Positions 1-64,000 of a stretch of 64,000 nucleotides of DNA are shown here, in pieces. Location: assembly GCA_001885315.1 (NCBI GenBank), contig MLPZ01000012.1, positions 62,001 to 126,000 on the forward strand, given 5' to 3'. Each line of letters starts with the position of its first letter. Within the stretch, counting starts at the first letter, position 1. This DNA is from Treponema sp. CETP13. GTDB taxonomy: Bacteria > Spirochaetota > Spirochaetia > Treponematales > Treponemataceae. The translations under genes were made by a program, and so were the position numbers. Under the pieces are notes generated by a model. It was not told where the DNA came from. It saw only the letters and a program-made list of their open reading frames with translations, and ran no database searches.

Positions 1-533
1 GCCTGAGCATTTGTTACATTTCCTTTTCCTAATTGCCACATAGGTTCTCCAGCTAGCCCTGGAAATCCAGCAGTCCAAACTTCTTCTCCGTCTTTTAATT
101 TTTTATTAGATATGGGTAAGCCTGTTGTAAAAGGTTGTAAATTATCCTTAAATTTAAAGATGGCTAAGTCTATGTTATCATCTATAGCTACTAATTCTAG
201 ATTATCAAATGTAGTTTTTGAACCATCGTCATTTTCAAAAATAATAGAAGCTTCTGTAGCTTGTTCAATAACATGTTTATTAGTAATAATGTAGTTTGTA
301 TTATCTTTGTCTACAAACACAAATCCTGAGCCAAAAGTTCCTTCTAAATATGAATCAATGTAATTACCTAAATCATTATATCCTGCTTTTGTAAGTGTTA
401 TGGCATTTGCACGCATTGTTGAATTGAACTCTGTAGTTTTTTTTCCACTAATTATGCCAACATAAGATTTTACTTGGGCAGAAAGTGAGAATACACATCC
501 TAAAATAATAAAAAATGTAAGTATTTTTCGCAT
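1..533 (-). CDS. Secreted trypsin-like serine protease (HtrA/S1 type), 3' end cut by window edge
   Basis: Reading the minus strand from an ATG at 533, with a good AAGGA-type ribosome site just upstream, gives 177 codons that run off the left edge. The protein starts with a signal peptide (hydrophobic residues 4-17, likely cut after SLSA). A trypsin-fold N-terminal half follows: GSGFVF near 68-73, the TNKHVI motif with catalytic His87, and NIDLAIF with the probable catalytic Asp122. The catalytic Ser (GNSGGP type) would lie outside the window, so activity cannot be judged. The family acts in the periplasm or at the surface, degrading or trimming proteins. It is divergent from ilvD. A palindrome overlaps its predicted promoter. 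Confidence 0.75.
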   Translation of the reverse strand, partial: MRKILTFFIILGCVFSLSAQVKSYVGIISGKKTTEFNSTMRANAITLTKAGYNDLGNYIDSYLEGTFGSGFVFVDKDNTNYIITNKHVIEQATEASIIFENDDGSKTTFDNLELVAIDDNIDLAIFKFKDNLQPFTTGLPISNKKLKDGEEVWTAGFPGLAGEPMWQLGKGNVTNAQ

Positions 534-560
534 CCTTTTTCTTCCTTTTTAACTATCCTT

Positions 561-601
561 TTCTAATATTCAATATTAGAAGGAATTAAAAGGTTTGTCT
601 A
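561..601 (-). promoter_or_regulatory. Protease promoter overlapped by a 21-bp palindrome
   Basis: On the minus strand TAGACA (601-596), a 17-nt spacer and TAATAT (578-573) form a plausible sigma-70 promoter for the protease. The -10 lies inside the palindrome at 561-581 (10-bp arms TTCTAATATT / AATATTAGAA around one base). The position suits a repressor operator; no regulator is identified. Confidence 0.4.
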
Positions 602-632
602 GTTATATCAATTTTCAATCTTGCTTTGTTCC

Positions 633-709
633 TTGACGATTTTGTAAAATATTGTTAAAATCGCTTAAATATACGTAAAGTTTGCATATTTATACAAAAA
701 AAATACAAT
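633..709 (+). promoter_or_regulatory. Two candidate tandem promoters for ilvD-ilvB
   Basis: TTGACG (633-638), 17 nt and TAAAAT (656-661) form one promoter. TTGCAT (682-687), 16 nt and TACAAT (704-709) form a second. The first would give a leader of about 60 nt before the ATG at 731. I see no T-box or leader-peptide attenuator in it. Confidence 0.45.
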
Positions 710-730
710 AAACTGTGTAAGGAGTTTGTT

Positions 731-2416
731 ATGAGAAGTGATAAAGCTAAAAAAGGGATTGCTCGTGCCCCAAATCGTTCACTATATAGAGCGATGGGAC
801 TTTGTGATGAAGAAATTGCCAATCCACATATTGGTGTGTGTTGTGCTCAAAACGATGTTATTCCTGGTCATATTAACCTCGATAAAATTGCTGATGCTGT
901 AGAAGCTGGTATTCGTCTTTCTGGTGGCACTCCTTTTAGATTTCCTGCAATTGGTGTATGCGATGGTATTGCTATGGGTCATGAAGGAATGAAATATTCT
1001 CTAGTAACTCGTGAACTTATAGCTGATTCAATAGAATGTGTTGCTATGGCACAGCAGTTTGATGCTATTGTAATGATTCCTAACTGTGATAAAATTGTAC
1101 CTGGTATGCTTATGGCAGCTGCTCGACTAGATTTACCTACAGTATTTGTGTCTGGTGGGGCTATGTTGCCAGGGCGTCTACCTGGAAATGATACATCAAA
1201 TCCTTATAGTGGTAAAAATCTTTCTTTGACAGATGTTTTTGAAGCTGTTGGAGGCGTGAGTGCTGGTAAAGTTACTGAAAAACAGCTTGATGACATAGAA
1301 AGATGTGCTTGTCCTAGTTGTGGATCTTGTTCTGGAATGTTTACTGCAAACTCAATGAACTGCGTTACCGAAGTTTTAGGTATGGGATTGCCTGGAAATG
1401 GAACCATTCCATCTGTTTATGCTGAACGATATGTTTTAGCTAAAAAAGCAGGTATGCAAGTTATGGAAATGTTCAAAAAAAATATAACTGCTAAACAAAT
1501 TATGACTGCAGAAGCTTTTCGAAATGCTCTAACAGCCGATATGGCTTTGGGTTGTTCTACAAATACCATTTTACATATTCCAGCTATTGCACATGAAGCA
1601 GGTGTAAAAATTGATTTACACATGATTAATGAAATTTCTGAAAAAACTCCTAATTTATGCCACCTAGCTCCAGCTGGTCATACTTTTATTATAGATTTAT
1701 ATAAAGCTGGTGGAGTTCAGGCTGTTCTTGCAGAATTAGCTAAAAAAGATTTAATTAATACAAATTTAATGACTGTTACCGGTAAAACTATAAAAGAAAA
1801 TCTAAACGGTGTTAGAAATCTTAATCCAGAAATTTTGCGCCCTATAGATAATCCTTATTCACCAAACGGTGGAGTTGCAATTTTATTTGGTAATCTTGCA
1901 GAAAATGGAACTGTTGTAAAGCGTTCTGCTTGTGCTCAAGAGCTTATGAAACATACAGGTCCTGCTCGTGTATTCGATTCAGAAGAAGATTGTTTTGAAG
2001 CTGTTCAAAAACAAAAAATTAACAAGGGTGATGTTGTAGTTATTCGTTATGAAGGTCCAAAAGGTGGTCCTGGAATGCGCGAAATGCTTGCTGTAACAGC
2101 GGCTCTTGCGGGACAAGGCTTGGATAAAGATGTTGTTTTGATTACAGATGGTCGCTTTTCTGGCGCTACACGAGGAGCTTCTTTGGGACATTGTTCTCCA
2201 GAAGCTGCCAATGGTGGTTTGATTTCTCTTGTAGAAGAAGGTGACAGTATTACTATTGATATTAATGCATATAAAATTAATCTTGATGTAGATGAAGCAA
2301 CGTTAACAGAACGTCGAAAAGCTTGGAAATGTCCAGCGCCAAAAGTTACAACTGGATATCTTGCTCGGTATGCAAAACTTGTTTCGAGTGCTGATCAAGG
2401 TGCTATTTTAAGTTAG
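731..2416 (+). CDS. ilvD: Dihydroxy-acid dehydratase
   Basis: IlvD dehydrates 2,3-dihydroxy-isovalerate and -methylvalerate to the 2-keto acids, the third step of valine and isoleucine synthesis, using an Fe-S cluster in the cytoplasm. The 561-residue length is normal for the family. Diagnostic motifs are CDKIVPGM with Cys119 and the cysteine-rich [13 protein letters not shown] at 192-204, plus GGPGMREML and the [10 protein letters not shown] segment near the C terminus. The ATG at 731 has AAGGAG eight bases upstream. ilvB follows after about 50 nt with a hairpin between, so the two are probably one operon. No ilvC, ilvA or leu genes lie in the window. Confidence 0.95.
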
Positions 2417-2426
2417 CGTATAAGAG

Positions 2427-2448
2427 GCACTGAGCTTTTGTTCAGTGC
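2427..2448 (+). other. Intercistronic hairpin ilvD-ilvB
   Basis: GCACTGAGC (2427-2435), a TTTT loop and GTTCAGTGC (2440-2448) form a 9-bp stem with one G-U pair. There is no clean T-run after it, so it is more likely an mRNA processing or stability element than a strong terminator. It lies just before the ilvB ribosome site at 2457-2462. Confidence 0.5.
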
Positions 2449-2468
2449 TAAGTTTTAGGAGAATTTTA

Positions 2469-4178
2469 TTGAAAATATCAGGAGCGCAAATAGTTGTAGA
2501 ATGTTTAGTTGAGCAGGGGGTAAATGTTGTCTTTGGATATCCAGGTGGCGCAATTTTAAATATCTATGACGAATTATATAAAAATAAAAATCGTATTCGA
2601 CACATATTAACATCTCATGAGCAAGGAGCGTCTCACGCTGCAGATGGATATAGCCGTTCAACAGGAAAAACTGGTGTTGTTTTAGCTACAAGTGGCCCTG
2701 GAGCTACCAATTTAGTTACAGGGATAGCCACTGCTTATATGGATTCTGTTCCGATGGTTGCAATTACTTGTAATGTAGGAACAGCTCTTTTAGGTAAGGA
2801 CAGTTTTCAGGAAGTTGATATTCGTGGTATAACTATGCCTATTACAAAGCATAGTTACATTGTGCGTAAAGTAGAAGAATTGGCAGGAGCAATCCGAGAA
2901 GCGTTTATAGTTGCAAAAAGTGGTCGTCCAGGGCCTGTACTTATCGATATTCCAAAAGATATAACAGCTGCAATGTGTGAATATACGGCTATAGCGCAAA
3001 AAGATGTCGCTCATGCACCAACTGTGCATATGGCACAAAATATTGACCGAATTAGAGGATTGCGTAAAGTAACAGATGATCAATTAAAAAAAGCTGCACA
3101 ACTTATTAATAATGCTCAGCGTCCTGTGATTTATGCAGGAGGAGGAGTTTGTATTTCTAATGCTTACGAAGAACTAAAAGCGTTAGCCGAAAAAGCTCAA
3201 ATTCCTGTCGCTGTAAGCCTTATGGGTAAAACTGCAATTCCTTCTGAACATTATCTATGTACTGGAATGATCGGTATGCATGGTTCAAAAGCAAGTAATG
3301 TTGCAGCAAGTAACTCAGATCTACTTATTGCTATAGGTTCTCGTTTTTCAGATCGTGTTATCTCTAATCCTAAGCAATTTTGTACAGATTCAAAAGTACT
3401 ACAAATAGACATAGATCCAGCAGAAATTAATAAAAATATTCCGACCTGTGAAAATCTTATTGGTGATATAAAAATGATTTTAACAGGATTACTTCCTAAA
3501 ATTGAATCGAAAAAAAGTTCTGACTGGAACAAAAAAATAGAAGACTTAAAGAAAAAAATCCCTTCGATGTATACAGAAAAGGTACCGTTGCATCCTAAAT
3601 TTGTTTTGGAATATGTGAACAAAAAATTGGGTGATGATACAATCATTACAACTGAAGTGGGACAGCATCAAATGTGGGCAGCACAATTTTATCCTTTCTC
3701 TAAACCACGCACTTTTTTAACTTCTGGTGGGCTTGGAACAATGGGTTATGGAACAGGAGCTGCTATTGGGGCACAGGTTGGAAATCCTAAAACTCATGTT
3801 GTTCATATTGCGGGGGATGGTTCTTTTAGGATGAATTGTAATGAACTTTCTACAATAAGCTATTATAATTTGCCAATAATTATTATTGTGGTAAACAACG
3901 GTACTCTTGGAATGGTTCGGCAATGGCAGCATCTATTCTATAAAGAACGGTATTCTGAAACAACTTTAGACCGTGGTCCTGACTTTGTAAAACTAGCTGA
4001 TGCGTATGGTATTGCTGGTTACAGGGTCGCAAATGAAACAGAGTTTACAAAAGCTTTTGATGAGGCAGCAAATTCTGGTAAACCAGCCATAATAGATGCT
4101 AAAATAGATATAGATGAGATGGTTTTGCCTATGGTAGCCCCAGGGAAACCTATCGATCAAACATTACTAGAAATTTAA
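2469..4178 (+). CDS. ilvB: Acetolactate synthase, large (catalytic) subunit
   Basis: This ThDP/FAD enzyme condenses two pyruvates, or pyruvate with 2-ketobutyrate, in the first common step of branched-chain amino acid synthesis. I chose the TTG at 2469 because AGGAGA (2457-2462) sits 6 nt upstream and the family start (KISGAQ) follows; a longer frame from ATG 2445 would begin inside the upstream hairpin. The catalytic Glu is E51 in TSHEQGASHAADGY. The ThDP/Mg motif GDGSFRMN...VNNGTLGM lies around 450-480. The length of 569 residues is typical. The regulatory small subunit gene ilvN, normally adjacent, is absent from the window. ilvB is followed by the tandem repeat array. Confidence 0.93.
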   Translation: MKISGAQIVVECLVEQGVNVVFGYPGGAILNIYDELYKNKNRIRHILTSHEQGASHAADGYSRSTGKTGVVLATSGPGATNLVTGIATAYMDSVPMVAITCNVGTALLGKDSFQEVDIRGITMPITKHSYIVRKVEELAGAIREAFIVAKSGRPGPVLIDIPKDITAAMCEYTAIAQKDVAHAPTVHMAQNIDRIRGLRKVTDDQLKKAAQLINNAQRPVIYAGGGVCISNAYEELKALAEKAQIPVAVSLMGKTAIPSEHYLCTGMIGMHGSKASNVAASNSDLLIAIGSRFSDRVISNPKQFCTDSKVLQIDIDPAEINKNIPTCENLIGDIKMILTGLLPKIESKKSSDWNKKIEDLKKKIPSMYTEKVPLHPKFVLEYVNKKLGDDTIITTEVGQHQMWAAQFYPFSKPRTFLTSGGLGTMGYGTGAAIGAQVGNPKTHVVHIAGDGSFRMNCNELSTISYYNLPIIIIVVNNGTLGMVRQWQHLFYKERYSETTLDRGPDFVKLADAYGIAGYRVANETEFTKAFDEAANSGKPAIIDAKIDIDEMVLPMVAPGKPIDQTLLEI

Positions 4179-4190
4179 TACGACAATCTT

Positions 4191-4524
4191 ATAGGAGACA
4201 TGTGGTTGTAAGCTGAACAAAGAAGCAGGACAACCACGATAGAAATGAAACATTTCTATCAGCAGCATAAAATATAGGAGACATGTGGTTGTAAGCTGAA
4301 CAAAGCAGCAGGACAACCACGATAGAAATGAAACATTTCTATCAGCAGCATAAAATAATAGGAGAAAGGTGGTTGCAAGCTTAAATACTAGGTAGGACAA
4401 CCACGATAGAAATGAAACATTTCTATCAGAAGTGTAAAATAATAGGAGAAAGGTGGTTGTATGCTGGACAGAGTAGTAGGACAACCACGATAGAAATGAA
4501 ACATTTCTATCAGAAGTGTAAAAT
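4191..4524 (+). repeat. Four contiguous 83-84 bp repeats, each with two hairpins and a Shine-Dalgarno-like start
   Basis: The units are 4191-4273, 4274-4357, 4358-4441 and 4442-4524. Each begins ATAGGAGA, carries an inverted repeat GTGGTTGT / ACAACCAC with a loop of about 20 nt, then a perfect 10-bp hairpin GATAGAAATG-AAA-CATTTCTATC, and ends in a TAAAAT-like stretch. The stems are invariant in all four copies while the long loop varies, as expected if the structure matters. The dapL leader (4525-4536, ATAGGAGACAAC) is the start of a fifth unit, so the array seems to be a multiplied dapL leader. The reverse strand is open across it (4167-4538) only because the units are near multiples of three. 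The array fills the 358-bp gap between ilvB and dapL. Confidence 0.9.
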
Positions 4525-4536
4525 ATAGGAGACAAC

Positions 4537-5766
4537 ATGATTAACAGAAACCCTGCATTTGCTAACTTAACAGCAGGTTATCTTTTCCCAGAAATTGGTA
4601 AAAGAAGACGTGAGTATGCAACAGCTCATCCTGATAAAAAGGTTATCAGTTTAGGAATTGGCAATACAACAGAGCCTCTAACGCCACATATAGCTGGAGC
4701 AATGAGTGATTATATAAAAGCTTTACAAACGCCAGATGGTTATTCTGGATATGGGGATGAGCAAGGATTAACAGCATTGCGTGAAAAAATAGCAAGTGTG
4801 CTATATCCTAATCTTATTGAATCTGACGAAGTCTTTATTTCAGATGGTGCAAAATGCGATATTGGTCGTATTCAAACTCTTTTTGGTTCTGGTGTATCTG
4901 TTGCAGTGCAAGATCCAGCCTATCCTGTCTATGTTGACGGTTCTGTAATGGTAGGTGCTGCAGGTGGTGCTAAAAAAAATGGATCTGGCTATGAAGGTGT
5001 TGTTTATATGCCTTGTACTGCAGAAAATGATTTTTTCCCAGATTTATCTGTAGTGCCTGATAATAGTCTTATTTATTTTTGTTCACCAAATAACCCTACA
5101 GGAGCTTCTTCTACAAAAGAACAGCTTACAAAACTTGTTGCTTTTGCCCAAAAACATGATTGTATTATCATTTATGATGCAGCTTATTTTGCTTTTATCC
5201 AAGATAAAAATCTTCCTCGTTCTATTTTCGAGATTGAAGGTGCAAAAGAGTGTGCAATAGAAATAAATTCATTTAGTAAACCCATAGGTTTTACTGGAGT
5301 TAGGCTCGGTTGGTCAATTGTACCTAAAACTTTGAAGTTTGCAGACGGAACTCTTGTAAATAAAGACTGGAATCGGGTAATGACAACTGTTTTTAATGGG
5401 GCTTCTAATATCGCTCAGCGAGGTGGCTTAGCTGCTCTAGATGAACAAGGTCTTGCAGAAATGAAAAGTCTTATAGATTATTACCTAGAAAATGAGCGAC
5501 TTATTAAAAAAGCTCTTGAAAGCGATAATTTTAAAAAGCTTCATATCGAAATATATGGTGATGGTAATAGCCCTTATTTATGGGTTAAATTTCCAGGTAA
5601 AAAAAGCTGGGAAGTTTTTGATGAAATCCTAAACCAATGTCAGGTTGTTACAACCCCTGGTGCGGGATTTGGACCTGCAGGTGAAAGTTTTATTCGCTTT
5701 AGTTCTTTTGGACATAGAGAGGATATACAAGAAGCTTGTGAAAGACTAAAAAACTTTAACTTGTAA
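4537..5766 (+). CDS. dapL: LL-diaminopimelate aminotransferase
   Basis: DapL converts tetrahydrodipicolinate to LL-diaminopimelate in one PLP-dependent step, using glutamate as amino donor. It feeds lysine and peptidoglycan synthesis and replaces the dapD/C/E route in spirochetes, chlamydiae and plants. The 409 residues match the family length. Visible motifs are LGIGNTTEPL near the N terminus, SPNNPTGA, YDAAYFAF and the PLP-lysine segment SFSKPIGFTGVRLGW (Lys near 247). The ATG at 4537 has AGGAGA 4 nt upstream; this ribosome site is the truncated last unit of the preceding repeat array, so translation may depend on the structure there. A terminator follows. Confidence 0.95.
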   Translation: MINRNPAFANLTAGYLFPEIGKRRREYATAHPDKKVISLGIGNTTEPLTPHIAGAMSDYIKALQTPDGYSGYGDEQGLTALREKIASVLYPNLIESDEVFISDGAKCDIGRIQTLFGSGVSVAVQDPAYPVYVDGSVMVGAAGGAKKNGSGYEGVVYMPCTAENDFFPDLSVVPDNSLIYFCSPNNPTGASSTKEQLTKLVAFAQKHDCIIIYDAAYFAFIQDKNLPRSIFEIEGAKECAIEINSFSKPIGFTGVRLGWSIVPKTLKFADGTLVNKDWNRVMTTVFNGASNIAQRGGLAALDEQGLAEMKSLIDYYLENERLIKKALESDNFKKLHIEIYGDGNSPYLWVKFPGKKSWEVFDEILNQCQVVTTPGAGFGPAGESFIRFSSFGHREDIQEACERLKNFNL

Positions 5767-5770
5767 TTAT

Positions 5771-5796
5771 AAAAGGGGCAGATAGCCCCTTTTTTT
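5771..5796 (+). terminator. Rho-independent terminator after dapL
   Basis: AAAAGGGGC, loop AGATA and GCCCC are followed by a T-run. It sits between convergent genes and can also act, more weakly, on the minus-strand transcript that ends at 5795. Confidence 0.85.
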
Positions 5797-6712
5797 ATTC
5801 TGTAATAGTTTCCTGATTTTCAGGGGTCGTATCACTTGTTTCTTTTTTTTCAGAAGATATAGACTCATCTGTTTGTTTTTCTATATCTTCAAAGCTTTCT
5901 TCTTCTTCGTATACAGATTCTTTAGTAACTCTTGTGGTTTCTATTTTAGAATAAGAGTCTGTTAACTTATATATTATTCCAATTGTAATACTAAATGGTT
6001 GTGTATTGTCCTCTAATGAAAATGCTGTTATTTCGGAATCTATATAATATGTTCCAAATTTTCCAAAATCATACTTAAATCCACCACCACACATAATTTG
6101 AATGTCATTTAAATCTGTTATGGCATCGTTATACATCACGATTGTTTCTGTGTAAAAATTTATTTGGAGGGGAATGTCTTGTTGGCGTCCTAGAATTTCA
6201 AGTTTTCCAGAATAAGAGTTTTCTTCGATAGAGCTACTTGTGTCTTTTAAATATCCTAAATCTAGGCTCAAAACATATTTACTTGTATATAAATAACAAG
6301 TAACATCTGTATCATTCAGAATAGCTGCAGTAGAAAAAATATGATAAGGATTTATAGCGAGTTTATTTGTTAGTTCAAATCCAAAATGTTTAAAAGGAGT
6401 AATTAATGCTTCTATGCCAAAAGAAGGGTATAAAGATGTTTCATTTATGTAAAATCCGAAACTCCCTGTACCTGTAAAGTAGTTGCTTATGTATTGAATT
6501 TGACTATATGTGGTATATGTATTTTCTCCTTCATAATCAATAATAGAAGCTAAAACAAGATTATCAAGAAGATTTCCTTCAATCCCAAAAGATATGCCAA
6601 TGTCTTTTTCTCCAGAATATGTATCTAGTGTAAGACTCGTATCAACAGAAACAGAGAAGAGAAAATGTGAAAAAAGAGAAAGTAAAATTATAGTAATTAT
6701 TCTTTTTGTCAT
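5795..6712 (-). CDS. Predicted exported beta-barrel-like protein with acidic tail
   Basis: No family recognised. The 305-residue protein has a signal peptide (hydrophobic residues 5-20, likely cleavage near FSVS). A body of alternating short hydrophobic strands rich in Tyr, Gly and Asn follows, as in outer-membrane beta-barrels. The last 50 residues are low-complexity Glu/Ser/Thr/Lys and probably disordered. The ATG overlaps the stop of the upstream gene by 4 nt (6709-6712), indicating translational coupling. Both genes look like treponemal outer-membrane or periplasmic proteins. The role is unknown; the barrel assignment is inference. Confidence 0.55.
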   Translation of the reverse strand: MTKRIITIILLSLFSHFLFSVSVDTSLTLDTYSGEKDIGISFGIEGNLLDNLVLASIIDYEGENTYTTYSQIQYISNYFTGTGSFGFYINETSLYPSFGIEALITPFKHFGFELTNKLAINPYHIFSTAAILNDTDVTCYLYTSKYVLSLDLGYLKDTSSSIEENSYSGKLEILGRQQDIPLQINFYTETIVMYNDAITDLNDIQIMCGGGFKYDFGKFGTYYIDSEITAFSLEDNTQPFSITIGIIYKLTDSYSKIETTRVTKESVYEEEESFEDIEKQTDESISSEKKETSDTTPENQETITE

Positions 6713-7941
6713 ATCTGTATTTTATATCCCATTGTATAAAGAAACATTGTTCCTATATCATTATAACGAAGAGGATATATATGTAAAGAAGTGTGTAAAG
6801 ATGTGTGCAAGTTATTGTTTTGTATCTTGAGGTCCAAATACGGAGTCATTTGGAAATCTATATTTTCTACAGAATAGTCTTCAATAGCTGGGTTAGGGAC
6901 AGAAGCAGAAATTGTTCCACCTATAGTCCCTTCTGAATTAAAGAGTAACATAGGATTAGAAGTAATAGAAAGAGCTGTTCCTACAGAATTATCGATATAT
7001 TCAAGAGTTTCTGTCTTATCTTCTGGTATACAAAAAAGAGAAAATGAGTAATGAAGTGATTTTGTTGCAAAACGTGGTTCTAAGAAAATAAATATATCAT
7101 CCAAAGATATATAATCATCATCTATGGTAGGTTGAACTTGAAAATCACTAAGTCCAGCTTGAATAAACATGTTTGTATAAGGGTTACCTCCAATTACCAT
7201 TGTTGTCATAGCATGTAGGTCTAAATGAGTACTTATATACAATTCGTTATCAACTACTTCTGTTTCAAATGGGAAGCTTGTGCCTAGACAAAAATCAATA
7301 AAAAAATTATCGGAGACTTTTGCTATTCGGGTATCAATATTTACATATTTTTCTGTTTCATCACTATCTGTAGATTCGACTACGTCATTATAATATACGT
7401 ATAATCCAGTAGCTATAGGAGAACTAAATTTGGCTCCAAATGCAAGTCCGATACCTTCAATTGAGTATATTGGAATAGATTCCAATGCGGTTTCTGGATA
7501 AAGGATTGGGGGAATAATATTTTGAATCCCTAAGTATTTCTTACCGAAAATATCTGTTCCTGGAGATTCAAAGGAACCAACAAAAGCTGTGAGTTGCCCT
7601 TCAAAAATAGCCGTATCAAACGAATACGTACCAGAAATTTCATCTATCGTAAAATAAGCAGCAGTGTTGTTGTAAAAACTATTTTCAAGAATATTATCTG
7701 TATTAATTGATACTTTTCCGTCTAGAGTAAAGAAATTTGCAAATTGAAAATGAGTTGCGACATAAGCATCTGTTATTAAATTTGCACTTTCTTCAGACGA
7801 AGATGGTGTAAAAGTAGCAGTAACGCCCGTTGTACTAGAATTATATGTGCTGGCAAAAAGCGTAAACTGAGTAAAAAAAAGAAAAATAGATATCGCAATA
7901 ATATAAAAATATATTTTTGAATGTGCAGTATAAAATTTCAT
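6709..7941 (-). CDS. Predicted outer-membrane beta-barrel protein
   Basis: No named family recognised. The 410-residue product begins with a charged N terminus and a strongly hydrophobic segment (about 11-30), consistent with a signal peptide ending near LFAS. The rest alternates short amphipathic strands with Gly/Asn/Asp/Thr-rich turns. It ends in a long beta-like segment with terminal YKIQI, as many outer-membrane barrels finish with an aromatic/hydrophobic strand. GGAGA lies 8 nt before the ATG at 7941. It leads a two-gene operon with the downstream barrel-like gene. A role as a porin or surface protein is a guess. Confidence 0.55.
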   Translation of the reverse strand: MKFYTAHSKIYFYIIAISIFLFFTQFTLFASTYNSSTTGVTATFTPSSSEESANLITDAYVATHFQFANFFTLDGKVSINTDNILENSFYNNTAAYFTIDEISGTYSFDTAIFEGQLTAFVGSFESPGTDIFGKKYLGIQNIIPPILYPETALESIPIYSIEGIGLAFGAKFSSPIATGLYVYYNDVVESTDSDETEKYVNIDTRIAKVSDNFFIDFCLGTSFPFETEVVDNELYISTHLDLHAMTTMVIGGNPYTNMFIQAGLSDFQVQPTIDDDYISLDDIFIFLEPRFATKSLHYSFSLFCIPEDKTETLEYIDNSVGTALSITSNPMLLFNSEGTIGGTISASVPNPAIEDYSVENIDFQMTPYLDLKIQNNNLHTSLHTSLHIYPLRYNDIGTMFLYTMGYKIQI

Positions 7942-8024
7942 GTTTTATTCTCCAACGGGCATACAAACCCACAATCAATATCGGTTTGTTATTGGTTAAA
8001 CTTTAAGAAAAGTTAAAAAAATAT

Positions 8025-8048
8025 CATTTGTTTAACTCATTTGTTTAA
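8025..8048 (+). repeat. Direct repeat upstream of the cheA promoter
   Basis: CATTTGTTTAA occurs twice with a 13-bp period (8025-8035 and 8038-8048), centred about 63 bp before the predicted cheA transcription start. The placement would suit an activator or dimeric repressor site. Confidence 0.35.
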
Positions 8049-8065
8049 ATAGAACCGTCTTAATC

Positions 8066-8093
8066 TTGACATATATTGGTTTCCGTATAAAAT
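8066..8093 (+). promoter_or_regulatory. cheA promoter predicting a near-leaderless mRNA
   Basis: TTGACA (8066-8071), 16 nt and TAAAAT (8088-8093) match sigma-70. The start would fall near 8100, only about 2 nt before the cheA ATG at 8102. No Shine-Dalgarno sequence lies between 8070 and 8101. Confidence 0.5.
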
Positions 8094-8101
8094 GTTATAA
8101 T

Positions 8102-10555
8102 ATGAGTGATTATCTAGATATAAATAATGAAGAACTATTACAAGATTTTTTTAGCGAAGCTAACCTGCAGGTTGAGCAACTTGAGAGTAATATTCTTGTA
8201 ATTGAAAATGACCCTAAAAATCATGAAGCTATCAGTGAGATTTTTCGTGCGGCTCATACTTTAAAAGGTGGTTCAGCTACTGTTGAAATGACCGAGATAA
8301 CAGAGTTTACACATCTTATGGAAGATTTGCTAGATGAAATACGTTCAGATAATATTCAAGTAACAGAAGATGTTGTGGATGTACTTTTTTCTGCTGTAGA
8401 TATAATAAAAGCAATGTTAGAAGAACGCTCAAATGGTTCTAAATATGAAGAAGACACATCCTCTGTAGAAGAAAAAATAAGAAAATTATTGCCCGCAAAA
8501 GAAGATAAGAAAAAAAAGAAGAAAGACACAAGTGAGATTGCTGCGTTAGCGTCTCAGTTTGCTCCAAAATCTAAAAAAAATGAAGACGAAAATCAAGTAG
8601 ATGTTTCTTCTGCTGTTTCAAATGAAACTATCCCTGATGAGCTTCCCTCTCCATCTTCTTTACTTAGTGAATATGAATTGCTTGAATTAAAGCAAACGGT
8701 TGAAAATGGCGAGCAATTATGGGGTATAACAGTTTTATTTGATGAAAACAATCCTATGAATACGGTCGGTGGAATTCAAGTTTTTGCTTCTTTAAAAGAT
8801 AAAGGAACTTTACTTAGAACGATACCAGAATTTGAAGAGTTATATGAAGACGAATTCCATTCCCAAGTCGTATATTTTATTTCAACAAGTGCAACGGGAG
8901 AAGAATTAGAAGACTGTGCATTTTTAGATGATGTTGTTCTTGCTTGTGATGCTAAATGTTTAGATACTGAAGAAATAGCAGAAGATGTACCAGATAGTGT
9001 AAAAAAAAATGATGAAATAGTTGATACAACTAAAGAGGGAGAAGAAACTTCTGAATCAAAAACGACAGAAGTTGAGTCAAAAAAAGAAGAAGATACAACT
9101 TCCTTAAAAAAACAAAGTCCACAAAAAGTCTCAACAAAAAAAAAGTCTTCGATGCATAATGCTAATGCAAGCTTGCTTCGTGTTGATTCGAGACGAATTG
9201 ATGGTTTATTAAATTTAGTTAGTGAAACTGTTATTGTAAAAGCTTCTTTTAATCAGATTGCAAGCCAAATGAGTAATTTGCAATCAAAATTGCAATCAAC
9301 TGAAAATATTTTTAAGGAAAGAATACATTCTTTTTTTGAAGCAGTTCCTGAATATATTGAAATGAACCAAAATGGAGTATCGATAAAAGAAATAAAAGCT
9401 AAGATGCTGCAAGATTTTGGTGATATAGATAAATTATATAGTGATGTCTCAAGTACATATAATGTAATAGATGGGAAATTACATTCCTCGACACAAAACT
9501 TAGGGCGTATTGCTGGAGAATTGCAGGAAGGAGTCATGAAGATACGAATGGTTCCGATTAGTCAGATTTTCAGTAGATTTCCTCGAGTTGTAAGAGATCT
9601 TTCAAAGGATTTAAATAAAAAAATCAATTTAGTTATTGAGGGTGAAGATACAGAACTTGATAAATCTGTAATTGAAGATTTGCTTGATCCTATCATGCAT
9701 TGCGTTAGAAACTCTGCTGATCATGGCATTGAAATGCCTGAAATTAGAAAAAAAGCGGGAAAACCAGAAGAGGGAACTCTTTTGTTACGGGCAAAAAATG
9801 AAGGAAACTTAATTATCATAGATATTATTGATGACGGGGCAGGTATTGACGTAGAAAGTGTTAGAGCAAAAGCCATAGAAAAGGGCATAATACATCCTAA
9901 TAAAATAATTACCGACCAAGAGGCTTTTCAACTTATTTTTGAGGCAGGGTTTTCAACTTCCAAAAAAATATCAAATGTTTCAGGACGAGGTGTCGGTCTT
10001 GACGTCGTAAAAACCCAAATTGAAAAATTGAATGGAACTGTCATTGTAACGTCTGAAAAAGGGGTGGGCTCAACTTTTAGTATTCGTTTACCTCTTACTT
10101 TAGCTATTATACAAGGGTTGCTCGTAAGAGTTGCTGATCAAGTATATTCTATTCCTATAGCCTCTGTTGTAGAAAGCCAACGTGTTAAAATAGAAGATAT
10201 TAATATATTAGATAATCATGAAGTATTAAATGTTCGAGATGAAGTTATTAGTGTTTTACGACTTAGTAGGTTGTTTGGTATAAAAAACTCAACGGATTTG
10301 GTTTATACTTTTGTCGTTATTGTTGGAAATGCCGATAAGAAGATAGGTATAATGGTTGATGCATTGATTGGAGAAGAAGACATAGTTATAAAACCTCTTT
10401 CAGATCAATTTACAAATTCTCCTGGTATAGCAGGTGCATCTATTCTTGGGGATGGATCAGTTTCTTTGATAATAGATGTAAGTCAATTACTTGCGTTGGG
10501 TGTACGACAAGAATTAGCAGCTATGGAATCAACTCCAGATGAAGACAAAGGATAA
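8102..10555 (+). CDS. cheA: Chemotaxis histidine kinase CheA
   Basis: CheA autophosphorylates in receptor arrays and passes phosphate to CheY to control the flagellar motors. The ATG at 8102 (MSDYLDINNEE) gives 817 residues and a normal P1 start; the frame is also open from a TTG at 8066, but that lies in the promoter. Domains: P1 HPt at about 1-105 with phospho-His52 (AAHTLKGG); an acidic/lysine-rich linker with a P2-like region; dimerisation P3 at about 370-480; P4 ATPase at about 490-655 (N box HCVRNSADHG near 530, DDGAGID, GRGVGLDVV); and a CheW-like P5 at about 660-800. It heads cheA-cheWR-cheX-cheY. Confidence 0.97.
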   Translation: MSDYLDINNEELLQDFFSEANLQVEQLESNILVIENDPKNHEAISEIFRAAHTLKGGSATVEMTEITEFTHLMEDLLDEIRSDNIQVTEDVVDVLFSAVDIIKAMLEERSNGSKYEEDTSSVEEKIRKLLPAKEDKKKKKKDTSEIAALASQFAPKSKKNEDENQVDVSSAVSNETIPDELPSPSSLLSEYELLELKQTVENGEQLWGITVLFDENNPMNTVGGIQVFASLKDKGTLLRTIPEFEELYEDEFHSQVVYFISTSATGEELEDCAFLDDVVLACDAKCLDTEEIAEDVPDSVKKNDEIVDTTKEGEETSESKTTEVESKKEEDTTSLKKQSPQKVSTKKKSSMHNANASLLRVDSRRIDGLLNLVSETVIVKASFNQIASQMSNLQSKLQSTENIFKERIHSFFEAVPEYIEMNQNGVSIKEIKAKMLQDFGDIDKLYSDVSSTYNVIDGKLHSSTQNLGRIAGELQEGVMKIRMVPISQIFSRFPRVVRDLSKDLNKKINLVIEGEDTELDKSVIEDLLDPIMHCVRNSADHGIEMPEIRKKAGKPEEGTLLLRAKNEGNLIIIDIIDDGAGIDVESVRAKAIEKGIIHPNKIITDQEAFQLIFEAGFSTSKKISNVSGRGVGLDVVKTQIEKLNGTVIVTSEKGVGSTFSIRLPLTLAIIQGLLVRVADQVYSIPIASVVESQRVKIEDINILDNHEVLNVRDEVISVLRLSRLFGIKNSTDLVYTFVVIVGNADKKIGIMVDALIGEEDIVIKPLSDQFTNSPGIAGASILGDGSVSLIIDVSQLLALGVRQELAAMESTPDEDKG

Positions 10556-10558
10556 ACT

Positions 10559-12094
10559 ATGGGTATAACGATGGAAGATGTGAGGGCTTTACAGTTCTCA
10601 GAAGAAGATATCGAAGATGAAAAAAAGAAAGAAGTAGCTAATATTGATTTTAAAATGATAGGATTTTCATTAGCAGGAAAAGATTATGCAATTGATATTA
10701 TGAAAGTGAAAGAAATTGCAAAAGCAGGAAAATTTACTTTTGTTCCTAATACAGAATCTTTCGTTTTAGGTGTATACAACCTTCGTGGTGAAATAATACC
10801 TATAATAGATCTTCGTGTTTTTTTTAATATAGATGTTCCAGAGAGAACTTCAAATGATGTAGAAAATCTTATTATCGTTAGTATTGAAGACCGAGTTTTT
10901 GGTGTAGTTGTAGATGAAATTGATAAGGTTGTTGGAATACAGAAAAAAAATATACAGCCACCACATCCTCTTTTTGGAGATATTAATATAAAATATATTT
11001 ATGGGGTAATAGAAAGTAATAATCGTTTATATATTCTACTTGATATAGAGCGTGTTTTTGGACTTCATAATTCATCTGAAACTGAAGATTTGTCTGTTAA
11101 AATAGAAGAACAAGAAACTTTATCTATTACTACTGAAAGTGATAAGGGTAAGCAAGAACATTTTGCAGATCCAAAGAGTCTTTCTTCTTTGAATGTAGAA
11201 ACACTTGAAACAGAATCCCAATCACAAAGTGCAAGCAAAGATGGTATTAATACTGATAATTCAAAAATAGAGGTAGAACAAGCCACTCAAAATATTTCTG
11301 AAGAAGTAATTCCAGAAGATAGTGTGGAGCAAAGTTCTTCAGAGGATATAGATACAAACGAAGATATTAATTGTAAATTTGTAAGTGATGCACTCGTTTC
11401 GTTTGCAAACTTTTATGTCTCTTCTATAAACGAAAATTGGTTCAAACGAAGATATAAGGAATGGACTGCTGCAAAAGATAATCCTCAAATTACTTCAAAG
11501 GATCAAGCAGATGAATTTTTAGCTCCTTTTTATTCTAGATATTCTGGAGAATTATGGCAAGAAGATTATTGTAAAGAAGTAATGGACTTATTACCTGATA
11601 ATAATGCGAAACAAATAAATGTTTGGAATCCTGGTTGTGGTAAGGGCTTTGAGACTTTTTCTCTTGCTTGTGTTTTTCAAGAACGGTATCCTAATTCTAA
11701 AATTAAGATTTACGCACAGGATTTTGATTTGTTAAATATATCAAATGCCCCATTGCTTACTGTAACCGAGGGTAAAATTCCTGATTTTTTTAAGCCGTAT
11801 GTTGTTAAAACAGTCAAAAATACATTTAGTTTTTCTCAAAAAATAAAGGATTGTATCCAATTTGAGTACCATGATTGTACTCATAATAATACGAATCCAA
11901 GTGTAGATCATATTTTTGTTAGAGATCTTTTGTCTTTTATTTCTCCAGATGATCTTAATAATTTATTTGTAGATATAGAAGACAATTTGAAAGGAAATGG
12001 TACAATAATAGTTGGTGATAATGAGGTTTTAGCTGACCATTCAAAATGGTTAGAGAAATCAAAAGATTCCTTGACTATATATAGTAAAACATGA
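10559..12094 (+). CDS. cheW: CheW fused to a CheR-like domain
   Basis: The 511-residue protein has a CheW adaptor domain at about 30-170 (FSLAGKDYAIDI, YNLRGEIIPIIDLR, GVVVDEIDKVV). An acidic, low-complexity linker (about 170-270) follows, then a C-terminal CheR-type methyltransferase fold (about 275-511) with a glycine-rich SAM-loop-like WNPGCGKGFETFSLA. Such CheW-CheR-like fusions are known from Treponema chemoreceptor arrays, where a structural role has been described. Whether this copy methylates receptors is not visible here. The ATG at 10559 follows the cheA stop by 3 nt with AAAGGA upstream. Confidence 0.9.
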   Translation: MGITMEDVRALQFSEEDIEDEKKKEVANIDFKMIGFSLAGKDYAIDIMKVKEIAKAGKFTFVPNTESFVLGVYNLRGEIIPIIDLRVFFNIDVPERTSNDVENLIIVSIEDRVFGVVVDEIDKVVGIQKKNIQPPHPLFGDINIKYIYGVIESNNRLYILLDIERVFGLHNSSETEDLSVKIEEQETLSITTESDKGKQEHFADPKSLSSLNVETLETESQSQSASKDGINTDNSKIEVEQATQNISEEVIPEDSVEQSSSEDIDTNEDINCKFVSDALVSFANFYVSSINENWFKRRYKEWTAAKDNPQITSKDQADEFLAPFYSRYSGELWQEDYCKEVMDLLPDNNAKQINVWNPGCGKGFETFSLACVFQERYPNSKIKIYAQDFDLLNISNAPLLTVTEGKIPDFFKPYVVKTVKNTFSFSQKIKDCIQFEYHDCTHNNTNPSVDHIFVRDLLSFISPDDLNNLFVDIEDNLKGNGTIIVGDNEVLADHSKWLEKSKDSLTIYSKT

Positions 12095-12136
12095 TAAAAA
12101 TAAGGTATACACTAGCTATACTAATAGGAGAGTATT

Positions 12137-12616
12137 ATGCGTATAGAGTATATAAATCCATTTGTTGAAACAGCTTACAATATTTTGTCTGAAATTCTTG
12201 GTGGAGATGTTCGACGTGGTGATTTATATCTAAAATCGACTTCAACTCCTGTAATGGGCGTAGCAACTTTAGTAGGTCTTGCTGGAGATGTTGAGGGACG
12301 TGTATTATTTGATATGTCCACGGAGACTGCAATGAAAATTGCATCCACAATGAATGGAGAAAAACTTACTGAGTTTGATGATCTTGTAAAAGCTACAATT
12401 GCAGAATTAGCAAATATTATTACAGCGCAAGCTGTGACTAAATTACAGGATTTAGGGTTTAAATTTGATGTAACACCTCCCGCGTTATTTACTGGTGAGA
12501 AAATGGAAATTGTGAATCATGATGTAGAAGCTTTAATTGTTCCTATGATTACACAACAGGGAAAAATTGAAGTAAATGTTGCAATTCGTGAAAAGGCAGG
12601 CAGTAATGAAAACTAA
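12137..12616 (+). CDS. cheX: CheY-P phosphatase CheX
   Basis: CheX dephosphorylates CheY-P and is the usual phosphatase of spirochete chemotaxis systems that lack CheZ. The 159 residues match the family. The signature acidic/amide pair ExxN is present in the helix IAELANIITAQAV (about 93-105), next to a conserved glycine-rich sheet (GVATLVGLAGDVEGRVLFDMS). GGAGAG lies upstream of the ATG at 12137. The gene overlaps cheY by 11 nt, suggesting coupled synthesis of kinase output and phosphatase. Confidence 0.93.
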   Translation: MRIEYINPFVETAYNILSEILGGDVRRGDLYLKSTSTPVMGVATLVGLAGDVEGRVLFDMSTETAMKIASTMNGEKLTEFDDLVKATIAELANIITAQAVTKLQDLGFKFDVTPPALFTGEKMEIVNHDVEALIVPMITQQGKIEVNVAIREKAGSNEN

Positions 12617-13040
12617 ACAAGATTTTCCTTCGATAAATGAAAGACCTCCTGAGGGGTTAAAAGGTGATGGTACAAAAGTAAGGGTATTGGTAGTAGATGA
12701 TTCTATATTTGTTGCTAAACAACTTGGTCAGATCTTAACTAGCGAAGGCTACGAAATAGTTGCTACTGCTGGAGATGGAGCCGAAGGCGTCGAAAAATAT
12801 AAAGAACTAAGTCCTAATGTTGATATTGTTACTATGGATATTACAATGCCAAAATTAGATGGGATTTCTGCTCTTGAACAGATAATGGCATTTGATAAAA
12901 ATGCAAGAGTAATTATGGTTAGTGCTTTAGGAAAAGAGGATTTGGTAAAAAAATCACTTTTGTTGGGTGCAAAAAATTATATTGTAAAACCTTTGGATCG
13001 TAAAAAAGTTTTAGAGAGAATATCCTCAGCTGTAAAATAG
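12606..13040 (+). CDS. cheY: Chemotaxis response regulator CheY
   Basis: A single receiver domain with about 25 extra N-terminal residues. All functional positions are present: the acid pair in VLVVDDS, phospho-acceptor Asp in TMDITMPKLDG, Ser in MVSAL and Lys in IVKPLD. CheY-P binds the flagellar switch. I take the ATG at 12606, within the end of cheX, rather than the longer frame from 12576, because the upstream residues have no counterpart in CheY. The product is 144 residues. It is the last gene of the operon and a strong terminator follows. Confidence 0.95.
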   Translation: MKTKQDFPSINERPPEGLKGDGTKVRVLVVDDSIFVAKQLGQILTSEGYEIVATAGDGAEGVEKYKELSPNVDIVTMDITMPKLDGISALEQIMAFDKNARVIMVSALGKEDLVKKSLLLGAKNYIVKPLDRKKVLERISSAVK

Positions 13041-13055
13041 GTCTTTATGACAATG

Positions 13056-13096
13056 AAAAAACTACTTTTCAAATAACGTGAAAAGTAGTTTTTTTT
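13056..13096 (+). terminator. Terminator after cheY
   Basis: AAAAAACTACTTTTC (13056-13070) pairs with GAAAAGTAGTTTTTT starting at 13080. The A-tract and T-tract flank the stem, so it can work in both directions between convergent cheY and the minus-strand regulator gene. Confidence 0.9.
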
Positions 13097-13119
13097 ATAT
13101 TCGATATATGTATTAAACT

Positions 13120-13764
13120 TCATGAAAGTATTGGTAATGGTTTAAAATAGTATTTACCTTTTGAATGGCTTAAATATATGTATATGTTGTTTGAGCTTTT
13201 GCAAAAAGAATTTATTCGTGAAATATATGCGTAAATTGTTTTTTTGTGCTTTTCTATATTTTTAGTATTAGTGTCTTTCCATAGTTCTTTAACAATATCT
13301 TTAGTTGTCTGTGGTTTTGATTTTAGAAAAAGAACAGAGATTAATTCTTTTTCTCTTTTTCTTAATGGTTGTTTTAGTAAGGTTTTAAATGATTTTAAAT
13401 AACTATTTAAATATTCTTGAAAAAGTAAATATGCTTTTTTTGTTTTCTTGTTTTGAAGTTGCATTTTAAAAAAAGTGTGATTTTCATTTATGTAATTATT
13501 AAGTATAGTAGGTGTTATTATTTCTGAGTTAAAGAATAGCAAAAGAGAGTCTATTTTTTTAGAATAAGCGAAGATAAATATATCTTTAGATGATAAGGTA
13601 ATATATGATTTATCAATAATAACTGCATGGAAATTTATTTCTAGAGTGGTAATAACAGAATCAAATATGCTACTCCTAACAAGAGCATGTTGTTGATGTT
13701 TTCGTAAAAAATGAGTTATTGAGTTAGAAAATGATTTGTTTTGTGAAATAATTAGAAACTTCAA
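13120..13764 (-). CDS. Degenerate response-regulator-like DNA-binding protein
   Basis: The 214-residue protein resembles an OmpR/PhoB regulator in length and layout. A receiver-like N-terminal half (about 1-115) is followed by a winged-helix-like C-terminal half (about 130-210: LRKREKELISVLF, then TKDIVKELW, ending in SKGKYYF). The receiver appears non-canonical: the acid pair after the first strand is replaced (FLIISQN), though an Asp remains at the third strand (VIIDKS). Phosphorylation-independent control is plausible. The start is a TTG at 13764 with AAAGG upstream. It is unusually rich in Lys, Asn, Ile and Phe and lies next to tRNA-Val. No partner kinase is adjacent. Function unknown. 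Confidence 0.55.
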   Translation of the reverse strand: MKFLIISQNKSFSNSITHFLRKHQQHALVRSSIFDSVITTLEINFHAVIIDKSYITLSSKDIFIFAYSKKIDSLLLFFNSEIITPTILNNYINENHTFFKMQLQNKKTKKAYLLFQEYLNSYLKSFKTLLKQPLRKREKELISVLFLKSKPQTTKDIVKELWKDTNTKNIEKHKKTIYAYISRINSFCKSSNNIYIYLSHSKGKYYFKPLPILS

Positions 13765-13832
13765 TTTTTTTACCTTTTGTATATTGACTGAATAATCTTT
13801 TTATGTTATTTTTTTTTATACATTTTGGTTAT

Positions 13833-13906
13833 GGGCAATTAGCTCAGTTGGTTAGAGTATCACCTTGACATGGTGGGGGTCACTGATTCGAATTCAGTAT
13901 TGCCCA
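13833..13906 (+). tRNA. tRNA-Val (anticodon GAC)
   Basis: The acceptor arms GGGCAAT / ATTGCCC pair fully, the D arm GCTC...GAGT is clear, the anticodon loop reads TTGACAT and the T loop TTCGAAT is standard. It is 74 nt long and the CCA end is not encoded. Confidence 0.95.
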
Positions 13907-13970
13907 AAATGGTTTAGTATGTAACATTATTTTATGATACGTTATTTTATTTGTAAAGAGAAAGTAATTA

Positions 13971-13999
13971 AAAAAAGCTACCATTTGGTAGCTTTTTTT
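13971..13999 (-). terminator. Bidirectional terminator between tRNA-Val and efp
   Basis: AAAAAAGCTACCA, two bases, then TGGTAGCTTTTTT. The symmetric A and T tracts allow it to end both the minus-strand efp transcript (stop at 14010) and rightward transcription from tRNA-Val. Confidence 0.9.
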
Positions 14000-14009
14000 A
14001 TTGCAAATG

Positions 14010-14573
14010 TTATTTATTAACTCGTTCTAAATAGTCGTTTGTATCTGTGTTTACAAGTATTTTTTCATCTTGTTTGATAAATAATGGTACTCGTACAGTA
14101 AGACCAGTTTCAGTAACAATTGGTTTTGTCGCGCCAGAAACTGTATCACCTTTGACATAATTTTCACTTTCAGCAACGGTAAAAATCATTTTTTGTGGAA
14201 TTTTAATATCAATTGGTTGTTCATCCCACATTACAATTGAATATTCTTCACCTTCTTTAAGGTAATATTTCAAATTTTCATTTAAATCTAATGGAACTTG
14301 AATTGTATCAAATGATTCTATATTCATAAAGAAATAAAAATCATTATCTGAATATTGGTATTGAGCTTCGACTGTTTCAACTTCTGCATCTTCTACCATA
14401 TCTGGAGTTTTAATTGTTTGTGATAAAACAGAACCATCTCGCAAATTTTTCATTTTACAACGACAGAAAGCTGTTCCTTTTCCTGGGCTAACAAATTCAC
14501 GGTTAACAACGAGATAAGGTGTGTTTTTCACAAGAAGAACAGTCCCTTTAACTATATCGCCACCTCTAATCAT
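14010..14573 (-). CDS. efp: Translation elongation factor P
   Basis: EF-P relieves ribosome stalling at polyproline stretches. The 187 residues cover the three OB-like domains. The modification loop SPGKGTAF carries Lys32, the site that EpmA beta-lysylates in bacteria of the EpmA/EpmB type. An EpmA homologue is encoded 10 kb away at 24695-25732, so modification is likely lysine-based; epmB is not in the window. GAGG precedes the ATG at 14573. The gene is monocistronic, with a terminator downstream. Confidence 0.95.
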   Translation of the reverse strand: MIRGGDIVKGTVLLVKNTPYLVVNREFVSPGKGTAFCRCKMKNLRDGSVLSQTIKTPDMVEDAEVETVEAQYQYSDNDFYFFMNIESFDTIQVPLDLNENLKYYLKEGEEYSIVMWDEQPIDIKIPQKMIFTVAESENYVKGDTVSGATKPIVTETGLTVRVPLFIKQDEKILVNTDTNDYLERVNK

Positions 14574-14667
14574 ATTATGTATCCTCTACTATATATAAAT
14601 TTCAACTTAAGTATAATTGATTTTCTTTTGAATTACTAGAGGTTGTGTATTTACGGTTTTTTATGAC

Positions 14668-14695
14668 TTGACTTCTGAAAAAAAAGATTTACAAT
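14668..14695 (+). promoter_or_regulatory. Promoter of the first sugar ABC operon
   Basis: TTGACT (14668-14673), 16 nt, TACAAT (14690-14695); predicted start near 14702, giving a leader of about 105 nt before the binding-protein ATG. Confidence 0.55.
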
Positions 14696-14705
14696 CAATA
14701 TATGG

Positions 14706-14763
14706 AGTTTAGTCTGAGCTTACTAAGAAGTTTAGTTTGAGCCTGATTAATTGTAGTAAGCTC
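14706..14763 (+). promoter_or_regulatory. Structured leader of the sugar ABC operon: direct plus inverted repeats
   Basis: AGTTTAGTCTGAGC (14706-14719) is repeated with one change at 14729-14742 (23-bp period). GAGCTTACTA (14716-14725) is the exact reverse complement of TAGTAAGCTC (14754-14763), forming a 10-bp stem with a 28-nt loop. All of it lies downstream of the predicted start. It could be a pair of operator half-sites or an RNA regulatory element; the ribosome site lies about 30 nt further on. Confidence 0.5.
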
Positions 14764-14807
14764 TCAATAATCGCTATTTTTTTACAGTTTATATAGGAGG
14801 ATTGTAA

Positions 14808-16112
14808 ATGAGAGCAAAAAAAATTGCATTGGCAATTATAGTATCCGTACTAGCTATGGGTATGGTTTTCGCTGGGGGATCGAAAGAGAAAACCACAACT
14901 ATGGCAACTTCAGAAGCAAAATTACAACCGAGTGAAAATCCCTCTGGAAAGCTCGAGATTTTTTCGTGGTGGGCCGGAGATGAAGGACCAGCATTAGAAG
15001 CTCTTATTAAGGTATTTGAAGCAAAATATCCTAATGTAGATTTAATGAATGCTACTGTAACAGGTGGTTCAGGTGTAAATGCTAAAGCCGTTCTTAAAAC
15101 ACGTATGCTTGGTGGAGAACCACCAGAAGCATTTCAAGCACATGCTGGAATGGAACTTATTGGAACTTGGGTTGTAGCAGATAAGATGATGGATTTGACC
15201 CCTATTTTTGAGGAAGAAGATTTATTAAATAAATTTCCTGAAACTTTAATTCCTCTTCTTTCTAAGGATGGTGGGATTTGGGCTATGCCCGTGGATGTTC
15301 ACAAATCAAATGTTATGTGGTACATACCAGAAAACTTAAAGAAATGGGGAGTTGAGGTTCCTACAAACTTTGATGAATTTATTGCAGTTTGTGATAAATT
15401 GCAATCTAAAGGAATAATTCCTCTTTCAATGGGGACTACGTGGACAGCTAATGAAAATTGGGAAAATGTTGCTCTTGGCGTTCTTGGTCCTGATGATTAT
15501 AACAAATTGTGGAATGGAGAACTTCGTTTTGATGATCCAAAAGTTGTAAATGTTTGGGAGACTTTTGGTAAAGTAATTAGTTACACTAATACAGATGCGG
15601 CTTCTCTTTCTTGGCAACAGGCAACTGATATGGTTATTAATGGCAAGGCTGCTTTTAACTGGATGGGCGACTGGGCAGCAGGTTATATGATGACAACAAA
15701 AAAATTAGAAGCTGGTACTGGTTTTGGTTGGGCAAATACACCTGGGACACAAGGTGTTTTCCAATTCTTGGCAGACTCTTTTGGAGTTCCAAAAGGTTGT
15801 AAAAATCCAGAAGCGGCAGCTGCATGGGTAGCAACTTGTGGTTCAAAAGAAGGACAAGATGCCTTTAATCCTCTAAAAGGATCTATCCCAGCAAGAATAG
15901 ATGCTGACATGAGTTTATATAGTGCGTATTCTAAATCTGCTGCTAAAAACTTTGCAGAAGATATCATTGTTGGATCTCTTGCGCATGGTTGTGTGGCTAG
16001 CGAAGGTTTCTCAAACGATTTTTCTAAAGTAATGGAAACTTTCTTGAATAACAAAGATGCAACTGAAGCATCTGCAATGTGTCAAGAATTAGCGGATAAA
16101 TACATTAAATAA
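14808..16112 (+). CDS. Sugar ABC transporter, periplasmic binding protein (GtsA/glucose-type)
   Basis: This 434-residue extracellular solute-binding protein (family 1) begins its mature domain near LEIFSWWAGDEGPALEALIK and keeps MLGGEPPEAFQAHAG and FNWMGDWAAGYM. These resemble glucose/mannose-type binding proteins; the substrate is inferred only. The signal peptide (about 5-22) ends MVFAGGSKEK and has no lipobox cysteine, so a free periplasmic protein is predicted rather than a lipoprotein. ATAGGAGGA gives a strong ribosome site. A terminator-like hairpin separates it from two permease genes, so the binding protein is probably made in excess. No ATPase gene is in the operon. Confidence 0.88.
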   Translation: MRAKKIALAIIVSVLAMGMVFAGGSKEKTTTMATSEAKLQPSENPSGKLEIFSWWAGDEGPALEALIKVFEAKYPNVDLMNATVTGGSGVNAKAVLKTRMLGGEPPEAFQAHAGMELIGTWVVADKMMDLTPIFEEEDLLNKFPETLIPLLSKDGGIWAMPVDVHKSNVMWYIPENLKKWGVEVPTNFDEFIAVCDKLQSKGIIPLSMGTTWTANENWENVALGVLGPDDYNKLWNGELRFDDPKVVNVWETFGKVISYTNTDAASLSWQQATDMVINGKAAFNWMGDWAAGYMMTTKKLEAGTGFGWANTPGTQGVFQFLADSFGVPKGCKNPEAAAAWVATCGSKEGQDAFNPLKGSIPARIDADMSLYSAYSKSAAKNFAEDIIVGSLAHGCVASEGFSNDFSKVMETFLNNKDATEASAMCQELADKYIK

Positions 16113-16130
16113 AATGTTTTAATTTCAGAG

Positions 16131-16161
16131 GCAGCTCTGTACATATAGGGCTGCTTTTTTT
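16131..16161 (+). terminator. Attenuator-like terminator between binding protein and permeases
   Basis: GCAGCTCT (16131-16138) pairs with AGGGCTGC (16147-16154), with one G-U pair, followed by seven T. The T-run touches the GAGG ribosome site of the next gene. It probably reduces permease mRNA relative to the binding protein. Confidence 0.75.
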
Positions 16162-16171
16162 GAGGATTAAC

Positions 16172-17293
16172 ATGGCAAATATATACTCCAAACATAAAGA
16201 AAAGATATATTCAATACTACTTATCATACCCTCCGTAATTCTTGTTGGTATATTTGTATATGGATTTATCGGAAATACGATTTACGATTCATTAACCGAT
16301 TGGACTGGATTTGAAGTAATAAAAAAACACTTTATAGGTGTAGCTAATTATAAAGACCTTTTTACAAGTTCATTTCAGAGTATGTTCCGACAAGATTTAG
16401 TAAATGCTATTTTTTATATGGTATTTATGCTTGTAAGTACTTTGCTTGTTGGTCTTCTTTTAGCCATTCTACTAGATAGAAAAAGCAAAGTAAAAGGAGA
16501 GCGTTTTTTTACTACAGTTTTTTTATATCCTATGGCCTTATCTTTTATAGTTTCAGGTACCATTTGGCGCTGGCTATTAGCTCCTAATGGGGGTGTTAAT
16601 TTAATTCCAACATGGGTTGGACTTAACAAAAGTAAGTTTCTTTGGATAAGTTCACGCCAACAAATCTGGTCGTTTAATTGGCAAAACATATTTCAAATAA
16701 TTTTTGTAATTGCATTAATTATATTTGCAATTTTTTTAATAAATGCAATCACTAAAAAAAATAAAAAAGCTATAAAAAAGTATGCAATTACATGTTCAAT
16801 AATTGCGGTTTTGGTGTTCGTTATTTTTAAATTTTTACCTCCTGCTGTTCCGCGCAAAGAAATCCATGGATTTAATTTAGCAACTCTTGGCATCATTTGG
16901 ACAGGATGTTGGCAATATGCAGGGTATACAATGGCTTTGTATTTAGCCGGATTACGTGGTTTAAGTGAAAGTACTCGAGAATCAGCTAAACTTGATGGAG
17001 CAAATGAATTTATTTATTACACAAAAATAGCGTTGCCAAATATGCGACCTATTACTATGAGTGCTACGGTATTGATTTCACATATTGCATTAAAAATGTT
17101 TGATCTTATTTATGCTATGGCTGGTACAGATAATGGTAATACAGGTCATCCATCTATAAATATGTATACCACAACTTTCCGAGCGAATAATTTTGCTCTT
17201 GGATCTGCAATGGCGGTTATTTTGTTTATTTTAGCAGCTTCGTTTATCATTCCGTACATGGTAAATCAACATCACCAGAGGGTAAATGCATGA
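16172..17293 (+). CDS. Sugar ABC transporter permease (MalF/UgpA family) with inserted segment
   Basis: A multi-span inner-membrane protein with the EAA loop ESAKLDGANEFIYYTKIALP, which contacts the ATPase. The start is the ATG at 16172 with GAGG 7 nt upstream. At 373 residues it exceeds the family's usual 290-310. The excess lies at about 170-235, two hydrophobic segments around a Lys-rich stretch (NAITKKNKKAIKKYAIT), inserted before the usual WQYAGYTMALYLAGL helix. Two added spans would leave topology unchanged. It overlaps the next permease by 4 nt. Confidence 0.88.
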   Translation: MANIYSKHKEKIYSILLIIPSVILVGIFVYGFIGNTIYDSLTDWTGFEVIKKHFIGVANYKDLFTSSFQSMFRQDLVNAIFYMVFMLVSTLLVGLLLAILLDRKSKVKGERFFTTVFLYPMALSFIVSGTIWRWLLAPNGGVNLIPTWVGLNKSKFLWISSRQQIWSFNWQNIFQIIFVIALIIFAIFLINAITKKNKKAIKKYAITCSIIAVLVFVIFKFLPPAVPRKEIHGFNLATLGIIWTGCWQYAGYTMALYLAGLRGLSESTRESAKLDGANEFIYYTKIALPNMRPITMSATVLISHIALKMFDLIYAMAGTDNGNTGHPSINMYTTTFRANNFALGSAMAVILFILAASFIIPYMVNQHHQRVNA

Positions 17294-18120
17294 CAAGTTT
17301 ACAAAAAAAACATACTAGAAGTTTTTGGTATTATACATTTATGATTTTGCTTGCTGTACTTTGTCTTGTTCCGGCTTGGATGGCGCTTATTACTTCTTTG
17401 AAGGATCCTGTTGAAATAGATTTAACAACTTCATGGAATCTTCCAACTCATTTTGTTGGATCTGGATATAAGAATGCAATAGCAAAACTTGGTCCTAGTT
17501 TTATTAATAGTATTATCCTTGCTTTAAGTGCTACCTTTTTATCAGAAATTATAGGGGCTGTAAATGGCTATGTTTTTAGTAAAGGCAAATTTAAAGGGAG
17601 TGAATTAATTTTTACTTTGCTTTTATTTGGAATGTTCATTCCGTATCAGATAATTCTTATTCCGTTATTTAATGTTTTAAGACGTATCGGATTATATGGG
17701 CATTTAGGTGGGTTAGTTTTAGCACACGTTGTTTATGGTATTCCTATTGTTACAATGCTTTTTCGAAATAACTATGACCAGTTACCTGATGCAATTCTTG
17801 AGTCTGCTCGTATAGATGGAGCAGGGTATTTTACAATCTTTTTTAGGTTGATGTTGCCTCTATCTGTTCCTTCTTTTGTTGTTGTTGGCATTTGGCAATT
17901 TACTCAAATTTGGAATGAATTTCTATGGGGCGTTACGCTTACAAATACGGGATCTCAGCCTATAACTGTCGCATTATCAGCTCTTGCAGGAGGGCAAGCA
18001 GTTCAATGGAATGTTCCTATGGCCGGAGCTTTTATAGCTGCGTTGCCTGTTTTATTAATTTACATTTTCTTATGTAAATATTTTATTGCAGGACTTACGG
18101 CAGGATCTGTTAAGGAATAA
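17290..18120 (+). CDS. Sugar ABC transporter permease (MalG/UgpE family)
   Basis: 276 residues with about six membrane spans and the EAA loop ESARIDGAGYFTIFFRLMLP. It pairs with the preceding permease to form the channel. The ATG at 17290 overlaps the upstream stop (ATGA), indicating coupled translation. The operon ends here at a strong terminator without an ATP-binding gene; the MalK/MsmX-type ATPase at 62268-63401 is the only candidate in the window. Confidence 0.92.
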   Translation: MTSLQKKHTRSFWYYTFMILLAVLCLVPAWMALITSLKDPVEIDLTTSWNLPTHFVGSGYKNAIAKLGPSFINSIILALSATFLSEIIGAVNGYVFSKGKFKGSELIFTLLLFGMFIPYQIILIPLFNVLRRIGLYGHLGGLVLAHVVYGIPIVTMLFRNNYDQLPDAILESARIDGAGYFTIFFRLMLPLSVPSFVVVGIWQFTQIWNEFLWGVTLTNTGSQPITVALSALAGGQAVQWNVPMAGAFIAALPVLLIYIFLCKYFIAGLTAGSVKE

Positions 18121-18153
18121 ATTGCTTATTAATCAATTCGTAATGTTGAGATT

Positions 18154-18188
18154 AAAAAAAAACTGAGTTAGTTAACTCAGTTTTTTTT
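18154..18188 (+). terminator. Bidirectional terminator between permease and ltaE
   Basis: An A-tract and ACTGAGTTA, GT, TAACTCAGT and a T-tract form a long symmetric stem between convergent genes. Confidence 0.92.
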
Positions 18189-18192
18189 GTTT

Positions 18193-19224
18193 CTATTTTA
18201 GAAAATCTTTAAGTGTAGAAATAAATTTTTCACAATCTTCTTTGTGAATCCAATAATGAGTAACAAGGCGGATAGTACCAGATGAATCTGCATCATTTAT
18301 TAAAATATTGTTATTTCGACAATATTCGGTAAATGAAGCTGTATCAATTGTGTTTCCGACGAAACTAAAAAATACCATATTTATTTCTACTGATGTTACA
18401 TCTATTTGTATTTCTGGTATTGTAGCCAGTTCATTTGCCAGAAAGGTTGCGTTTTCATGGTCCTCTGATAATCTTAAACGCATTTCTCTAAGGCTAATAA
18501 GACCTGCTGCAGCAAGCATCCCTGTTTGGCGCATTCCACCACCCATAATTTTTCTATTCCAACGGGCTCGTTCGATAAAATCTGCAGATCCTGCAAGTAA
18601 TGAGCCTATAGGAGCGCAAAGACCCTTAGAAAGACAAAACATAACAGAATCGGAATACTTCGCTATTTCTACGGCTGGGACATCTAAATGCGTAGCAGCA
18701 TTAAAAATACGTGCTCCATCTAAATGTAATGGGACATGATGTGTTTTTGCTATGGTATACATTTGCTCCATAAATTCTATCGATTCAACTCGACCATTTG
18801 AACGAGCATTTTCTATACAAATAAGACCTGTTTTAGGTTCATGTATATCATCGTTTCGTCGTATTTTCATACTAAAATCAGAAGGTAATAACATCCCTCC
18901 TTTTTCTTCTACCGTACGAAGTTGCACCCCAGCAATAATGGAAGACGCTCCACATTCATGTTGAATTATATGGCAATTATCTGGTAATACAACTTCTTGT
19001 CCTCTTTTACAATGGGTAAAAAGAGCAAGTTCATTTCCAAAGGTTCCAGATGGTACAAAAAGAGCTGCCTCTTTTGCTACGAGACTTGCACCATAATTTT
19101 CAAGCTCTTTTGTTGTCAAATCATCTTGATAGACATCATCTCCGACTTCTGCTTTTGCCATAGCATCTCTCATTGCTTGAGTTGGCCAAGTAACTGTGTC
19201 ACTTCGAAAATCGATGTTGGTCAT
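18193..19224 (-). CDS. ltaE: Low-specificity L-threonine aldolase
   Basis: A PLP enzyme cleaving L-threonine and allo-threonine to glycine and acetaldehyde. The ATG at 19224 (MTNIDFRSDTVTWPT) gives 343 residues and a GGGAG site 8 nt upstream; the longer frame from 19248 starts on the leuS stop. Family motifs are FRSDTVT at the N terminus, GDDVYQDD, VPSGTFGNELAL, the LHLDGARIFNAA segment with the PLP-interacting Asp, and the PLP-Lys region MFCLSKGLCAPIGS. It lies directly behind leuS and is probably cotranscribed. Confidence 0.9.
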   Translation of the reverse strand: MTNIDFRSDTVTWPTQAMRDAMAKAEVGDDVYQDDLTTKELENYGASLVAKEAALFVPSGTFGNELALFTHCKRGQEVVLPDNCHIIQHECGASSIIAGVQLRTVEEKGGMLLPSDFSMKIRRNDDIHEPKTGLICIENARSNGRVESIEFMEQMYTIAKTHHVPLHLDGARIFNAATHLDVPAVEIAKYSDSVMFCLSKGLCAPIGSLLAGSADFIERARWNRKIMGGGMRQTGMLAAAGLISLREMRLRLSEDHENATFLANELATIPEIQIDVTSVEINMVFFSFVGNTIDTASFTEYCRNNNILINDADSSGTIRLVTHYWIHKEDCEKFISTLKDFLK

Positions 19225-19247
19225 AATATTTTTCTCCCTATAATACA

Positions 19248-21893
19248 TTATTTAGCCACAATATTTACAAGCTTATTAGGAACAACAATTATTTTTATTA
19301 TTTCTTTGTTATCTAAGAACTTCTTAGCTCCTTCATTCTCTAGAGCTGTTTTTTCTAATAGTATTTTGTCTGTATTCACTTCTGCCTGAAATTTACCACG
19401 AATTTTTCCATTTACTTGCACAACAATTGTCATCTCGGTATCTTTACAAAACTCTTCGTTGTATTTTGGCCATGATTCATATGCAATAGTACTTGAGGAA
19501 TTGTCATTAAGTTTAGCCCAAAGTTCTTCTCCAAGATGAGGAGCATATACAGAAAGCATTTTTACAAAAGATTGCCATAAAGAGCGTGGAATTTTATCTA
19601 GCTTGCTTACTTCATTTAAAAATACCATCATTTGACTTATAGCTGTATTAAACCCAAGTTTCGAAGTATCTTCTGTCACTTTTTTTATCGTTTTATGTAA
19701 TAATTTACGTAATTCACCGGTTACTTCTTTTTCAATTATTGGTTTTTCACTGGTATTCCATGCTTTTTCGAGAAATCGATAGATTCCAATAATTCCATTT
19801 GTATTCCACGGTTTTGAAACTTCAAGAGGTCCCATAAACATTTCATATAAACGAACGGAGTCAGCTCCATACTCTTTTATGACGTCATCAGGGTTTACAA
19901 CGTTTTTAAGAGATTTACTCATTTTTGCTATAACTTGTTGTAGTTCTTCTTTTGTTTCTTTATCGTAATAATGGCCATCTTTTTCTATAACACTGTCTAC
20001 TGGTACAAGAACTTTGTTTTTTCGTTGATAGGCAAATGACGTGATAAGACCTTGATTTACTAATCTTTGAAATGGTTCTTTGGTATTTACAATTCCTAAG
20101 TCAAAAAGAACTTCATGCCAAAAACGTGCATACAAAAGATGTAGAACAGCATGTTCTGCGCCTCCTACATAGAGATCTACAGGCATCCAATATTCAATGT
20201 TTTCTTTTGAAGCAAATTTATTAGAGTTTTTTGGGTCTAAATAACGTAGATAATACCAGCAAGAACCTGCCCATTGAGGCATTGTATTAGTTTCTCGTTT
20301 AGCAGCTCCTCCACATACCGGGCACGTACAATTAACCCATTCATCAATGCCAGCTAGAGGGCTTTCTCCTGTTCCTGTTGGTTGATAGGAGGTTACTTTG
20401 GGGAGTTCTAATGGTAATTGGTCTTCTGGTACTGGAACGCAGCCACATTTATCACAATGAATTAATGGAATTGGTTCTCCCCAATATCGTTGACGACTAA
20501 AAATCCAATCACGTAATTTATAATTTACTGCTTTTTTACCGATTTTGCGTTCTGAAATCCATTCAATCATTGCAGGAATCGTTTTACGAGTTGGTAATGC
20601 AGTAAATTGCTCAGAGTTGATTGTGTATCCATCTGCAGCAGTGCATTGTTCTGCAATATCAAATACTTCTGGATGCTCAGAGACTAGTTTTTTATATTTT
20701 TCAGGGTCTTTAGCTGCTTCAAAAATAATGGAGGCTCCTTTTTTAGCATTTCCATCTCCAAGAGAAGCAACTTCTTCTTTAGAAGCAACAACTTTTATAA
20801 TTGGTAAATCAAAAGCTTTTGCAAAGTCCCAGTCACGTTCATCATGCGCAGGAACAGCCATAATGGCTCCTGTACCATATGAAATAAGTACATAATCAGA
20901 TAGCCAAATAGGAATTTTTTTGCCATTAACTGGATTTAGAGCGTAAGCCCCAGTAAAAACACCTGTTTTATCTTTTGCGAGATCTGTTCTTTCAAGATCG
21001 CTTTTTGCTGCAGCTTTTTTTATATACTCTTCTACAGCTTTTTTTTGATTTGTGGTTGTAATTGTAGGAACTAATTCATGTTCCGGAGCCATAACCATAT
21101 ATGTTGCACCAAAAAGTGTATCAGCGCGAGTGGTATATACAGTAAGTTTATTGTTTGTTGGATTTCCATCTTTATCGGCTATTATAAAATCTACTTCTGC
21201 TCCTGTGCTTTTACCAATCCAGTTACGCTGCATAGCTTTTACAGAATCAGGCCAATCGAGGGAATCAATGCCATCAAGTAATTTGTCTGCATAATCTGTG
21301 ATTTTAAGAACCCACTGTCGTATTGATCGACGGGTGACTTTTGTTCCACAACGCTCACAATGACCGTCCTTAACTTCTTCATTTGAAAGTCCTGTCTGGC
21401 AACTTGGACACCAATTTATAGGTTTTTTTGATTCATAAGCAAGCCCTTTTTTGTAGAGCTGTAAAAAAATCCATTGTGTCCAATGGTAATAGCTTGCATC
21501 ACTAGTCCGAATGCAACGATCCCAATCATACGAAAAGCCTAAAGACTTAATTTGGCGGGTAAAATTTTCTATATTTTTCTCTGTCGTAACAGCAGGGTGT
21601 GTTCCTGTTTTGATTGCATAGTTTTCTGCTGGGAGTCCAAAAGAATCGAATCCCATTGGATGAAGGACGTTATATCCATTCATTCTTAAATAACGACAAT
21701 AAATGTCTGTTGCTGTATAACCTTCGGGATGTCCTACATGAAGTCCATTGCCAGAGGGATATGGAAACATATCTAAAACATATTGTCTTTTTTCTTTTGG
21801 GAAACTTTTATCTTCAGAAACTTTAAAAGTTTTGTTTTCTTCCCAATATTTTTGCCATTTTGCTTCAATTTCGGTAAATGGATATTTTGCCAT
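19248..21893 (-). CDS. leuS: Leucyl-tRNA synthetase
   Basis: Class I synthetase charging tRNA-Leu. The 881-residue product has the HIGH-type motif as HVGH (near 53), the KMSKS motif in [17 protein letters not shown] (near 635), a zinc-type cysteine set (CPSCQ...CERCG near 160-180), a CP1 editing domain (about 220-420, [14 protein letters not shown]) and the C-terminal anticodon-binding region. GAGGA precedes the ATG at 21893. It leads an operon with ltaE. Its own promoter and a 5'-terminal hairpin lie upstream; no T-box was seen. Confidence 0.97.
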
Positions 21894-21927
21894 AAAAATC
21901 CTCGAGTCATAAATATTTAATTTTTAA

Positions 21928-21947
21928 TACAGAAGAACTCTTCTGTA
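21928..21947 (-). promoter_or_regulatory. Palindrome at the 5' end of the leuS mRNA
   Basis: TACAGAAGA and TCTTCTGTA (9-bp arms, 2-nt centre) occupy about +5 to +24 of the predicted leuS transcript. It may be a protective 5' hairpin or an operator. Confidence 0.5.
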
Positions 21948-21957
21948 GAATTATAGA

Positions 21958-21986
21958 ATTATATCACAGCAGTTAAGAGAGTTCAA
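21958..21986 (-). promoter_or_regulatory. leuS promoter
   Basis: On the minus strand TTGAAC (21986-21981), 17 nt and a perfect TATAAT (21963-21958). The predicted start is near 21951, about 58 nt before the ATG. Confidence 0.65.
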
Positions 21987-22044
21987 TAATACTTAAAATT
22001 TTGAAGTTACTTACGCTATTTTTTGTTTTATGATACTATAAATC

Positions 22045-22662
22045 ATGAATTATTTTAAAAAACTTTTACGAATTTTTGGTGTTTTTTTCTTTATAGGAAT
22101 ACAAACTTTTGGTGGTGGGCTTGCAATGCTCCCTATTTTGGAATCTGAATTGGTCGAAAAAAGAAAGTGGACAACGCAGGATAAATTATTAGATTATTTT
22201 TCTATTGGGCAAGCAACACCTGGCATTATTGCCGTAAATGTTTCAACTTTTTTAGGTTTTAATCAAGCCGGAATCGTTGGTGGAATTATTGGAACCTTGG
22301 GGATTATAACTCCTTCTATAATTATAATTACTTTTATTGCGGTTTTTTTTAAGAACTTTGGTGATAACGTATATATTCAAAAAGCTTTGATTGGTATAAA
22401 TGTAGCTGTTGCTGCTTTATTAGTAAAAGTGTTCATAACTTTTTTAAAAAAAAGTGTTTTAAGAAAAAACAAAATGGGAAGGAGATCTGTTTTTTATATA
22501 ATTTTGGGAGTTTGTCTAGTTTTTTGGGGTTTTATAGGTGTTGTTATATTACATGTAAATACTGCTTTAGTAATGCTTTCTGGAATTATAGCTGGATTAA
22601 TTATTCATTGTGTAACTATTTGCAAAAACGTAAGAAAAACAGATAAAAGGAAGGAAGAATAA
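22045..22662 (+). CDS. CHR-family (chromate-transporter-like) protein, first half
   Basis: A short single-domain member (205 residues) of the CHR ion-transporter family, with QTFGGGLAMLPILESELV near the N terminus, SIGQATPGIIAVNVSTFLG, and a hydrophobic IITPSIIII segment. Short CHR proteins occur in pairs and are thought to work as heterodimers; the partner begins one base after this stop. Chromate efflux is the named family activity, but the physiological substrate in an anaerobe is uncertain. No ribosome site precedes the ATG at 22045. A TACTAT -10 element at 22034-22039 would place the transcript start at the ATG. Confidence 0.85.
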   Translation: MNYFKKLLRIFGVFFFIGIQTFGGGLAMLPILESELVEKRKWTTQDKLLDYFSIGQATPGIIAVNVSTFLGFNQAGIVGGIIGTLGIITPSIIIITFIAVFFKNFGDNVYIQKALIGINVAVAALLVKVFITFLKKSVLRKNKMGRRSVFYIILGVCLVFWGFIGVVILHVNTALVMLSGIIAGLIIHCVTICKNVRKTDKRKEE

Positions 22663-23259
22663 ATGAGTTTGTTGGCCCTTTATTGGCAGTTTTTTTTTAT
22701 AGGTCTTATTACTATAGGTGGTGGGCAAGTTGGGATTACTATTATGTATAATTATATAGTTGAAAAGGGCTTATTAGATTCTGTCACTTTTTATAATATG
22801 GTCGCAATTTCGGAGTCTACTCCTGGTCCTATAGGTGTAAATATGGCAACGTACATTGGATACAAAATGTATGGGGTAGGGGGAGGAATTATTACGACCT
22901 TGGGAACAGTAACTCCGTCGATTATAATAATTATTTGTATTGCCAAGTTTTTTAGTAAATTTTCTGATACGTTAATTGTCCAAAATTTGTTTAAAGGAAT
23001 AAGACCCGTTGTAACAGGTCTTATTTTAGTGGCTGCGTGGCAAGTATTTAGAATCTCTGTTCTTAATTTTGATATGCTAAGTGAAACACATGGGATGTCG
23101 AGTTTTATTTCTGCAGGTTTATGGGATTCTTTTCAAATCCTTTTTAATCTACCGTGTTTTCTTTGTTTTTTGATTATGCTTTTTGCAATGTTAAGAACAA
23201 AAATACCACCTTTGGCATACATCGTAGCCGGCGCGGTGTTTGGAATAGTTGTTTTATAA
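22663..23259 (+). CDS. CHR-family (chromate-transporter-like) protein, second half
   Basis: 198 residues, homologous in layout to the preceding gene: ITIGGGQVGITIMYNYIVEK, SESTPGPIGVNMATYIG (the family's TPGP motif), VTPSIIIIICIAKFF and a C-terminal hydrophobic region. The ATG directly abuts the upstream TAA, so translation is coupled and the two halves should be made in equal amounts. Insertion in opposite orientation to its partner is typical of this family, but I could not test it here. Confidence 0.85.
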   Translation: MSLLALYWQFFFIGLITIGGGQVGITIMYNYIVEKGLLDSVTFYNMVAISESTPGPIGVNMATYIGYKMYGVGGGIITTLGTVTPSIIIIICIAKFFSKFSDTLIVQNLFKGIRPVVTGLILVAAWQVFRISVLNFDMLSETHGMSSFISAGLWDSFQILFNLPCFLCFLIMLFAMLRTKIPPLAYIVAGAVFGIVVL

Positions 23260-23264
23260 TTTAT

Positions 23265-23295
23265 TGCTACTAATAAATAAAGTTTATTAGTAGCA
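23265..23295 (+). terminator. Hairpin between convergent chr and qmcA genes
   Basis: TGCTACTAATAAA, loop TAAAG and TTTATTAGTAGCA form a 13-bp perfect stem. No immediate T-run follows on the plus strand, so termination efficiency is uncertain. Confidence 0.55.
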
Positions 23296-23303
23296 CTGAA
23301 ATT

Positions 23304-24188
23304 TTATTTTTTTGCTACTTCTGTTATGCTTGTAACAAGGCCTGCCATATCTTGAATATTTGATGGGATAATAATTTTTGTAGCTTGACCATTAGATACT
23401 TTTTCGAATGCTTCCATTTCACGCAAGCGAATAACGGCTTTATCAGCTTGTGCTTCTTTAATCATTTTAAGACCTTCAGAACGAGCTTTTTGAACCTCCA
23501 AAATTGCTTGTGCTTCACCTTCGGCTCTACGAATCTCAGATTCTTTTGCAGCTTCTGCTTCGAGAATTACTGACTGTTTTTGCCCTTCAGCTACTAGAAT
23601 AGCACTTTGTTTTTCACCTTCAGCTCGTAATATAGCTTCACGACGACCACGCTCTGCTCTCATTTGTTTTTCCATAGCTTCTTGAATACTTGCTGGTGGG
23701 GTGATATTTTTTACTTCTACTCGATTAACTTTAATTCCCCAAGGATCAGTCGCATCGTCGAGTATACTCCGTAATTTATTATTAATAACATCTCGGCTTG
23801 TTAAAGTTTGATCGAGTTCAAGTTCACCAATAATATTACGTAATGTTGTTGCTGTAAGATTTTCGATTGCTGCCATGGGTCTTTCAACTCCATATGTGTA
23901 TAATTTAGGATCGGTAATTGCAAAGTAGATAACAGAATCAATCATCATTGTTACATTATCTTTTGTGATAACTGGTTGAGGCTGAAAATCAAAAACCTTT
24001 TCTTTTTTAGAAACTTTTTTAGCAATTCTATCAATAAAAGGGATCTTTATATGTAATCCATTATCCCAATTGGTAAGATAGGTTCCAAGGCGCTCAATAA
24101 CATATGCTTGCGATTGAGGTACCACTCTAATGTTCGGTACTACTAATACCAAAAATAAAATAATAATTGCAATAATTAAATATAGCAT
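23304..24188 (-). CDS. qmcA: SPFH/stomatin-family membrane protein (QmcA / paraslipin type)
   Basis: The 294-residue protein has one N-terminal membrane anchor (about 2-20), an SPFH domain (about 20-180: VVPQSQAYVIERLG, VTMMIDSVIYFAI, TPPASIQEAME) and a long Ala/Glu-rich coiled coil (about 180-260). The family forms membrane cages or microdomains and associates with membrane proteases. An NfeD-type gene lies 12 nt upstream, the conserved arrangement for this class. AAGGAG precedes the ATG at 24188. Confidence 0.88.
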   Translation of the reverse strand: MLYLIIAIIILFLVLVVPNIRVVPQSQAYVIERLGTYLTNWDNGLHIKIPFIDRIAKKVSKKEKVFDFQPQPVITKDNVTMMIDSVIYFAITDPKLYTYGVERPMAAIENLTATTLRNIIGELELDQTLTSRDVINNKLRSILDDATDPWGIKVNRVEVKNITPPASIQEAMEKQMRAERGRREAILRAEGEKQSAILVAEGQKQSVILEAEAAKESEIRRAEGEAQAILEVQKARSEGLKMIKEAQADKAVIRLREMEAFEKVSNGQATKIIIPSNIQDMAGLVTSITEVAKK

Positions 24189-24200
24189 TCTTTTCTCCTT

Positions 24201-24650
24201 TTATGCTTGGCGAACTATAAGGGTTGCTCCAACAATATCAGTAATAATAACTTTTGTTCCACTTTTTAATGTTCCTTCTGCTGTTTTATCTAATTCTGCA
24301 GTCCAAGGCATATTATCAATAATGACTTTTCCTTTTTTTAGATCTGTAATATCTTCTGTTACTGTAGCAAAACGACCAATCATACTGTCAGCATTTGTAC
24401 GTATTTTACCTGTTTTAAAATGTTTAAGTGCAAAAGGCCGAGTAAAAATCAAAAGCAGAGAAGAAAGAACCAAGAAGATTATAGCTTGAAAGACAAATGG
24501 TATTGGAAGAAATGATAAAAATATCATTACAATTGCACCCATTGCAAACCAAATTGTTGTTAATCCCATTGTGAAAGATTCAATAATTACAAAAAGCACT
24601 GCAACAATAAACCAAAACCATGGAGTATTGTTTAATAAAAATTCTATCAT
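24201..24650 (-). CDS. NfeD-like membrane protein (short, NfeD1b type)
   Basis: 149 residues: two or three hydrophobic spans in the first 75 ([16 protein letters not shown] and the following segment), then a C-terminal OB-fold-like domain (about 88-149: [34 protein letters not shown]). Partner of the SPFH protein encoded downstream. The ATG at 24650 has no convincing ribosome site; TTGACT (24685-24680), 17 nt and GATATT (24662-24657) predict a transcript starting on the A of the ATG. Confidence 0.85.
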
Positions 24651-24656
24651 ATAATA

Positions 24657-24685
24657 AATATCTCATGGAATAGTGCATAAGTCAA
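24657..24685 (-). promoter_or_regulatory. nfeD-qmcA promoter placing +1 on the start codon
   Basis: On the minus strand TTGACT, 17 nt, GATATT, then 6 nt (tattat) and ATG. The spacing gives a leaderless transcript. Confidence 0.45.
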
Positions 24686-24694
24686 TGAGCAAAT

Positions 24695-25732
24695 CTATAT
24701 TTTAAGTGGAAATGGCAATACTGAATCTATGGAATTACAGTTTGATAAAATAGCAATTAGTCTATCTATGCCCATAGCAACACCAGAACATTTTGGGAAT
24801 GTATTAAAAATTTTATAATAATTACTGTCCACTTTATGAGGAATAACATTTTTTTCTTTTAATTGTGCTTCTTTTTTAAAAAACTCTTGTATCTTAATTG
24901 GATTTGTTTCTTCCGAATAGCAGTTGGCAAGTTCTATACCTCGACAATAAAGTTCCCATCTTTCGGAATACTGTAAGTATGTCTGTTCTGTTGGCAATTG
25001 ATTCTTCTCTACGTTTTTAGGTTCTTTATCTTTTGCTAAGCAGTCAACAAATGATGGATAATCCATGAGTACAACAGGATGTTCTTTTGGGAGAGCTGGC
25101 TCGACACATTGTACAAAAATTATGTTATACAGTTCTTCAAGTGTCCATTTTTCAAATGGATTATCTACTGGTTCATTAATGCCAATTCTTCGGGCTTGTT
25201 CAGCCGCACGTAACCAAGGTGTATCTTTATTAATTGTATCTTTAAACCATGAACTAAATCGACCTCCAGCGTATTTTTCAAAAGCATCATCAACTGTTAT
25301 CTTAATAAAAGGCGGACGTAAATCGCAAAATGAATTTTCTGTTTTAGGAAGTAAAAATAGAAATAAATCTTCTGTTATTTTTATACTATCAATATAATTA
25401 GCATTCATGGTATAATACTCAAGCATAGTAAATTCTGGACTATGCATGTTTCCACAGCTTTCAACATTTCTGTAACATTTTGAAAGTTGATAACAATTGA
25501 CTTTATGGTCTGCAATGATTTTCTTTATATAAACTTCTGGTGACGGGACAAGATAAAGTAATGTCTTTTTATTTGAGAAGGGGGCAATATACTCTGTTTT
25601 AAAAACTTCAAGACAACTTTCAGGAATAAGACTTGTAGAAAGTGCAGGCGTATCAAGTTCAAGATAATCCGAAAAAAAAGTTCGGATGTCGTGCATTATA
25701 CGTGCACGAAATTGTAAACGTTCTAAATCCAT
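24695..25732 (-). CDS. epmA: EF-P lysyltransferase (lysyl-tRNA synthetase-like)
   Basis: A class II synthetase core without the anticodon-binding domain: 345 residues, as in EpmA/GenX/PoxA. Class II motifs are visible: ELDTPALSTSLIPE near the start, motif 2 around CYRNVESCGNMHSPEFTMLE, and motif 3 GVAMGIDRLIAIL near the end. The enzyme attaches (R)-beta-lysine to EF-P; the target Lys32 is encoded in efp at 14010-14573. The aminomutase EpmB is not in the window. No ribosome site precedes the ATG at 25732. A TATTAT element followed by 6 nt suggests a leaderless mRNA, though the -35 is weak. Confidence 0.9.
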   Translation of the reverse strand: MDLERLQFRARIMHDIRTFFSDYLELDTPALSTSLIPESCLEVFKTEYIAPFSNKKTLLYLVPSPEVYIKKIIADHKVNCYQLSKCYRNVESCGNMHSPEFTMLEYYTMNANYIDSIKITEDLFLFLLPKTENSFCDLRPPFIKITVDDAFEKYAGGRFSSWFKDTINKDTPWLRAAEQARRIGINEPVDNPFEKWTLEELYNIIFVQCVEPALPKEHPVVLMDYPSFVDCLAKDKEPKNVEKNQLPTEQTYLQYSERWELYCRGIELANCYSEETNPIKIQEFFKKEAQLKEKNVIPHKVDSNYYKIFNTFPKCSGVAMGIDRLIAILSNCNSIDSVLPFPLKI

Positions 25733-25804
25733 GAATTGATAATACTCGAAAAATTAAAAAAATCATATAATATAGCATCAATAAAAATTTTTTATACAGG
25801 TAAT

Positions 25805-26491
25805 TTACATTTTAATTGTGGTTGGTGGTGTTGTTCCGAAAATCTCAAGTAGTAATTGTGGTGTAATGTATATATCAATTCTATTTAATTTAGCGTTATT
25901 TTTATTAAGATCCTTACTTATTTTAATTGGATTTCCAGATCTTGTGCGTACTTGCGTTGTAAAAAAAGGTTTTGTTGTTAATGATAAATTATGATTTCTA
26001 ATAAAGGAATCTTTATCTTGATTTAAGTAGCTCGATGTTATATTCATGGTAATCATCTTGTTATTTGAGATCCATCCTTCTAAACCAATATTTAAATCTA
26101 GTCCAATTTGTTTTGTAAGCTTGTATCCCGATACGGTTTTTGCGATTATTGTTGTATAATTATTGCAAGTATTGCAAGAATTATATTTGTCTTGATAATT
26201 AAAAGTGTCAGTGGTTGGTAGGTTATTTCTAATAACTGTAATATTATATTGAATTTTTAGTTTGTAATTTTTTACTAATTTCTCTATAAAAAACAATTGT
26301 CCAGTGGGGATTTTTTTTATAATATCTAAATATGTTAATTTGTTTTTTAAAGAATTATTTTTTGCATAAAAGAAATTAGCTTTATAGATATTTTTTAATT
26401 GCATTGTTTTCAGTTGAAGAGCCTCCAAAGGAGTTATATTACAAAGTGTAAAGAAAATATAAATTACGAGAAAGCGTGTAAATTTTTTCAA
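25805..26491 (-). CDS. Small exported protein with secretin-like C-terminal half
   Basis: 228 residues with a signal peptide (about 5-24). From about residue 75 the order of motifs recalls the C-terminal domain of secretins: a strand LKIQYNITVI, then IGLDLNIGLEGWI, ITMNITSSYL, TTQVRTRSGNPIKIS and a final DIYITPQLLLEI, the counterpart of the usual TPQ/TPR end. The protein is far shorter than secretins and has no N domains, and a CxxC (CNTC near 110) is unusual. The start is a TTG at 26491 with GGAG 5 nt upstream. It is very rich in Asn, Lys, Ile and Thr. The assignment is by pattern only. Confidence 0.4.
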   Translation of the reverse strand: MKKFTRFLVIYIFFTLCNITPLEALQLKTMQLKNIYKANFFYAKNNSLKNKLTYLDIIKKIPTGQLFFIEKLVKNYKLKIQYNITVIRNNLPTTDTFNYQDKYNSCNTCNNYTTIIAKTVSGYKLTKQIGLDLNIGLEGWISNNKMITMNITSSYLNQDKDSFIRNHNLSLTTKPFFTTQVRTRSGNPIKISKDLNKNNAKLNRIDIYITPQLLLEIFGTTPPTTIKM

Positions 26492-26643
26492 AACGGCTCC
26501 TTTTTACTAGTGTTTTCTTTGTAAAATATGAGCATATACTGTTATAGTAAAATTTGATTCATTAATAAAATGTTTTTCTTAAGATTATTTTCCGTAAAAA
26601 GACGCTAAGATACATATTAAAAGCAAAGAAAAAAAATATCTAC

Positions 26644-26678
26644 TTGACTGATTGTTTAAATTCACGTACCATTTAAAT
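26644..26678 (+). promoter_or_regulatory. phoH promoter placing +1 on a GTG start
   Basis: TTGACT (26644-26649), 17 nt, TACCAT (26667-26672), 6 nt, then GTG at 26679. No Shine-Dalgarno sequence is present. Confidence 0.45.
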
Positions 26679-27638
26679 GTGGAACTACCTTATACAATCG
26701 TTGTACCCGATCAAGATTTATTAAGTAGGCTTTGTGGTACAAACGACAGTAATTTGAGACTCATAGAAGAATATTTAGGAACATCTGTTTTTTCACGAGG
26801 CAATGAATTGTCTGTGTCAGAAGACAATCCAGAAATACAGCGTCAATTTAAACATCTTATAGATAGAATTACTGATGAAGTCCTTGATGGGAATGTTGTA
26901 GATAGTCATTTAGTTTCTTCTATAATTAATACTACTATTTTGGATGGAGAAGATGAGCATGCATTTTTTTCTAAATCTAGTATAGTTATACCTGGTAGTT
27001 TTAAGCGTGTGTATCCAAAATCTATTCAGCAAGCGAGGTTGGTGCAAGCTCTTCGTTCCTATGATATGGTGTTTTGTGTAGGACCGGCTGGGTCTGGAAA
27101 GACTTTTTTAATGATGGCAGAAGCATTAAATTTACTTTTAAGCCATAAAAAATCAAAGATTGTGATTAGTCGACCTGTAGTTGAAGCTGGTGAAAGTCTT
27201 GGATATCTTCCAGGAAATATGGAAGAAAAGGTAAGCCCTTATTTACGACCTTTGTATGATACTGCTGAGAGTTTATTACCTAAAGAAACTGTACAAAGAT
27301 TTTTTGATTTAGGAGCTATAGAAATAGCTCCTTTGGCTTATATGAGAGGACGAACGTTAAATGATTGTGTAATAATATTAGATGAAGCACAAAACACAAC
27401 GTGTCGACAAATGAAAATGTTTTTAACTCGAATGGGAGAGAATTCTAAGGTTTTTGTAACGGGCGATATTACTCAAACTGATTTACCTAAACGTACTATG
27501 TCTGGTCTAGTGGAGGCTATTAATATTTTAAAAAATATTGATGAAATTAAGACTATTACAATGGATTCAGAATCTGTAGTGCGAAATCTACTTGTCAAAA
27601 AAATTGTACAAGCGTATGAAGACTATGGAGATAATTAA
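26679..27638 (+). CDS. ybeZ: PhoH-like ATPase (YbeZ)
   Basis: A cytoplasmic P-loop ATPase linked to rRNA maturation and RNA handling together with YbeY. Walker A is GPAGSGKTFLMM (near 138), Walker B VIILDEAQNTT (near 240), with the downstream VTGDITQTDLP. I choose the GTG at 26679 (ELPYTIVVPDQDLL), which matches the family start and gives 319 residues; a longer frame begins at TTG 26652 inside the promoter. It is first in the conserved order phoH-pgpH-ybeY-corC and overlaps the next gene. Confidence 0.88.
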   Translation: MELPYTIVVPDQDLLSRLCGTNDSNLRLIEEYLGTSVFSRGNELSVSEDNPEIQRQFKHLIDRITDEVLDGNVVDSHLVSSIINTTILDGEDEHAFFSKSSIVIPGSFKRVYPKSIQQARLVQALRSYDMVFCVGPAGSGKTFLMMAEALNLLLSHKKSKIVISRPVVEAGESLGYLPGNMEEKVSPYLRPLYDTAESLLPKETVQRFFDLGAIEIAPLAYMRGRTLNDCVIILDEAQNTTCRQMKMFLTRMGENSKVFVTGDITQTDLPKRTMSGLVEAINILKNIDEIKTITMDSESVVRNLLVKKIVQAYEDYGDN

Positions 27639-29289
27639 AATTAATACAAAACAAACAAATAAAGATTATTTTAAAGGTTATTTTTCTTCGCACGGAATTC
27701 AAATTGTAATATTTGTTATAACTTTTGTTTTAATGAGTGTTGTGTCTTTTTTTAATATTGCAACGTCAAAAACAATTGTAACTTTTGATATTAATGAATA
27801 CGAAGTAGGGCAAGTTGCAGATCGTACAATTACAGCTTCTAAAACAATACCCGAAGATGATGAATATTCCTTTTCTATTTATAAAGGTGAAACAATTATT
27901 AAAAAAGGATTTGCTATTTCAGAGGCTGGAATGCAAAAATTAGAAAGAATGGCTTCTGCACCTTTATATATCGACTGGCGTGCATTTGCTAATTCTATGC
28001 TTGTATTTTTGCTTGTCATATCTCTTGCTGTATTTTTATATTCGAAACCTGTTTGTGGTTATAATATACAAGTAAAAGAGCAGATTTTTCTGTCTATTAT
28101 GTTTATTCTTGTTTTTGCTATAACAGTTTTTGCCTCTAAATTTTCAACGTTTTCTACTCCCTTTATGCTCCCGGTTATAATACCGTCTTCTTTTGTAATA
28201 ATTCTAATTACAGTTCTGTTTGGACAAAAGTCTGCAATAAATTTTTCGTTTATTTTAGGTCTAGGTGTTTTATATGCAGCTCCCGTCAGTGTTGTACCAT
28301 CTCTCTTTGTTTTATGTGCTGGGATTGCAACAGTTAGAATTATGCGTTCTATTCAACATAGAATGGATATGGTTTCTGTCTCTATTGTGCTTGGATTTTT
28401 AGAAGCGGCTTTTTTGTTTGTCTTTAAAATTGTCTATAATAATATTGATTCGACAACATTGTTTGCTGTTTTAGGTGTGGCTTTAAATGGTTTTTTATCT
28501 GGCATCCTTGCATTGGGATTTTTAACTCCTTTAGAGTCTTTGTTGAATACTCCTTCAATTTTTCGTCTTACAGATTTATCAGACCTAAATAATCCTCTTA
28601 TGCGAAAAATGTTATTGGTAGCTCCAGGAACTTATAATCATTCACTACTTGTAGCGCAATTAGCAGAAGCTGCATGTGAGACAATTGGTGCAAATGCTAT
28701 ATTGGCACGGGTTGGAGCTTATTATCATGACATAGGGAAAATGGAACAACCTGAATATTTTGCCGAAAATCAACAAGGTGAAAATAAACATGATGATATT
28801 AATCCCAAAATGTCTGTGCTAGTTGTTAGAAGCCACGTAAAAAAAGGTGTTGAGAAAGCTCATGCAATGCGGTTACCAAAAGAAGTTATTGATATAATTG
28901 AGCAACATCACGGGAATAGTTTAATTCAGTTTTTTTATTATGCAGCAAAAAAACAGGGCTTAGAAGTAACAAAAGAAGATTATTCTTATATGGGTAAGCC
29001 TCCAACTTCTAGAGAGGCTGCAATTATAATGCTTGCAGATACAGTTGAGGCTGCATGTCGTTCTTTAGAAAACCCTTCTGTTCCTCGATTAGAAAAATTT
29101 ATTAATAAATTAGTAGAAAAAAAGAACGAAGATCATCAACTCGATAAATCGGGTTTAACATTTGCCGATATTGACGGAATTCAGCAAAGTTTTGTTACTA
29201 TATTGGCAGGCTATTACCATTCGAGAGTGAAATACCCTAACCAAACAGATCCAGATGAAGATGAGGTTCCTACAGTTCATGAAAAATAA
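27616..29289 (+). CDS. pgpH: 7TM-HD domain phosphohydrolase (PgpH/YqfF family)
   Basis: A membrane protein with an N-terminal span (about 25-45), an extracytoplasmic domain, seven spans (about 120-310) and a C-terminal HD domain (about 330-530). The HD metal ligands are in GTYNHSLLVAQL, YYHDIGKMEQP and IEQHHGNSLIQFF. Family members hydrolyse cyclic di-AMP, so this would set second-messenger levels; no cyclase lies in the window. The start is either ATG 27616 or 27625, both inside the end of phoH, so translation is coupled. Confidence 0.9.
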   Translation: MKTMEIIKINTKQTNKDYFKGYFSSHGIQIVIFVITFVLMSVVSFFNIATSKTIVTFDINEYEVGQVADRTITASKTIPEDDEYSFSIYKGETIIKKGFAISEAGMQKLERMASAPLYIDWRAFANSMLVFLLVISLAVFLYSKPVCGYNIQVKEQIFLSIMFILVFAITVFASKFSTFSTPFMLPVIIPSSFVIILITVLFGQKSAINFSFILGLGVLYAAPVSVVPSLFVLCAGIATVRIMRSIQHRMDMVSVSIVLGFLEAAFLFVFKIVYNNIDSTTLFAVLGVALNGFLSGILALGFLTPLESLLNTPSIFRLTDLSDLNNPLMRKMLLVAPGTYNHSLLVAQLAEAACETIGANAILARVGAYYHDIGKMEQPEYFAENQQGENKHDDINPKMSVLVVRSHVKKGVEKAHAMRLPKEVIDIIEQHHGNSLIQFFYYAAKKQGLEVTKEDYSYMGKPPTSREAAIIMLADTVEAACRSLENPSVPRLEKFINKLVEKKNEDHQLDKSGLTFADIDGIQQSFVTILAGYYHSRVKYPNQTDPDEDEVPTVHEK

Positions 29290-29794
29290 TATTCTTATTT
29301 CTACCGATGATATAGAACTTCCTTTTTCTACAGAAAATATAAAATTTTTTTTAGATATGCTTTTAGAAAAACGAAATCATGTTGGGTGGGAAGTTTCGAT
29401 ACTTTTTTGTTCTGATGATAGTATGCGACAGTATAATAACACATATCGACATATCGATTCTTCGACAGATATTCTTTCTTTTCAATCTGGTGATATGTAT
29501 ATTGATGAAGAAAAAAATGAATGGTATACAGCTGGTGATATTGCAATTTCTCTTGCTACAATGTATCGCAACTGTGAAGAGTTTAATGTTACTGCAAATG
29601 AAGAATTGAAGCGACTTTTAATTCATGGTATTCTTCATCTAGAAGGTATGGACCATGGTGATGCACATATAACTGCTCAGGCACATATTACTGCTGATAC
29701 AACTGGAACTGATACAAATGATGATATGTTAGAAATGCAAGAATCAATAGTAAAAGATGTTTCAGATTTTATATTAATTAAGGGAAAAAAATAA
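29279..29794 (+). CDS. ybeY: Endoribonuclease / rRNA maturation factor YbeY
   Basis: A zinc-dependent factor for 16S rRNA 3' processing and 70S quality control. The metal signature HGILHLEGMDHGDAH is intact (near 112-126), and STDILSFQSGD matches the family. The ATG at 29279 overlaps the pgpH stop; another ATG at 29255 is in frame and cannot be excluded. An insertion rich in Ala/His/Thr (AHITAQAHITADTTGT) follows the metal motif. Third gene of the phoH cluster. Confidence 0.93.
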   Translation: MKNNILISTDDIELPFSTENIKFFLDMLLEKRNHVGWEVSILFCSDDSMRQYNNTYRHIDSSTDILSFQSGDMYIDEEKNEWYTAGDIAISLATMYRNCEEFNVTANEELKRLLIHGILHLEGMDHGDAHITAQAHITADTTGTDTNDDMLEMQESIVKDVSDFILIKGKK

Positions 29795-30613
29795 ATGGGA
29801 ATTTTGCACAAATTATTTACGATTTCTAAAGATGAGGATCCTCACTCTAGCAATCCTGCTGGGGCAGGAGAAGAACAAGAGCAGAAGGCCCGACTAGAAG
29901 AGAAACGCGATATGATTCGTGGAATTGAGGAACTTGCTGAAACGTCTGTAAAAGAAGTTATGATTCCTCGTATCGATGTAGATTTTTTATCAGTTTCAAC
30001 TCCAGAAGCAGAACTCTTGGCAAAGATAGCTGAAAGTGGACATTCTCGTTTCCCTGTATATTCTGATTCAATTGATAATGTTATAGGTGTTCTATATGTA
30101 AAAGATCTTATAAATGCTTTTAGTCGAAAAGAGCCTGTAGATTTGGAAAATATTATAAGAAAAGGTTTTTTTGTTCCTGAGTCTAAACGTATTGATTCTC
30201 TATTACGAGAATTTAAACGACGGCATGTACATATAGCTATAGCTATTGATGAATATGGTGGAATTTCAGGTATTGTTTGTATGGAAGATATAATCGAAGA
30301 AATTGTTGGTGATATTCAGGATGAGTTTGATCATGAAAGTGAAGATATTTTGAACTTAGGAGAGAATATTTGGCTTTGTGATGCACGAGTGAGCCTTGAT
30401 GATTTAAATGAACTAGAAGAGTTTAAGGAAAACACATTTCCTACTGACGATTTTGATACTTTAGGTGGCTTTGTATTTGATTTGTTTGGAAAAATTCCTG
30501 TAAAATACGAAAAAGCAAGCTGGAATAATTATGATTTTATTGTGCAAGATATGGAAGGACATAAAGTTAATCAAATAAAAATAATAAAAAAAAGTGGAGA
30601 TACTAGCGAGTGA
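29795..30613 (+). CDS. corC: CBS-domain protein of the CorC/HlyC family
   Basis: 272 residues: an N-terminal charged segment, a tandem CBS pair (about 55-180: VKEVMIPRIDVDFLSV, HSRFPVYSDSIDNVIGV, IAIDEYGGISGIV) and a C-terminal CorC_HlyC domain (about 190-270). There are no membrane spans. The family is tied to Mg/Co efflux and nucleotide sensing, and regularly follows ybeY. The ATG directly follows the ybeY stop. Confidence 0.88.
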   Translation: MGILHKLFTISKDEDPHSSNPAGAGEEQEQKARLEEKRDMIRGIEELAETSVKEVMIPRIDVDFLSVSTPEAELLAKIAESGHSRFPVYSDSIDNVIGVLYVKDLINAFSRKEPVDLENIIRKGFFVPESKRIDSLLREFKRRHVHIAIAIDEYGGISGIVCMEDIIEEIVGDIQDEFDHESEDILNLGENIWLCDARVSLDDLNELEEFKENTFPTDDFDTLGGFVFDLFGKIPVKYEKASWNNYDFIVQDMEGHKVNQIKIIKKSGDTSE

Positions 30614-32622
30614 GAAAATTATGTTGTACCTGTATTGTACTTGTAATGTTTTTTGGCCTTTTTGCAGCAACTGCACCCGAACTATACCAGAAGGGACAAG
30701 AATATCAGTCTAAAGAAGACTGGTATAGCGCAATTGAGGCTTATCAGGAAGCCTTAAAACTAAATTATGCTTATGGTGAAGTATGGTTTGCTCTTGCTGA
30801 GTGCAGTTATGCTACTTCTCAGTATGAATTAGCATTAAATTATCTTGTATCAGCTGAAAAATATCTAAGCACAAGTAGAGATGTTTTAAATCTTCGAGGG
30901 TTTGCACTTTTGGGAATGGAGAACATAGATGATGCCCATACTCAATTTCTTCAGGTTTTAGAAGAGTATCCCAATGATATTCAGGCTCGCTTTGGGCTTG
31001 GAGAACTTGATCTCTTAGATGGGAAATATTCTGGGGCTGAAAAGTACTATACAGAGGCTCTTAAACGAGAAGGTCAAAATAGAAAAGCCTTGCTTGCGTT
31101 AGCTCTTTTGTCAGATAAACTTGGAAAAACCGAGGCTGCGCACGAATATATAAAGAAAGCTCTTAAATATCATAGTGGTAGTGCAGAGGTACATTACTTC
31201 TCTGGTTACATTGAAGCTCGTGAAGGGAATCTCGATATTGCAGAAGGTTATTTGCGAACTGCAATAATCTTAAATGGTGACTATGATAAAGCTTATACTC
31301 TTTTGGCCAGTATTTTATTTGCAGAAGGACGGTATCAAGAAACTATTGATATTTGCGATTATCGTATTTCTGTTGATAGAAATATTTCGTTAGCTTGGTA
31401 CCTTAAGGGGCTTTCATATAGGCAACTGAATAATACAGATAAAGCTATTTCAGCATTAAAATCTGGCCTTGAAATTGCACCTAGAGATGAAGTTATCCGT
31501 GCTGCATTAGAAATGATTGTTGATGAATCATTAGAATTAGAAGATTCCCAACGAACGTCGTTGTCTTTGTATCATCAAAAAAAAGGTGATGAGTATGATA
31601 CCCTTTTTTATGCTGATCAAGCAAAGTTTGAATATTTGAACGCTTTATTATTGAATCCTGAAAATACAGAGGCTCGATTATCTTATGCAAATATTTTAGA
31701 GCATGCTGGATTTAACGAGGCATATCTTTCTCAACTTGAATTTATTCAAGACCAAGGATTTGCTACACAAAAAATGGAAGATGAAATAGAAGCTTTACAA
31801 ACTGAAATGAAAGTTACAATTCCTAAAAAATGGGATGTAGATACTCTCTATCTTGATAAAAATAGGTGGGATGTTGAGCTTTTTTATACTGATTCTCAAA
31901 TTGAATTATTACATGCTCAAGTACAGGAAATTTGTGCTCAACGTATAAGTTCTTATATGCGTTCAATTCCATCTGTAAACCTTACTGTGTCAGAAAGTTC
32001 TAGTTTTTCAAATGCATTTAAAACAGCATATCTTAACAAAAAAGATTATTTTATATTACTTGATTTTAGTGAAACAGATCGCGAAATAACAATTAATGCT
32101 GAACTGTATTCTGCAAAAAGTGGAAATCTACTCAATTCTTATACGGTATATCGTACTGGAAATGATCGTTTTTCTATTGCAATACTTAAGTTTGCAGATT
32201 TGTTACTTGCAGACTTACCAGAGAAAGGCACAATAATAGATCGAAATGTTAGTACAGTGCTTATAGACTTAGGTACTCGCGATGGAGTTTCTGTTGGTGA
32301 TACATTTACAATAATAAAAAAAGGTACTTTGCAACAAAAAGCTACAGAATTGGGTTTGTCATGGAGTAAAAATAATGAGCTTGGAACTCTTACAATCACG
32401 AATGTGGGAGAAGAGATTTCAGAGGCTACTGCTAAAAAAACAGGTTTTTATGACGTGATTAATATTGGAGATGAAATAGTTTTAATCAAAAAAAGTGCAG
32501 ACGATGATTCAGAAAATACTAGCGCGGTGAATACTAAAGATACTGAATCGGAACAGCAGTCTTTTACATTGCAAAAACAAGCTCCTGTTTTATATGAATT
32601 AATTCAATCAATAGCTAATTAG
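30610..32622 (+). CDS. Exported TPR-repeat protein
   Basis: 670 residues, GTG start at 30610 overlapping the corC stop by 4 nt. A signal peptide (about 5-20, ending LFAATA) is followed by at least eight tetratricopeptide repeats to about 390 (for example YQKGQEYQSKEDWYSAIEAY and AWYLKGLSYRQLNNTDKAIS). A C-terminal half (about 400-650) contains a beta-rich domain with TVLIDLGTRDGVSVGDTF. That segment resembles domains in outer-membrane-associated proteins that bind penicillin-binding-protein activators or peptidoglycan, but I cannot name it. Probably a periplasmic scaffold. It converges on the next gene and overlaps it by 8 nt. Confidence 0.75.
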   Translation: MRKLCCTCIVLVMFFGLFAATAPELYQKGQEYQSKEDWYSAIEAYQEALKLNYAYGEVWFALAECSYATSQYELALNYLVSAEKYLSTSRDVLNLRGFALLGMENIDDAHTQFLQVLEEYPNDIQARFGLGELDLLDGKYSGAEKYYTEALKREGQNRKALLALALLSDKLGKTEAAHEYIKKALKYHSGSAEVHYFSGYIEAREGNLDIAEGYLRTAIILNGDYDKAYTLLASILFAEGRYQETIDICDYRISVDRNISLAWYLKGLSYRQLNNTDKAISALKSGLEIAPRDEVIRAALEMIVDESLELEDSQRTSLSLYHQKKGDEYDTLFYADQAKFEYLNALLLNPENTEARLSYANILEHAGFNEAYLSQLEFIQDQGFATQKMEDEIEALQTEMKVTIPKKWDVDTLYLDKNRWDVELFYTDSQIELLHAQVQEICAQRISSYMRSIPSVNLTVSESSSFSNAFKTAYLNKKDYFILLDFSETDREITINAELYSAKSGNLLNSYTVYRTGNDRFSIAILKFADLLLADLPEKGTIIDRNVSTVLIDLGTRDGVSVGDTFTIIKKGTLQQKATELGLSWSKNNELGTLTITNVGEEISEATAKKTGFYDVINIGDEIVLIKKSADDDSENTSAVNTKDTESEQQSFTLQKQAPVLYELIQSIAN

Positions 32623-33541
32623 TCATATATTTGTTGAGTGTTTCTTCAAGCCATTTTCGTGAAATTGGTTTATATATTTCTTCAGATATGAGAAAACAGT
32701 CAATTGCTTTTCTATAATCTCCTTGGTAATAATATGCTTCGCCGAGATAAAAATTTGCTCTTGCTACAATCTCATCTGGTCTTGCTACTTGTAAAAGGTT
32801 TGTTAATTCTGCTTTTACAGAGTCCCAGTCTTTTTTTTGAAAATAAGAGTCTATGATGAAATATAAAGAATAATCACTTCCTATAGATTGTTCTCCATTT
32901 ATTTCATTTTCAAATACATATGGTTCAATCGTAGGGGAAGGGATGGTACTAGATCCCATTTTTTCTGCTACTTTTTTTGCCTCGGAAGAAATGGTTCCAG
33001 CATCTTGTTTAGATTGTAATGGTAATATATGCAAACATGGCAAAGGAGTTTCTCTCATGCTGTCAATGTTTTTTGACCTAGATTGTTTTGTATTCTCTTT
33101 GTTTGTTTCAGTTTGTTCTATTGATTTAGAAGCTGGAACTTCGATCTTGCAAGGTAGAACTGTTGCGTTAACCGATGGAATTAGTATGTCAAATACACTT
33201 CCATCGTTGTTTTGGGCAATCACAGCATACCAATAATTTTTATAATCTACAACTTTATCTTGTATTCTAGTTGTTGTTGCAGGGACAGTTGCTATCAATT
33301 GTGCGTTTGTTAAAGTTGGCGTGTTTTCGAACGCTTCTGTTTGACGGTAGACTTTTAAAAAGGCCACATTAGAAAATCTAGAGTTTTGAGGAATAGTCCA
33401 TGTAACTTCTATTGCTGTGTTATCATCGCTAACAGAACTTGCGATTGAACTTATAATTGGCCGAGAGCTCTGAGAAAGTAACGGACTAGTAAAAAAAAGT
33501 ACGCAGATAAAAATAGAGACAAACGTTTTAATTTTTTTCAT
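32615..33541 (-). CDS. Exported protein with FN3-like domain and C-terminal TPR-like region
   Basis: 308 residues from the ATG at 33541 (MKKIKTFV), which starts a clear signal peptide ending SPLLSQSS; the 14 in-frame codons upstream are in the promoter. Residues about 25-130 look like a fibronectin type III fold (AIEVTWTIPQNS, VYRQTEAF, YKNYWYAVIAQNNDGS). A Ser/Glu-rich linker follows, and about 215-300 forms helical repeats (FYLGEAYYYQGDYRKAIDCF). Periplasmic or surface scaffold suggested; role unknown. There is no ribosome site. TTGTCA, 17 nt, CATTAT and 6 nt place the transcript start on the ATG. Confidence 0.65.
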   Translation of the reverse strand: MKKIKTFVSIFICVLFFTSPLLSQSSRPIISSIASSVSDDNTAIEVTWTIPQNSRFSNVAFLKVYRQTEAFENTPTLTNAQLIATVPATTTRIQDKVVDYKNYWYAVIAQNNDGSVFDILIPSVNATVLPCKIEVPASKSIEQTETNKENTKQSRSKNIDSMRETPLPCLHILPLQSKQDAGTISSEAKKVAEKMGSSTIPSPTIEPYVFENEINGEQSIGSDYSLYFIIDSYFQKKDWDSVKAELTNLLQVARPDEIVARANFYLGEAYYYQGDYRKAIDCFLISEEIYKPISRKWLEETLNKYMTN

Positions 33542-33547
33542 AACTAT

Positions 33548-33598
33548 ATAATGCGATAAAAAAAGATATTTGACAAGACACAAACTTTATTTTATCTT
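33548..33598. promoter_or_regulatory. Divergent leaderless promoter pair sharing one -35 element
   Basis: Plus strand: TTGACA (33570-33575), 17 nt, TATCTT (33593-33598), 6 nt, ATG 33605. Minus strand: TTGTCA (33576-33571), 17 nt, CATTAT (33553-33548), 6 nt, ATG 33541. The two -35 hexamers overlap by five of six bases, so RNA polymerase cannot occupy both at once. Confidence 0.55.
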
Positions 33599-33604
33599 GT
33601 ATAT

Positions 33605-33892
33605 ATGTTTGTTTCAGTTATATTAGATCCGGGAAGTGTAGAATCCTCTCGTTCACTTGTTGCAATCCTTATGCAATACGACTTTAAAAAAGTGCAGCGT
33701 GCTTGTTGGGAACATACTGCAATTACAGAAAAAAAACTGCATACATTAAAAAAGGATATAGATAGGGTAACTGACTATTATGATACGATACGTATGTATC
33801 AATATCCTGTACAAGGACTAATGGCTGTCACAGAATTAGAAAAAAAACGTTGGAAACGCTGTGTCCTTCGCCCTTATGAAATAAAAAAATAA
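33605..33892 (+). CDS. Stand-alone Cas2-like small protein
   Basis: 95 residues. The order of elements follows a Cas2 ferredoxin-like fold: first strand FVSVILDP with an Asp at position 8, a helix with Arg (SRSLVAILMQYDFKKVQ), a second strand RACWEHTA, a helix KKLHTLKKDIDRV and a strand DTIRMYQYPV. No cas1, effector or repeat array is in the window, so a CRISPR role is unlikely; an RNA- or DNA-binding or nuclease role is possible. It sits directly ahead of prfB in the same direction. The transcript is predicted to begin on the ATG. The fold call rests on motif spacing only. Confidence 0.5.
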   Translation: MFVSVILDPGSVESSRSLVAILMQYDFKKVQRACWEHTAITEKKLHTLKKDIDRVTDYYDTIRMYQYPVQGLMAVTELEKKRWKRCVLRPYEIKK

Positions 33893-33906
33893 ATAACGGA
33901 GATTTT

Positions 33907-35032
33907 ATGTTAGAAGATTATAAGATGCCTATTGTTTCGCTAAATGAGGAAGTTCTTTCTGTTTGGGGGCGTCTTTGACGTTGCATCTGTAGAAGAAAAA
34001 ATAGCTAAAAATGAAGCCCTTACTCTATTACCAGATTTTTGGAATGATTCTGAAAATGCAGAAAAAGTTATGGCTTCTATTAAAAATTTAAAAAATAAAA
34101 TTGAACCTTGGAGAAATTTGGTCTCTGAACTTGAGGATTTAAAAACTCTTTTTGAACTTGCTACAGAGAGTGGAGATAAAGAATTCGAAGATGAAGTTGA
34201 ATCTTCTTATAATGCAATAAAATCAAAATATGAAAAATTACGCATTCTCAATTTGTTATCGGATGAAGTAGACAAAAATAATGCTTTTTTGACTGTTCAT
34301 TCTGGGGCTGGTGGTACAGAATCCTGTGATTGGGTAAAAATGTTGTGTCGAATGTATACCAGATGGGCAGAAAACAAAGACTATAAAGTTCAAATAGTAG
34401 ATTTGCTAGAGGCAGAGGGGGGGTACAAATCGGTAACTATTCAAATTTTGGGTCATTATGCGTATGGGTTTTTAAAAGGTGAAGCTGGCGTGCATAGGTT
34501 AGTTAGAATCAGCCCATTTGATTCTAATGCTCGGCGACATACAACTTTTGCTTCTGTGTATGTGTTTCCAGAATTAGATGATTCCATTAATGTTGATGTG
34601 CGTCCTGAAGATTTACGTATAGATACTTTTCGATCAGGTGGAGCTGGTGGACAGCATGTAAATAAAACAGATTCAGCTGTTCGTTTTACTCATTTACCAA
34701 CGGGAATAGTGGTAGCATGTCAGACGGAACGAAGTCAGATAATGAATAGACAAACAGCGATGAGTATGTTAAAAGCCCGTTTGTATGATTATTATAAAGC
34801 TAAAAAAGAAAAAGAAAATTCTAAATTTGATCAAGAAAAACGAGATATCTCTTTTGGAAGTCAAATTCGCTCGTATGTTTTTCAACCATACACAATGGTA
34901 AAAGATCATAGGACATTGTGTGAAACTGGGAATGTCCAAGGAGTTATGGATGGGGCGATAGATTCGTTTATCGAAAGTTGGTTAACAAAAAAATGGGAAA
35001 AATCAGGTGGTTCAAGTGAGCAAAATAAGTAG
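33907..35032 (+). CDS. prfB: Peptide chain release factor 2, with programmed +1 frameshift
   Basis: RF2 ends translation at UGA and UAA. From the ATG at 33907 (GGAG upstream) codons 1-23 lead to an in-frame TGA at 33976-33978 within CTTTGAC, preceded by a GGGGG stretch. Slipping +1 on CTT-T continues as GAC (33977) into the main frame, giving about 374 residues. This is the classic autoregulatory site: low RF2 favours the shift. The SPF stop-recognition motif (VRISPFDSNARRHT) and the catalytic GGQ (SGGAGGQHVNKTDSAV) are present. Calling the gene from 33944 would lose the true N terminus. It overlaps the next gene. Confidence 0.96.
33970..33979 (+). other. prfB recoding site
   Basis: C GTC TTT GAC in the context CTT-TGA-C; the slippery CTT is at 33973-33975 and the UGA codon at 33976-33978. 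The G-run at 33965-33969 is the internal Shine-Dalgarno-like stimulator, close to the usual AGGGGG. Confidence 0.93.
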
Positions 35033-36524
35033 TCGCTATTTTATAGTTGCTCTTATGTGTGTAATGATACATATTTCTCTTTTTTCACAGTCTAATATGA
35101 GTAAAGATGAATCTAATGATGAATGGATTCTTGCTGCTTCTTCATTTACAGTTGATCAAGAAGAAGTAGCAGATGCAGAAACTCCTGTTTCGCTTGCACT
35201 GACTGAGATAAAGGATCTTTTACCAAAACTTATTTTATCTAATATAAACTTACCTGCAATAAGAAAAGTAAAGCCAGAAGAACTTTTGTCACGAGAAAAG
35301 TTAGATTTAGAGAGTTCTTATATTAGTTTAGTTTCTACGTATGAATCAAAATTGGAAACAAAAGATACCCTCATTATAACAGCAAAAGAAGATGATGATT
35401 TTAAAGACCAATTAGAAGAGGCTGAAGAAGCTGTTTTAGAGGCAAAAAAAGAGTTGGAAGAAACAGATCTCAAACGTAAAGAACTAAATGTTCAAGATTT
35501 TACAGAAACATCTGAGAATATCGTCTTATATAAAGATGATTCAAGTGTCTTATTTACGATGCCTAAAACAGGTGAGCCAAATACCATTCAGGGCTTAATT
35601 ACTGGAAGTATTCAACTTGTAGGAGAATATTGCCATGCAAAAATTCAATTAGTTTTATATCCTGGTTCAAAAATTTTATATGATGAAACTTTTACATTCA
35701 GAGTAAATGAGATAAAAAGTAATGCAGCTCAAATTACACGTAAATTATTACCTGTAATACAAAATGAAGATGTTGTCTCAATTTTATTTCAGTTAGCGCC
35801 AAAAGAAGTTTCAGATGCTATAGAAATTCGGGTTGATGGCGAATTAGTTGAGTTAGATAGTAATAATGCCATTGTTGTTTCTCGGAATTGGCATAAAATA
35901 AGTTTTAACTGCGATGGGTATGCAACTGCTCAGACGCTAGCAAATTTTTCAGAAGAAGATTCTTACACCGTTCAAATAAATCTTAGAAAACTTAAAATAA
36001 ATGAAATTAAAATTGATAGTTCTATTCCTTTAAAAAGTCTTTTTGTTAATGGATTAGAGTTTAATCCAGAAGAGCCTTTCCTTGTTGATTTTCTACCTGC
36101 AATGGGGCAAGCTGTCATATCTCCAAATGCTGCAACGTATTTTATTATTACAGATGATGGAAATCAGTTCTTAAAGCCTAATACCCAAGATATTAGCGAT
36201 TATATTGAAAAAAGAAGGCGTCTTATGTATACTTCATACGGAGCGCTTTTATTGTCTTTCCCTTTTTCGTTTATTACCTATGGTATGTATATAGATGCAA
36301 ATTATTCAGCATATTCTTATGGAATTAATAACGGATATGATGATACGTATACTAATCTTGTCGAAAAACAGGATAATTTAGAGAAAGTGTCAAATGTTAC
36401 AATGGCCATTTCTATAGGGTTAGGTGTTAATTTAGCATATCAATTTGTACGGTATATTTTGGCGGTAAACAAAGTTCTTCCCAAAAAAACAAAAACAATA
36501 AAGAGTGCATCTACAGAAGAATGA
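35016..36524 (+). CDS. Exported/membrane protein with coiled coil and PEGA-like domains
   Basis: 502 residues from the GTG at 35016 (AGGTGG upstream), overlapping the prfB end; an alternative GTG lies at 35007. A signal peptide (about 7-24, ending SLFSQS) is followed by an acidic, Glu/Lys-rich coiled-coil-prone region (about 85-160) and a beta-rich domain. Two PEGA-like repeats come next (about 265-380: IEIRVDGELVELD and KSLFVNGLEFNPEEPFLVDF). One or two hydrophobic segments follow near 405-480. Possibly anchored in the inner membrane with its bulk in the periplasm. Function unknown. Confidence 0.6.
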   Translation: MSKISSRYFIVALMCVMIHISLFSQSNMSKDESNDEWILAASSFTVDQEEVADAETPVSLALTEIKDLLPKLILSNINLPAIRKVKPEELLSREKLDLESSYISLVSTYESKLETKDTLIITAKEDDDFKDQLEEAEEAVLEAKKELEETDLKRKELNVQDFTETSENIVLYKDDSSVLFTMPKTGEPNTIQGLITGSIQLVGEYCHAKIQLVLYPGSKILYDETFTFRVNEIKSNAAQITRKLLPVIQNEDVVSILFQLAPKEVSDAIEIRVDGELVELDSNNAIVVSRNWHKISFNCDGYATAQTLANFSEEDSYTVQINLRKLKINEIKIDSSIPLKSLFVNGLEFNPEEPFLVDFLPAMGQAVISPNAATYFIITDDGNQFLKPNTQDISDYIEKRRRLMYTSYGALLLSFPFSFITYGMYIDANYSAYSYGINNGYDDTYTNLVEKQDNLEKVSNVTMAISIGLGVNLAYQFVRYILAVNKVLPKKTKTIKSASTEE

Positions 36525-36536
36525 GCAGGAGAAATT

Positions 36537-37412
36537 ATGGCAAAAACTGGATTTAAACAGAAAATAAAAAAAATATTTACAGGGCATAGAACTCTTGATT
36601 CAGAATATTTTGAAGACTTAGCTGATATCCTTGTAGAAGGTGATATAGGTGCTAAGGCTTCTTTTAAAATAGTTGAGGACTTAGAAAATATTTGTTCTAA
36701 ACAAAAAATAAAAACCGAAGAGGGTGTAAAAAAAGAACTTTTTGCAATGTTACAGTCTCAAGTGAAATCGATAAGCCTTGTTCCAAAAAAGGGACAAACA
36801 AATATTTATCTTGTGTTAGGTGTAAATGGAGCCGGAAAGACTACATCTGTTGGTAAAATGGCAAAATGGTACAATGATCACGATGTTACCCCAGTTGTAA
36901 TGGCTGCTGCTGATACATATCGTGCTGCTGCAATAAATCAATTGAAAGTTCATGCAGAGAAAACTGGAGTTCGTGTTGTTGCCCAGCAAGATGGTTCTGA
37001 TCCAAGTGCAGTTGTTTTTGATGCGGCAGAAGCGGTAACTGCTGCTGGTGGTGGGCTAGTTCTTGCCGACACAGCTGGGCGTTTGCATAACAAAGAGAAT
37101 CTGGTGCATGAGTTAGAAAAAATAGATCGTATTGCTGCTTCAAAAGCTTCTGAAGGATGTTATAAAAAAATACTTGTACTCGATGCAACAACTGGACAAA
37201 ATGCTTTACGACAAGCTGAAGTTTTTCATGACGCTGTTGGAGTTGATGCTGTTATTCTTACAAAATATGATTCTACTGCAAAAGGAGGAGTTGCGTATTC
37301 TCTTGGAAAAGAGCTTGCGATTCCTATTGCATTTGTTTGTTTTGGAGAAAAATATGAAGATATTGCATTGTTTGATGCAGATCGATATTTAAAAGACTTT
37401 TTAGGAGAATAA
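36537..37412 (+). CDS. ftsY: Signal recognition particle receptor FtsY
   Basis: SRP-type GTPase that docks ribosome-nascent chains to the membrane translocon. 291 residues: a short N domain (about 1-85) lacking the long acidic A domain of E. coli, then the G domain with GVNGAGKTTSVGKMA, DTYRAAAINQL, LADTAGRLHNK, TKYDSTAKGG and a C-terminal GEKYEDI. Its position ahead of lolCDE places membrane-insertion and lipoprotein-sorting genes together. AGGAG precedes the ATG. Confidence 0.95.
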   Translation: MAKTGFKQKIKKIFTGHRTLDSEYFEDLADILVEGDIGAKASFKIVEDLENICSKQKIKTEEGVKKELFAMLQSQVKSISLVPKKGQTNIYLVLGVNGAGKTTSVGKMAKWYNDHDVTPVVMAAADTYRAAAINQLKVHAEKTGVRVVAQQDGSDPSAVVFDAAEAVTAAGGGLVLADTAGRLHNKENLVHELEKIDRIAASKASEGCYKKILVLDATTGQNALRQAEVFHDAVGVDAVILTKYDSTAKGGVAYSLGKELAIPIAFVCFGEKYEDIALFDADRYLKDFLGE

Positions 37413-37415
37413 TAA

Positions 37416-38105
37416 ATGAAAAAAGCAGTAGCTATTGGTTTTTTTTCATTTGTTTTTATAAATATTACAAGTCTTTTTGCAACGGATTTTATTGATATAC
37501 AAAAAAATATTAGTTATGGAAAAGAATCCAGTAACGATTTAGAGATGAAAGGTGTTTCTGTTGCAGTTGCTTCTGAAGATTCTCTTAAATATTGCGAATA
37601 TGATTCGAAAATGCGTATTGTTAAGGAAACAGTGTGGGCAGATGATTTTTCTAAGATAGATCAAGTAGTAGAATGGGTGTACCAAGATACTAATAGCTTA
37701 CCGTATAAAAAAATAGATACAAATAAGAATGGTAACATTGTTATAGAAACAGAGTATGAATATGACAGCAAAGGACGTACGATAAAAGAAACAGAAAGTC
37801 AAGTTACTAACAAAAATAAAAGTGAAAAAAGTGCTGATAATAAAAATAGTAACATAAAGTGTACGGAGTATTCATATCATAAAAAAAAGAATGAATCTGG
37901 GTCTATGGTTTTGCGTGTAGACTCAATAGAATATGTTAATGGAGCTATTTCTAAAAAGGTTACTTGGCTTTCTGCTAATGAGCGACAGGTTACGCTTTAT
38001 TATAATAATAATATAGAGAATACATCTATTTATAGTGAAGGTATTAAAAAATCTGAATTTGTCATCCAGGACGGCAAACAAATAGGACAATACTCATGGA
38101 ATTAA
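37416..38105 (+). CDS. Exported protein with RHS/YD-like strands, inside the ftsY-lol run
   Basis: 229 residues with a signal peptide (about 3-22, ending SLFAT). The mature part has YD-type strands (YCEYDSKMRIVKE, TEYEYDSKGRTIKETES, KVTWLSANERQVTLYYNN), a beta-sheet pattern often seen in RHS-like or outer-membrane-associated proteins, interrupted by a Lys/Asn/Ser-rich stretch. It is not LolA or LolB by sequence. AGGAG precedes the ATG. Its end overlaps lolC by 10 nt, so it is co-expressed with the lipoprotein release complex; a role in lipoprotein sorting is conjecture. Confidence 0.6.
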   Translation: MKKAVAIGFFSFVFINITSLFATDFIDIQKNISYGKESSNDLEMKGVSVAVASEDSLKYCEYDSKMRIVKETVWADDFSKIDQVVEWVYQDTNSLPYKKIDTNKNGNIVIETEYEYDSKGRTIKETESQVTNKNKSEKSADNKNSNIKCTEYSYHKKKNESGSMVLRVDSIEYVNGAISKKVTWLSANERQVTLYYNNNIENTSIYSEGIKKSEFVIQDGKQIGQYSWN

Positions 38106-39439
38106 ATAAATATATACCTTCATGGCTTGCGTTTGTAGCACATCGATTTTCTCGCGTAGATCGCAAAGGACGGAGTTCACTTACTGGGACTTTAGCTACT
38201 CTTGGTATAGCTTTTGGGGTTATGACTCTTATCGTAGTTATGGCAGTAATGAATGGATTTCAGGCTGGATCAATTCAAAGTATTTTAGAGATTAGTTCTT
38301 ATCATGTTCGTGCTAGTATTCCAGAAGACTCTAAAATGAAAGAGAATTTAAATTATCAATATCTAAGTCAAAAATTAGCTAATAATCCTTTAGTAAGTAG
38401 TGTTTCTCCATTTATAGAAGCTCAATCTCTTATTGTAAATACAAAAACAGCTCAACAAGGGGTTGCTTTGTTACGTTTTGTTCCACATGATATTCTAACT
38501 ATAGATGAGTCTCTTGCAGATAATATACAATTAATTGCTGGAAATTTTTTGGATTCTAAAGGAAGCATCGTTTTAGGATATACGCTTGCTCAATCTTTGG
38601 GAGTTCGTGTTGGTGATAAAATTAACTTAATGGCTATGAGTGGAAATTCTAACGTTGAGCTGTTTGCTCAAAATAGAATAGTAACGGTAAGCGGTGTTTT
38701 TTCATGTTTATTTGCAGAGATTAATAGTTCGTTTGCCTTTTTGCGATTAGATGACAGTTCTGATCTTCTAGGTGATTCTATACAACCTAAATATGGAATA
38801 AAGTTATATGATTCTAATAATGCTGGACGATATGTTAATGAAATCAAAAAAAAATTGCAGATTGAAGGGGTTACAAACTTAAATGATGATATCGACTTTG
38901 AAACTTGGGAACACTATAATCGCTCGTTTTTTGGTGCTTTACGAGTAGAAAAAAATGTACTTATGTTATTAGTTTTGCTTATTTTTATAGTTGTTGCAAT
39001 TAATATTTTTAATAGTATGCGTAGAATGATATATGAAAGAAGAGAAGAAATTTCTATATTGTCGGCTTTTGGGGCATCGAAAAAAAATATTCAACGTATA
39101 TTTTTAGTACAAGGTTTTCGTATAGGTTTTTTAGGAGCTTTTTCTGGTTTGTTGCTGGGTTTATTAATTAGTGTTCGAATGGATGCTGTTTTTGAATTTG
39201 TAGCTAAAATCTCCTATGGCGTGCAATATTTTTTTGTAATGTTAATAAACCCAGCTTATTCGTCCTTGCTTTCTGAAAATCCTATGTTTAGTTATTATGC
39301 ACAAACTCCAAGCCAGCCTCGTTTTGAAGAGACTGCTATTATTGTTCTATTTGGTGTCATTTCTGCTGTTGCTGCCTCATGGTTTGCCAGTCGTCATATT
39401 TTAAAATTGTCTGTAGCGGAGGTTCTGCGTGATGAGTAA
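38096..39439 (+). CDS. lolC: Lipoprotein-releasing ABC permease (LolC/E family), first copy
   Basis: 447 residues with the MacB/FtsX-like plan: an N-terminal membrane span (about 25-50: GTLATLGIAFGVMTLIVVMAVMNGF), a large periplasmic domain (about 55-280) and three C-terminal spans with the EREEI-type loop (YERREEISILSAFGASKKNI). It extracts mature lipoproteins from the inner membrane for transfer to the outer membrane. Order permease-ATPase-permease follows lolCDE. The start overlaps the preceding gene. Confidence 0.88.
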   Translation: MELNKYIPSWLAFVAHRFSRVDRKGRSSLTGTLATLGIAFGVMTLIVVMAVMNGFQAGSIQSILEISSYHVRASIPEDSKMKENLNYQYLSQKLANNPLVSSVSPFIEAQSLIVNTKTAQQGVALLRFVPHDILTIDESLADNIQLIAGNFLDSKGSIVLGYTLAQSLGVRVGDKINLMAMSGNSNVELFAQNRIVTVSGVFSCLFAEINSSFAFLRLDDSSDLLGDSIQPKYGIKLYDSNNAGRYVNEIKKKLQIEGVTNLNDDIDFETWEHYNRSFFGALRVEKNVLMLLVLLIFIVVAINIFNSMRRMIYERREEISILSAFGASKKNIQRIFLVQGFRIGFLGAFSGLLLGLLISVRMDAVFEFVAKISYGVQYFFVMLINPAYSSLLSENPMFSYYAQTPSQPRFEETAIIVLFGVISAVAASWFASRHILKLSVAEVLRDE

Positions 39440-40115
39440 TCTTATTTCAATAGAAAATCTTGTAAAAACTTTTTATGGTGCTGGAGAACCACTTAGCATA
39501 CTCGAAAACTTAAAAATGAGTGTCCAACGAGGAACAAAAGTTGTTATTTTAGGTGAAAGTGGTTGTGGCAAAAGTACTTTATTAAACATAATAGGTGGAC
39601 TTGAGGAGCCAACAAGTGGGATTGTTCATGTCGGCGATTATAATATTGGGAATTTGAATGAAAATGAACTGACAGAATATCGTTCTAAGTATTTAGGATT
39701 AGTGTTTCAATTTCACTATTTGCTTAAAGACTTTACTGCTCTAGAAAATGTTATGCTTCCAATGTATATGACAGGTGTTTCTAAAAAAAAGGCGCTAAGT
39801 CGTGCACGGCAACTTCTTTGCGATGTCGGACTTGAAAGTAGACTTTCACATTTACCGGCGCAAATGTCAGGTGGAGAGCGTCAAAGAGTAGCAGTCGCAC
39901 GTGCGTTAATAAATGATCCAGAGCTTGTTTTAGCAGATGAACCGACAGGCAATCTCGATCCTAAGCATGGTGCGAATATTAGTGACATATTGTTTAATGT
40001 GGTCGAAAAATATGGAAAAACATTAGTCATGGTAACTCATGATATATCTTTAGCATCTAGAGGCGATGTAAGTTATAAAATTCAAGGTGGACAATTAGTA
40101 TCATATGAATCTTAA
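39432..40115 (+). CDS. lolD: Lipoprotein-releasing ABC ATPase
   Basis: ATPase of the LolCDE complex: Walker A LGESGCGKST, the Q-loop VFQFHYLLKDFTALEN typical of LolD/MacB, signature MSGGERQRVAVARAL, Walker B LVLADEPTGNLD and switch His in MVTHD. 227 residues. GGAGG lies upstream; either ATG 39432 or GTG 39429 could initiate. It overlaps both neighbouring permease genes. Confidence 0.94.
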   Translation: MSNLISIENLVKTFYGAGEPLSILENLKMSVQRGTKVVILGESGCGKSTLLNIIGGLEEPTSGIVHVGDYNIGNLNENELTEYRSKYLGLVFQFHYLLKDFTALENVMLPMYMTGVSKKKALSRARQLLCDVGLESRLSHLPAQMSGGERQRVAVARALINDPELVLADEPTGNLDPKHGANISDILFNVVEKYGKTLVMVTHDISLASRGDVSYKIQGGQLVSYES

Positions 40116-41433
40116 ATCATCATTCTTGTATGCAAAAAAAATATTAAATCCTCCATTAGGCAAAAATTCTACAGGTAGAAAAAGTTTAATTGGAGCCGTG
40201 TTTTGTATCGCTTTATCTCTTGTTCCTCTTGTTTTAGTACAAACTGTCTCTGATGGTATGATAGAAGGAATAACAGCTCGCATGGTTGGACTTTCAAGTT
40301 ATCATGCTGCAGCATATTATCCATATGCTATATCACAAGCTAATTTTGAACTTCAAAAAAAAGAACTTGAGGATACACGTTCTGTTTTACAAGGGGTTAG
40401 TAGTGTTAACGGTGCTTTTATTGAAGCAACAGGGACTTCATTAGCTGCTGGAAAAAAGGGTCGCAGTGGAGCACAAATTCGTGCTGTTAATAGTCGGATT
40501 TTTTCAGAGAATGCCTCTTTTAAAAAGTATTTAAAAGTAGTTGAAGGACAGGCATCTTTTCCAACACAACAAAGTGCTGTAATTGGTAAAAAAATAGCTT
40601 CTGAATTAGGAGTGCATGTCGGTGATACTATTCGACTTATAGGTGCAAAGACTTCAAACACAGGGATTGTATTACCGAACGTTAAAGTATTTAAAGTTTC
40701 AGGTATTGTATCTTCTGGTTATGAAGAATTAGATGCTTTTTGGGTCTTTGTTCCATTAGAACAAGGTATGAGCTTTTTGTCAGGAACTGATGCTCGATTA
40801 AAAATTGGTTTGGAAGTACAAGATGCATTTAATAATAATTTTTCTAATAAAGTATCTCAAATAAAAACGGTGATAACAAATAATTGGAGCCTTTATACGT
40901 GGGATCAATTAAATACTAGTCAGTATGAAAATTTTTCTTCGACTCGAATTTTGTTATTACTTATTATGTTTTTAATATTACTTGTTGCTTCTGTTAATAT
41001 ATCAGCTGCAATCGTTATGATTGTGATGGAAAGAAGAAGTGAGATTGCAATTCTTAAAAGTGTGGGGGCTTCCCCAGCTGGAATTGCTACCAGTTTTATT
41101 ATTTGTGGGACTTGTTGTGGAATGGGTGGAGTTATAATTGGGTTGCCTCTAGGGTTGCTCTGTTCTGTAAATATAAATGAAATTTTAGGTTTTACTGAGA
41201 TTTTAGTTAACGATTTTGCAAAATTTGTATATATTCTAGTAGGTAAAACAAATTATACATCTGTAGAATTATTGAATCCAGCTTATTATCTTGATTCAAT
41301 ACCAATACAGATATCATTTACAGAATTATTTGGAATTGCTTTTGGTACAGTTTTTTTGTCAGTTTTAGTTTCATTATTACCTTCTATGCGTGCTGGACAA
41401 GAAAAGCCACTGTCAATTTTTAGAAAATTGTAG
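40105..41433 (+). CDS. lolE: Lipoprotein-releasing ABC permease (LolC/E family), second copy
   Basis: 442 residues: N-terminal span near 30-55 (LIGAVFCIALSLVPLVLV), periplasmic domain to about 290 and three C-terminal spans with MERRSEIAILKSVGASPAGI. The second permease half of the complex, paired with lolC. The ATG overlaps the end of lolD by 11 nt. mcsA follows after about 40 nt without an obvious terminator. Confidence 0.87.
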   Translation: MNLKSSFLYAKKILNPPLGKNSTGRKSLIGAVFCIALSLVPLVLVQTVSDGMIEGITARMVGLSSYHAAAYYPYAISQANFELQKKELEDTRSVLQGVSSVNGAFIEATGTSLAAGKKGRSGAQIRAVNSRIFSENASFKKYLKVVEGQASFPTQQSAVIGKKIASELGVHVGDTIRLIGAKTSNTGIVLPNVKVFKVSGIVSSGYEELDAFWVFVPLEQGMSFLSGTDARLKIGLEVQDAFNNNFSNKVSQIKTVITNNWSLYTWDQLNTSQYENFSSTRILLLLIMFLILLVASVNISAAIVMIVMERRSEIAILKSVGASPAGIATSFIICGTCCGMGGVIIGLPLGLLCSVNINEILGFTEILVNDFAKFVYILVGKTNYTSVELLNPAYYLDSIPIQISFTELFGIAFGTVFLSVLVSLLPSMRAGQEKPLSIFRKL

Positions 41434-41473
41434 TATTCTAATACTGCAGATTATATTTTTTTTGGGGCTAGCT

Positions 41474-41998
41474 ATGCTTTGTGATATATGTGGCCAACGA
41501 GAGGCTGTTCTTTTTGTAACACAAACTCTCAAAGGCGAAAAAAAAGAAATTCATCTCTGTGCACAATGTGCAAAAAAAAGAGGTTTAAATACCGATGGGG
41601 CTTTATTAGCTCAATCTTTAGGAGCACTTGTTTCTGAACTAGATAAAACACAAAAGGTTTGTTATGCCTGTGGGCATAAACTAAAAACTATTTTAAAAAC
41701 AGGCAAACTTGGATGTCCAGAATGTTATACTGCTTTTAAAGATGAAATTGAAAATTTGTATCAGCGTAAAGGAATTGATTTACCTTATACAGGTTCTATG
41801 CCAAAAAAACTAGAAAGTTTTAGATCTACTGTTACAGATCGTATCGCGATACAGGATAAACTGGAAGAGTCTATTAAAAATGAGAATTATGAAAAGGCAG
41901 CCATGTATCGTGACTTTTTGAAAGTATTAGATAAAGGGGCTGTCTCTGATGGTTCAGCTGAAACTTTATCAATGCTGGGAGTAGACATAGATGACTAG
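41474..41998 (+). CDS. mcsA: McsA-like zinc-finger/UVR protein, activator of the arginine kinase
   Basis: 174 residues from the ATG at 41474 (GGGG upstream); the frame is open earlier (41390) but that part overlaps lolE. Two pairs of CxxC zinc ligands (CDICG...CAQC and CYACG...CPEC) fill the N-terminal two-thirds, and a UVR motif (IAIQDKLEESIKNENYEKAA, about 130-155) is near the end. McsA activates McsB and binds ClpC. The ATG of mcsB overlaps its stop by 8 nt. Confidence 0.92.
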   Translation: MLCDICGQREAVLFVTQTLKGEKKEIHLCAQCAKKRGLNTDGALLAQSLGALVSELDKTQKVCYACGHKLKTILKTGKLGCPECYTAFKDEIENLYQRKGIDLPYTGSMPKKLESFRSTVTDRIAIQDKLEESIKNENYEKAAMYRDFLKVLDKGAVSDGSAETLSMLGVDIDD

Positions 41999-43109
41999 TT
42001 CGGACGTTTCTTTTGAAGCTTGGTATACAGAACAAGGTGTTGATACTGATGTCGCATTGTCTTCTCGAGTAAGGTTAGCTAGAAATCTGGTTAATTTTCC
42101 TTTTCCTTTAGAATTTAAAAAAGATGATGGAAGTAGGGTTCAATCTCTATTATTTGATGCTATATCCAAGATAAAAGAACCAGAGACTTTTCAGACACTT
42201 AATCTTACTAATCTTGAGTCTATGGGACAGCGGATATTAATGGAACGCGGAGTTATTGAATCTGATATTGTTGGTACTAAAGATGCCGGGGTTTCTGTTA
42301 GCGCGGATGGAAAGACGTCTTGTCTTATAAATTATAACGATCATGCTCGAATAGCTTCCTTTTCACCTGGAAATGATACACAAAAAGCATATCAGATAGC
42401 AAAAAAGATCGATGATAAATTACAGGAGTCATTACAGTTTGCCGCTTCTGTAGAATTTGGTTATCTAACAGCTTCTCTAAATGATGCTGGGACAGGTATG
42501 AAAGCTTCTGTTGTTTTGCATTTACCTTCACTAGGTGTTACAAATGGCCTCGAAGGTATTTTTAATTTAATAGGAGAAAAAGGGATCTCTGCTAAGGCTT
42601 GTTTTGGCCCTGGAGATCAACCTCATACTGTAAATGGAACTTCAGCTGCACTTGGTGATTATTATCAATTAAGTACAGAAATATCTATGCCGAATAAAGA
42701 AGAAGATCAACTTTCTTTATTAAATGAAAATGTTGCAAATATAATCGATTTAGAAAGATCAGCTCGTAAAACTGTTGTTTCTACTATGAATACAGAACTA
42801 AAAGATTCTGTTTTTCGAGCTTATTCTCAGGTGTTATATAGCAGACTTATGAATGAGGGAGAAGCTATAGATATCGTATCTCGCTTAAAATGGGGATGCG
42901 ATTGTGGTTTGTTAAATGGATTAAAAAGTACAGATTTTTGTAGCCTTCTTTACCGTTTGCGAACTGCTCATCTGAGTTTTGTAAACAGAAGTAGCACTCT
43001 TGATTTTGAACCAGATATAAAAACAGAAGAGCAAAGAGTACGGCGATTACGTTCACTAATTATGCAAGAAGCATGTGAACCATTAAAAATTGATCAACCG
43101 GAGAAATAA
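41991..43109 (+). CDS. mcsB: Protein arginine kinase McsB
   Basis: McsB belongs to the guanido-phosphotransferase fold and phosphorylates arginines of proteins, tagging them for ClpCP. 372 residues, close to the family length. Markers: the substrate/nucleotide segment LSSRVRLARNLVNFPFP near the N terminus, LINYNDHARI, and the C-terminal RTAHLSF and LRSLIMQEACEPL. Encoded in mcsA-mcsB-clpC order with no ctsR repressor gene upstream, unlike Bacillus. Confidence 0.92.
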   Translation: MTSSDVSFEAWYTEQGVDTDVALSSRVRLARNLVNFPFPLEFKKDDGSRVQSLLFDAISKIKEPETFQTLNLTNLESMGQRILMERGVIESDIVGTKDAGVSVSADGKTSCLINYNDHARIASFSPGNDTQKAYQIAKKIDDKLQESLQFAASVEFGYLTASLNDAGTGMKASVVLHLPSLGVTNGLEGIFNLIGEKGISAKACFGPGDQPHTVNGTSAALGDYYQLSTEISMPNKEEDQLSLLNENVANIIDLERSARKTVVSTMNTELKDSVFRAYSQVLYSRLMNEGEAIDIVSRLKWGCDCGLLNGLKSTDFCSLLYRLRTAHLSFVNRSSTLDFEPDIKTEEQRVRRLRSLIMQEACEPLKIDQPEK

Positions 43110-45650
43110 ATGAAAGGACTTTCACCTAGAGCTCAAAAACTTTTAACTGTAGATGTTCAAGCAGAAGGACTTAAAACAGGGTCTGACCAAATTTTACCAG
43201 AACATGTGATGCTCTGTATGCTTAAAAATGGAGACAGCATTGGTTTTGCTGTTTTGCAATATTTAAAAGTAAATGTACTTACTTTTCAATTAGCTTTAGA
43301 GCAGACAATTCCTCATCATTCTCATGTTCATGGATTTGCTGAAATCTTACCGAGTCGTCGATTGCGTTCTATGCTCGATGTTGCTGCAATTGAATCGCGA
43401 ACTATGCGTCGTGATTATGTAGGAACTGAACATTTACTACTTGGAGCAATTAGAGAAGAACAAAGTATTACGTATCATTTTTTTAAGCAAGCTGAAATTA
43501 CTATAGAAGATGCTAGAAGTGCAGTTATTGCAGTTGGACTTACAATGAAATCTTCTGCATTAAATGATGAAACTCGAAATCGGAATATTTTTCCCTCACT
43601 TTCTTCTAACCAAAATTCTAAACAGTCTAATAGCAAAAACGAAAAATTGTCTGTTCTTGCCGAATTTAGTCGTGATTTAACAAAAGCTGCACGTGAGAAA
43701 CAACTTGATCCTATTATTGGTCGTACACAAGAAATGCGCAGGGTTGAACAGATTTTGTCACGGCGAACAAAAAATAACCCAATTCTCATTGGTGAACCTG
43801 GGGTTGGTAAAACTGCTATTGTTGAATTGCTTGCGCAAAATATAGTGAATGGTCATGTTCCAGCGGGGCTTTTAAATAAAAAAATCCTTGTTCTCGATCT
43901 TGCTCTTGTTATTGCAGGAACAAAATATCGAGGCGAATTTGAAGATCGTATTAAACGTATAATAAAAGAAATTAAAGAAGCTAAAAATATAATTGTGTTT
44001 ATAGATGAAATACATACAATAATCGGGGCTGGTGGATCAGAAGGCAGTATGGACGCTTCTAACATGATTAAACCAGCTCTTTCACGGGGCGAATTACAAT
44101 GTATTGGAGCTACTACAAATAAAGAGTACAGAAAATACTTTGAAAAAGATGGAGCTTTAGAACGACGTTTTCAACCGGTACGAGTAGAAGAATCTTCTCT
44201 TGCAGAAACTCGTGATATACTTGATGGAATAAAGAAAAGATATGAAGAATTTCATGGCGTAAAATATAGCCCAGAAGTTTTAGATGCCATTGTAAAATAT
44301 TCAAATAGATATATTAATGATCGCTTTTTACCAGATAAGGCTATAGATTTACTTGATGAGTGTGGGGCAATTAAAAAGATAGATTTACAATTTGCAACTC
44401 GTCCTAAACTTCTTGAAGATTTAGAAGAAAAAATAAAGAAATTTACAGAAAGAAAACAACAGTATGTTCAAGACCAAGATTATGAATCTGCTGCAAGTAT
44501 AAGAGATAAATTAGTTCAATTAAGGCAAGAAGTTATTCGGATTGGGACAGAGAATGTTGATACTTCTCAAGCAATTGTAACCGAAAAAGATGTTGGAAAT
44601 GTTGTTTCTGATATTACAGGGATTCCTTCAAATCAGCTCACAGAAAATGAAACTACTCGGCTTGCAGATATGGAAAGTGAAATACACAAAACAGTAATAG
44701 GACAAGAACAGGCCGTTTCTGCTATAGCATCGGCAATTCGAAGAAGTCGAGCGGGTGTATCGTCTATAAAACGCCCTTTAGGATCTTTTGTGTTTTTAGG
44801 TCCTACAGGAGTTGGAAAAACATTACTTGCAAAGACTCTTGCATTGTTTTTATTTGGATCAGAAGACTCTCTTATCCGTGTAGACATGAGTGATTTTATG
44901 GAGAAACATAATGCCAGTAGACTTGTTGGTGCACCTCCAGGATATGTTGGTTTCGAAGAAGGGGGAACCCTTACTGAAAAAGTTCGTAATCGTCCATATT
45001 CTGTAGTTCTTCTTGATGAAGTAGAGAAGGCACATCCAGACGTTTTTAACTTGTTATTACAGATATTTGAAGAAGGTGAGTTAAGAGATAGCCTTGGACA
45101 TAGTGTTAATTTTAGGAACACTGTAGTTATTATGACTAGCAATGCCGGAGCTCGTGAAATAAGTTACGATAACTTGCTTGGCTTTGGGGAAAATAGAGAA
45201 GGTCTTTTTGATTACGAAGACATTAAATTAAATGCGACAACAGAGTTAAAGAAAATAATGAGTCCAGAGCTTTTAAATCGTTTGGATGATATTATTGTAT
45301 TTAATTCATTATCTCGAAAAGAAGTTTCTAAGGTTTTAGACATTCAAATTGAAGAATTAAGAAAACGATTATCTGATCAGAATATTTCAATATCAGTAGG
45401 ACGAACTGCTCATGAATATTTGGTTGAGAATGGCTATGAACCTCAATTTGGAGCGCGTCCAATGCGACGATTAATATTGCGTGAAATTGAAGATCCTTTG
45501 GCATTAAAAATTATAGAAGGAGAATGCCGGCCAGGAGATACTGTTTTGGTTAGTACGTCTCGTGGTTCAAAACGTAATTTAATTATACGTATAAAACATC
45601 CAAAGCTCGAAAAAACTGCAAATGAGCTTAAGGTTTCTTTAAGCTTGTAG
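43110..45650 (+). CDS. clpC: AAA+ unfoldase ClpC
   Basis: 846 residues: N domain (about 1-145) with the two Clp repeats, first AAA+ module with GEPGVGKTAIVE, a middle UVR-type coiled coil (YVQDQDYESAASIRDKL, about 445-475) that marks ClpC and is the docking place for McsA/McsB, and a second AAA+ module with GPTGVGKTLLAKTL and VVLLDEVEKAHPDVF. It feeds substrates to ClpP, which is not encoded here. The ATG abuts the mcsB stop. Confidence 0.95.
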   Translation: MKGLSPRAQKLLTVDVQAEGLKTGSDQILPEHVMLCMLKNGDSIGFAVLQYLKVNVLTFQLALEQTIPHHSHVHGFAEILPSRRLRSMLDVAAIESRTMRRDYVGTEHLLLGAIREEQSITYHFFKQAEITIEDARSAVIAVGLTMKSSALNDETRNRNIFPSLSSNQNSKQSNSKNEKLSVLAEFSRDLTKAAREKQLDPIIGRTQEMRRVEQILSRRTKNNPILIGEPGVGKTAIVELLAQNIVNGHVPAGLLNKKILVLDLALVIAGTKYRGEFEDRIKRIIKEIKEAKNIIVFIDEIHTIIGAGGSEGSMDASNMIKPALSRGELQCIGATTNKEYRKYFEKDGALERRFQPVRVEESSLAETRDILDGIKKRYEEFHGVKYSPEVLDAIVKYSNRYINDRFLPDKAIDLLDECGAIKKIDLQFATRPKLLEDLEEKIKKFTERKQQYVQDQDYESAASIRDKLVQLRQEVIRIGTENVDTSQAIVTEKDVGNVVSDITGIPSNQLTENETTRLADMESEIHKTVIGQEQAVSAIASAIRRSRAGVSSIKRPLGSFVFLGPTGVGKTLLAKTLALFLFGSEDSLIRVDMSDFMEKHNASRLVGAPPGYVGFEEGGTLTEKVRNRPYSVVLLDEVEKAHPDVFNLLLQIFEEGELRDSLGHSVNFRNTVVIMTSNAGAREISYDNLLGFGENREGLFDYEDIKLNATTELKKIMSPELLNRLDDIIVFNSLSRKEVSKVLDIQIEELRKRLSDQNISISVGRTAHEYLVENGYEPQFGARPMRRLILREIEDPLALKIIEGECRPGDTVLVSTSRGSKRNLIIRIKHPKLEKTANELKVSLSL

Positions 45651-45659
45651 TGCTACTAT
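45625..45659 (+). promoter_or_regulatory. Response-regulator promoter with inverted repeat; +1 on start codon
   Basis: TACTAT (45654-45659) is followed by 6 nt and the ATG at 45666, with no ribosome site. The -35 is poor. AGCTTAA (45625-45631) and TTAAGCT (45639-45645) form an inverted repeat covering -41 to -21, which could be an activator or autoregulation site. Confidence 0.4.
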
Positions 45660-45665
45660 TTAAAT

Positions 45666-46340
45666 ATGAAGATTTTAATTGTAGAAGACGAAGTTCGCCT
45701 GGCTCTCGCATTAAAAAAATTGCTTGAAAAGAAGAAATATCTTGTTGATTATGTAACTGATGGACTTTCAGGTTTTGAATATGCAAACACCGGTCTTTAT
45801 GATTTAATAATTCTTGATATAATGTTACCTAAAATGGATGGCATTGAAGTATTAAAAAATCTTCGTAGTCTTAAATTTACTATGCCAATACTCATGTTAA
45901 CAGCAAAAGATGAAATTGAAAATAAAGTTGTTGGACTTGATACAGGTGCAGATGATTATATGACAAAGCCTTTTTCTACAGAAGAACTTTTAGCGCGTGT
46001 ACGTGCTTTATTACGAAGAAAAGGTGAAATTATTGATGATGTACTTACGTATGAGGGTGTCTCACTTAATTTAAAGAAGAGTATGTTAGTATCAGAAACA
46101 GATAGTATAAAACTTCCACTAAAAGAATTTCAAATTTTTGAAATGTTAATTGCTAATCCAGAACAAATCATATCTAAAGATCGAATAATTGAAAAAATTT
46201 GGGGCAGTGATTCTGAAGTTGAATTTAATAATGTAGAGGTGTATATCTCTTTCCTTAGAAAAAAATTACAATATCTTGGTACTGGTGTGAAAATAAAAAC
46301 AGCAAGAGGTATTGGTTATTCACTTGGTATTATAAAATGA
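45666..46340 (+). CDS. OmpR/PhoB-family response regulator
   Basis: 224 residues with an intact receiver (about 1-118): acid pair in LIVEDEVR, phospho-Asp in LIILDIMLPKMDG, Thr in MLTAKDE and Lys in TKPFSTEELLAR. A winged-helix DNA-binding domain follows (about 125-224, ending KIKTARGIGYSLG). Paired with the sensor kinase whose start overlaps its stop. Closest in layout to CusR/PhoB-type regulators; the signal is unknown. Predicted leaderless mRNA. Confidence 0.92.
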   Translation: MKILIVEDEVRLALALKKLLEKKKYLVDYVTDGLSGFEYANTGLYDLIILDIMLPKMDGIEVLKNLRSLKFTMPILMLTAKDEIENKVVGLDTGADDYMTKPFSTEELLARVRALLRRKGEIIDDVLTYEGVSLNLKKSMLVSETDSIKLPLKEFQIFEMLIANPEQIISKDRIIEKIWGSDSEVEFNNVEVYISFLRKKLQYLGTGVKIKTARGIGYSLGIIK

Positions 46341-47578
46341 AAATGTTACGAGGCTTGCAGGTTAAATTTGTTGTTATAACCATGCTAGTACTTACCCTTG
46401 TTTTAGGGGGTATTTTAGGAATGGTTAACATCTCTATGTTGAATATGGCAAATGATAAGAATAATAGTCTTCTTTCAAATATGCTTGAGAACGAAGGGGT
46501 TTATAAAACAGTTGTAGGACAAGAATCAAATTTGTTTATGCCTAAACAAAAAACATTTGACTTAGGGGCTGTAAGAAATGCTTTTGCCATAAGATATTAT
46601 GATGTAAATAATACTATAGAGATAATAACTAAATTTCCATTACATTTTACTGATGCAGAGCTTACAACTTTGTTATATACTGTAAAACAGGGTTCTAAGA
46701 CTTCAGGAAACTATGATGGAATTAGATATGCTTTAAAAAAAACGGACTATGGTTGTCTTTGTGCCTTTGTTGACGGACGTATCGATGATAATACTTCCAG
46801 TAGAATGATGAGGGCTTCTGTGTTTATTTTTATTATCTCATTACTATTTGCAATGGTGTTTTCATTAATTATGTCACATTGGGCTGTAATACCAGTAAAA
46901 AAAGCGTTTCAAAAACAAAAGCAATTTGTTGGAGATGCGAGTCATGAGCTTAAGACTCCTTTAGCTGTTATAGATACAAATTTATCAGTACTAGAAGACG
47001 AAGTAGGAACTAATGTCTGGTGTACTTACATTCATGATGAAGTGGCTAGAATGGATAGTCTTGTGAAGGATTTACTTTTTTTAGCAAAATATGAAGATTC
47101 AAAAAAATTATATGAGTTTAAAGAATTTGATATTTCTAAAGCTATTCTAGGGGCAGTGTTACCATTCGAAAGCCTTGCATTTGAAAAAGGGCGGATTCTT
47201 GAGTATGACATTGCTGAAAACCTTATTTATAAAGGTGATGAAAAACGTATAAAACAGTTAGCAGTTATTTTCCTTGATAATGCTGTAAAGCATTCTGAAG
47301 AGACTGAATTACAAAAAAAACCTCTTGTTAGGTTGACGTTAAGACAAACAGGTTCTAAAATTGAATTATCTGTATTCAATACGGGAGCAGGGTTGGCTTC
47401 TGATGAACGCAAAAAAGTTTTTGAGCGTTTTTATAGAAGTGATTCTTCTCGAAATAGGGAAACAGGATGCAGTGGATTGGGATTAGCTATTGCTTCAACT
47501 ATAGCTAAGGCTCATAAATCTAAAATAACTGTCAATAGCAAAGTTGGTGAGTGGGTAGAGTTTTCTGTATTGCTTTAA
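46337..47578 (+). CDS. Sensor histidine kinase
   Basis: 413 residues: first span about 10-32, a periplasmic sensor domain (about 33-155), second span about 157-180, then the catalytic core. The H box is FVGDASHELKTPLAVIDTNL (phospho-His near 208), the N box IFLDNAVKHSE, and the G box SGLGLAIASTIAKAHK. The ATG overlaps the regulator stop by 4 nt. It has no HAMP-like motif that I can see. The ligand is unknown. Confidence 0.92.
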   Translation: MKMLRGLQVKFVVITMLVLTLVLGGILGMVNISMLNMANDKNNSLLSNMLENEGVYKTVVGQESNLFMPKQKTFDLGAVRNAFAIRYYDVNNTIEIITKFPLHFTDAELTTLLYTVKQGSKTSGNYDGIRYALKKTDYGCLCAFVDGRIDDNTSSRMMRASVFIFIISLLFAMVFSLIMSHWAVIPVKKAFQKQKQFVGDASHELKTPLAVIDTNLSVLEDEVGTNVWCTYIHDEVARMDSLVKDLLFLAKYEDSKKLYEFKEFDISKAILGAVLPFESLAFEKGRILEYDIAENLIYKGDEKRIKQLAVIFLDNAVKHSEETELQKKPLVRLTLRQTGSKIELSVFNTGAGLASDERKKVFERFYRSDSSRNRETGCSGLGLAIASTIAKAHKSKITVNSKVGEWVEFSVLL

Positions 47579-47608
47579 GACACTCTTTCCACCGTTCATG
47601 GAGGAATT

Positions 47609-47953
47609 ATGCAAGATACAACAATTATCACAGAAAGTGCAGTTGGTAAACGACTTGATATGTTAAAAAATAAAGAGTCCATTTCTTATTTAATGGTCAA
47701 TAATAAAAAGGTAAGTTTAGTAGCTAAAATTACTATAGGGCGATCTTCGGATAACGATGTAATTATTGATAATAAACTGGCAAGTCGACATCATGCTATT
47801 ATTCAACGAATTAAAGATTGTTTTTATTTAAAGGATATTGGTAGCACGAATGGAACACTCTTAAATGGTCAATTAATCTCTGCCGATACGTATGTAAAAC
47901 TACACAAGGGTGATAGAATCTCTATTGGCAGTGATAGTTTTATTATGTCTTAG
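47609..47953 (+). CDS. FHA-domain protein
   Basis: 114 residues forming one forkhead-associated domain, which binds phosphothreonine peptides. Signature: ITIGRSSDNDVIIDN, then SRHHAII and IGSTNGTLLNG. GGAGG precedes the ATG. It lies just ahead of a PPP-type phosphatase and a Ser/Thr kinase, so it is probably a reader of that kinase's marks. Confidence 0.92.
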   Translation: MQDTTIITESAVGKRLDMLKNKESISYLMVNNKKVSLVAKITIGRSSDNDVIIDNKLASRHHAIIQRIKDCFYLKDIGSTNGTLLNGQLISADTYVKLHKGDRISIGSDSFIMS

Positions 47954-47967
47954 GCATAGGGTTCCTA

Positions 47968-48984
47968 TTGCAAAATTTACTACAGAAATTTGAATCATAT
48001 ACTAACAACGCTAAATCTGGTATCTTACCACAAGAGATTTGTCTTTTTGAACTTTTAGAAAATACGATTGCTATTCTTTCAAATAAAAACGTGAATGGGC
48101 TTGCAGAAGCGCCCGTTCCGGCAGTTCCTATAATTGTTATTCCAGATATTCATGGTAGGGTTGAGTTTTTATTATCAATTTTTAAGTATACATTACCAGC
48201 TTCAATTTTTCCGGGTACTGTATTTGACGCTCTTATGGAAAAAAAAGTATGCATAGTATGTGTTGGTGACGGTATACATGGGGAAGGTCGTGTAAAAAAA
48301 AGATGGCAAGATGCTTATAAAAAATATCAAAAAGGAAAAATAAATAGTATCTTTATGATGCATGAAATGGCTGAGAATTTAGCGGTTATGTGTATGATAA
48401 TGGAAGCTAAAATTGCATTTCCAAATTTTTTTCATTTTCTAAAAGGAAATCACGAAAATATACTTAACGAACAGGGAAATGGTAATTATCCATTTAGGAA
48501 ATTTGCCTTAGAAGGTGAAATGACATATAGTTTTATGCTTTCTGAGTTTGGTAAAGAGGTTGTACTTCTTTATGCGAAATTTGAACATATGATGCCTTTA
48601 ATGTTTCGAGGAAGTAATGTACTCGTAAGTCATGCACAACCAATTCGTGCTTTTTCTGTAGAAGAAATTCAAAATGGTAGATGTAATCATGAAATTGTGA
48701 CTGGTTTAACATGGACAGCAAATGATGTTGCTAATGAAACAGCTGTTTCTACTATGTTAAAAACATGGCTATCTAATAGTAGTGATGCAGTTTATTTAGG
48801 TGGCCATAGACCCGTTACTGGAAAATACGCATTACGATGTGATGGTCGGTATATACAAATACATAATCCAGATACTTGGGGAATTGCAATTGTGAGCCCT
48901 AATAAAAAATTTAACCCAGAAACAGATATTGTATATACAGACGAAAAATATTCTTTATCTACCATAAATTGTATAATAGATTAG
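47968..48984 (+). CDS. Metallophosphatase (PPP-type protein phosphatase-like)
   Basis: 338 residues, TTG start at 47968 with AGGG upstream. Calcineurin-like metal motifs appear in order: VIPDIHGR (DxH, near 55), CVGDGIHGEGR (GD), LKGNHENIL (GNHE, near 155), VSHAQPIRAF and YLGGHRPVTGK. The PPP fold suggests dephosphorylation of Ser/Thr proteins and fits its place between an FHA protein and a kinase. The spacing between GD and GNHE is larger than usual, so another phosphoester substrate is possible. Confidence 0.82.
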   Translation: MQNLLQKFESYTNNAKSGILPQEICLFELLENTIAILSNKNVNGLAEAPVPAVPIIVIPDIHGRVEFLLSIFKYTLPASIFPGTVFDALMEKKVCIVCVGDGIHGEGRVKKRWQDAYKKYQKGKINSIFMMHEMAENLAVMCMIMEAKIAFPNFFHFLKGNHENILNEQGNGNYPFRKFALEGEMTYSFMLSEFGKEVVLLYAKFEHMMPLMFRGSNVLVSHAQPIRAFSVEEIQNGRCNHEIVTGLTWTANDVANETAVSTMLKTWLSNSSDAVYLGGHRPVTGKYALRCDGRYIQIHNPDTWGIAIVSPNKKFNPETDIVYTDEKYSLSTINCIID

Positions 48985-49030
48985 TCACATTTGTAGTGAG
49001 CATAAAAGGTGAGCATAAAAGGAGAGTTCT

Positions 49031-50626
49031 ATGGCTGAAACAATCAAAATGATAGGAAAGTATAAAATACTGGGAGTTGTAGCTAAAGGTGGTATGGGTA
49101 TTGTATATCGCGCATATCATCCAACTTTACGTCGACAAGTTATTATTAAAAAACTTACAATTCAAGGTAATAAAGCAGTTTTAGATCGTTTTAAAAGAGA
49201 AGCTCAACTGTTATTAGAATTACAAAATGAAAATATTGTTCATATGTTCGATTATTTTACAGAAGGTAACAGCCATTATATAGTGCTTGAATATGTAGAT
49301 GGTATGGCACTAGATAAATTACTTAAAAAAAGAGAAAAACTTTCTGTTCAAGTTTCTCTTTTGATAATTCGTGATACATGTCGAGCTCTACAATATGCTC
49401 ATGAGCGCGGTATAGTGCATCGAGATATAAAACCTGGAAATATACTTATGTCTAAGGCTGGTGATGTAAAACTTGCTGATTTTGGTATTTCAGCTAGAAA
49501 AAATGCTGCTGGTGTTAGTACAGAAGTAACTGATGCTGGGGGATCTGATTTGACTCAAGCTGGTGTTACTCTTGGAACTCCTGCGTATATGCCTCCTGAG
49601 CAATTTAATGATAGTAAAAATGTTGATGCGCGTGCTGATATTTATGCTCTTGGAATTATGTTGTATGAAATGTTGACAGGATTTAAACCGTATCCTGGTA
49701 ATATGGCTCCAGAAACAATCATGCAAATCCAAAAAGGTAAATTTATTGCGCCAGAAAAATTAAATACAGATATTCCACCTAAAATAAGTAAACTTGTAAA
49801 AAAGATGATGAACTCGAATGCAAAACGAAGATTTCAGAATGTAACGCTTGTTTTAAAAAAAATAGATAGAATACTAAATCATTACGATATGTCTATACTT
49901 CGTGAAAATTTACGTTTTATGATAGTCAAAACAGATAAGTATAGTGAACCAGAATATAAAATGCGCCATCAAGGGGTGATAAAAGCAACCCCATGGTTTT
50001 GTGCTGCTGTACTCGTTCTAGGAGCTGGGACGTATGCTTGGCATACAGGGTTAGTTTATGAATATCTTTTACAAGCATGGTACACCCCAGTAAATATTTC
50101 TATGGATTTACCTTCTTCTGCTACAGCTGATTCAGATTTACCTTTAAGAGCTTTTTTCTTTTCTAGTGAAGAAGATACAATACCAGAAATAAATAATACT
50201 CGCCGTGTTTTTTATAAAGACATTTCTGGGGACTATTCAATAAAAACTGTATATCTACGACCAGGAAAATATCGCATTAAAGTTGTAACAGGTCCATATT
50301 TATGGTGGGAATCTATAACAGTTGGTAAAGAGGCTTTTAATGAAAAATTAGATTTTCTTTCGTCTGAAACTCGTAATTTAAAGATTAAAACTCTGGCTGT
50401 TGATGCAGATACTGGTAAAAATATTGATTCCATCACAACTTATGAAGTTCTTCTTTCAAAGTGGACTCCGCTTAAAGATTTAGGTGAACGTCAATTAAAG
50501 ACAGGTAATATTTATAAAATTCGTGCAAATGCTGATGGGTATATCCCCGAAGTGTTTAGCTTACGTATTGAGTGGTATCAAGACTCATTATATATTTCGT
50601 CTAAACTTTCTAAAAAAGAAAACTAA
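49031..50626 (+). CDS. Membrane Ser/Thr protein kinase (Hanks type)
   Basis: 531 residues. Kinase domain at about 10-280: glycine loop VAKGGMGIVY, Lys in VIIKKL, HRDIKPGN, DFG (LADFGIS) and a TLGTPAYMPPEQF activation segment. One membrane span at about 325-342 (WFCAAVLVLGAGTYAW) and a C-terminal extracytoplasmic domain of about 185 residues, which is not PASTA and looks beta-rich, possibly PEGA- or carbohydrate-binding-like (KIRANADGYIPEVFSLRI). AAGGAGAG precedes the ATG. Confidence 0.93.
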   Translation: MAETIKMIGKYKILGVVAKGGMGIVYRAYHPTLRRQVIIKKLTIQGNKAVLDRFKREAQLLLELQNENIVHMFDYFTEGNSHYIVLEYVDGMALDKLLKKREKLSVQVSLLIIRDTCRALQYAHERGIVHRDIKPGNILMSKAGDVKLADFGISARKNAAGVSTEVTDAGGSDLTQAGVTLGTPAYMPPEQFNDSKNVDARADIYALGIMLYEMLTGFKPYPGNMAPETIMQIQKGKFIAPEKLNTDIPPKISKLVKKMMNSNAKRRFQNVTLVLKKIDRILNHYDMSILRENLRFMIVKTDKYSEPEYKMRHQGVIKATPWFCAAVLVLGAGTYAWHTGLVYEYLLQAWYTPVNISMDLPSSATADSDLPLRAFFFSSEEDTIPEINNTRRVFYKDISGDYSIKTVYLRPGKYRIKVVTGPYLWWESITVGKEAFNEKLDFLSSETRNLKIKTLAVDADTGKNIDSITTYEVLLSKWTPLKDLGERQLKTGNIYKIRANADGYIPEVFSLRIEWYQDSLYISSKLSKKEN

Positions 50627-50681
50627 TGTGAATATTCGAAAAAACTTGATTTTTTTATAAATTATTATAATATTTAGTTAC

Positions 50682-50705
50682 AAAATGCATGAAAATGAGC
50701 ATTTT
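50682..50705 (+). promoter_or_regulatory. lon leader hairpin
   Basis: AAAATGC (50682-50688) and GCATTTT (50699-50705) form a 7-bp stem. A TATAAT at 50666-50671 would start transcription near 50678, putting the stem at about +5, ahead of the ribosome site at 50715. The -35 is not clear. Confidence 0.35.
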
Positions 50706-50724
50706 ATTATTTTTAGGAGATATC

Positions 50725-53073
50725 ATGTCAAATTTACCTATTGCCCCTGCTACACAAACGTTGCCTACTAAATTAACATTAATGGCTCTTTCTCGGTGCC
50801 CTATTTTTCCAGATATATTTACACCATTTATGATTACATCAGATGACGATATTAAGCTTATCGAAGATTGCGTCGCAGATGGTGGAATATTAGGTATTGT
50901 CATGCAGAAAAATGATGTAGAAGAACCAGAAGTTAGTGATTTATATGAAGTTGGTACTTCTGCAAGAATTGTTAAAAAAATTACGCTGCCTGATGGTGGA
51001 TTAAACGTTTTTCTTTCTACACAAAAAAGATTTAGAATTAGAAAAACCCTCAAGAAGAAAAATCCAATGACTGTTCTTGTTGAGTATCTAGATGACGAAG
51101 AAGATGATGCTTTTGTTGTAAAAGCCCTTACTCGAACACTTATAAGTGAAATGAAAGAGATTTCAGAAAATAATCCTTTATTTTCTGAAGAAATGCGTCA
51201 AACCATGGTAGAAATTGATCAACCTGGAAAGATTGCTGACTTTATAACTTCTATTTTAAATCTAGATAAAAAAGAACAACAACGTATTCTTGAAATGACA
51301 AACGTTCGCCAACGGATGGAAACTGTTCTTGTCTTTATAAAAAAAGAACAAGAACTTTTGCGTATGCAAAAAAAGATACAAACTGAGTTGAATGAAAAAG
51401 TAGCAAAAAATCAGAGAGAATATTTTTTGCGTGAAGAATTAAAATCAATAAAAGAAGAGCTAGGAGAAGGTTCTGGAAGTAAACCCTCAGACTATGATAA
51501 GTTCAAGAAAAAAATTGATAATTTTCATTTTGAAGGTGAAATAAAAGAAACTGTAGAAAATGAGCTAGAAAAACTAGAACTAATGGAGCCAAATTCATCT
51601 GAATACTTTGTTACTCGTAATTTTTTAGAAACAGTTATTGCCTTACCATGGGAAACTCCAGCTCCAGAAGACTACTCACTTGAAAAAGCTAGAAAAACGC
51701 TTGATAAATATCATTATGGGCTTGAGGACGTAAAGAAAAGAATTATTGAATATTTAGCAGTTCGTAAACTAAAAATGGATACTAAGGGGTCAATAATTTT
51801 ACTTGTAGGACCACCAGGAGTAGGGAAAACAAGTGTTGGACGCTCAATAGCAGAATCGATGAATAAATCATTTTTTAGATTTTCTGTTGGGGGAATGCGT
51901 GATGAGGCTGAAATAAAAGGTCATCGTCGTACTTACGTAGGAGCTATGCCTGGTAAAATTATCCAAGGGCTTAAAATTACTAAGACTAAATCTCCTGTGT
52001 TTATGATAGATGAAATAGATAAAATGGGTGAAAGTTATCAAGGAGATCCTGCTAGCGCTTTACTTGAGGTATTAGATCCTGAACAGAATGTCAGTTTTAG
52101 AGATAATTATTTAGATTTACCTTTTGATTTATCAAATATTAATTTTATTCTTACTGCAAATAGCCTTGATACAATTCCTAGTCCGTTACGTGATCGTGTT
52201 GAGATTATTCAAATGGCTGGATATGTAGATGAAGAAAAGTATCAGATTGCAAAAAAATATCTTGTTCCAAAAAGCTTAATAAAAAATGGGCTTGGAAAGG
52301 GGCAGGTTCGGTATAACAAAAAAGAACTTATGAATATTGCAAATTCTTATGCCCGTGAGGCAGGGGTTCGTAATTTAGAACGTAATTTAGATAAGATTCA
52401 TAGAAAATATGTTACCGAACTTATTGAAAATGATTTGCCAAGGGATACACAAAAAACAATTACTATTGATGATATAAAAAAATATCTTGGTAACCCGATT
52501 TTTACACCAGAAGAAGATCAAAAAGTAGCAGATCGTTCAGGAACCGCTATAGGGCTTGCATGGACAAGTATGGGAGGTGATACATTAATGATGGAAGCAA
52601 TGTCATTTCCTGGAAAAGAAGGCTTAAAATTAACTGGTCAACTTGGTGATGTCATGAAAGAGTCTGCTTCAATTGCTATGAGTTGGATTAGGGCTTATGT
52701 CATAAAAAATAAGATAAAACCTTTATCTTATTTTCAAAAGAATACTATTCACTTGCATATTCCTGAAGGAGCTACTCCAAAAGATGGTCCTTCTGCGGGT
52801 ATAACAATGGCTGTTACACTTCTCTCGTTGTTCTTAAATAAAAGGATAAAAAAACACTTAGCTATGACAGGTGAGCTTTCATTAACAGGAAATGTTTTGC
52901 CTATTGGTGGGTTAAAAGAAAAAACAGTAGCAGCAAAACGGAATAATATTAAAACTATAATTATACCAAAACAAAATATTCGAGATTTAGATGATATTCC
53001 TGAACAAGTTAAAAAAGGAATCGATTTTAAACCTGTTAGTAGGTTAGAAGAGGTAATTGCCATAGCATTTTAA
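50725..53073 (+). CDS. lon: ATP-dependent protease Lon
   Basis: 782 residues from the ATG at 50725 (AGGAGA 6 nt upstream); an in-frame ATG at 50689 lies in the leader hairpin. LAN domain (about 1-190), coiled-coil linker (about 200-290), AAA+ module with GPPGVGKTSVGRS (near 355) and IDEIDKMG, and a protease domain with catalytic Ser in PKDGPSAGITMA (near 690) and Lys in LKEKTVAAKR (near 732). Degrades damaged and regulatory proteins. No hrcA/CIRCE-type element is seen. Confidence 0.96.
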   Translation: MSNLPIAPATQTLPTKLTLMALSRCPIFPDIFTPFMITSDDDIKLIEDCVADGGILGIVMQKNDVEEPEVSDLYEVGTSARIVKKITLPDGGLNVFLSTQKRFRIRKTLKKKNPMTVLVEYLDDEEDDAFVVKALTRTLISEMKEISENNPLFSEEMRQTMVEIDQPGKIADFITSILNLDKKEQQRILEMTNVRQRMETVLVFIKKEQELLRMQKKIQTELNEKVAKNQREYFLREELKSIKEELGEGSGSKPSDYDKFKKKIDNFHFEGEIKETVENELEKLELMEPNSSEYFVTRNFLETVIALPWETPAPEDYSLEKARKTLDKYHYGLEDVKKRIIEYLAVRKLKMDTKGSIILLVGPPGVGKTSVGRSIAESMNKSFFRFSVGGMRDEAEIKGHRRTYVGAMPGKIIQGLKITKTKSPVFMIDEIDKMGESYQGDPASALLEVLDPEQNVSFRDNYLDLPFDLSNINFILTANSLDTIPSPLRDRVEIIQMAGYVDEEKYQIAKKYLVPKSLIKNGLGKGQVRYNKKELMNIANSYAREAGVRNLERNLDKIHRKYVTELIENDLPRDTQKTITIDDIKKYLGNPIFTPEEDQKVADRSGTAIGLAWTSMGGDTLMMEAMSFPGKEGLKLTGQLGDVMKESASIAMSWIRAYVIKNKIKPLSYFQKNTIHLHIPEGATPKDGPSAGITMAVTLLSLFLNKRIKKHLAMTGELSLTGNVLPIGGLKEKTVAAKRNNIKTIIIPKQNIRDLDDIPEQVKKGIDFKPVSRLEEVIAIAF

Positions 53074-53087
53074 AAAAAGGAGACTGA

Positions 53088-54512
53088 ATGAAAAACCAAA
53101 ATCAAAAAGTAAAAGAACTGCTCGATGAAGGAAGCTTTCGAAGAAAAAGAGAAAATCTTACCCAAGCAGATGTGAATGAGCTAATTTCGCAATATTCTTC
53201 AGAGGCATGTAAATGTGATAGAATAGATTCAGAACTTTATTCAAAGTATGAAGTTAAGCGAGGCCTTCGTGATATTAGTGGTAAAGGTGTTGTAGCTGGA
53301 CTTACAGAAATTTCCGAGGTTAGTTCCTATATTATTGATGAAGGTGATTTAATCCCCTGCGAAGGAAAATTATATTATCGAGGATATGATGTTGAAGACT
53401 TAGTAAACAATTTAGAAAAAGAAGAGCGATTTGGATTTGAAGAAGTGTGTTACCTTCTCCTTTTTGGACATTTACCAACGGTAAAAGAATATATTTCATT
53501 TAGAGCTCTTATCGGTAGTAATAGGAGTCTTCCAGAAGGATTTGTTCGTGATAATATACTAAATTCTGTTTCTAAAGATATGATGAATTCTATGGCACGC
53601 AGTGTACTTACGCTTTATGGTTTTGATGATAAAGCTGATGATATATCGATAGGAAACATAATTCGCCAGAGCGTTCAGTTAATTGCACGTTTCCCTTCTT
53701 TAATGGTGTATGGGTATCAAGGATATTCGTATAAGTATTTAGGAGAAAGTCTTGTTCTTCATTCTCCTAAACCTGAATTATCGACTGCTGAAAATATATT
53801 ATATATGCTTCGTCCTGATTCTAAATATACTAATTTAGAAGCACGTATTTTGGATATAGCCCTTGTATTACATGCTGAGCATGGGGGTGGTAATAATTCT
53901 ACATTTACTAATCATGTAGTAACCTCTTCTGGAACAGACAGTTATTCTGCTGTTGCTGCTTCTCTTGCATCTTTAAAAGGGCCAAAACATGGTGGTGCAA
54001 ACATAAAAGTTTGCAAAATGTTCGAGAATATTCAAGAAAATGTAAAAGATTGGGATGATGAGGATGAAATTCGTTCGTATGTAGGCAAAATTGTTGACAA
54101 AGAGGCTTTTGATAAATCAGGTCTTGTTTATGGGATTGGTCATGCAGTTTATTCTTTGTCTGATCCTCGTGCTGTCCTGTTTAAAGGATATGTTCAAAAA
54201 CTTGCTGAAATTAAAGGGTATTCTAAGGAATTTAAACTTCACGAAAAGGTCGAAAAAATTGCTCCCGAGGTTATTTCTAAAAAACGCCGTATGTATAAAG
54301 GCGTTAGTGCAAACGTAGACTTTTATTCGGGATTTGTGTATCAGATGCTCAATTTACCAGAGGAAATTTATACTCCACTTTTCGCTGTTGCCAGAATAGC
54401 AGGATGGAGTGCTCATCGAGTGGAAGAAATTTCTAATGGTGGTAAAATTATCCGTCCAGCTTATAAAGCAGTTCGACAACGACGAGAATTTGTTCCAATT
54501 GCACAAAGATAA
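53088..54512 (+). CDS. gltA: Citrate synthase
   Basis: Condenses acetyl-CoA and oxaloacetate to citrate. 474 residues, longer than the usual 370-430 because of a charged N-terminal extension of about 55 residues. Active-site regions: HAEHGGGNNSTFTNHVV (His near 265), GPKHGGANIKV and GIGHAVYSLSDPRA, with the catalytic Asp in SANVDFYSG. GGAG precedes the ATG, 14 nt after the lon stop. With no other TCA genes nearby it may serve glutamate synthesis. Confidence 0.9.
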   Translation: MKNQNQKVKELLDEGSFRRKRENLTQADVNELISQYSSEACKCDRIDSELYSKYEVKRGLRDISGKGVVAGLTEISEVSSYIIDEGDLIPCEGKLYYRGYDVEDLVNNLEKEERFGFEEVCYLLLFGHLPTVKEYISFRALIGSNRSLPEGFVRDNILNSVSKDMMNSMARSVLTLYGFDDKADDISIGNIIRQSVQLIARFPSLMVYGYQGYSYKYLGESLVLHSPKPELSTAENILYMLRPDSKYTNLEARILDIALVLHAEHGGGNNSTFTNHVVTSSGTDSYSAVAASLASLKGPKHGGANIKVCKMFENIQENVKDWDDEDEIRSYVGKIVDKEAFDKSGLVYGIGHAVYSLSDPRAVLFKGYVQKLAEIKGYSKEFKLHEKVEKIAPEVISKKRRMYKGVSANVDFYSGFVYQMLNLPEEIYTPLFAVARIAGWSAHRVEEISNGGKIIRPAYKAVRQRREFVPIAQR

Positions 54513-54530
54513 CGTTTCTTGATTTTTCGT

Positions 54531-54630
54531 TGAAAAATATCAAATAAACCTGTATACTCATATCACATTTATTTGTTTGTTTTGATTTCATACTAACAAA
54601 CAAGGTGAGAAATCTGTATTTATATACAGT
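54531..54630 (+). promoter_or_regulatory. fusA promoter and double-hairpin leader
   Basis: TTGAAA (54531-54536), 17 nt, TATACT (54554-54559); start near 54566. The leader holds TTGTTTGTT / AACAAACAA (54574-54582, 54596-54604) and CTGTAT-TTAT-ATACAG (54615-54630), the latter ending just before the ribosome site AAGGAAA. Confidence 0.6.
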
Positions 54631-54644
54631 CTAAGGAAATTAAA

Positions 54645-56747
54645 ATGAAAGATACAAAAGATATGAAATATATGAGAAACATAGGTATCATGGCTCATGT
54701 TGATGCTGGCAAAACGACCACAACAGAACGGATTCTTTACTATACCGGAAAGATTCACTGTATTGGTGAAATAGATGATGGGGCAGCAACTATGGATTGG
54801 ATGGCTCAAGAGCAAGATCGAGGTATTACTATTCAATCAGCTGCTACAACAACATATTGGAAAGATTATCAAATAAATATTATTGACACTCCAGGCCATG
54901 TTGACTTTACGGCAGAAGTAAAACGGTCATTAAGGGTTCTAGATGGTGCAGTTGCTGTAATCTGTGCTGTTGGTTGGGTTCAACCTCAAACTGAAACAGT
55001 TTGGAATCAAGCAAATGAATTTCATGTTCCTAGAATATGCTTTGTAAATAAAATGGATCGTGTAGGAGCCGATTTTTTTGGTGCCATGAATGACGTTAAA
55101 CAAAAATTTGGCGCAAATACAGTTGCTGTACAAATTCCAATTGGCGCAGAAAATAAATTTGAAGGTATTATAGACCTTATTAAAATGAAGGAATTTCGTT
55201 TTGATCCAAAAGATGAAGGTGAAACTATATTAGAATCCGATATAGCTCCCGAACGACTTGAACAAGCAAATGAATGGCGAGAAAAACTGTTAGATGAAGT
55301 GTCTGCGTGTAACGATGATATTGCAGAATTGTATTTGGAAGGGAAAGTAATCCCAACTGATTTGCTAACAGCTGAAATTAGACGTGCTACTATAGCTCGT
55401 GAAATAGTACCTTTTTTATGTGGTTCAGCCCGAAAAAATACTGGTGTTCAACCTTTGATTGATGCAATAGTAGATTATCTTCCTGCCCCGAATGAAGTCC
55501 CTCCTACAATAGGTCATCATGTAAAAAAAGATGAAAATCATGAAGTTGTTTGTGATGTGAATGGCAATCCTTTAGGACTTGTTTTTAAAATACAATATGA
55601 TAAAGAAGCAGGTTCTTTATGTTATATTAGAATGTATTCGGGGAAATTTAAGGTTGGCCAACAAGTATATAATGTTGCGAAAAAGAAAAGAGAGCGAATA
55701 AATCGTATTTTACGCATGCATTCAAATAAAAGTGAAAAAATGGATAGTGTTGTAGCAGGGGATATTGCTGTCATAATTGGTTTTAAATTTGCTCAAACCG
55801 GAGATACCATTGGAAATGAAGGGCTTCCTGTTCTTTTAGAAAGTGTAACATTTCCAGAACCAGTGATTTCTGTATCTATAGAACCAGAAACTGTTTCTGA
55901 TGGTGATAAATTGCGTGAAACTTTAGATATTTTAAGTAAAGAAGATCCTACGTTTACCCATAAAGATGATGCCGAAACCGGACAATTAATCATTTCTGGA
56001 ATGGGAGAATTACATTTAGACGTTCTAGTAACAAGAATGCTACAAGATTTTAAAGTGGCTGCTCGTGTGGGAAAACCACAAGTTACTTATCGGGAGTCTG
56101 TAACTGGAATTGCAACACATACAGAGTTTTTTGAAAAAGTCCTTGGTGGAAATGAAAATACTGCAGGGGTTACCCTAGAAGTAAAACCTGTAAGTACTCT
56201 AGATGATCAAACGAAGGCTTTATATAAAGCGTATGGATCGAATTTATATCGTTGTGTTGCAAGTGGAGCTGGTTTAAAAAATAAAGATGACAAAATTCCT
56301 CTTGAAATTTTTGAAGCAGTAGAGAATGGAATTACAAATTCATACAATTCTGGTATTAATTATGGATATCCCTGTACTGATATAGCAATTACAGTTACAA
56401 ATATTCAATATGATGAGTTAACTACTACTGTTTTTGCAGCAGAAGCGTGTGCCTCTGCTGCTTTTGATAAAGTTTGTGAAGCAGCTACTCCAGAACTTCT
56501 TGAACCGGTGATGGATGTAGAGATTACATCTCCAAAAGAGTTTGTAGGAGATGCAATGAGTCAAATAACACAACGAGGTGGTTTAATATCAAGTTTAGAA
56601 AGCAAGCCTTCTATAGAGCTAGTTCATGCAGAAGCTCCAATGTCAAAAATGTTTGGATTTTCGACGAGTTTACGTTCTGTAACACAAGGACGTGCTTCGT
56701 TTAGTATGGAATTCAGTCATTTTCAAGTAAAAAAAGGTGGTTTATAA
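54645..56747 (+). CDS. fusA: Elongation factor G (spirochete type paralogue)
   Basis: Translational GTPase of 700 residues: P-loop AHVDAGKTTTTERIL (16-30), switch DRGITIQSAATT, DTPGHVDFT, NKMDR, then domains II-V (domain IV ends near EAPMSKMFGFSTSLRSVTQGRASFSMEF). Spirochetes carry two EF-G types, one for translocation and one for recycling; which this is cannot be decided here, and its location outside a str operon fits either. One oddity is CAVGWVQPQTE, where many EF-Gs have Gly for the Trp. Confidence 0.88.
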   Translation: MKDTKDMKYMRNIGIMAHVDAGKTTTTERILYYTGKIHCIGEIDDGAATMDWMAQEQDRGITIQSAATTTYWKDYQINIIDTPGHVDFTAEVKRSLRVLDGAVAVICAVGWVQPQTETVWNQANEFHVPRICFVNKMDRVGADFFGAMNDVKQKFGANTVAVQIPIGAENKFEGIIDLIKMKEFRFDPKDEGETILESDIAPERLEQANEWREKLLDEVSACNDDIAELYLEGKVIPTDLLTAEIRRATIAREIVPFLCGSARKNTGVQPLIDAIVDYLPAPNEVPPTIGHHVKKDENHEVVCDVNGNPLGLVFKIQYDKEAGSLCYIRMYSGKFKVGQQVYNVAKKKRERINRILRMHSNKSEKMDSVVAGDIAVIIGFKFAQTGDTIGNEGLPVLLESVTFPEPVISVSIEPETVSDGDKLRETLDILSKEDPTFTHKDDAETGQLIISGMGELHLDVLVTRMLQDFKVAARVGKPQVTYRESVTGIATHTEFFEKVLGGNENTAGVTLEVKPVSTLDDQTKALYKAYGSNLYRCVASGAGLKNKDDKIPLEIFEAVENGITNSYNSGINYGYPCTDIAITVTNIQYDELTTTVFAAEACASAAFDKVCEAATPELLEPVMDVEITSPKEFVGDAMSQITQRGGLISSLESKPSIELVHAEAPMSKMFGFSTSLRSVTQGRASFSMEFSHFQVKKGGL

Positions 56748-56778
56748 TAAGAATTAGTTCCTAGATGGAATATAGATG

Positions 56779-56816
56779 AAAGGTTGTAATCAACTAGTAT
56801 GTTTACAACCTTTTTT
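56779..56816 (+). terminator. Terminator after fusA
   Basis: AAAGGTTGTAA, 13-nt loop, TTACAACCTTTTTT. Confidence 0.88.
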
Positions 56817-56819
56817 ATT

Positions 56820-56858
56820 TTTAAATAAAAAAAAACTTCTGCATAAATACAGAAGTTT
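56820..56858 (-). terminator. Terminator for tRNA-Leu
   Basis: On the minus strand AACTTCTG...CAGAAGT form a stem followed by a T-tract (the A-run at 56826-56835 on the plus strand). It ends the leftward tRNA transcript. Confidence 0.75.
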
Positions 56859-56862
56859 TATG

Positions 56863-56947
<85 letters not shown>

Positions 56948-57099
56948 ATGGAAACCTATATTGAGATTTCTCTCTTTAATAACGGTAACGACGAAAAACA
57001 TATTAACAAATTGAATATTATGTGTCAAGTATCTGAAATGTTAAATCATATTATTTAGTGATAAATAATGATTAAAAGGATGTTTTAACAAAAAAATAT

Positions 57100-57127
57100 T
57101 TGACAAATTGAGAAACAGGTGTATAAT
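57100..57127 (+). promoter_or_regulatory. Strong promoter of the maltose-type operon
   Basis: Perfect TTGACA (57100-57105), 16 nt, perfect TATAAT (57122-57127); start near 57134. The best consensus match in the window, implying a need for repression. Confidence 0.8.
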
Positions 57128-57139
57128 ATTACATATACG

Positions 57140-57164
57140 TAAAGCGTTTAACTAAATCGGTTTA
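57140..57164 (+). promoter_or_regulatory. Two LacI/GalR-like operators downstream of the start
   Basis: TAAA-GCG-TTTA (57140-57150) and TAAA-TCGG-TTTA (57153-57164) lie at about +7 to +31, between promoter and ribosome site. Central CG with TAAA/TTTA arms is typical of LacI-family sites, including maltose repressors. No such regulator gene is in the window. Confidence 0.5.
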
Positions 57165-57188
57165 CATTTTCTGTAATGGAGGAAAATT

Positions 57189-58523
57189 ATGAAAAAATTA
57201 TTAGCCGTAGTGCTCTCTGCACTTATGCTAACAGCAGTTTTTGCTAATGGTGCAAAAGAAGGCTCATCTAAAGACTCTGCAATTGAGCCTGATGCAAAAA
57301 TCGTGTTTTCATGTGATACTGATGCATGGGGTGCAGCAGTTGTAGCATTATGGGATAAAACATATCCTAAATTAGCAGGGGTTGTATCTTATGAGCACAA
57401 CGGAACTCAAGGTGCTACAGATATGATTGGACAGCTTCAAGGTGATGCTCCTGATGTTATGCTAGCAATCGATGAAGAAGTTTCTCGTCAATCACAATCT
57501 TTAAAAGAATTGTCTCCAGCTGTCGCTGCAGTTGCTAAACAAGTTTCTCAACCACCTTTTTATTCAACTGTAAATACAGGATATAACTTGTATGTACCAA
57601 TTGGATATAATGGTTTGGTATTTAGTTGGAACAAAACAATGATGGATGCTCTTGGCATGGATACTACAGATGCTGATGGTGATGGTCTCCCTGATGCATT
57701 TGACACATGGGAAGAAATTTTTGCTTGGTCAAAAGCTAACACAGGAAAAGTACAATATAAAGGAAAAACAATTAATGTTTGTTTCCCTCTTCCTTTAGGA
57801 AACCAATGGTCAACATATTCAGCTTTCACTTGTGAAGGTTGGAATATATATGCTTCTGGTGATGCAACAAAACCTGGATTTGACGATCCTAAATTCTTAA
57901 AATCACTTGATTTTATTTCTGCAGCTGCTGACGCACGTCTATCTGTAGAAGCAAATGGAAGTCTTACTCCTGCTGAGTCAATGGCTGAACGTGGACAAGA
58001 CTTTATCAACTCTGATATTAGTCCATTTTGTTTAGTTGGTACTTGGCAAGATGTTAATTCTGCTGAAGCAACACTTGGAGAAGATTTTAAATTCTCTACA
58101 ATGCCTACTTGGCATGGTAACCATATGTCACCATTTGTAACTACAAAAGGTTTTGTAATTAATGGTTTTACTTCTTATCCTTTAGCTTGTGATAAATTAA
58201 TGAGACTTCTTCTTAATACAGAAGGTATGCAGGCGATGGTAGATAATAGTTCTTATATTCCTGCATTAGCCGCTGGAGCTCCAAATACTCCTGATTTTAC
58301 CAATGATTCTAATAAAAAAGAAATGTTAAAAGGTTTTGCATATAACTATCCAACACCTTCTCTTTCTCTTCCTAATAATCCAGCAATGTCTGCAATTACA
58401 GTATTCTATAATATTGCTATAGAACAATCATATTATGGTATTTGGGATGGAACTCGTACAGCAAAAGAAGTTCAAGACGAAATCGTTGCGAATGCTGCTG
58501 CTTGGCTTGCCACAAACAATTAG
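57189..58523 (+). CDS. malE: Maltose-type ABC transporter, binding protein (MalE-like)
   Basis: 444-residue solute-binding protein. The signal peptide (about 4-19) ends VFANGAKEG with no lipobox Cys, as in the other sugar-binding protein here. The mature part has the family 1 pattern (YNGLVFSWNKTMMDALG, a calcium-loop-like DADGDGLPDAFDTWEE, MRLLLNTEGMQAMVDN). Maltose/maltodextrin is inferred from the following malF/malG-like and DUF1189-like genes. TGGAGGA precedes the ATG. Confidence 0.85.
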   Translation: MKKLLAVVLSALMLTAVFANGAKEGSSKDSAIEPDAKIVFSCDTDAWGAAVVALWDKTYPKLAGVVSYEHNGTQGATDMIGQLQGDAPDVMLAIDEEVSRQSQSLKELSPAVAAVAKQVSQPPFYSTVNTGYNLYVPIGYNGLVFSWNKTMMDALGMDTTDADGDGLPDAFDTWEEIFAWSKANTGKVQYKGKTINVCFPLPLGNQWSTYSAFTCEGWNIYASGDATKPGFDDPKFLKSLDFISAAADARLSVEANGSLTPAESMAERGQDFINSDISPFCLVGTWQDVNSAEATLGEDFKFSTMPTWHGNHMSPFVTTKGFVINGFTSYPLACDKLMRLLLNTEGMQAMVDNSSYIPALAAGAPNTPDFTNDSNKKEMLKGFAYNYPTPSLSLPNNPAMSAITVFYNIAIEQSYYGIWDGTRTAKEVQDEIVANAAAWLATNN

Positions 58524-58587
58524 TCTTAAAATACTGTGTAATGCAGTAAATACAGGGCTGTAGCGAATTCTTGCTTAGAGAATTCAA

Positions 58588-58615
58588 GACTCCCGTTTAG
58601 CGGGAGTCTTTTTTT
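58588..58615 (+). terminator. Attenuator-like terminator between malE and malF
   Basis: GACTCCCG, TTTAG, CGGGAGTC and seven T: a strong terminator placed inside the operon. A preceding GAATTC...GAATTC pair (58565-58585) could form a second small stem. Confidence 0.85.
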
Positions 58616-58641
58616 AGTTATAAATAATAGGAGATGTGCAG

Positions 58642-60375
58642 ATGTCTGAAACATCCAAGAAAATGAGTCCTTTTATACCGGCTGTTGCATCGTTTTTCAT
58701 TATGGGGCTTGGACAGTTAATTAATAAAAACAAGATTAAAGCACTTGTTTTTTTTATAATTCCTGTCTTAGTTTGTACTATTGAATTTGTAACCTCAGAT
58801 TGGGGACGGTATTTTGATATTACTTCAGGTCGAGCTGATCAAACTATTAGTCAACAAGACGTTGACTATGGACAAGAAAAAGTAGTAGAAGAGAAAGTAG
58901 AAGAACTTGCTCCTCAAGCTACTTTCCTTGGTGTATCAGGAGGGTCTTCTACTACAACTTCTGTTGGAACTGGCGGAGATCTTTTTGCAGGATATGAAGA
59001 CACAGTCTTTGAAGAAACTTCATATAACTATCCTAACTATGAACTTTCTCCAAATGGTGAAAAATATATTTTTCGCGATTTTGGTGGTTTTTTTACCCGA
59101 AATGTATGGGGATTACTAACTCTTGGTCGTGTAGTTATCGGAGATGAGTATGCTGGTAAGATTATGCCTTTGTTTGACAAAGATAGTAGTTGGCTTTTGG
59201 CTGATAACTCTTCAGTTCTTATTGGTAATGGATTAATTACTCTTGTTGTTATAATTCTTTTTGTAATTTTATGGACACTTTGTATACTAGATGCATATAA
59301 AAATAGAGCTTCTCTAAACGAAACTGGTGAAGCCGAATCGTTCAAAGTATTTATTCGCCGAATTTGGCGTGATTCTTATGTATATATAATGCTCGCACCA
59401 GCATTTGTTTTAATATTATTTTTTACACTTATTCCGTTTCTTTTTACGTTTTTATTAGCATTTACTAATTATACATATAAAATAAAACTTGGTGCTATGT
59501 TAATAAACTGGTCTGGATTTGTTGCTTTTGGTCAAGCATTCGTTGATCCAGGGTGGCTAGTTATGTTTGGTAAAATTTTCTTATGGACTGTTTTTTGGGC
59601 ATTTATGTCCTCATTTACAGTTTATGCGTTAGGTTTTATTAATGCATTAATTATCCAATCAGAGAGCGTTAAAGGTAAGAAGATATGGCGCTCTGTAATG
59701 ATTTTACCATGGGCAATACCAGGTTTAATATCATTACTAATGTTTAAATTTGCTTTTAATAAAGATGGTTTAATAAATCAAGTTCTTTTTGCTACTGGAC
59801 TTATGGAACCTGTTTCTAATTTTTTGTATCATATAGGATTAGAGGGTCAGCCCGATCAGCCAATTTACTGGATTGATCATATTTATAATGGAGGCTTGGC
59901 TAGAGCTGTTGTAATTATGGTTAACCTATGGTTAGGCGCTCCATATCATATGATGATGATTACAGGTTGTTTAACAACTATTTCTGCTGATTTATACGAA
60001 GCAGCTGAAATAGATGGTGCTAGTGGATGGGATAAATTTAAGGCAATTACCTTGCCGTCTGTTTTACAAGCAACTATGCCTGCGCTTATTATGACATTTT
60101 CTTTTAATTTTAATAACTTTGGAGCAGTATACTTTTTAACAGGTGGTGGTCCACTTTATGATCCGGCAACTGTTCCTGCCTCAATGCGTGTTATAGGAGG
60201 CAGTTTACCAGGTCAAACAGATATATTAATATCATGGATTTATAAATTATCTTTTAATAAAGGTTCTGAAGTTTTTAATATTGCAGCTGTTTATTCCATA
60301 TTTATTTTTCTAATTGTTGGTGGATTTGCTATTTATAGTATGCAACATTCAAAATCATTCTCGGAGGAGTTATAA
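58642..60375 (+). CDS. malF: Maltose-type ABC permease MalF
   Basis: 577 residues from the ATG at 58642 with AGGAGA upstream. One or two N-terminal spans (about 10-50), a roughly 140-residue extracytoplasmic insert (about 55-185), further spans, and the C-terminal permease domain with EAA loop EAAEIDGASGWDKFKAITLP (about 450-470). The large insert is the MalF hallmark, where it contacts the binding protein. It shares an operon with malG. Confidence 0.9.
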   Translation: MSETSKKMSPFIPAVASFFIMGLGQLINKNKIKALVFFIIPVLVCTIEFVTSDWGRYFDITSGRADQTISQQDVDYGQEKVVEEKVEELAPQATFLGVSGGSSTTTSVGTGGDLFAGYEDTVFEETSYNYPNYELSPNGEKYIFRDFGGFFTRNVWGLLTLGRVVIGDEYAGKIMPLFDKDSSWLLADNSSVLIGNGLITLVVIILFVILWTLCILDAYKNRASLNETGEAESFKVFIRRIWRDSYVYIMLAPAFVLILFFTLIPFLFTFLLAFTNYTYKIKLGAMLINWSGFVAFGQAFVDPGWLVMFGKIFLWTVFWAFMSSFTVYALGFINALIIQSESVKGKKIWRSVMILPWAIPGLISLLMFKFAFNKDGLINQVLFATGLMEPVSNFLYHIGLEGQPDQPIYWIDHIYNGGLARAVVIMVNLWLGAPYHMMMITGCLTTISADLYEAAEIDGASGWDKFKAITLPSVLQATMPALIMTFSFNFNNFGAVYFLTGGGPLYDPATVPASMRVIGGSLPGQTDILISWIYKLSFNKGSEVFNIAAVYSIFIFLIVGGFAIYSMQHSKSFSEEL

Positions 60376-60376
60376 A

Positions 60377-61252
60377 ATGAGTAAAAGTAGAACAGGAAGT
60401 ACTCAAATTGGTACTGTACTAAAATATATATGGCTTTGTTTAGCCATAGTGCTTATTGTTGCCCCGCTTTTATGGATGATTGTGGCATCTTTTACAAAGG
60501 GAAAAGTTCTTACTAATGTTCCTCTTGGAATTGATATATCGAAATTTTCAGTGGAACATTATAAATGGCTTTTTACATATAAAAGTAGTTCTTCTGCAGT
60601 TGTATCAGATTTTTTAATGGCTTTTGGTCGTACATTGGTACTTGCTATTGTTACCACATTTCTAGGAGTGTTAATCTGTGCTTTTACTGGTTATATTTTT
60701 TCACGATTTCGTTTTCATGGAAAAAAACAGATGCTACTTGGAATGATGCTTTTACAGATGTTTCCTTCTTTTATGGGAATGATTGCTTTATTTATGATTT
60801 ATCGTAATTTTGGTTGGTTAAATCATCCGACAGCAATTAGTTTTATCTATGTAGCGGGGTTAATACCAACTTACACTTTCTTATTACGAGGATATTTAAC
60901 AGGGATTCCGATGTCTATAGATGAAGCGGCCACAATTGACGGGGCGAGTCAATCACAAATCTTTTTTAGGTTGATTTTACCATTAAGTAAACCTATGTTA
61001 GGCTTTATTGCTGTAAATGCATTTATGACGCCTTGGATGGACTTTATGTTGCCTAAACAATTATTAAATAATGCTCATCAGAATATTGCTATGATGTTAT
61101 ATCGTTTAACGGATATGTATGAATCTGTATATTATAACCCATTGCACTTCTTTGCTGGAGCCCTTATACTTGCTATTCCTATAATGATAGTACAAATTTG
61201 GGCACAGAAATATATTGTTTATGGTATGGCATCTGGTGCAGAAAAAGGTTAG
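60377..61252 (+). CDS. malG: Maltose-type ABC permease MalG
   Basis: 291 residues from the ATG at 60377 (GGAGGAG upstream); an earlier frame overlaps malF. Six spans and the EAA loop DEAATIDGASQSQIFFRLILP. Forms the membrane channel with MalF. The stop is 2 nt before the next gene. Confidence 0.92.
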   Translation: MSKSRTGSTQIGTVLKYIWLCLAIVLIVAPLLWMIVASFTKGKVLTNVPLGIDISKFSVEHYKWLFTYKSSSSAVVSDFLMAFGRTLVLAIVTTFLGVLICAFTGYIFSRFRFHGKKQMLLGMMLLQMFPSFMGMIALFMIYRNFGWLNHPTAISFIYVAGLIPTYTFLLRGYLTGIPMSIDEAATIDGASQSQIFFRLILPLSKPMLGFIAVNAFMTPWMDFMLPKQLLNNAHQNIAMMLYRLTDMYESVYYNPLHFFAGALILAIPIMIVQIWAQKYIVYGMASGAEKG

Positions 61253-61254
61253 TA

Positions 61255-62133
61255 ATGGAAAAGACATCTCCGGTTGAAATTTTTAAAGCGCAGTATTCTA
61301 ATAAAGCTGCAGAAAAATGTTTTGGTATATCAAATTTTAGTTTTGTAATTCTTTTGATTGTATCTATTATGTTGTTATCGTTTTCGTTTGTAATGTCTAG
61401 GGTTCAACAAGGATTAATCTTATCATCTCCAAACTTGTATCCAGGGTTTGGTGGAGTTTTACAAGATATGGCAAAACAAACCGGAGATTTTAGTGTTGAC
61501 GATGGAGAATTAAATGTTTCGTTTAATTATCCTCGTCGTTTAGAGTCAAATGGTTGGTTAGTTGTTGTAACAGATGATGCTCCTGCTTTAGTTTTAGATG
61601 AAGAAAAAACAGGGGCATACCAGCCTATGTTTATATTAGGAGAATCATCATTTGTGATTAGCCAACCAGCAACAAATACAAGCCTTGAAGGTGCTTATAG
61701 ATTCCTTGGATTTTTTTCATCAACTGAAATTCGCAAGATAGTAAACAATGTAAATGATATGGTGACATATACTAAAGCATTTCTTTTTGCCTCTGCAACA
61801 GGTGAGATTCCTTCGAGTATAATATCAATGATTTTGCTCATGGGGGTTCAATATGTTTTTTTTATTTTTATTTCAGGCCTTTTGCTCACGACGAGTCATC
61901 GTTCAGCCATAAAAGGTACTGAATTTTGGCAAAAAACAAAATTACTACCATCAATAAAAATTATGACAGTTTTAGGGTTTGCACCTTCATTTTTACTCGC
62001 TCTTGTATCTCATTTTAATCCAACAATGGGTGTTACATTTGGTTGGCTATTGTTTTCTATTATTACTTCTGTACGTGCAGTATATCTGTATGTAAAGCGT
62101 ATGAAAGCAAAACCTATTATTTGGTCAACATAG
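61255..62133 (+). CDS. DUF1189-like membrane protein of the maltose operon
   Basis: 292 residues, ATG at 61255, two bases after malG. One span at about 28-50, an extracytoplasmic domain (about 55-180, LNVSFNYPRRL, ESSFVISQPATN) and three or four C-terminal spans. The plan and place fit DUF1189 proteins such as YvdJ of maltodextrin operons; no function is established for the family. Its linkage suggests an accessory role in transporter assembly or regulation. Confidence 0.65.
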   Translation: MEKTSPVEIFKAQYSNKAAEKCFGISNFSFVILLIVSIMLLSFSFVMSRVQQGLILSSPNLYPGFGGVLQDMAKQTGDFSVDDGELNVSFNYPRRLESNGWLVVVTDDAPALVLDEEKTGAYQPMFILGESSFVISQPATNTSLEGAYRFLGFFSSTEIRKIVNNVNDMVTYTKAFLFASATGEIPSSIISMILLMGVQYVFFIFISGLLLTTSHRSAIKGTEFWQKTKLLPSIKIMTVLGFAPSFLLALVSHFNPTMGVTFGWLLFSIITSVRAVYLYVKRMKAKPIIWST

Positions 62134-62205
62134 TATAGATTACATTTTACCCTACAATTAAAGTATTTGACGTAGGTAGAATGTACGCAAATCTTAAAAA
62201 TAAGT

Positions 62206-62234
62206 TTGACAGTACATAAAATATGTCATACAAT
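62206..62234 (+). promoter_or_regulatory. Separate promoter of the ABC ATPase gene
   Basis: TTGACA (62206-62211), 17 nt, TACAAT (62229-62234), start near 62241. No operator like the maltose one is seen, so expression may be constitutive. Confidence 0.7.
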
Positions 62235-62267
62235 TAAATATAAAATAATTTAAGGAGGCTTTGGCGT

Positions 62268-63401
62268 ATGGCTAAAGTTGAATTGAAAGGTATTGGTAAA
62301 GTATACGATGGCAATGTCCGTGCAGTAGAAAATGCCAATATAACTGTAGAAGATAAAGAGTTCTGCGTGTTTGTAGGACCTTCTGGTTGTGGTAAATCTA
62401 CAACTCTGCGTATGATAGCAGGTCTGGAAGAAATAACTGAAGGTGAGTTATACATCGATGGTGAGCTAATGAATGATGTTCCACCAAAAGATCGTAATAT
62501 TGCTATGGTATTCCAGAATTATGCATTATATCCACACATGACTGTTTATGATAACATGGCATTCGGGCTTAAAATCCGTAAAACAGATAAAGCCGAAATC
62601 GAACGTCGTGTTAATGAAGCTGCTCATATTCTTGATATTGAGAAGCTTTTAGACAGAAAACCAAAAGCGCTTTCTGGTGGTCAGCGACAGCGAGTTGCAT
62701 TAGGTCGTGCAATTGTTCGTAATCCAAAAGTATTTCTTTTTGATGAACCTTTATCAAACCTTGATGCTAAGTTACGTGTTCAGATGCGTTCTGAAATATC
62801 AGCATTGCATCATCGATTAGATGCAACAATGATTTATGTAACACATGATCAGATTGAAGCTATGACAATGTCTGATAAGATTGTTGTTATGAAAGATGGT
62901 AAAATACAACAAATTGGTTCTCCAATGTATTTGTATAATCATCCATTTAATAAGTTTGTTGCCGGTTTTATTGGTTCACCGCCAATGAATTTCTTAACTG
63001 TTAAAGTTATGGAAAAAGCTGGAAAAATCATTTGTGATGAAGGTACATTTGAACTTACCCCAACAGATGATCAAGCTAAAAAGCTTAAAGCTTATGTTGG
63101 CAAAGACGTTTTCTTTGGTATACGTCCTGAAAATATGGAATATAAAGAAAATGGGGCTTCTAAAAATAATATGCAGATGAAAGTTTCTGTTATTGAACCA
63201 CTTGGAGCCGAAACCCATTTATTCTTAGCTTCTAAGTCTCAGTCTTTAGTAGCACGTACAAGTGCACATGTCGTTGCTAAGATTGGAGATACTGTAAACT
63301 TAGTTCCAGATATGGAGACAGCTAAATTCTTTGATGCAGAAACTGAAAGAAGTATATGCGAAGATGTTGTAGCTAATTCTATTGGTTTAAGCAAAAAATA
63401 A
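62268..63401 (+). CDS. malK: Sugar ABC importer ATPase (MalK/UgpC/MsmX family)
   Basis: 377 residues: Walker A VGPSGCGKSTTLRMIAGL, Q-loop AMVFQNYALYPHMTV, signature LSGGQRQRVALGRAI, Walker B VFLFDEPLSNLDAKLR, switch VTHDQIEAM and a C-terminal regulatory OB domain (about 240-377: FFGIRPENMEY). Members such as MsmX serve several sugar importers. It is the only importer ATPase in the window, has its own promoter, and both importer operons here lack one. AAGGAGG precedes the ATG. Confidence 0.93.
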   Translation: MAKVELKGIGKVYDGNVRAVENANITVEDKEFCVFVGPSGCGKSTTLRMIAGLEEITEGELYIDGELMNDVPPKDRNIAMVFQNYALYPHMTVYDNMAFGLKIRKTDKAEIERRVNEAAHILDIEKLLDRKPKALSGGQRQRVALGRAIVRNPKVFLFDEPLSNLDAKLRVQMRSEISALHHRLDATMIYVTHDQIEAMTMSDKIVVMKDGKIQQIGSPMYLYNHPFNKFVAGFIGSPPMNFLTVKVMEKAGKIICDEGTFELTPTDDQAKKLKAYVGKDVFFGIRPENMEYKENGASKNNMQMKVSVIEPLGAETHLFLASKSQSLVARTSAHVVAKIGDTVNLVPDMETAKFFDAETERSICEDVVANSIGLSKK

Positions 63402-63403
63402 CG

Positions 63404-63437
63404 AAAATGCAGCTACTGATTATTCAGTAGCTGTTTT
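63404..63437 (+). terminator. First terminator after malK
   Basis: CAGCTACTGA (63410-63419), TTAT loop, TCAGTAGCTG (63424-63433), TTTT. Confidence 0.75.
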
Positions 63438-63449
63438 CATAGTGTTCTT

Positions 63450-63479
63450 AGACAAACATATACGTGTTTGTCTTTTTTT
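63450..63479 (+). terminator. Second terminator after malK
   Basis: AGACAAACA, TATACG loop, TGTTTGTCT and a T-run; overlaps the 3' end of the convergent RNase gene. Confidence 0.8.
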
Positions 63480-64000
63480 ATGCTTTTATAAAATTTACAG
63501 AAAGTTCAGGAATATTTATATCAACAGGTTTTACCAAAAAAGTTTGATTTAAAGCCATCCCTTCTTCTAAAGGTATACGACGTTCAAGTGCTAAAGTAGG
63601 TATAAGAATTGTTGCTTGATTATATTGCTCATTAAGTTCAGCAATAATAGCTTCACCTGTCCAATCAGAATGTTGCTTAAGATAAACGAGTTTCCAATGA
63701 AGACTACTGTTTCTTTCAGCTTTTACAGAGGCTCTGGCAGCAGCATCTCCTGCACTTATTCGTTCCAACATAGTATCATTATCAAGTAGGGGTTTCTCAT
63801 CTAAATATGCGTGTAATTGTTCATGTGATATTAAGTCACCATATCGACGCAAAGGACTGGTAACTTGAGAATACATATAAATACCAAGAGCGGCATGTTT
63901 TGAAGGAGTTACGCTAACATTCCGGCGATGCATACACCGTCTTTTTTTATATTCCCCAGCAAGACCTTCTGGTAAATCAGAAGGAAGGTCTGGTTCAGGC
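63478..64000 (-). CDS. RNase R/RNase II-type exoribonuclease, 5' part outside window
   Basis: The minus-strand frame is open from the right edge to the stop at 63478; the ATG at 63933 is internal, not the start. The visible 174 residues hold the end of the RNB catalytic domain (YMYSQVTSPLRRYGDLISHEQL, a family signature) and a C-terminal part that is short for an S1 domain. The family degrades RNA 3' to 5'. Whether it is RNase R or RNase II cannot be told without the N terminus. Confidence 0.8.
   Translation of the reverse strand, partial: PEPDLPSDLPEGLAGEYKKRRCMHRRNVSVTPSKHAALGIYMYSQVTSPLRRYGDLISHEQLHAYLDEKPLLDNDTMLERISAGDAAARASVKAERNSSLHWKLVYLKQHSDWTGEAIIAELNEQYNQATILIPTLALERRIPLEEGMALNQTFLVKPVDINIPELSVNFIKA

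Follow-up and report, generated by a model that had tools for sequence, protein, structure and literature searches.

Analysis of a 64,000-nt window of Treponema sp. CETP13 (contig MLPZ01000012.1, positions 62,001 to 126,000; coordinates below are those of the window) revealed four structured repeat units between ilvB and dapL. The array is real, tidy, lineage-specific and structured. It is tentatively read as a cis-acting intercistronic RNA structure predicted to uncouple dapL from ilvB, and it is predicted that its presence probably alters the expression of the downstream dapL gene.

Organisation of the array

The ilvB-dapL gap (4179-4536) contains four head-to-tail units of 83, 84, 84 and 83 nt, located at 4191-4524 on the forward strand and followed by a truncated fifth. 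The four-copy array was recovered both by repeat search and by TRF (TRF score 509), with unit spacings of 83, 84 and 84 nt, which bears out the four contiguous 83-84 bp units described in an earlier note on this DNA. Each unit contains, in order, ATAGGAGA, a linker, hairpin 1, hairpin 2 and an A-rich tail. Hairpin 1 is built from an 8-bp outer stem, GTGGTTGT/ACAACCAC (unit columns 12-19 and 40-47), a 4-bp inner stem and an AGG bulge. Hairpin 2, GATAGAAATG-AAA-CATTTCTATC (columns 48-70), has a 10-bp stem and an AAA loop, and abuts hairpin 1 directly, without a spacer. Both inverted repeats are present in all four copies, as had been claimed.

Unit 1 (4191-4273, 83 nt) begins with ATAGGAGA and carries hairpin 1 at 4202-4237 and hairpin 2 at 4238-4260, followed by the A-rich tail, and unit 2 (4274-4357, 84 nt; hairpins at 4285-4320 and 4321-4343) has one aligned difference from it. 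The tip of hairpin 1 is most diverged in unit 3 (4358-4441, 84 nt; hairpins at 4369-4404 and 4405-4427), and unit 4 (4442-4524, 83 nt) has its hairpins at 4453-4488 and 4489-4511. The truncated fifth unit, ATAGGAGACA at 4525-4534 on the same strand, is the ribosome-binding site of dapL, so that this site is indeed the start of a partial unit. The further proposal that the units were built from the dapL leader holds for a ribosome-site piece of 8-11 bp but not for the remainder: the match to the leader is limited to ATAGGAGA(CA), and the hairpin body occurs nowhere else.

The 391-nt array region was predicted to fold at -117.3 kcal/mol, compared with -61.8 +/- 4.4 kcal/mol for shuffled sequences (z -12.6), and single units at -24.7 to -27.0 kcal/mol. 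Since the fold lies far below the shuffles, in which the 23-nt hairpin pattern has 0.00 expected occurrences, a chance origin of the hairpins is excluded. The array is palindromic also as DNA, and the unit as single-stranded DNA folds with a z of -6.8.

Operon context and origin

The array lies in a run of three co-directional forward-strand genes, which form one predicted operon. The first, presumed from recognition of its sequence, is an ilvD-like gene (dihydroxy-acid dehydratase, 731-2416); the other two, as named in the earlier note, are presumed to be ilvB (acetolactate synthase large subunit, 2445-4178, with its stop codon at 4176-4178) and dapL (LL-diaminopimelate aminotransferase, 4537-5766). 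A promoter-like site is found upstream of the ilvD-like gene (681-709), and the best terminator of the run, an intrinsic terminator-like hairpin at 5771-5793 on the forward strand, follows dapL. The terminator scan found none within the array, whose hairpins have no T-run and are therefore not terminator-like; an intrinsic terminator or attenuator was rejected.

In 11 family relatives ilvB directly precedes dapL, and none of them carries the array. Their gaps are -1, -1, 3, 15, 17, 17, 18, 19, 22, 36 and 42 nt (median 17), and a conserved dapL leader was rejected on these grounds. The gap here is 358 nt, and subtraction of the four units leaves 24 nt, within the range of the relatives. Given these short gaps, the array is most simply an insertion in one lineage at the dapL ribosome-site segment. 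ATAGGAGACA is found both before the first unit and after the last, so that the array may have grown by unequal recombination or slippage between these flanking repeats; growth by tandem duplication, as earlier suggested, is supported.

Distribution

The unit occupies a single locus in its own 2.54-Mb genome, as determined by BLAST and a covariance model. The search of the genome and its relatives that the earlier note had recommended thus returned one locus and no interspersed copies, so the unit is not the randomly scattered, ordinary repeat that the note had named as the finding that would refute it. BLAST of 59 relatives returned no unit, nor did the covariance model in 274 family genomes, a pattern search allowing three mismatches in 393 phylum genomes, or searches of viral contigs and plasmids; the relatives covered included no second genome of the array's genus. 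In phages only three short chance-level matches were obtained. Three weak covariance matches in other genera (L122-L124) were read as chance: L124 falls on terminator-like hairpins, L123 lies close to an ordinary start site, and L122 has no matching repeat. A known RNA family (riboswitch, T-box or sRNA) was rejected, since nothing in Rfam 15 reached the gathering score (best 24 bits, 65 needed), and no description of the array was found in the literature. The closest DapL proteins, up to about 75% identical among relatives, come from Treponema species and from metagenome assemblies that are Treponema-like.

A scan for arrays in stretches covering about 0.78 Mb of the same genome revealed other repeats. 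A second tandem dual-hairpin family, CGACTTTTGC-GAA-GCAAAATGTCG followed by ATAGCAATC-TCC-GATTGCTA, occurs at three contig ends (L166:141-385 of G000:C6; L186, about 3397-3770, C2, minus strand; L128, about 2014-2345, C17, minus strand). It resembles the dapL array in architecture but not in sequence, and shows apparent compensatory changes at the tip (TTTTACGCAGTAAAA / TTTTGCGAAGCAAAA); a guess that it follows 5S rRNA genes was left unconfirmed by Rfam. An exact 82-bp tandem duplication (two copies, L187:823-987 of G000:C3) lies directly upstream of a small-lipoprotein-like gene and could double a promoter or leader.

Variation between the units

In the four-unit alignment 17 of 84 columns vary. 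Among these four near-identical units, a small sample, the hairpin-1 tip varies in 12 of its 18 columns, compared with 5 of the other 66 (p 7e-7). In the stems one of 36 columns varies, against 16 of the 48 others (p 6e-4). The structure is thus better conserved than the loop sequence, as had been proposed. The statement that the stems are identical across units stands in general, but not for the outer stem of unit 3, in which a T to C change at column 19 (window 4376) breaks the innermost pair. Apart from this mismatch, a covariation check on the two main stems met no variation, and neither the outer stem nor hairpin 2 therefore provides covariation support.

The tip sequence varies, as the note's picture of a drifting loop requires, but the 'loop' of hairpin 1 contains the loosely kept 4-bp inner stem, GCUG/CAGC. 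Its pairing is kept in 15 of 16 cells, counting G-U: all four pairs form in units 2, 3 and 4 and three of four in unit 1; two of the pairs vary on a single side and one on both. The inner stem pairs in unit 3 despite eight changes (chance 0.025), and unit 4, with four changes, also retains it (chance 0.11). The clustering of the changes and the retention of the inner stem through them are suggestive, though not strongly so, of structural constraint.

A single position separates units 1 and 2, and 11 separate units 3 and 4; unit 4 differs from units 1 and 2 at 10 each, so that by count it is no nearer unit 3 than either of these. All 11 differences between units 3 and 4 fall within 16 nt at the hairpin-1 tip (chance <2e-8), and the tip of unit 3 looks replaced, not drifted. 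The grouping of copies 1-2 and 3-4 as the most alike is accordingly correct for the first pair; for the second it is correct outside the tip and fails within it.

Possible roles of the array

Translational coupling is expected at close gene junctions such as that between ilvB and dapL in the relatives. If the array acts as an intercistronic RNA, each unit would fold in the transcript as two directly adjoining hairpins, an interrupted one of 8+4 bp and one of 10 bp, and the linkers between the folded units would carry the Shine-Dalgarno-like ATAGGAGA. The 358-nt structured spacer, in place of a close junction, would end the coupling of dapL to ilvB and would border the ilvDB segment on its 3' side with stable hairpins. 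The outputs of ilvB and dapL could then be set independently, an effect that intercistronic REP hairpins can have, with dapL presumably kept translatable by its own ribosome site. The predicted probability that ATAGGAGA is fully open is 0.08-0.80 in the linkers and 0.30 at the dapL site, compared with a regional median of 0.02. The predicted openness of these linkers exceeds what is typical of the region, so dapL can still be translated. The co-directional gene run whose best terminator lies after dapL, the short gaps in the relatives, the strongly negative fold z-score, the relatively open linkers, variation that avoids the stems and an inner stem that still pairs despite changes count for this reading. 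Against it, non-uniform variation can also arise from hairpin-templated repair or loop-specific mutation, and since the array is absent from all relatives, no conservation over time speaks for a function. An extension of this reading, in which the array is a self-amplifying RNA module tunable by copy number, its dual-hairpin unit bordered by copies of dapL's ribosome site, and gain or loss of units adjusts the ilvB:dapL ratio between strains, is hypothetical and unlikely. The phase-like dial of copy number put forward in the earlier note is likewise hypothetical.

The main alternative, possible if doubtful, is that the array is a neutral minisatellite. In that case slippage would have amplified a palindrome-rich insertion, which would be tolerated owing to its place between genes and its restoration of the ribosome site of dapL. 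The hairpins would then persist through templated (quasi-palindrome) correction, and mutations would cluster in the tips, looped-out DNA being mutable. The occurrence of the array at one locus in one lineage, the folding of the unit as single-stranded DNA and the presence of further hairpin-rich tandem arrays in the same genome agree with such an origin, as do the differences between units 3 and 4, which are confined to the tip, where they affect 11 of 16 positions, a pattern resembling local replacement more than drift. Such an origin is opposed by the coincidence of the unit boundary with the ribosome site, which keeps dapL translatable, and by the inner-stem pairs retained despite changes.

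A leader or decoy with several protein-binding sites, for which CsrA is the most plausible ligand, is hypothetical and improbable. Such a role was considered because the genome encodes CsrA (PF02599 match at C3:213171, E 1e-23) and each unit has two AGGA motifs, one in the linker and one in the tip bulge, giving eight in the array in addition to the dapL site. These motifs are at fixed positions, and the tip AGG is invariant amid varying neighbours; candidate CsrA sites near Shine-Dalgarno sequences have been reported in T. denticola (PMC9481697). However, composition alone predicts about 0.8 AGGA per unit, and GGA is common in ordinary ribosome sites. CsrA sites are defined by an unpaired loop GGA, ideally in a small loop with RUACARGGAUGU-like flanks; pairing of GGA lowers the affinity, and in the best sites GGA lies in a loop of 6 nt closed by a short stem (PMC7652899). 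In the array the tip AGG lies in an internal bulge and the next A pairs within the outer stem, which sets the motif apart from the high-affinity sites described, and the protein decoy put forward in the earlier note is thus not supported.

A translational relay is very improbable. Here ATAGGAGA and a GTG 4 nt downstream of GGAG would start a tiny ORF in each unit, and ribosomes leaving ilvB would re-initiate in steps, opening hairpin 1 on their way to dapL. The arrangement of ribosome site and GTG is found in all four units, with a stop 4-8 codons on, but the encoded peptides (MVVS, MVVS, MVASLNTR and MVVCWTE in units 1-4) are conserved neither in sequence nor in stop position, the GTG is fixed as a component of the stem, and hairpin 2 remains folded between the steps.

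Least credible of all is a minus-strand coding repeat or a plus-strand promoter array: the 123-aa minus-strand ORF (4167-4538) is open across the entire array but shifts frame at the 83-nt unit 1, and its copies differ in amino acids, while ATGAAA-17-TAAAAT gives a weak promoter-like match in every unit, but the four are copies of one match and the 33 such matches overall lie near the 25.7 +/- 5.1 of shuffled sequence. Neither this ORF nor the plus-strand mini-ORFs were accepted as coding, the peptides not being conserved.

DapL acts in the synthesis of lysine and of cell-wall precursors, and its gene here stands in a branched-chain operon, so a change in dapL dosage should be measurable. If the array does function as an intercistronic RNA, it would represent a young, lineage-specific case in which a structured RNA unit, inserted at a ribosome site and multiplied in tandem, has re-tuned an operon, and for which the relatives without the array serve for comparison; if neutral, it would show cleanly how such arrays of hairpins originate and how their tips mutate.

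Comparison with known systems

Like a CRISPR array, the dapL array has direct repeats with a more variable part between them. In a CRISPR array near-identical repeats alternate with unique spacers of about 30-40 nt; here the variable part is 18 nt long, homologous between copies and located in a stem-loop, and a CRISPR was rejected. A CRISPR-like array of the same genome (L202:1-545 of G000:C20), with repeats of about 36 bp (GTCTTAATCCCTTAAATCAGGTCATCCATTCTTAT) and unique spacers, is quite different in look.

As in the multi-hairpin sponge RNAs of the CsrB/RsmZ type and in CsrA-bound leaders, hairpins are repeated and GGA occurs in both linkers and tips, but the array lies within an operon mRNA, its tip GGA is part-paired, and it bears no sign of a separate sRNA gene. 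The intergenic TAACTGA direct repeats of Beggiatoaceae are likewise tandem and located directly upstream of start codons, also in operons, with a putative regulatory role (PMC4679880); they differ in their 7-bp units, many loci, little ribosome-site content and lack of a dual hairpin.

Extragenic palindromes of the E. coli REP/BIME type also fold without a T-rich tail, as the array does; they can occur within operons and in arrays, and are known to affect mRNA stability and the expression of flanking genes. As defined, with dispersal (PMC12306157), the REP class does not include the array, because the array is not dispersed, and a dispersed REP-like element was rejected. REPs are short and scattered in many copies per genome, whereas the 83-84 bp unit described here is confined to one locus and combines two different hairpins with a ribosome-site motif, all in one orientation.
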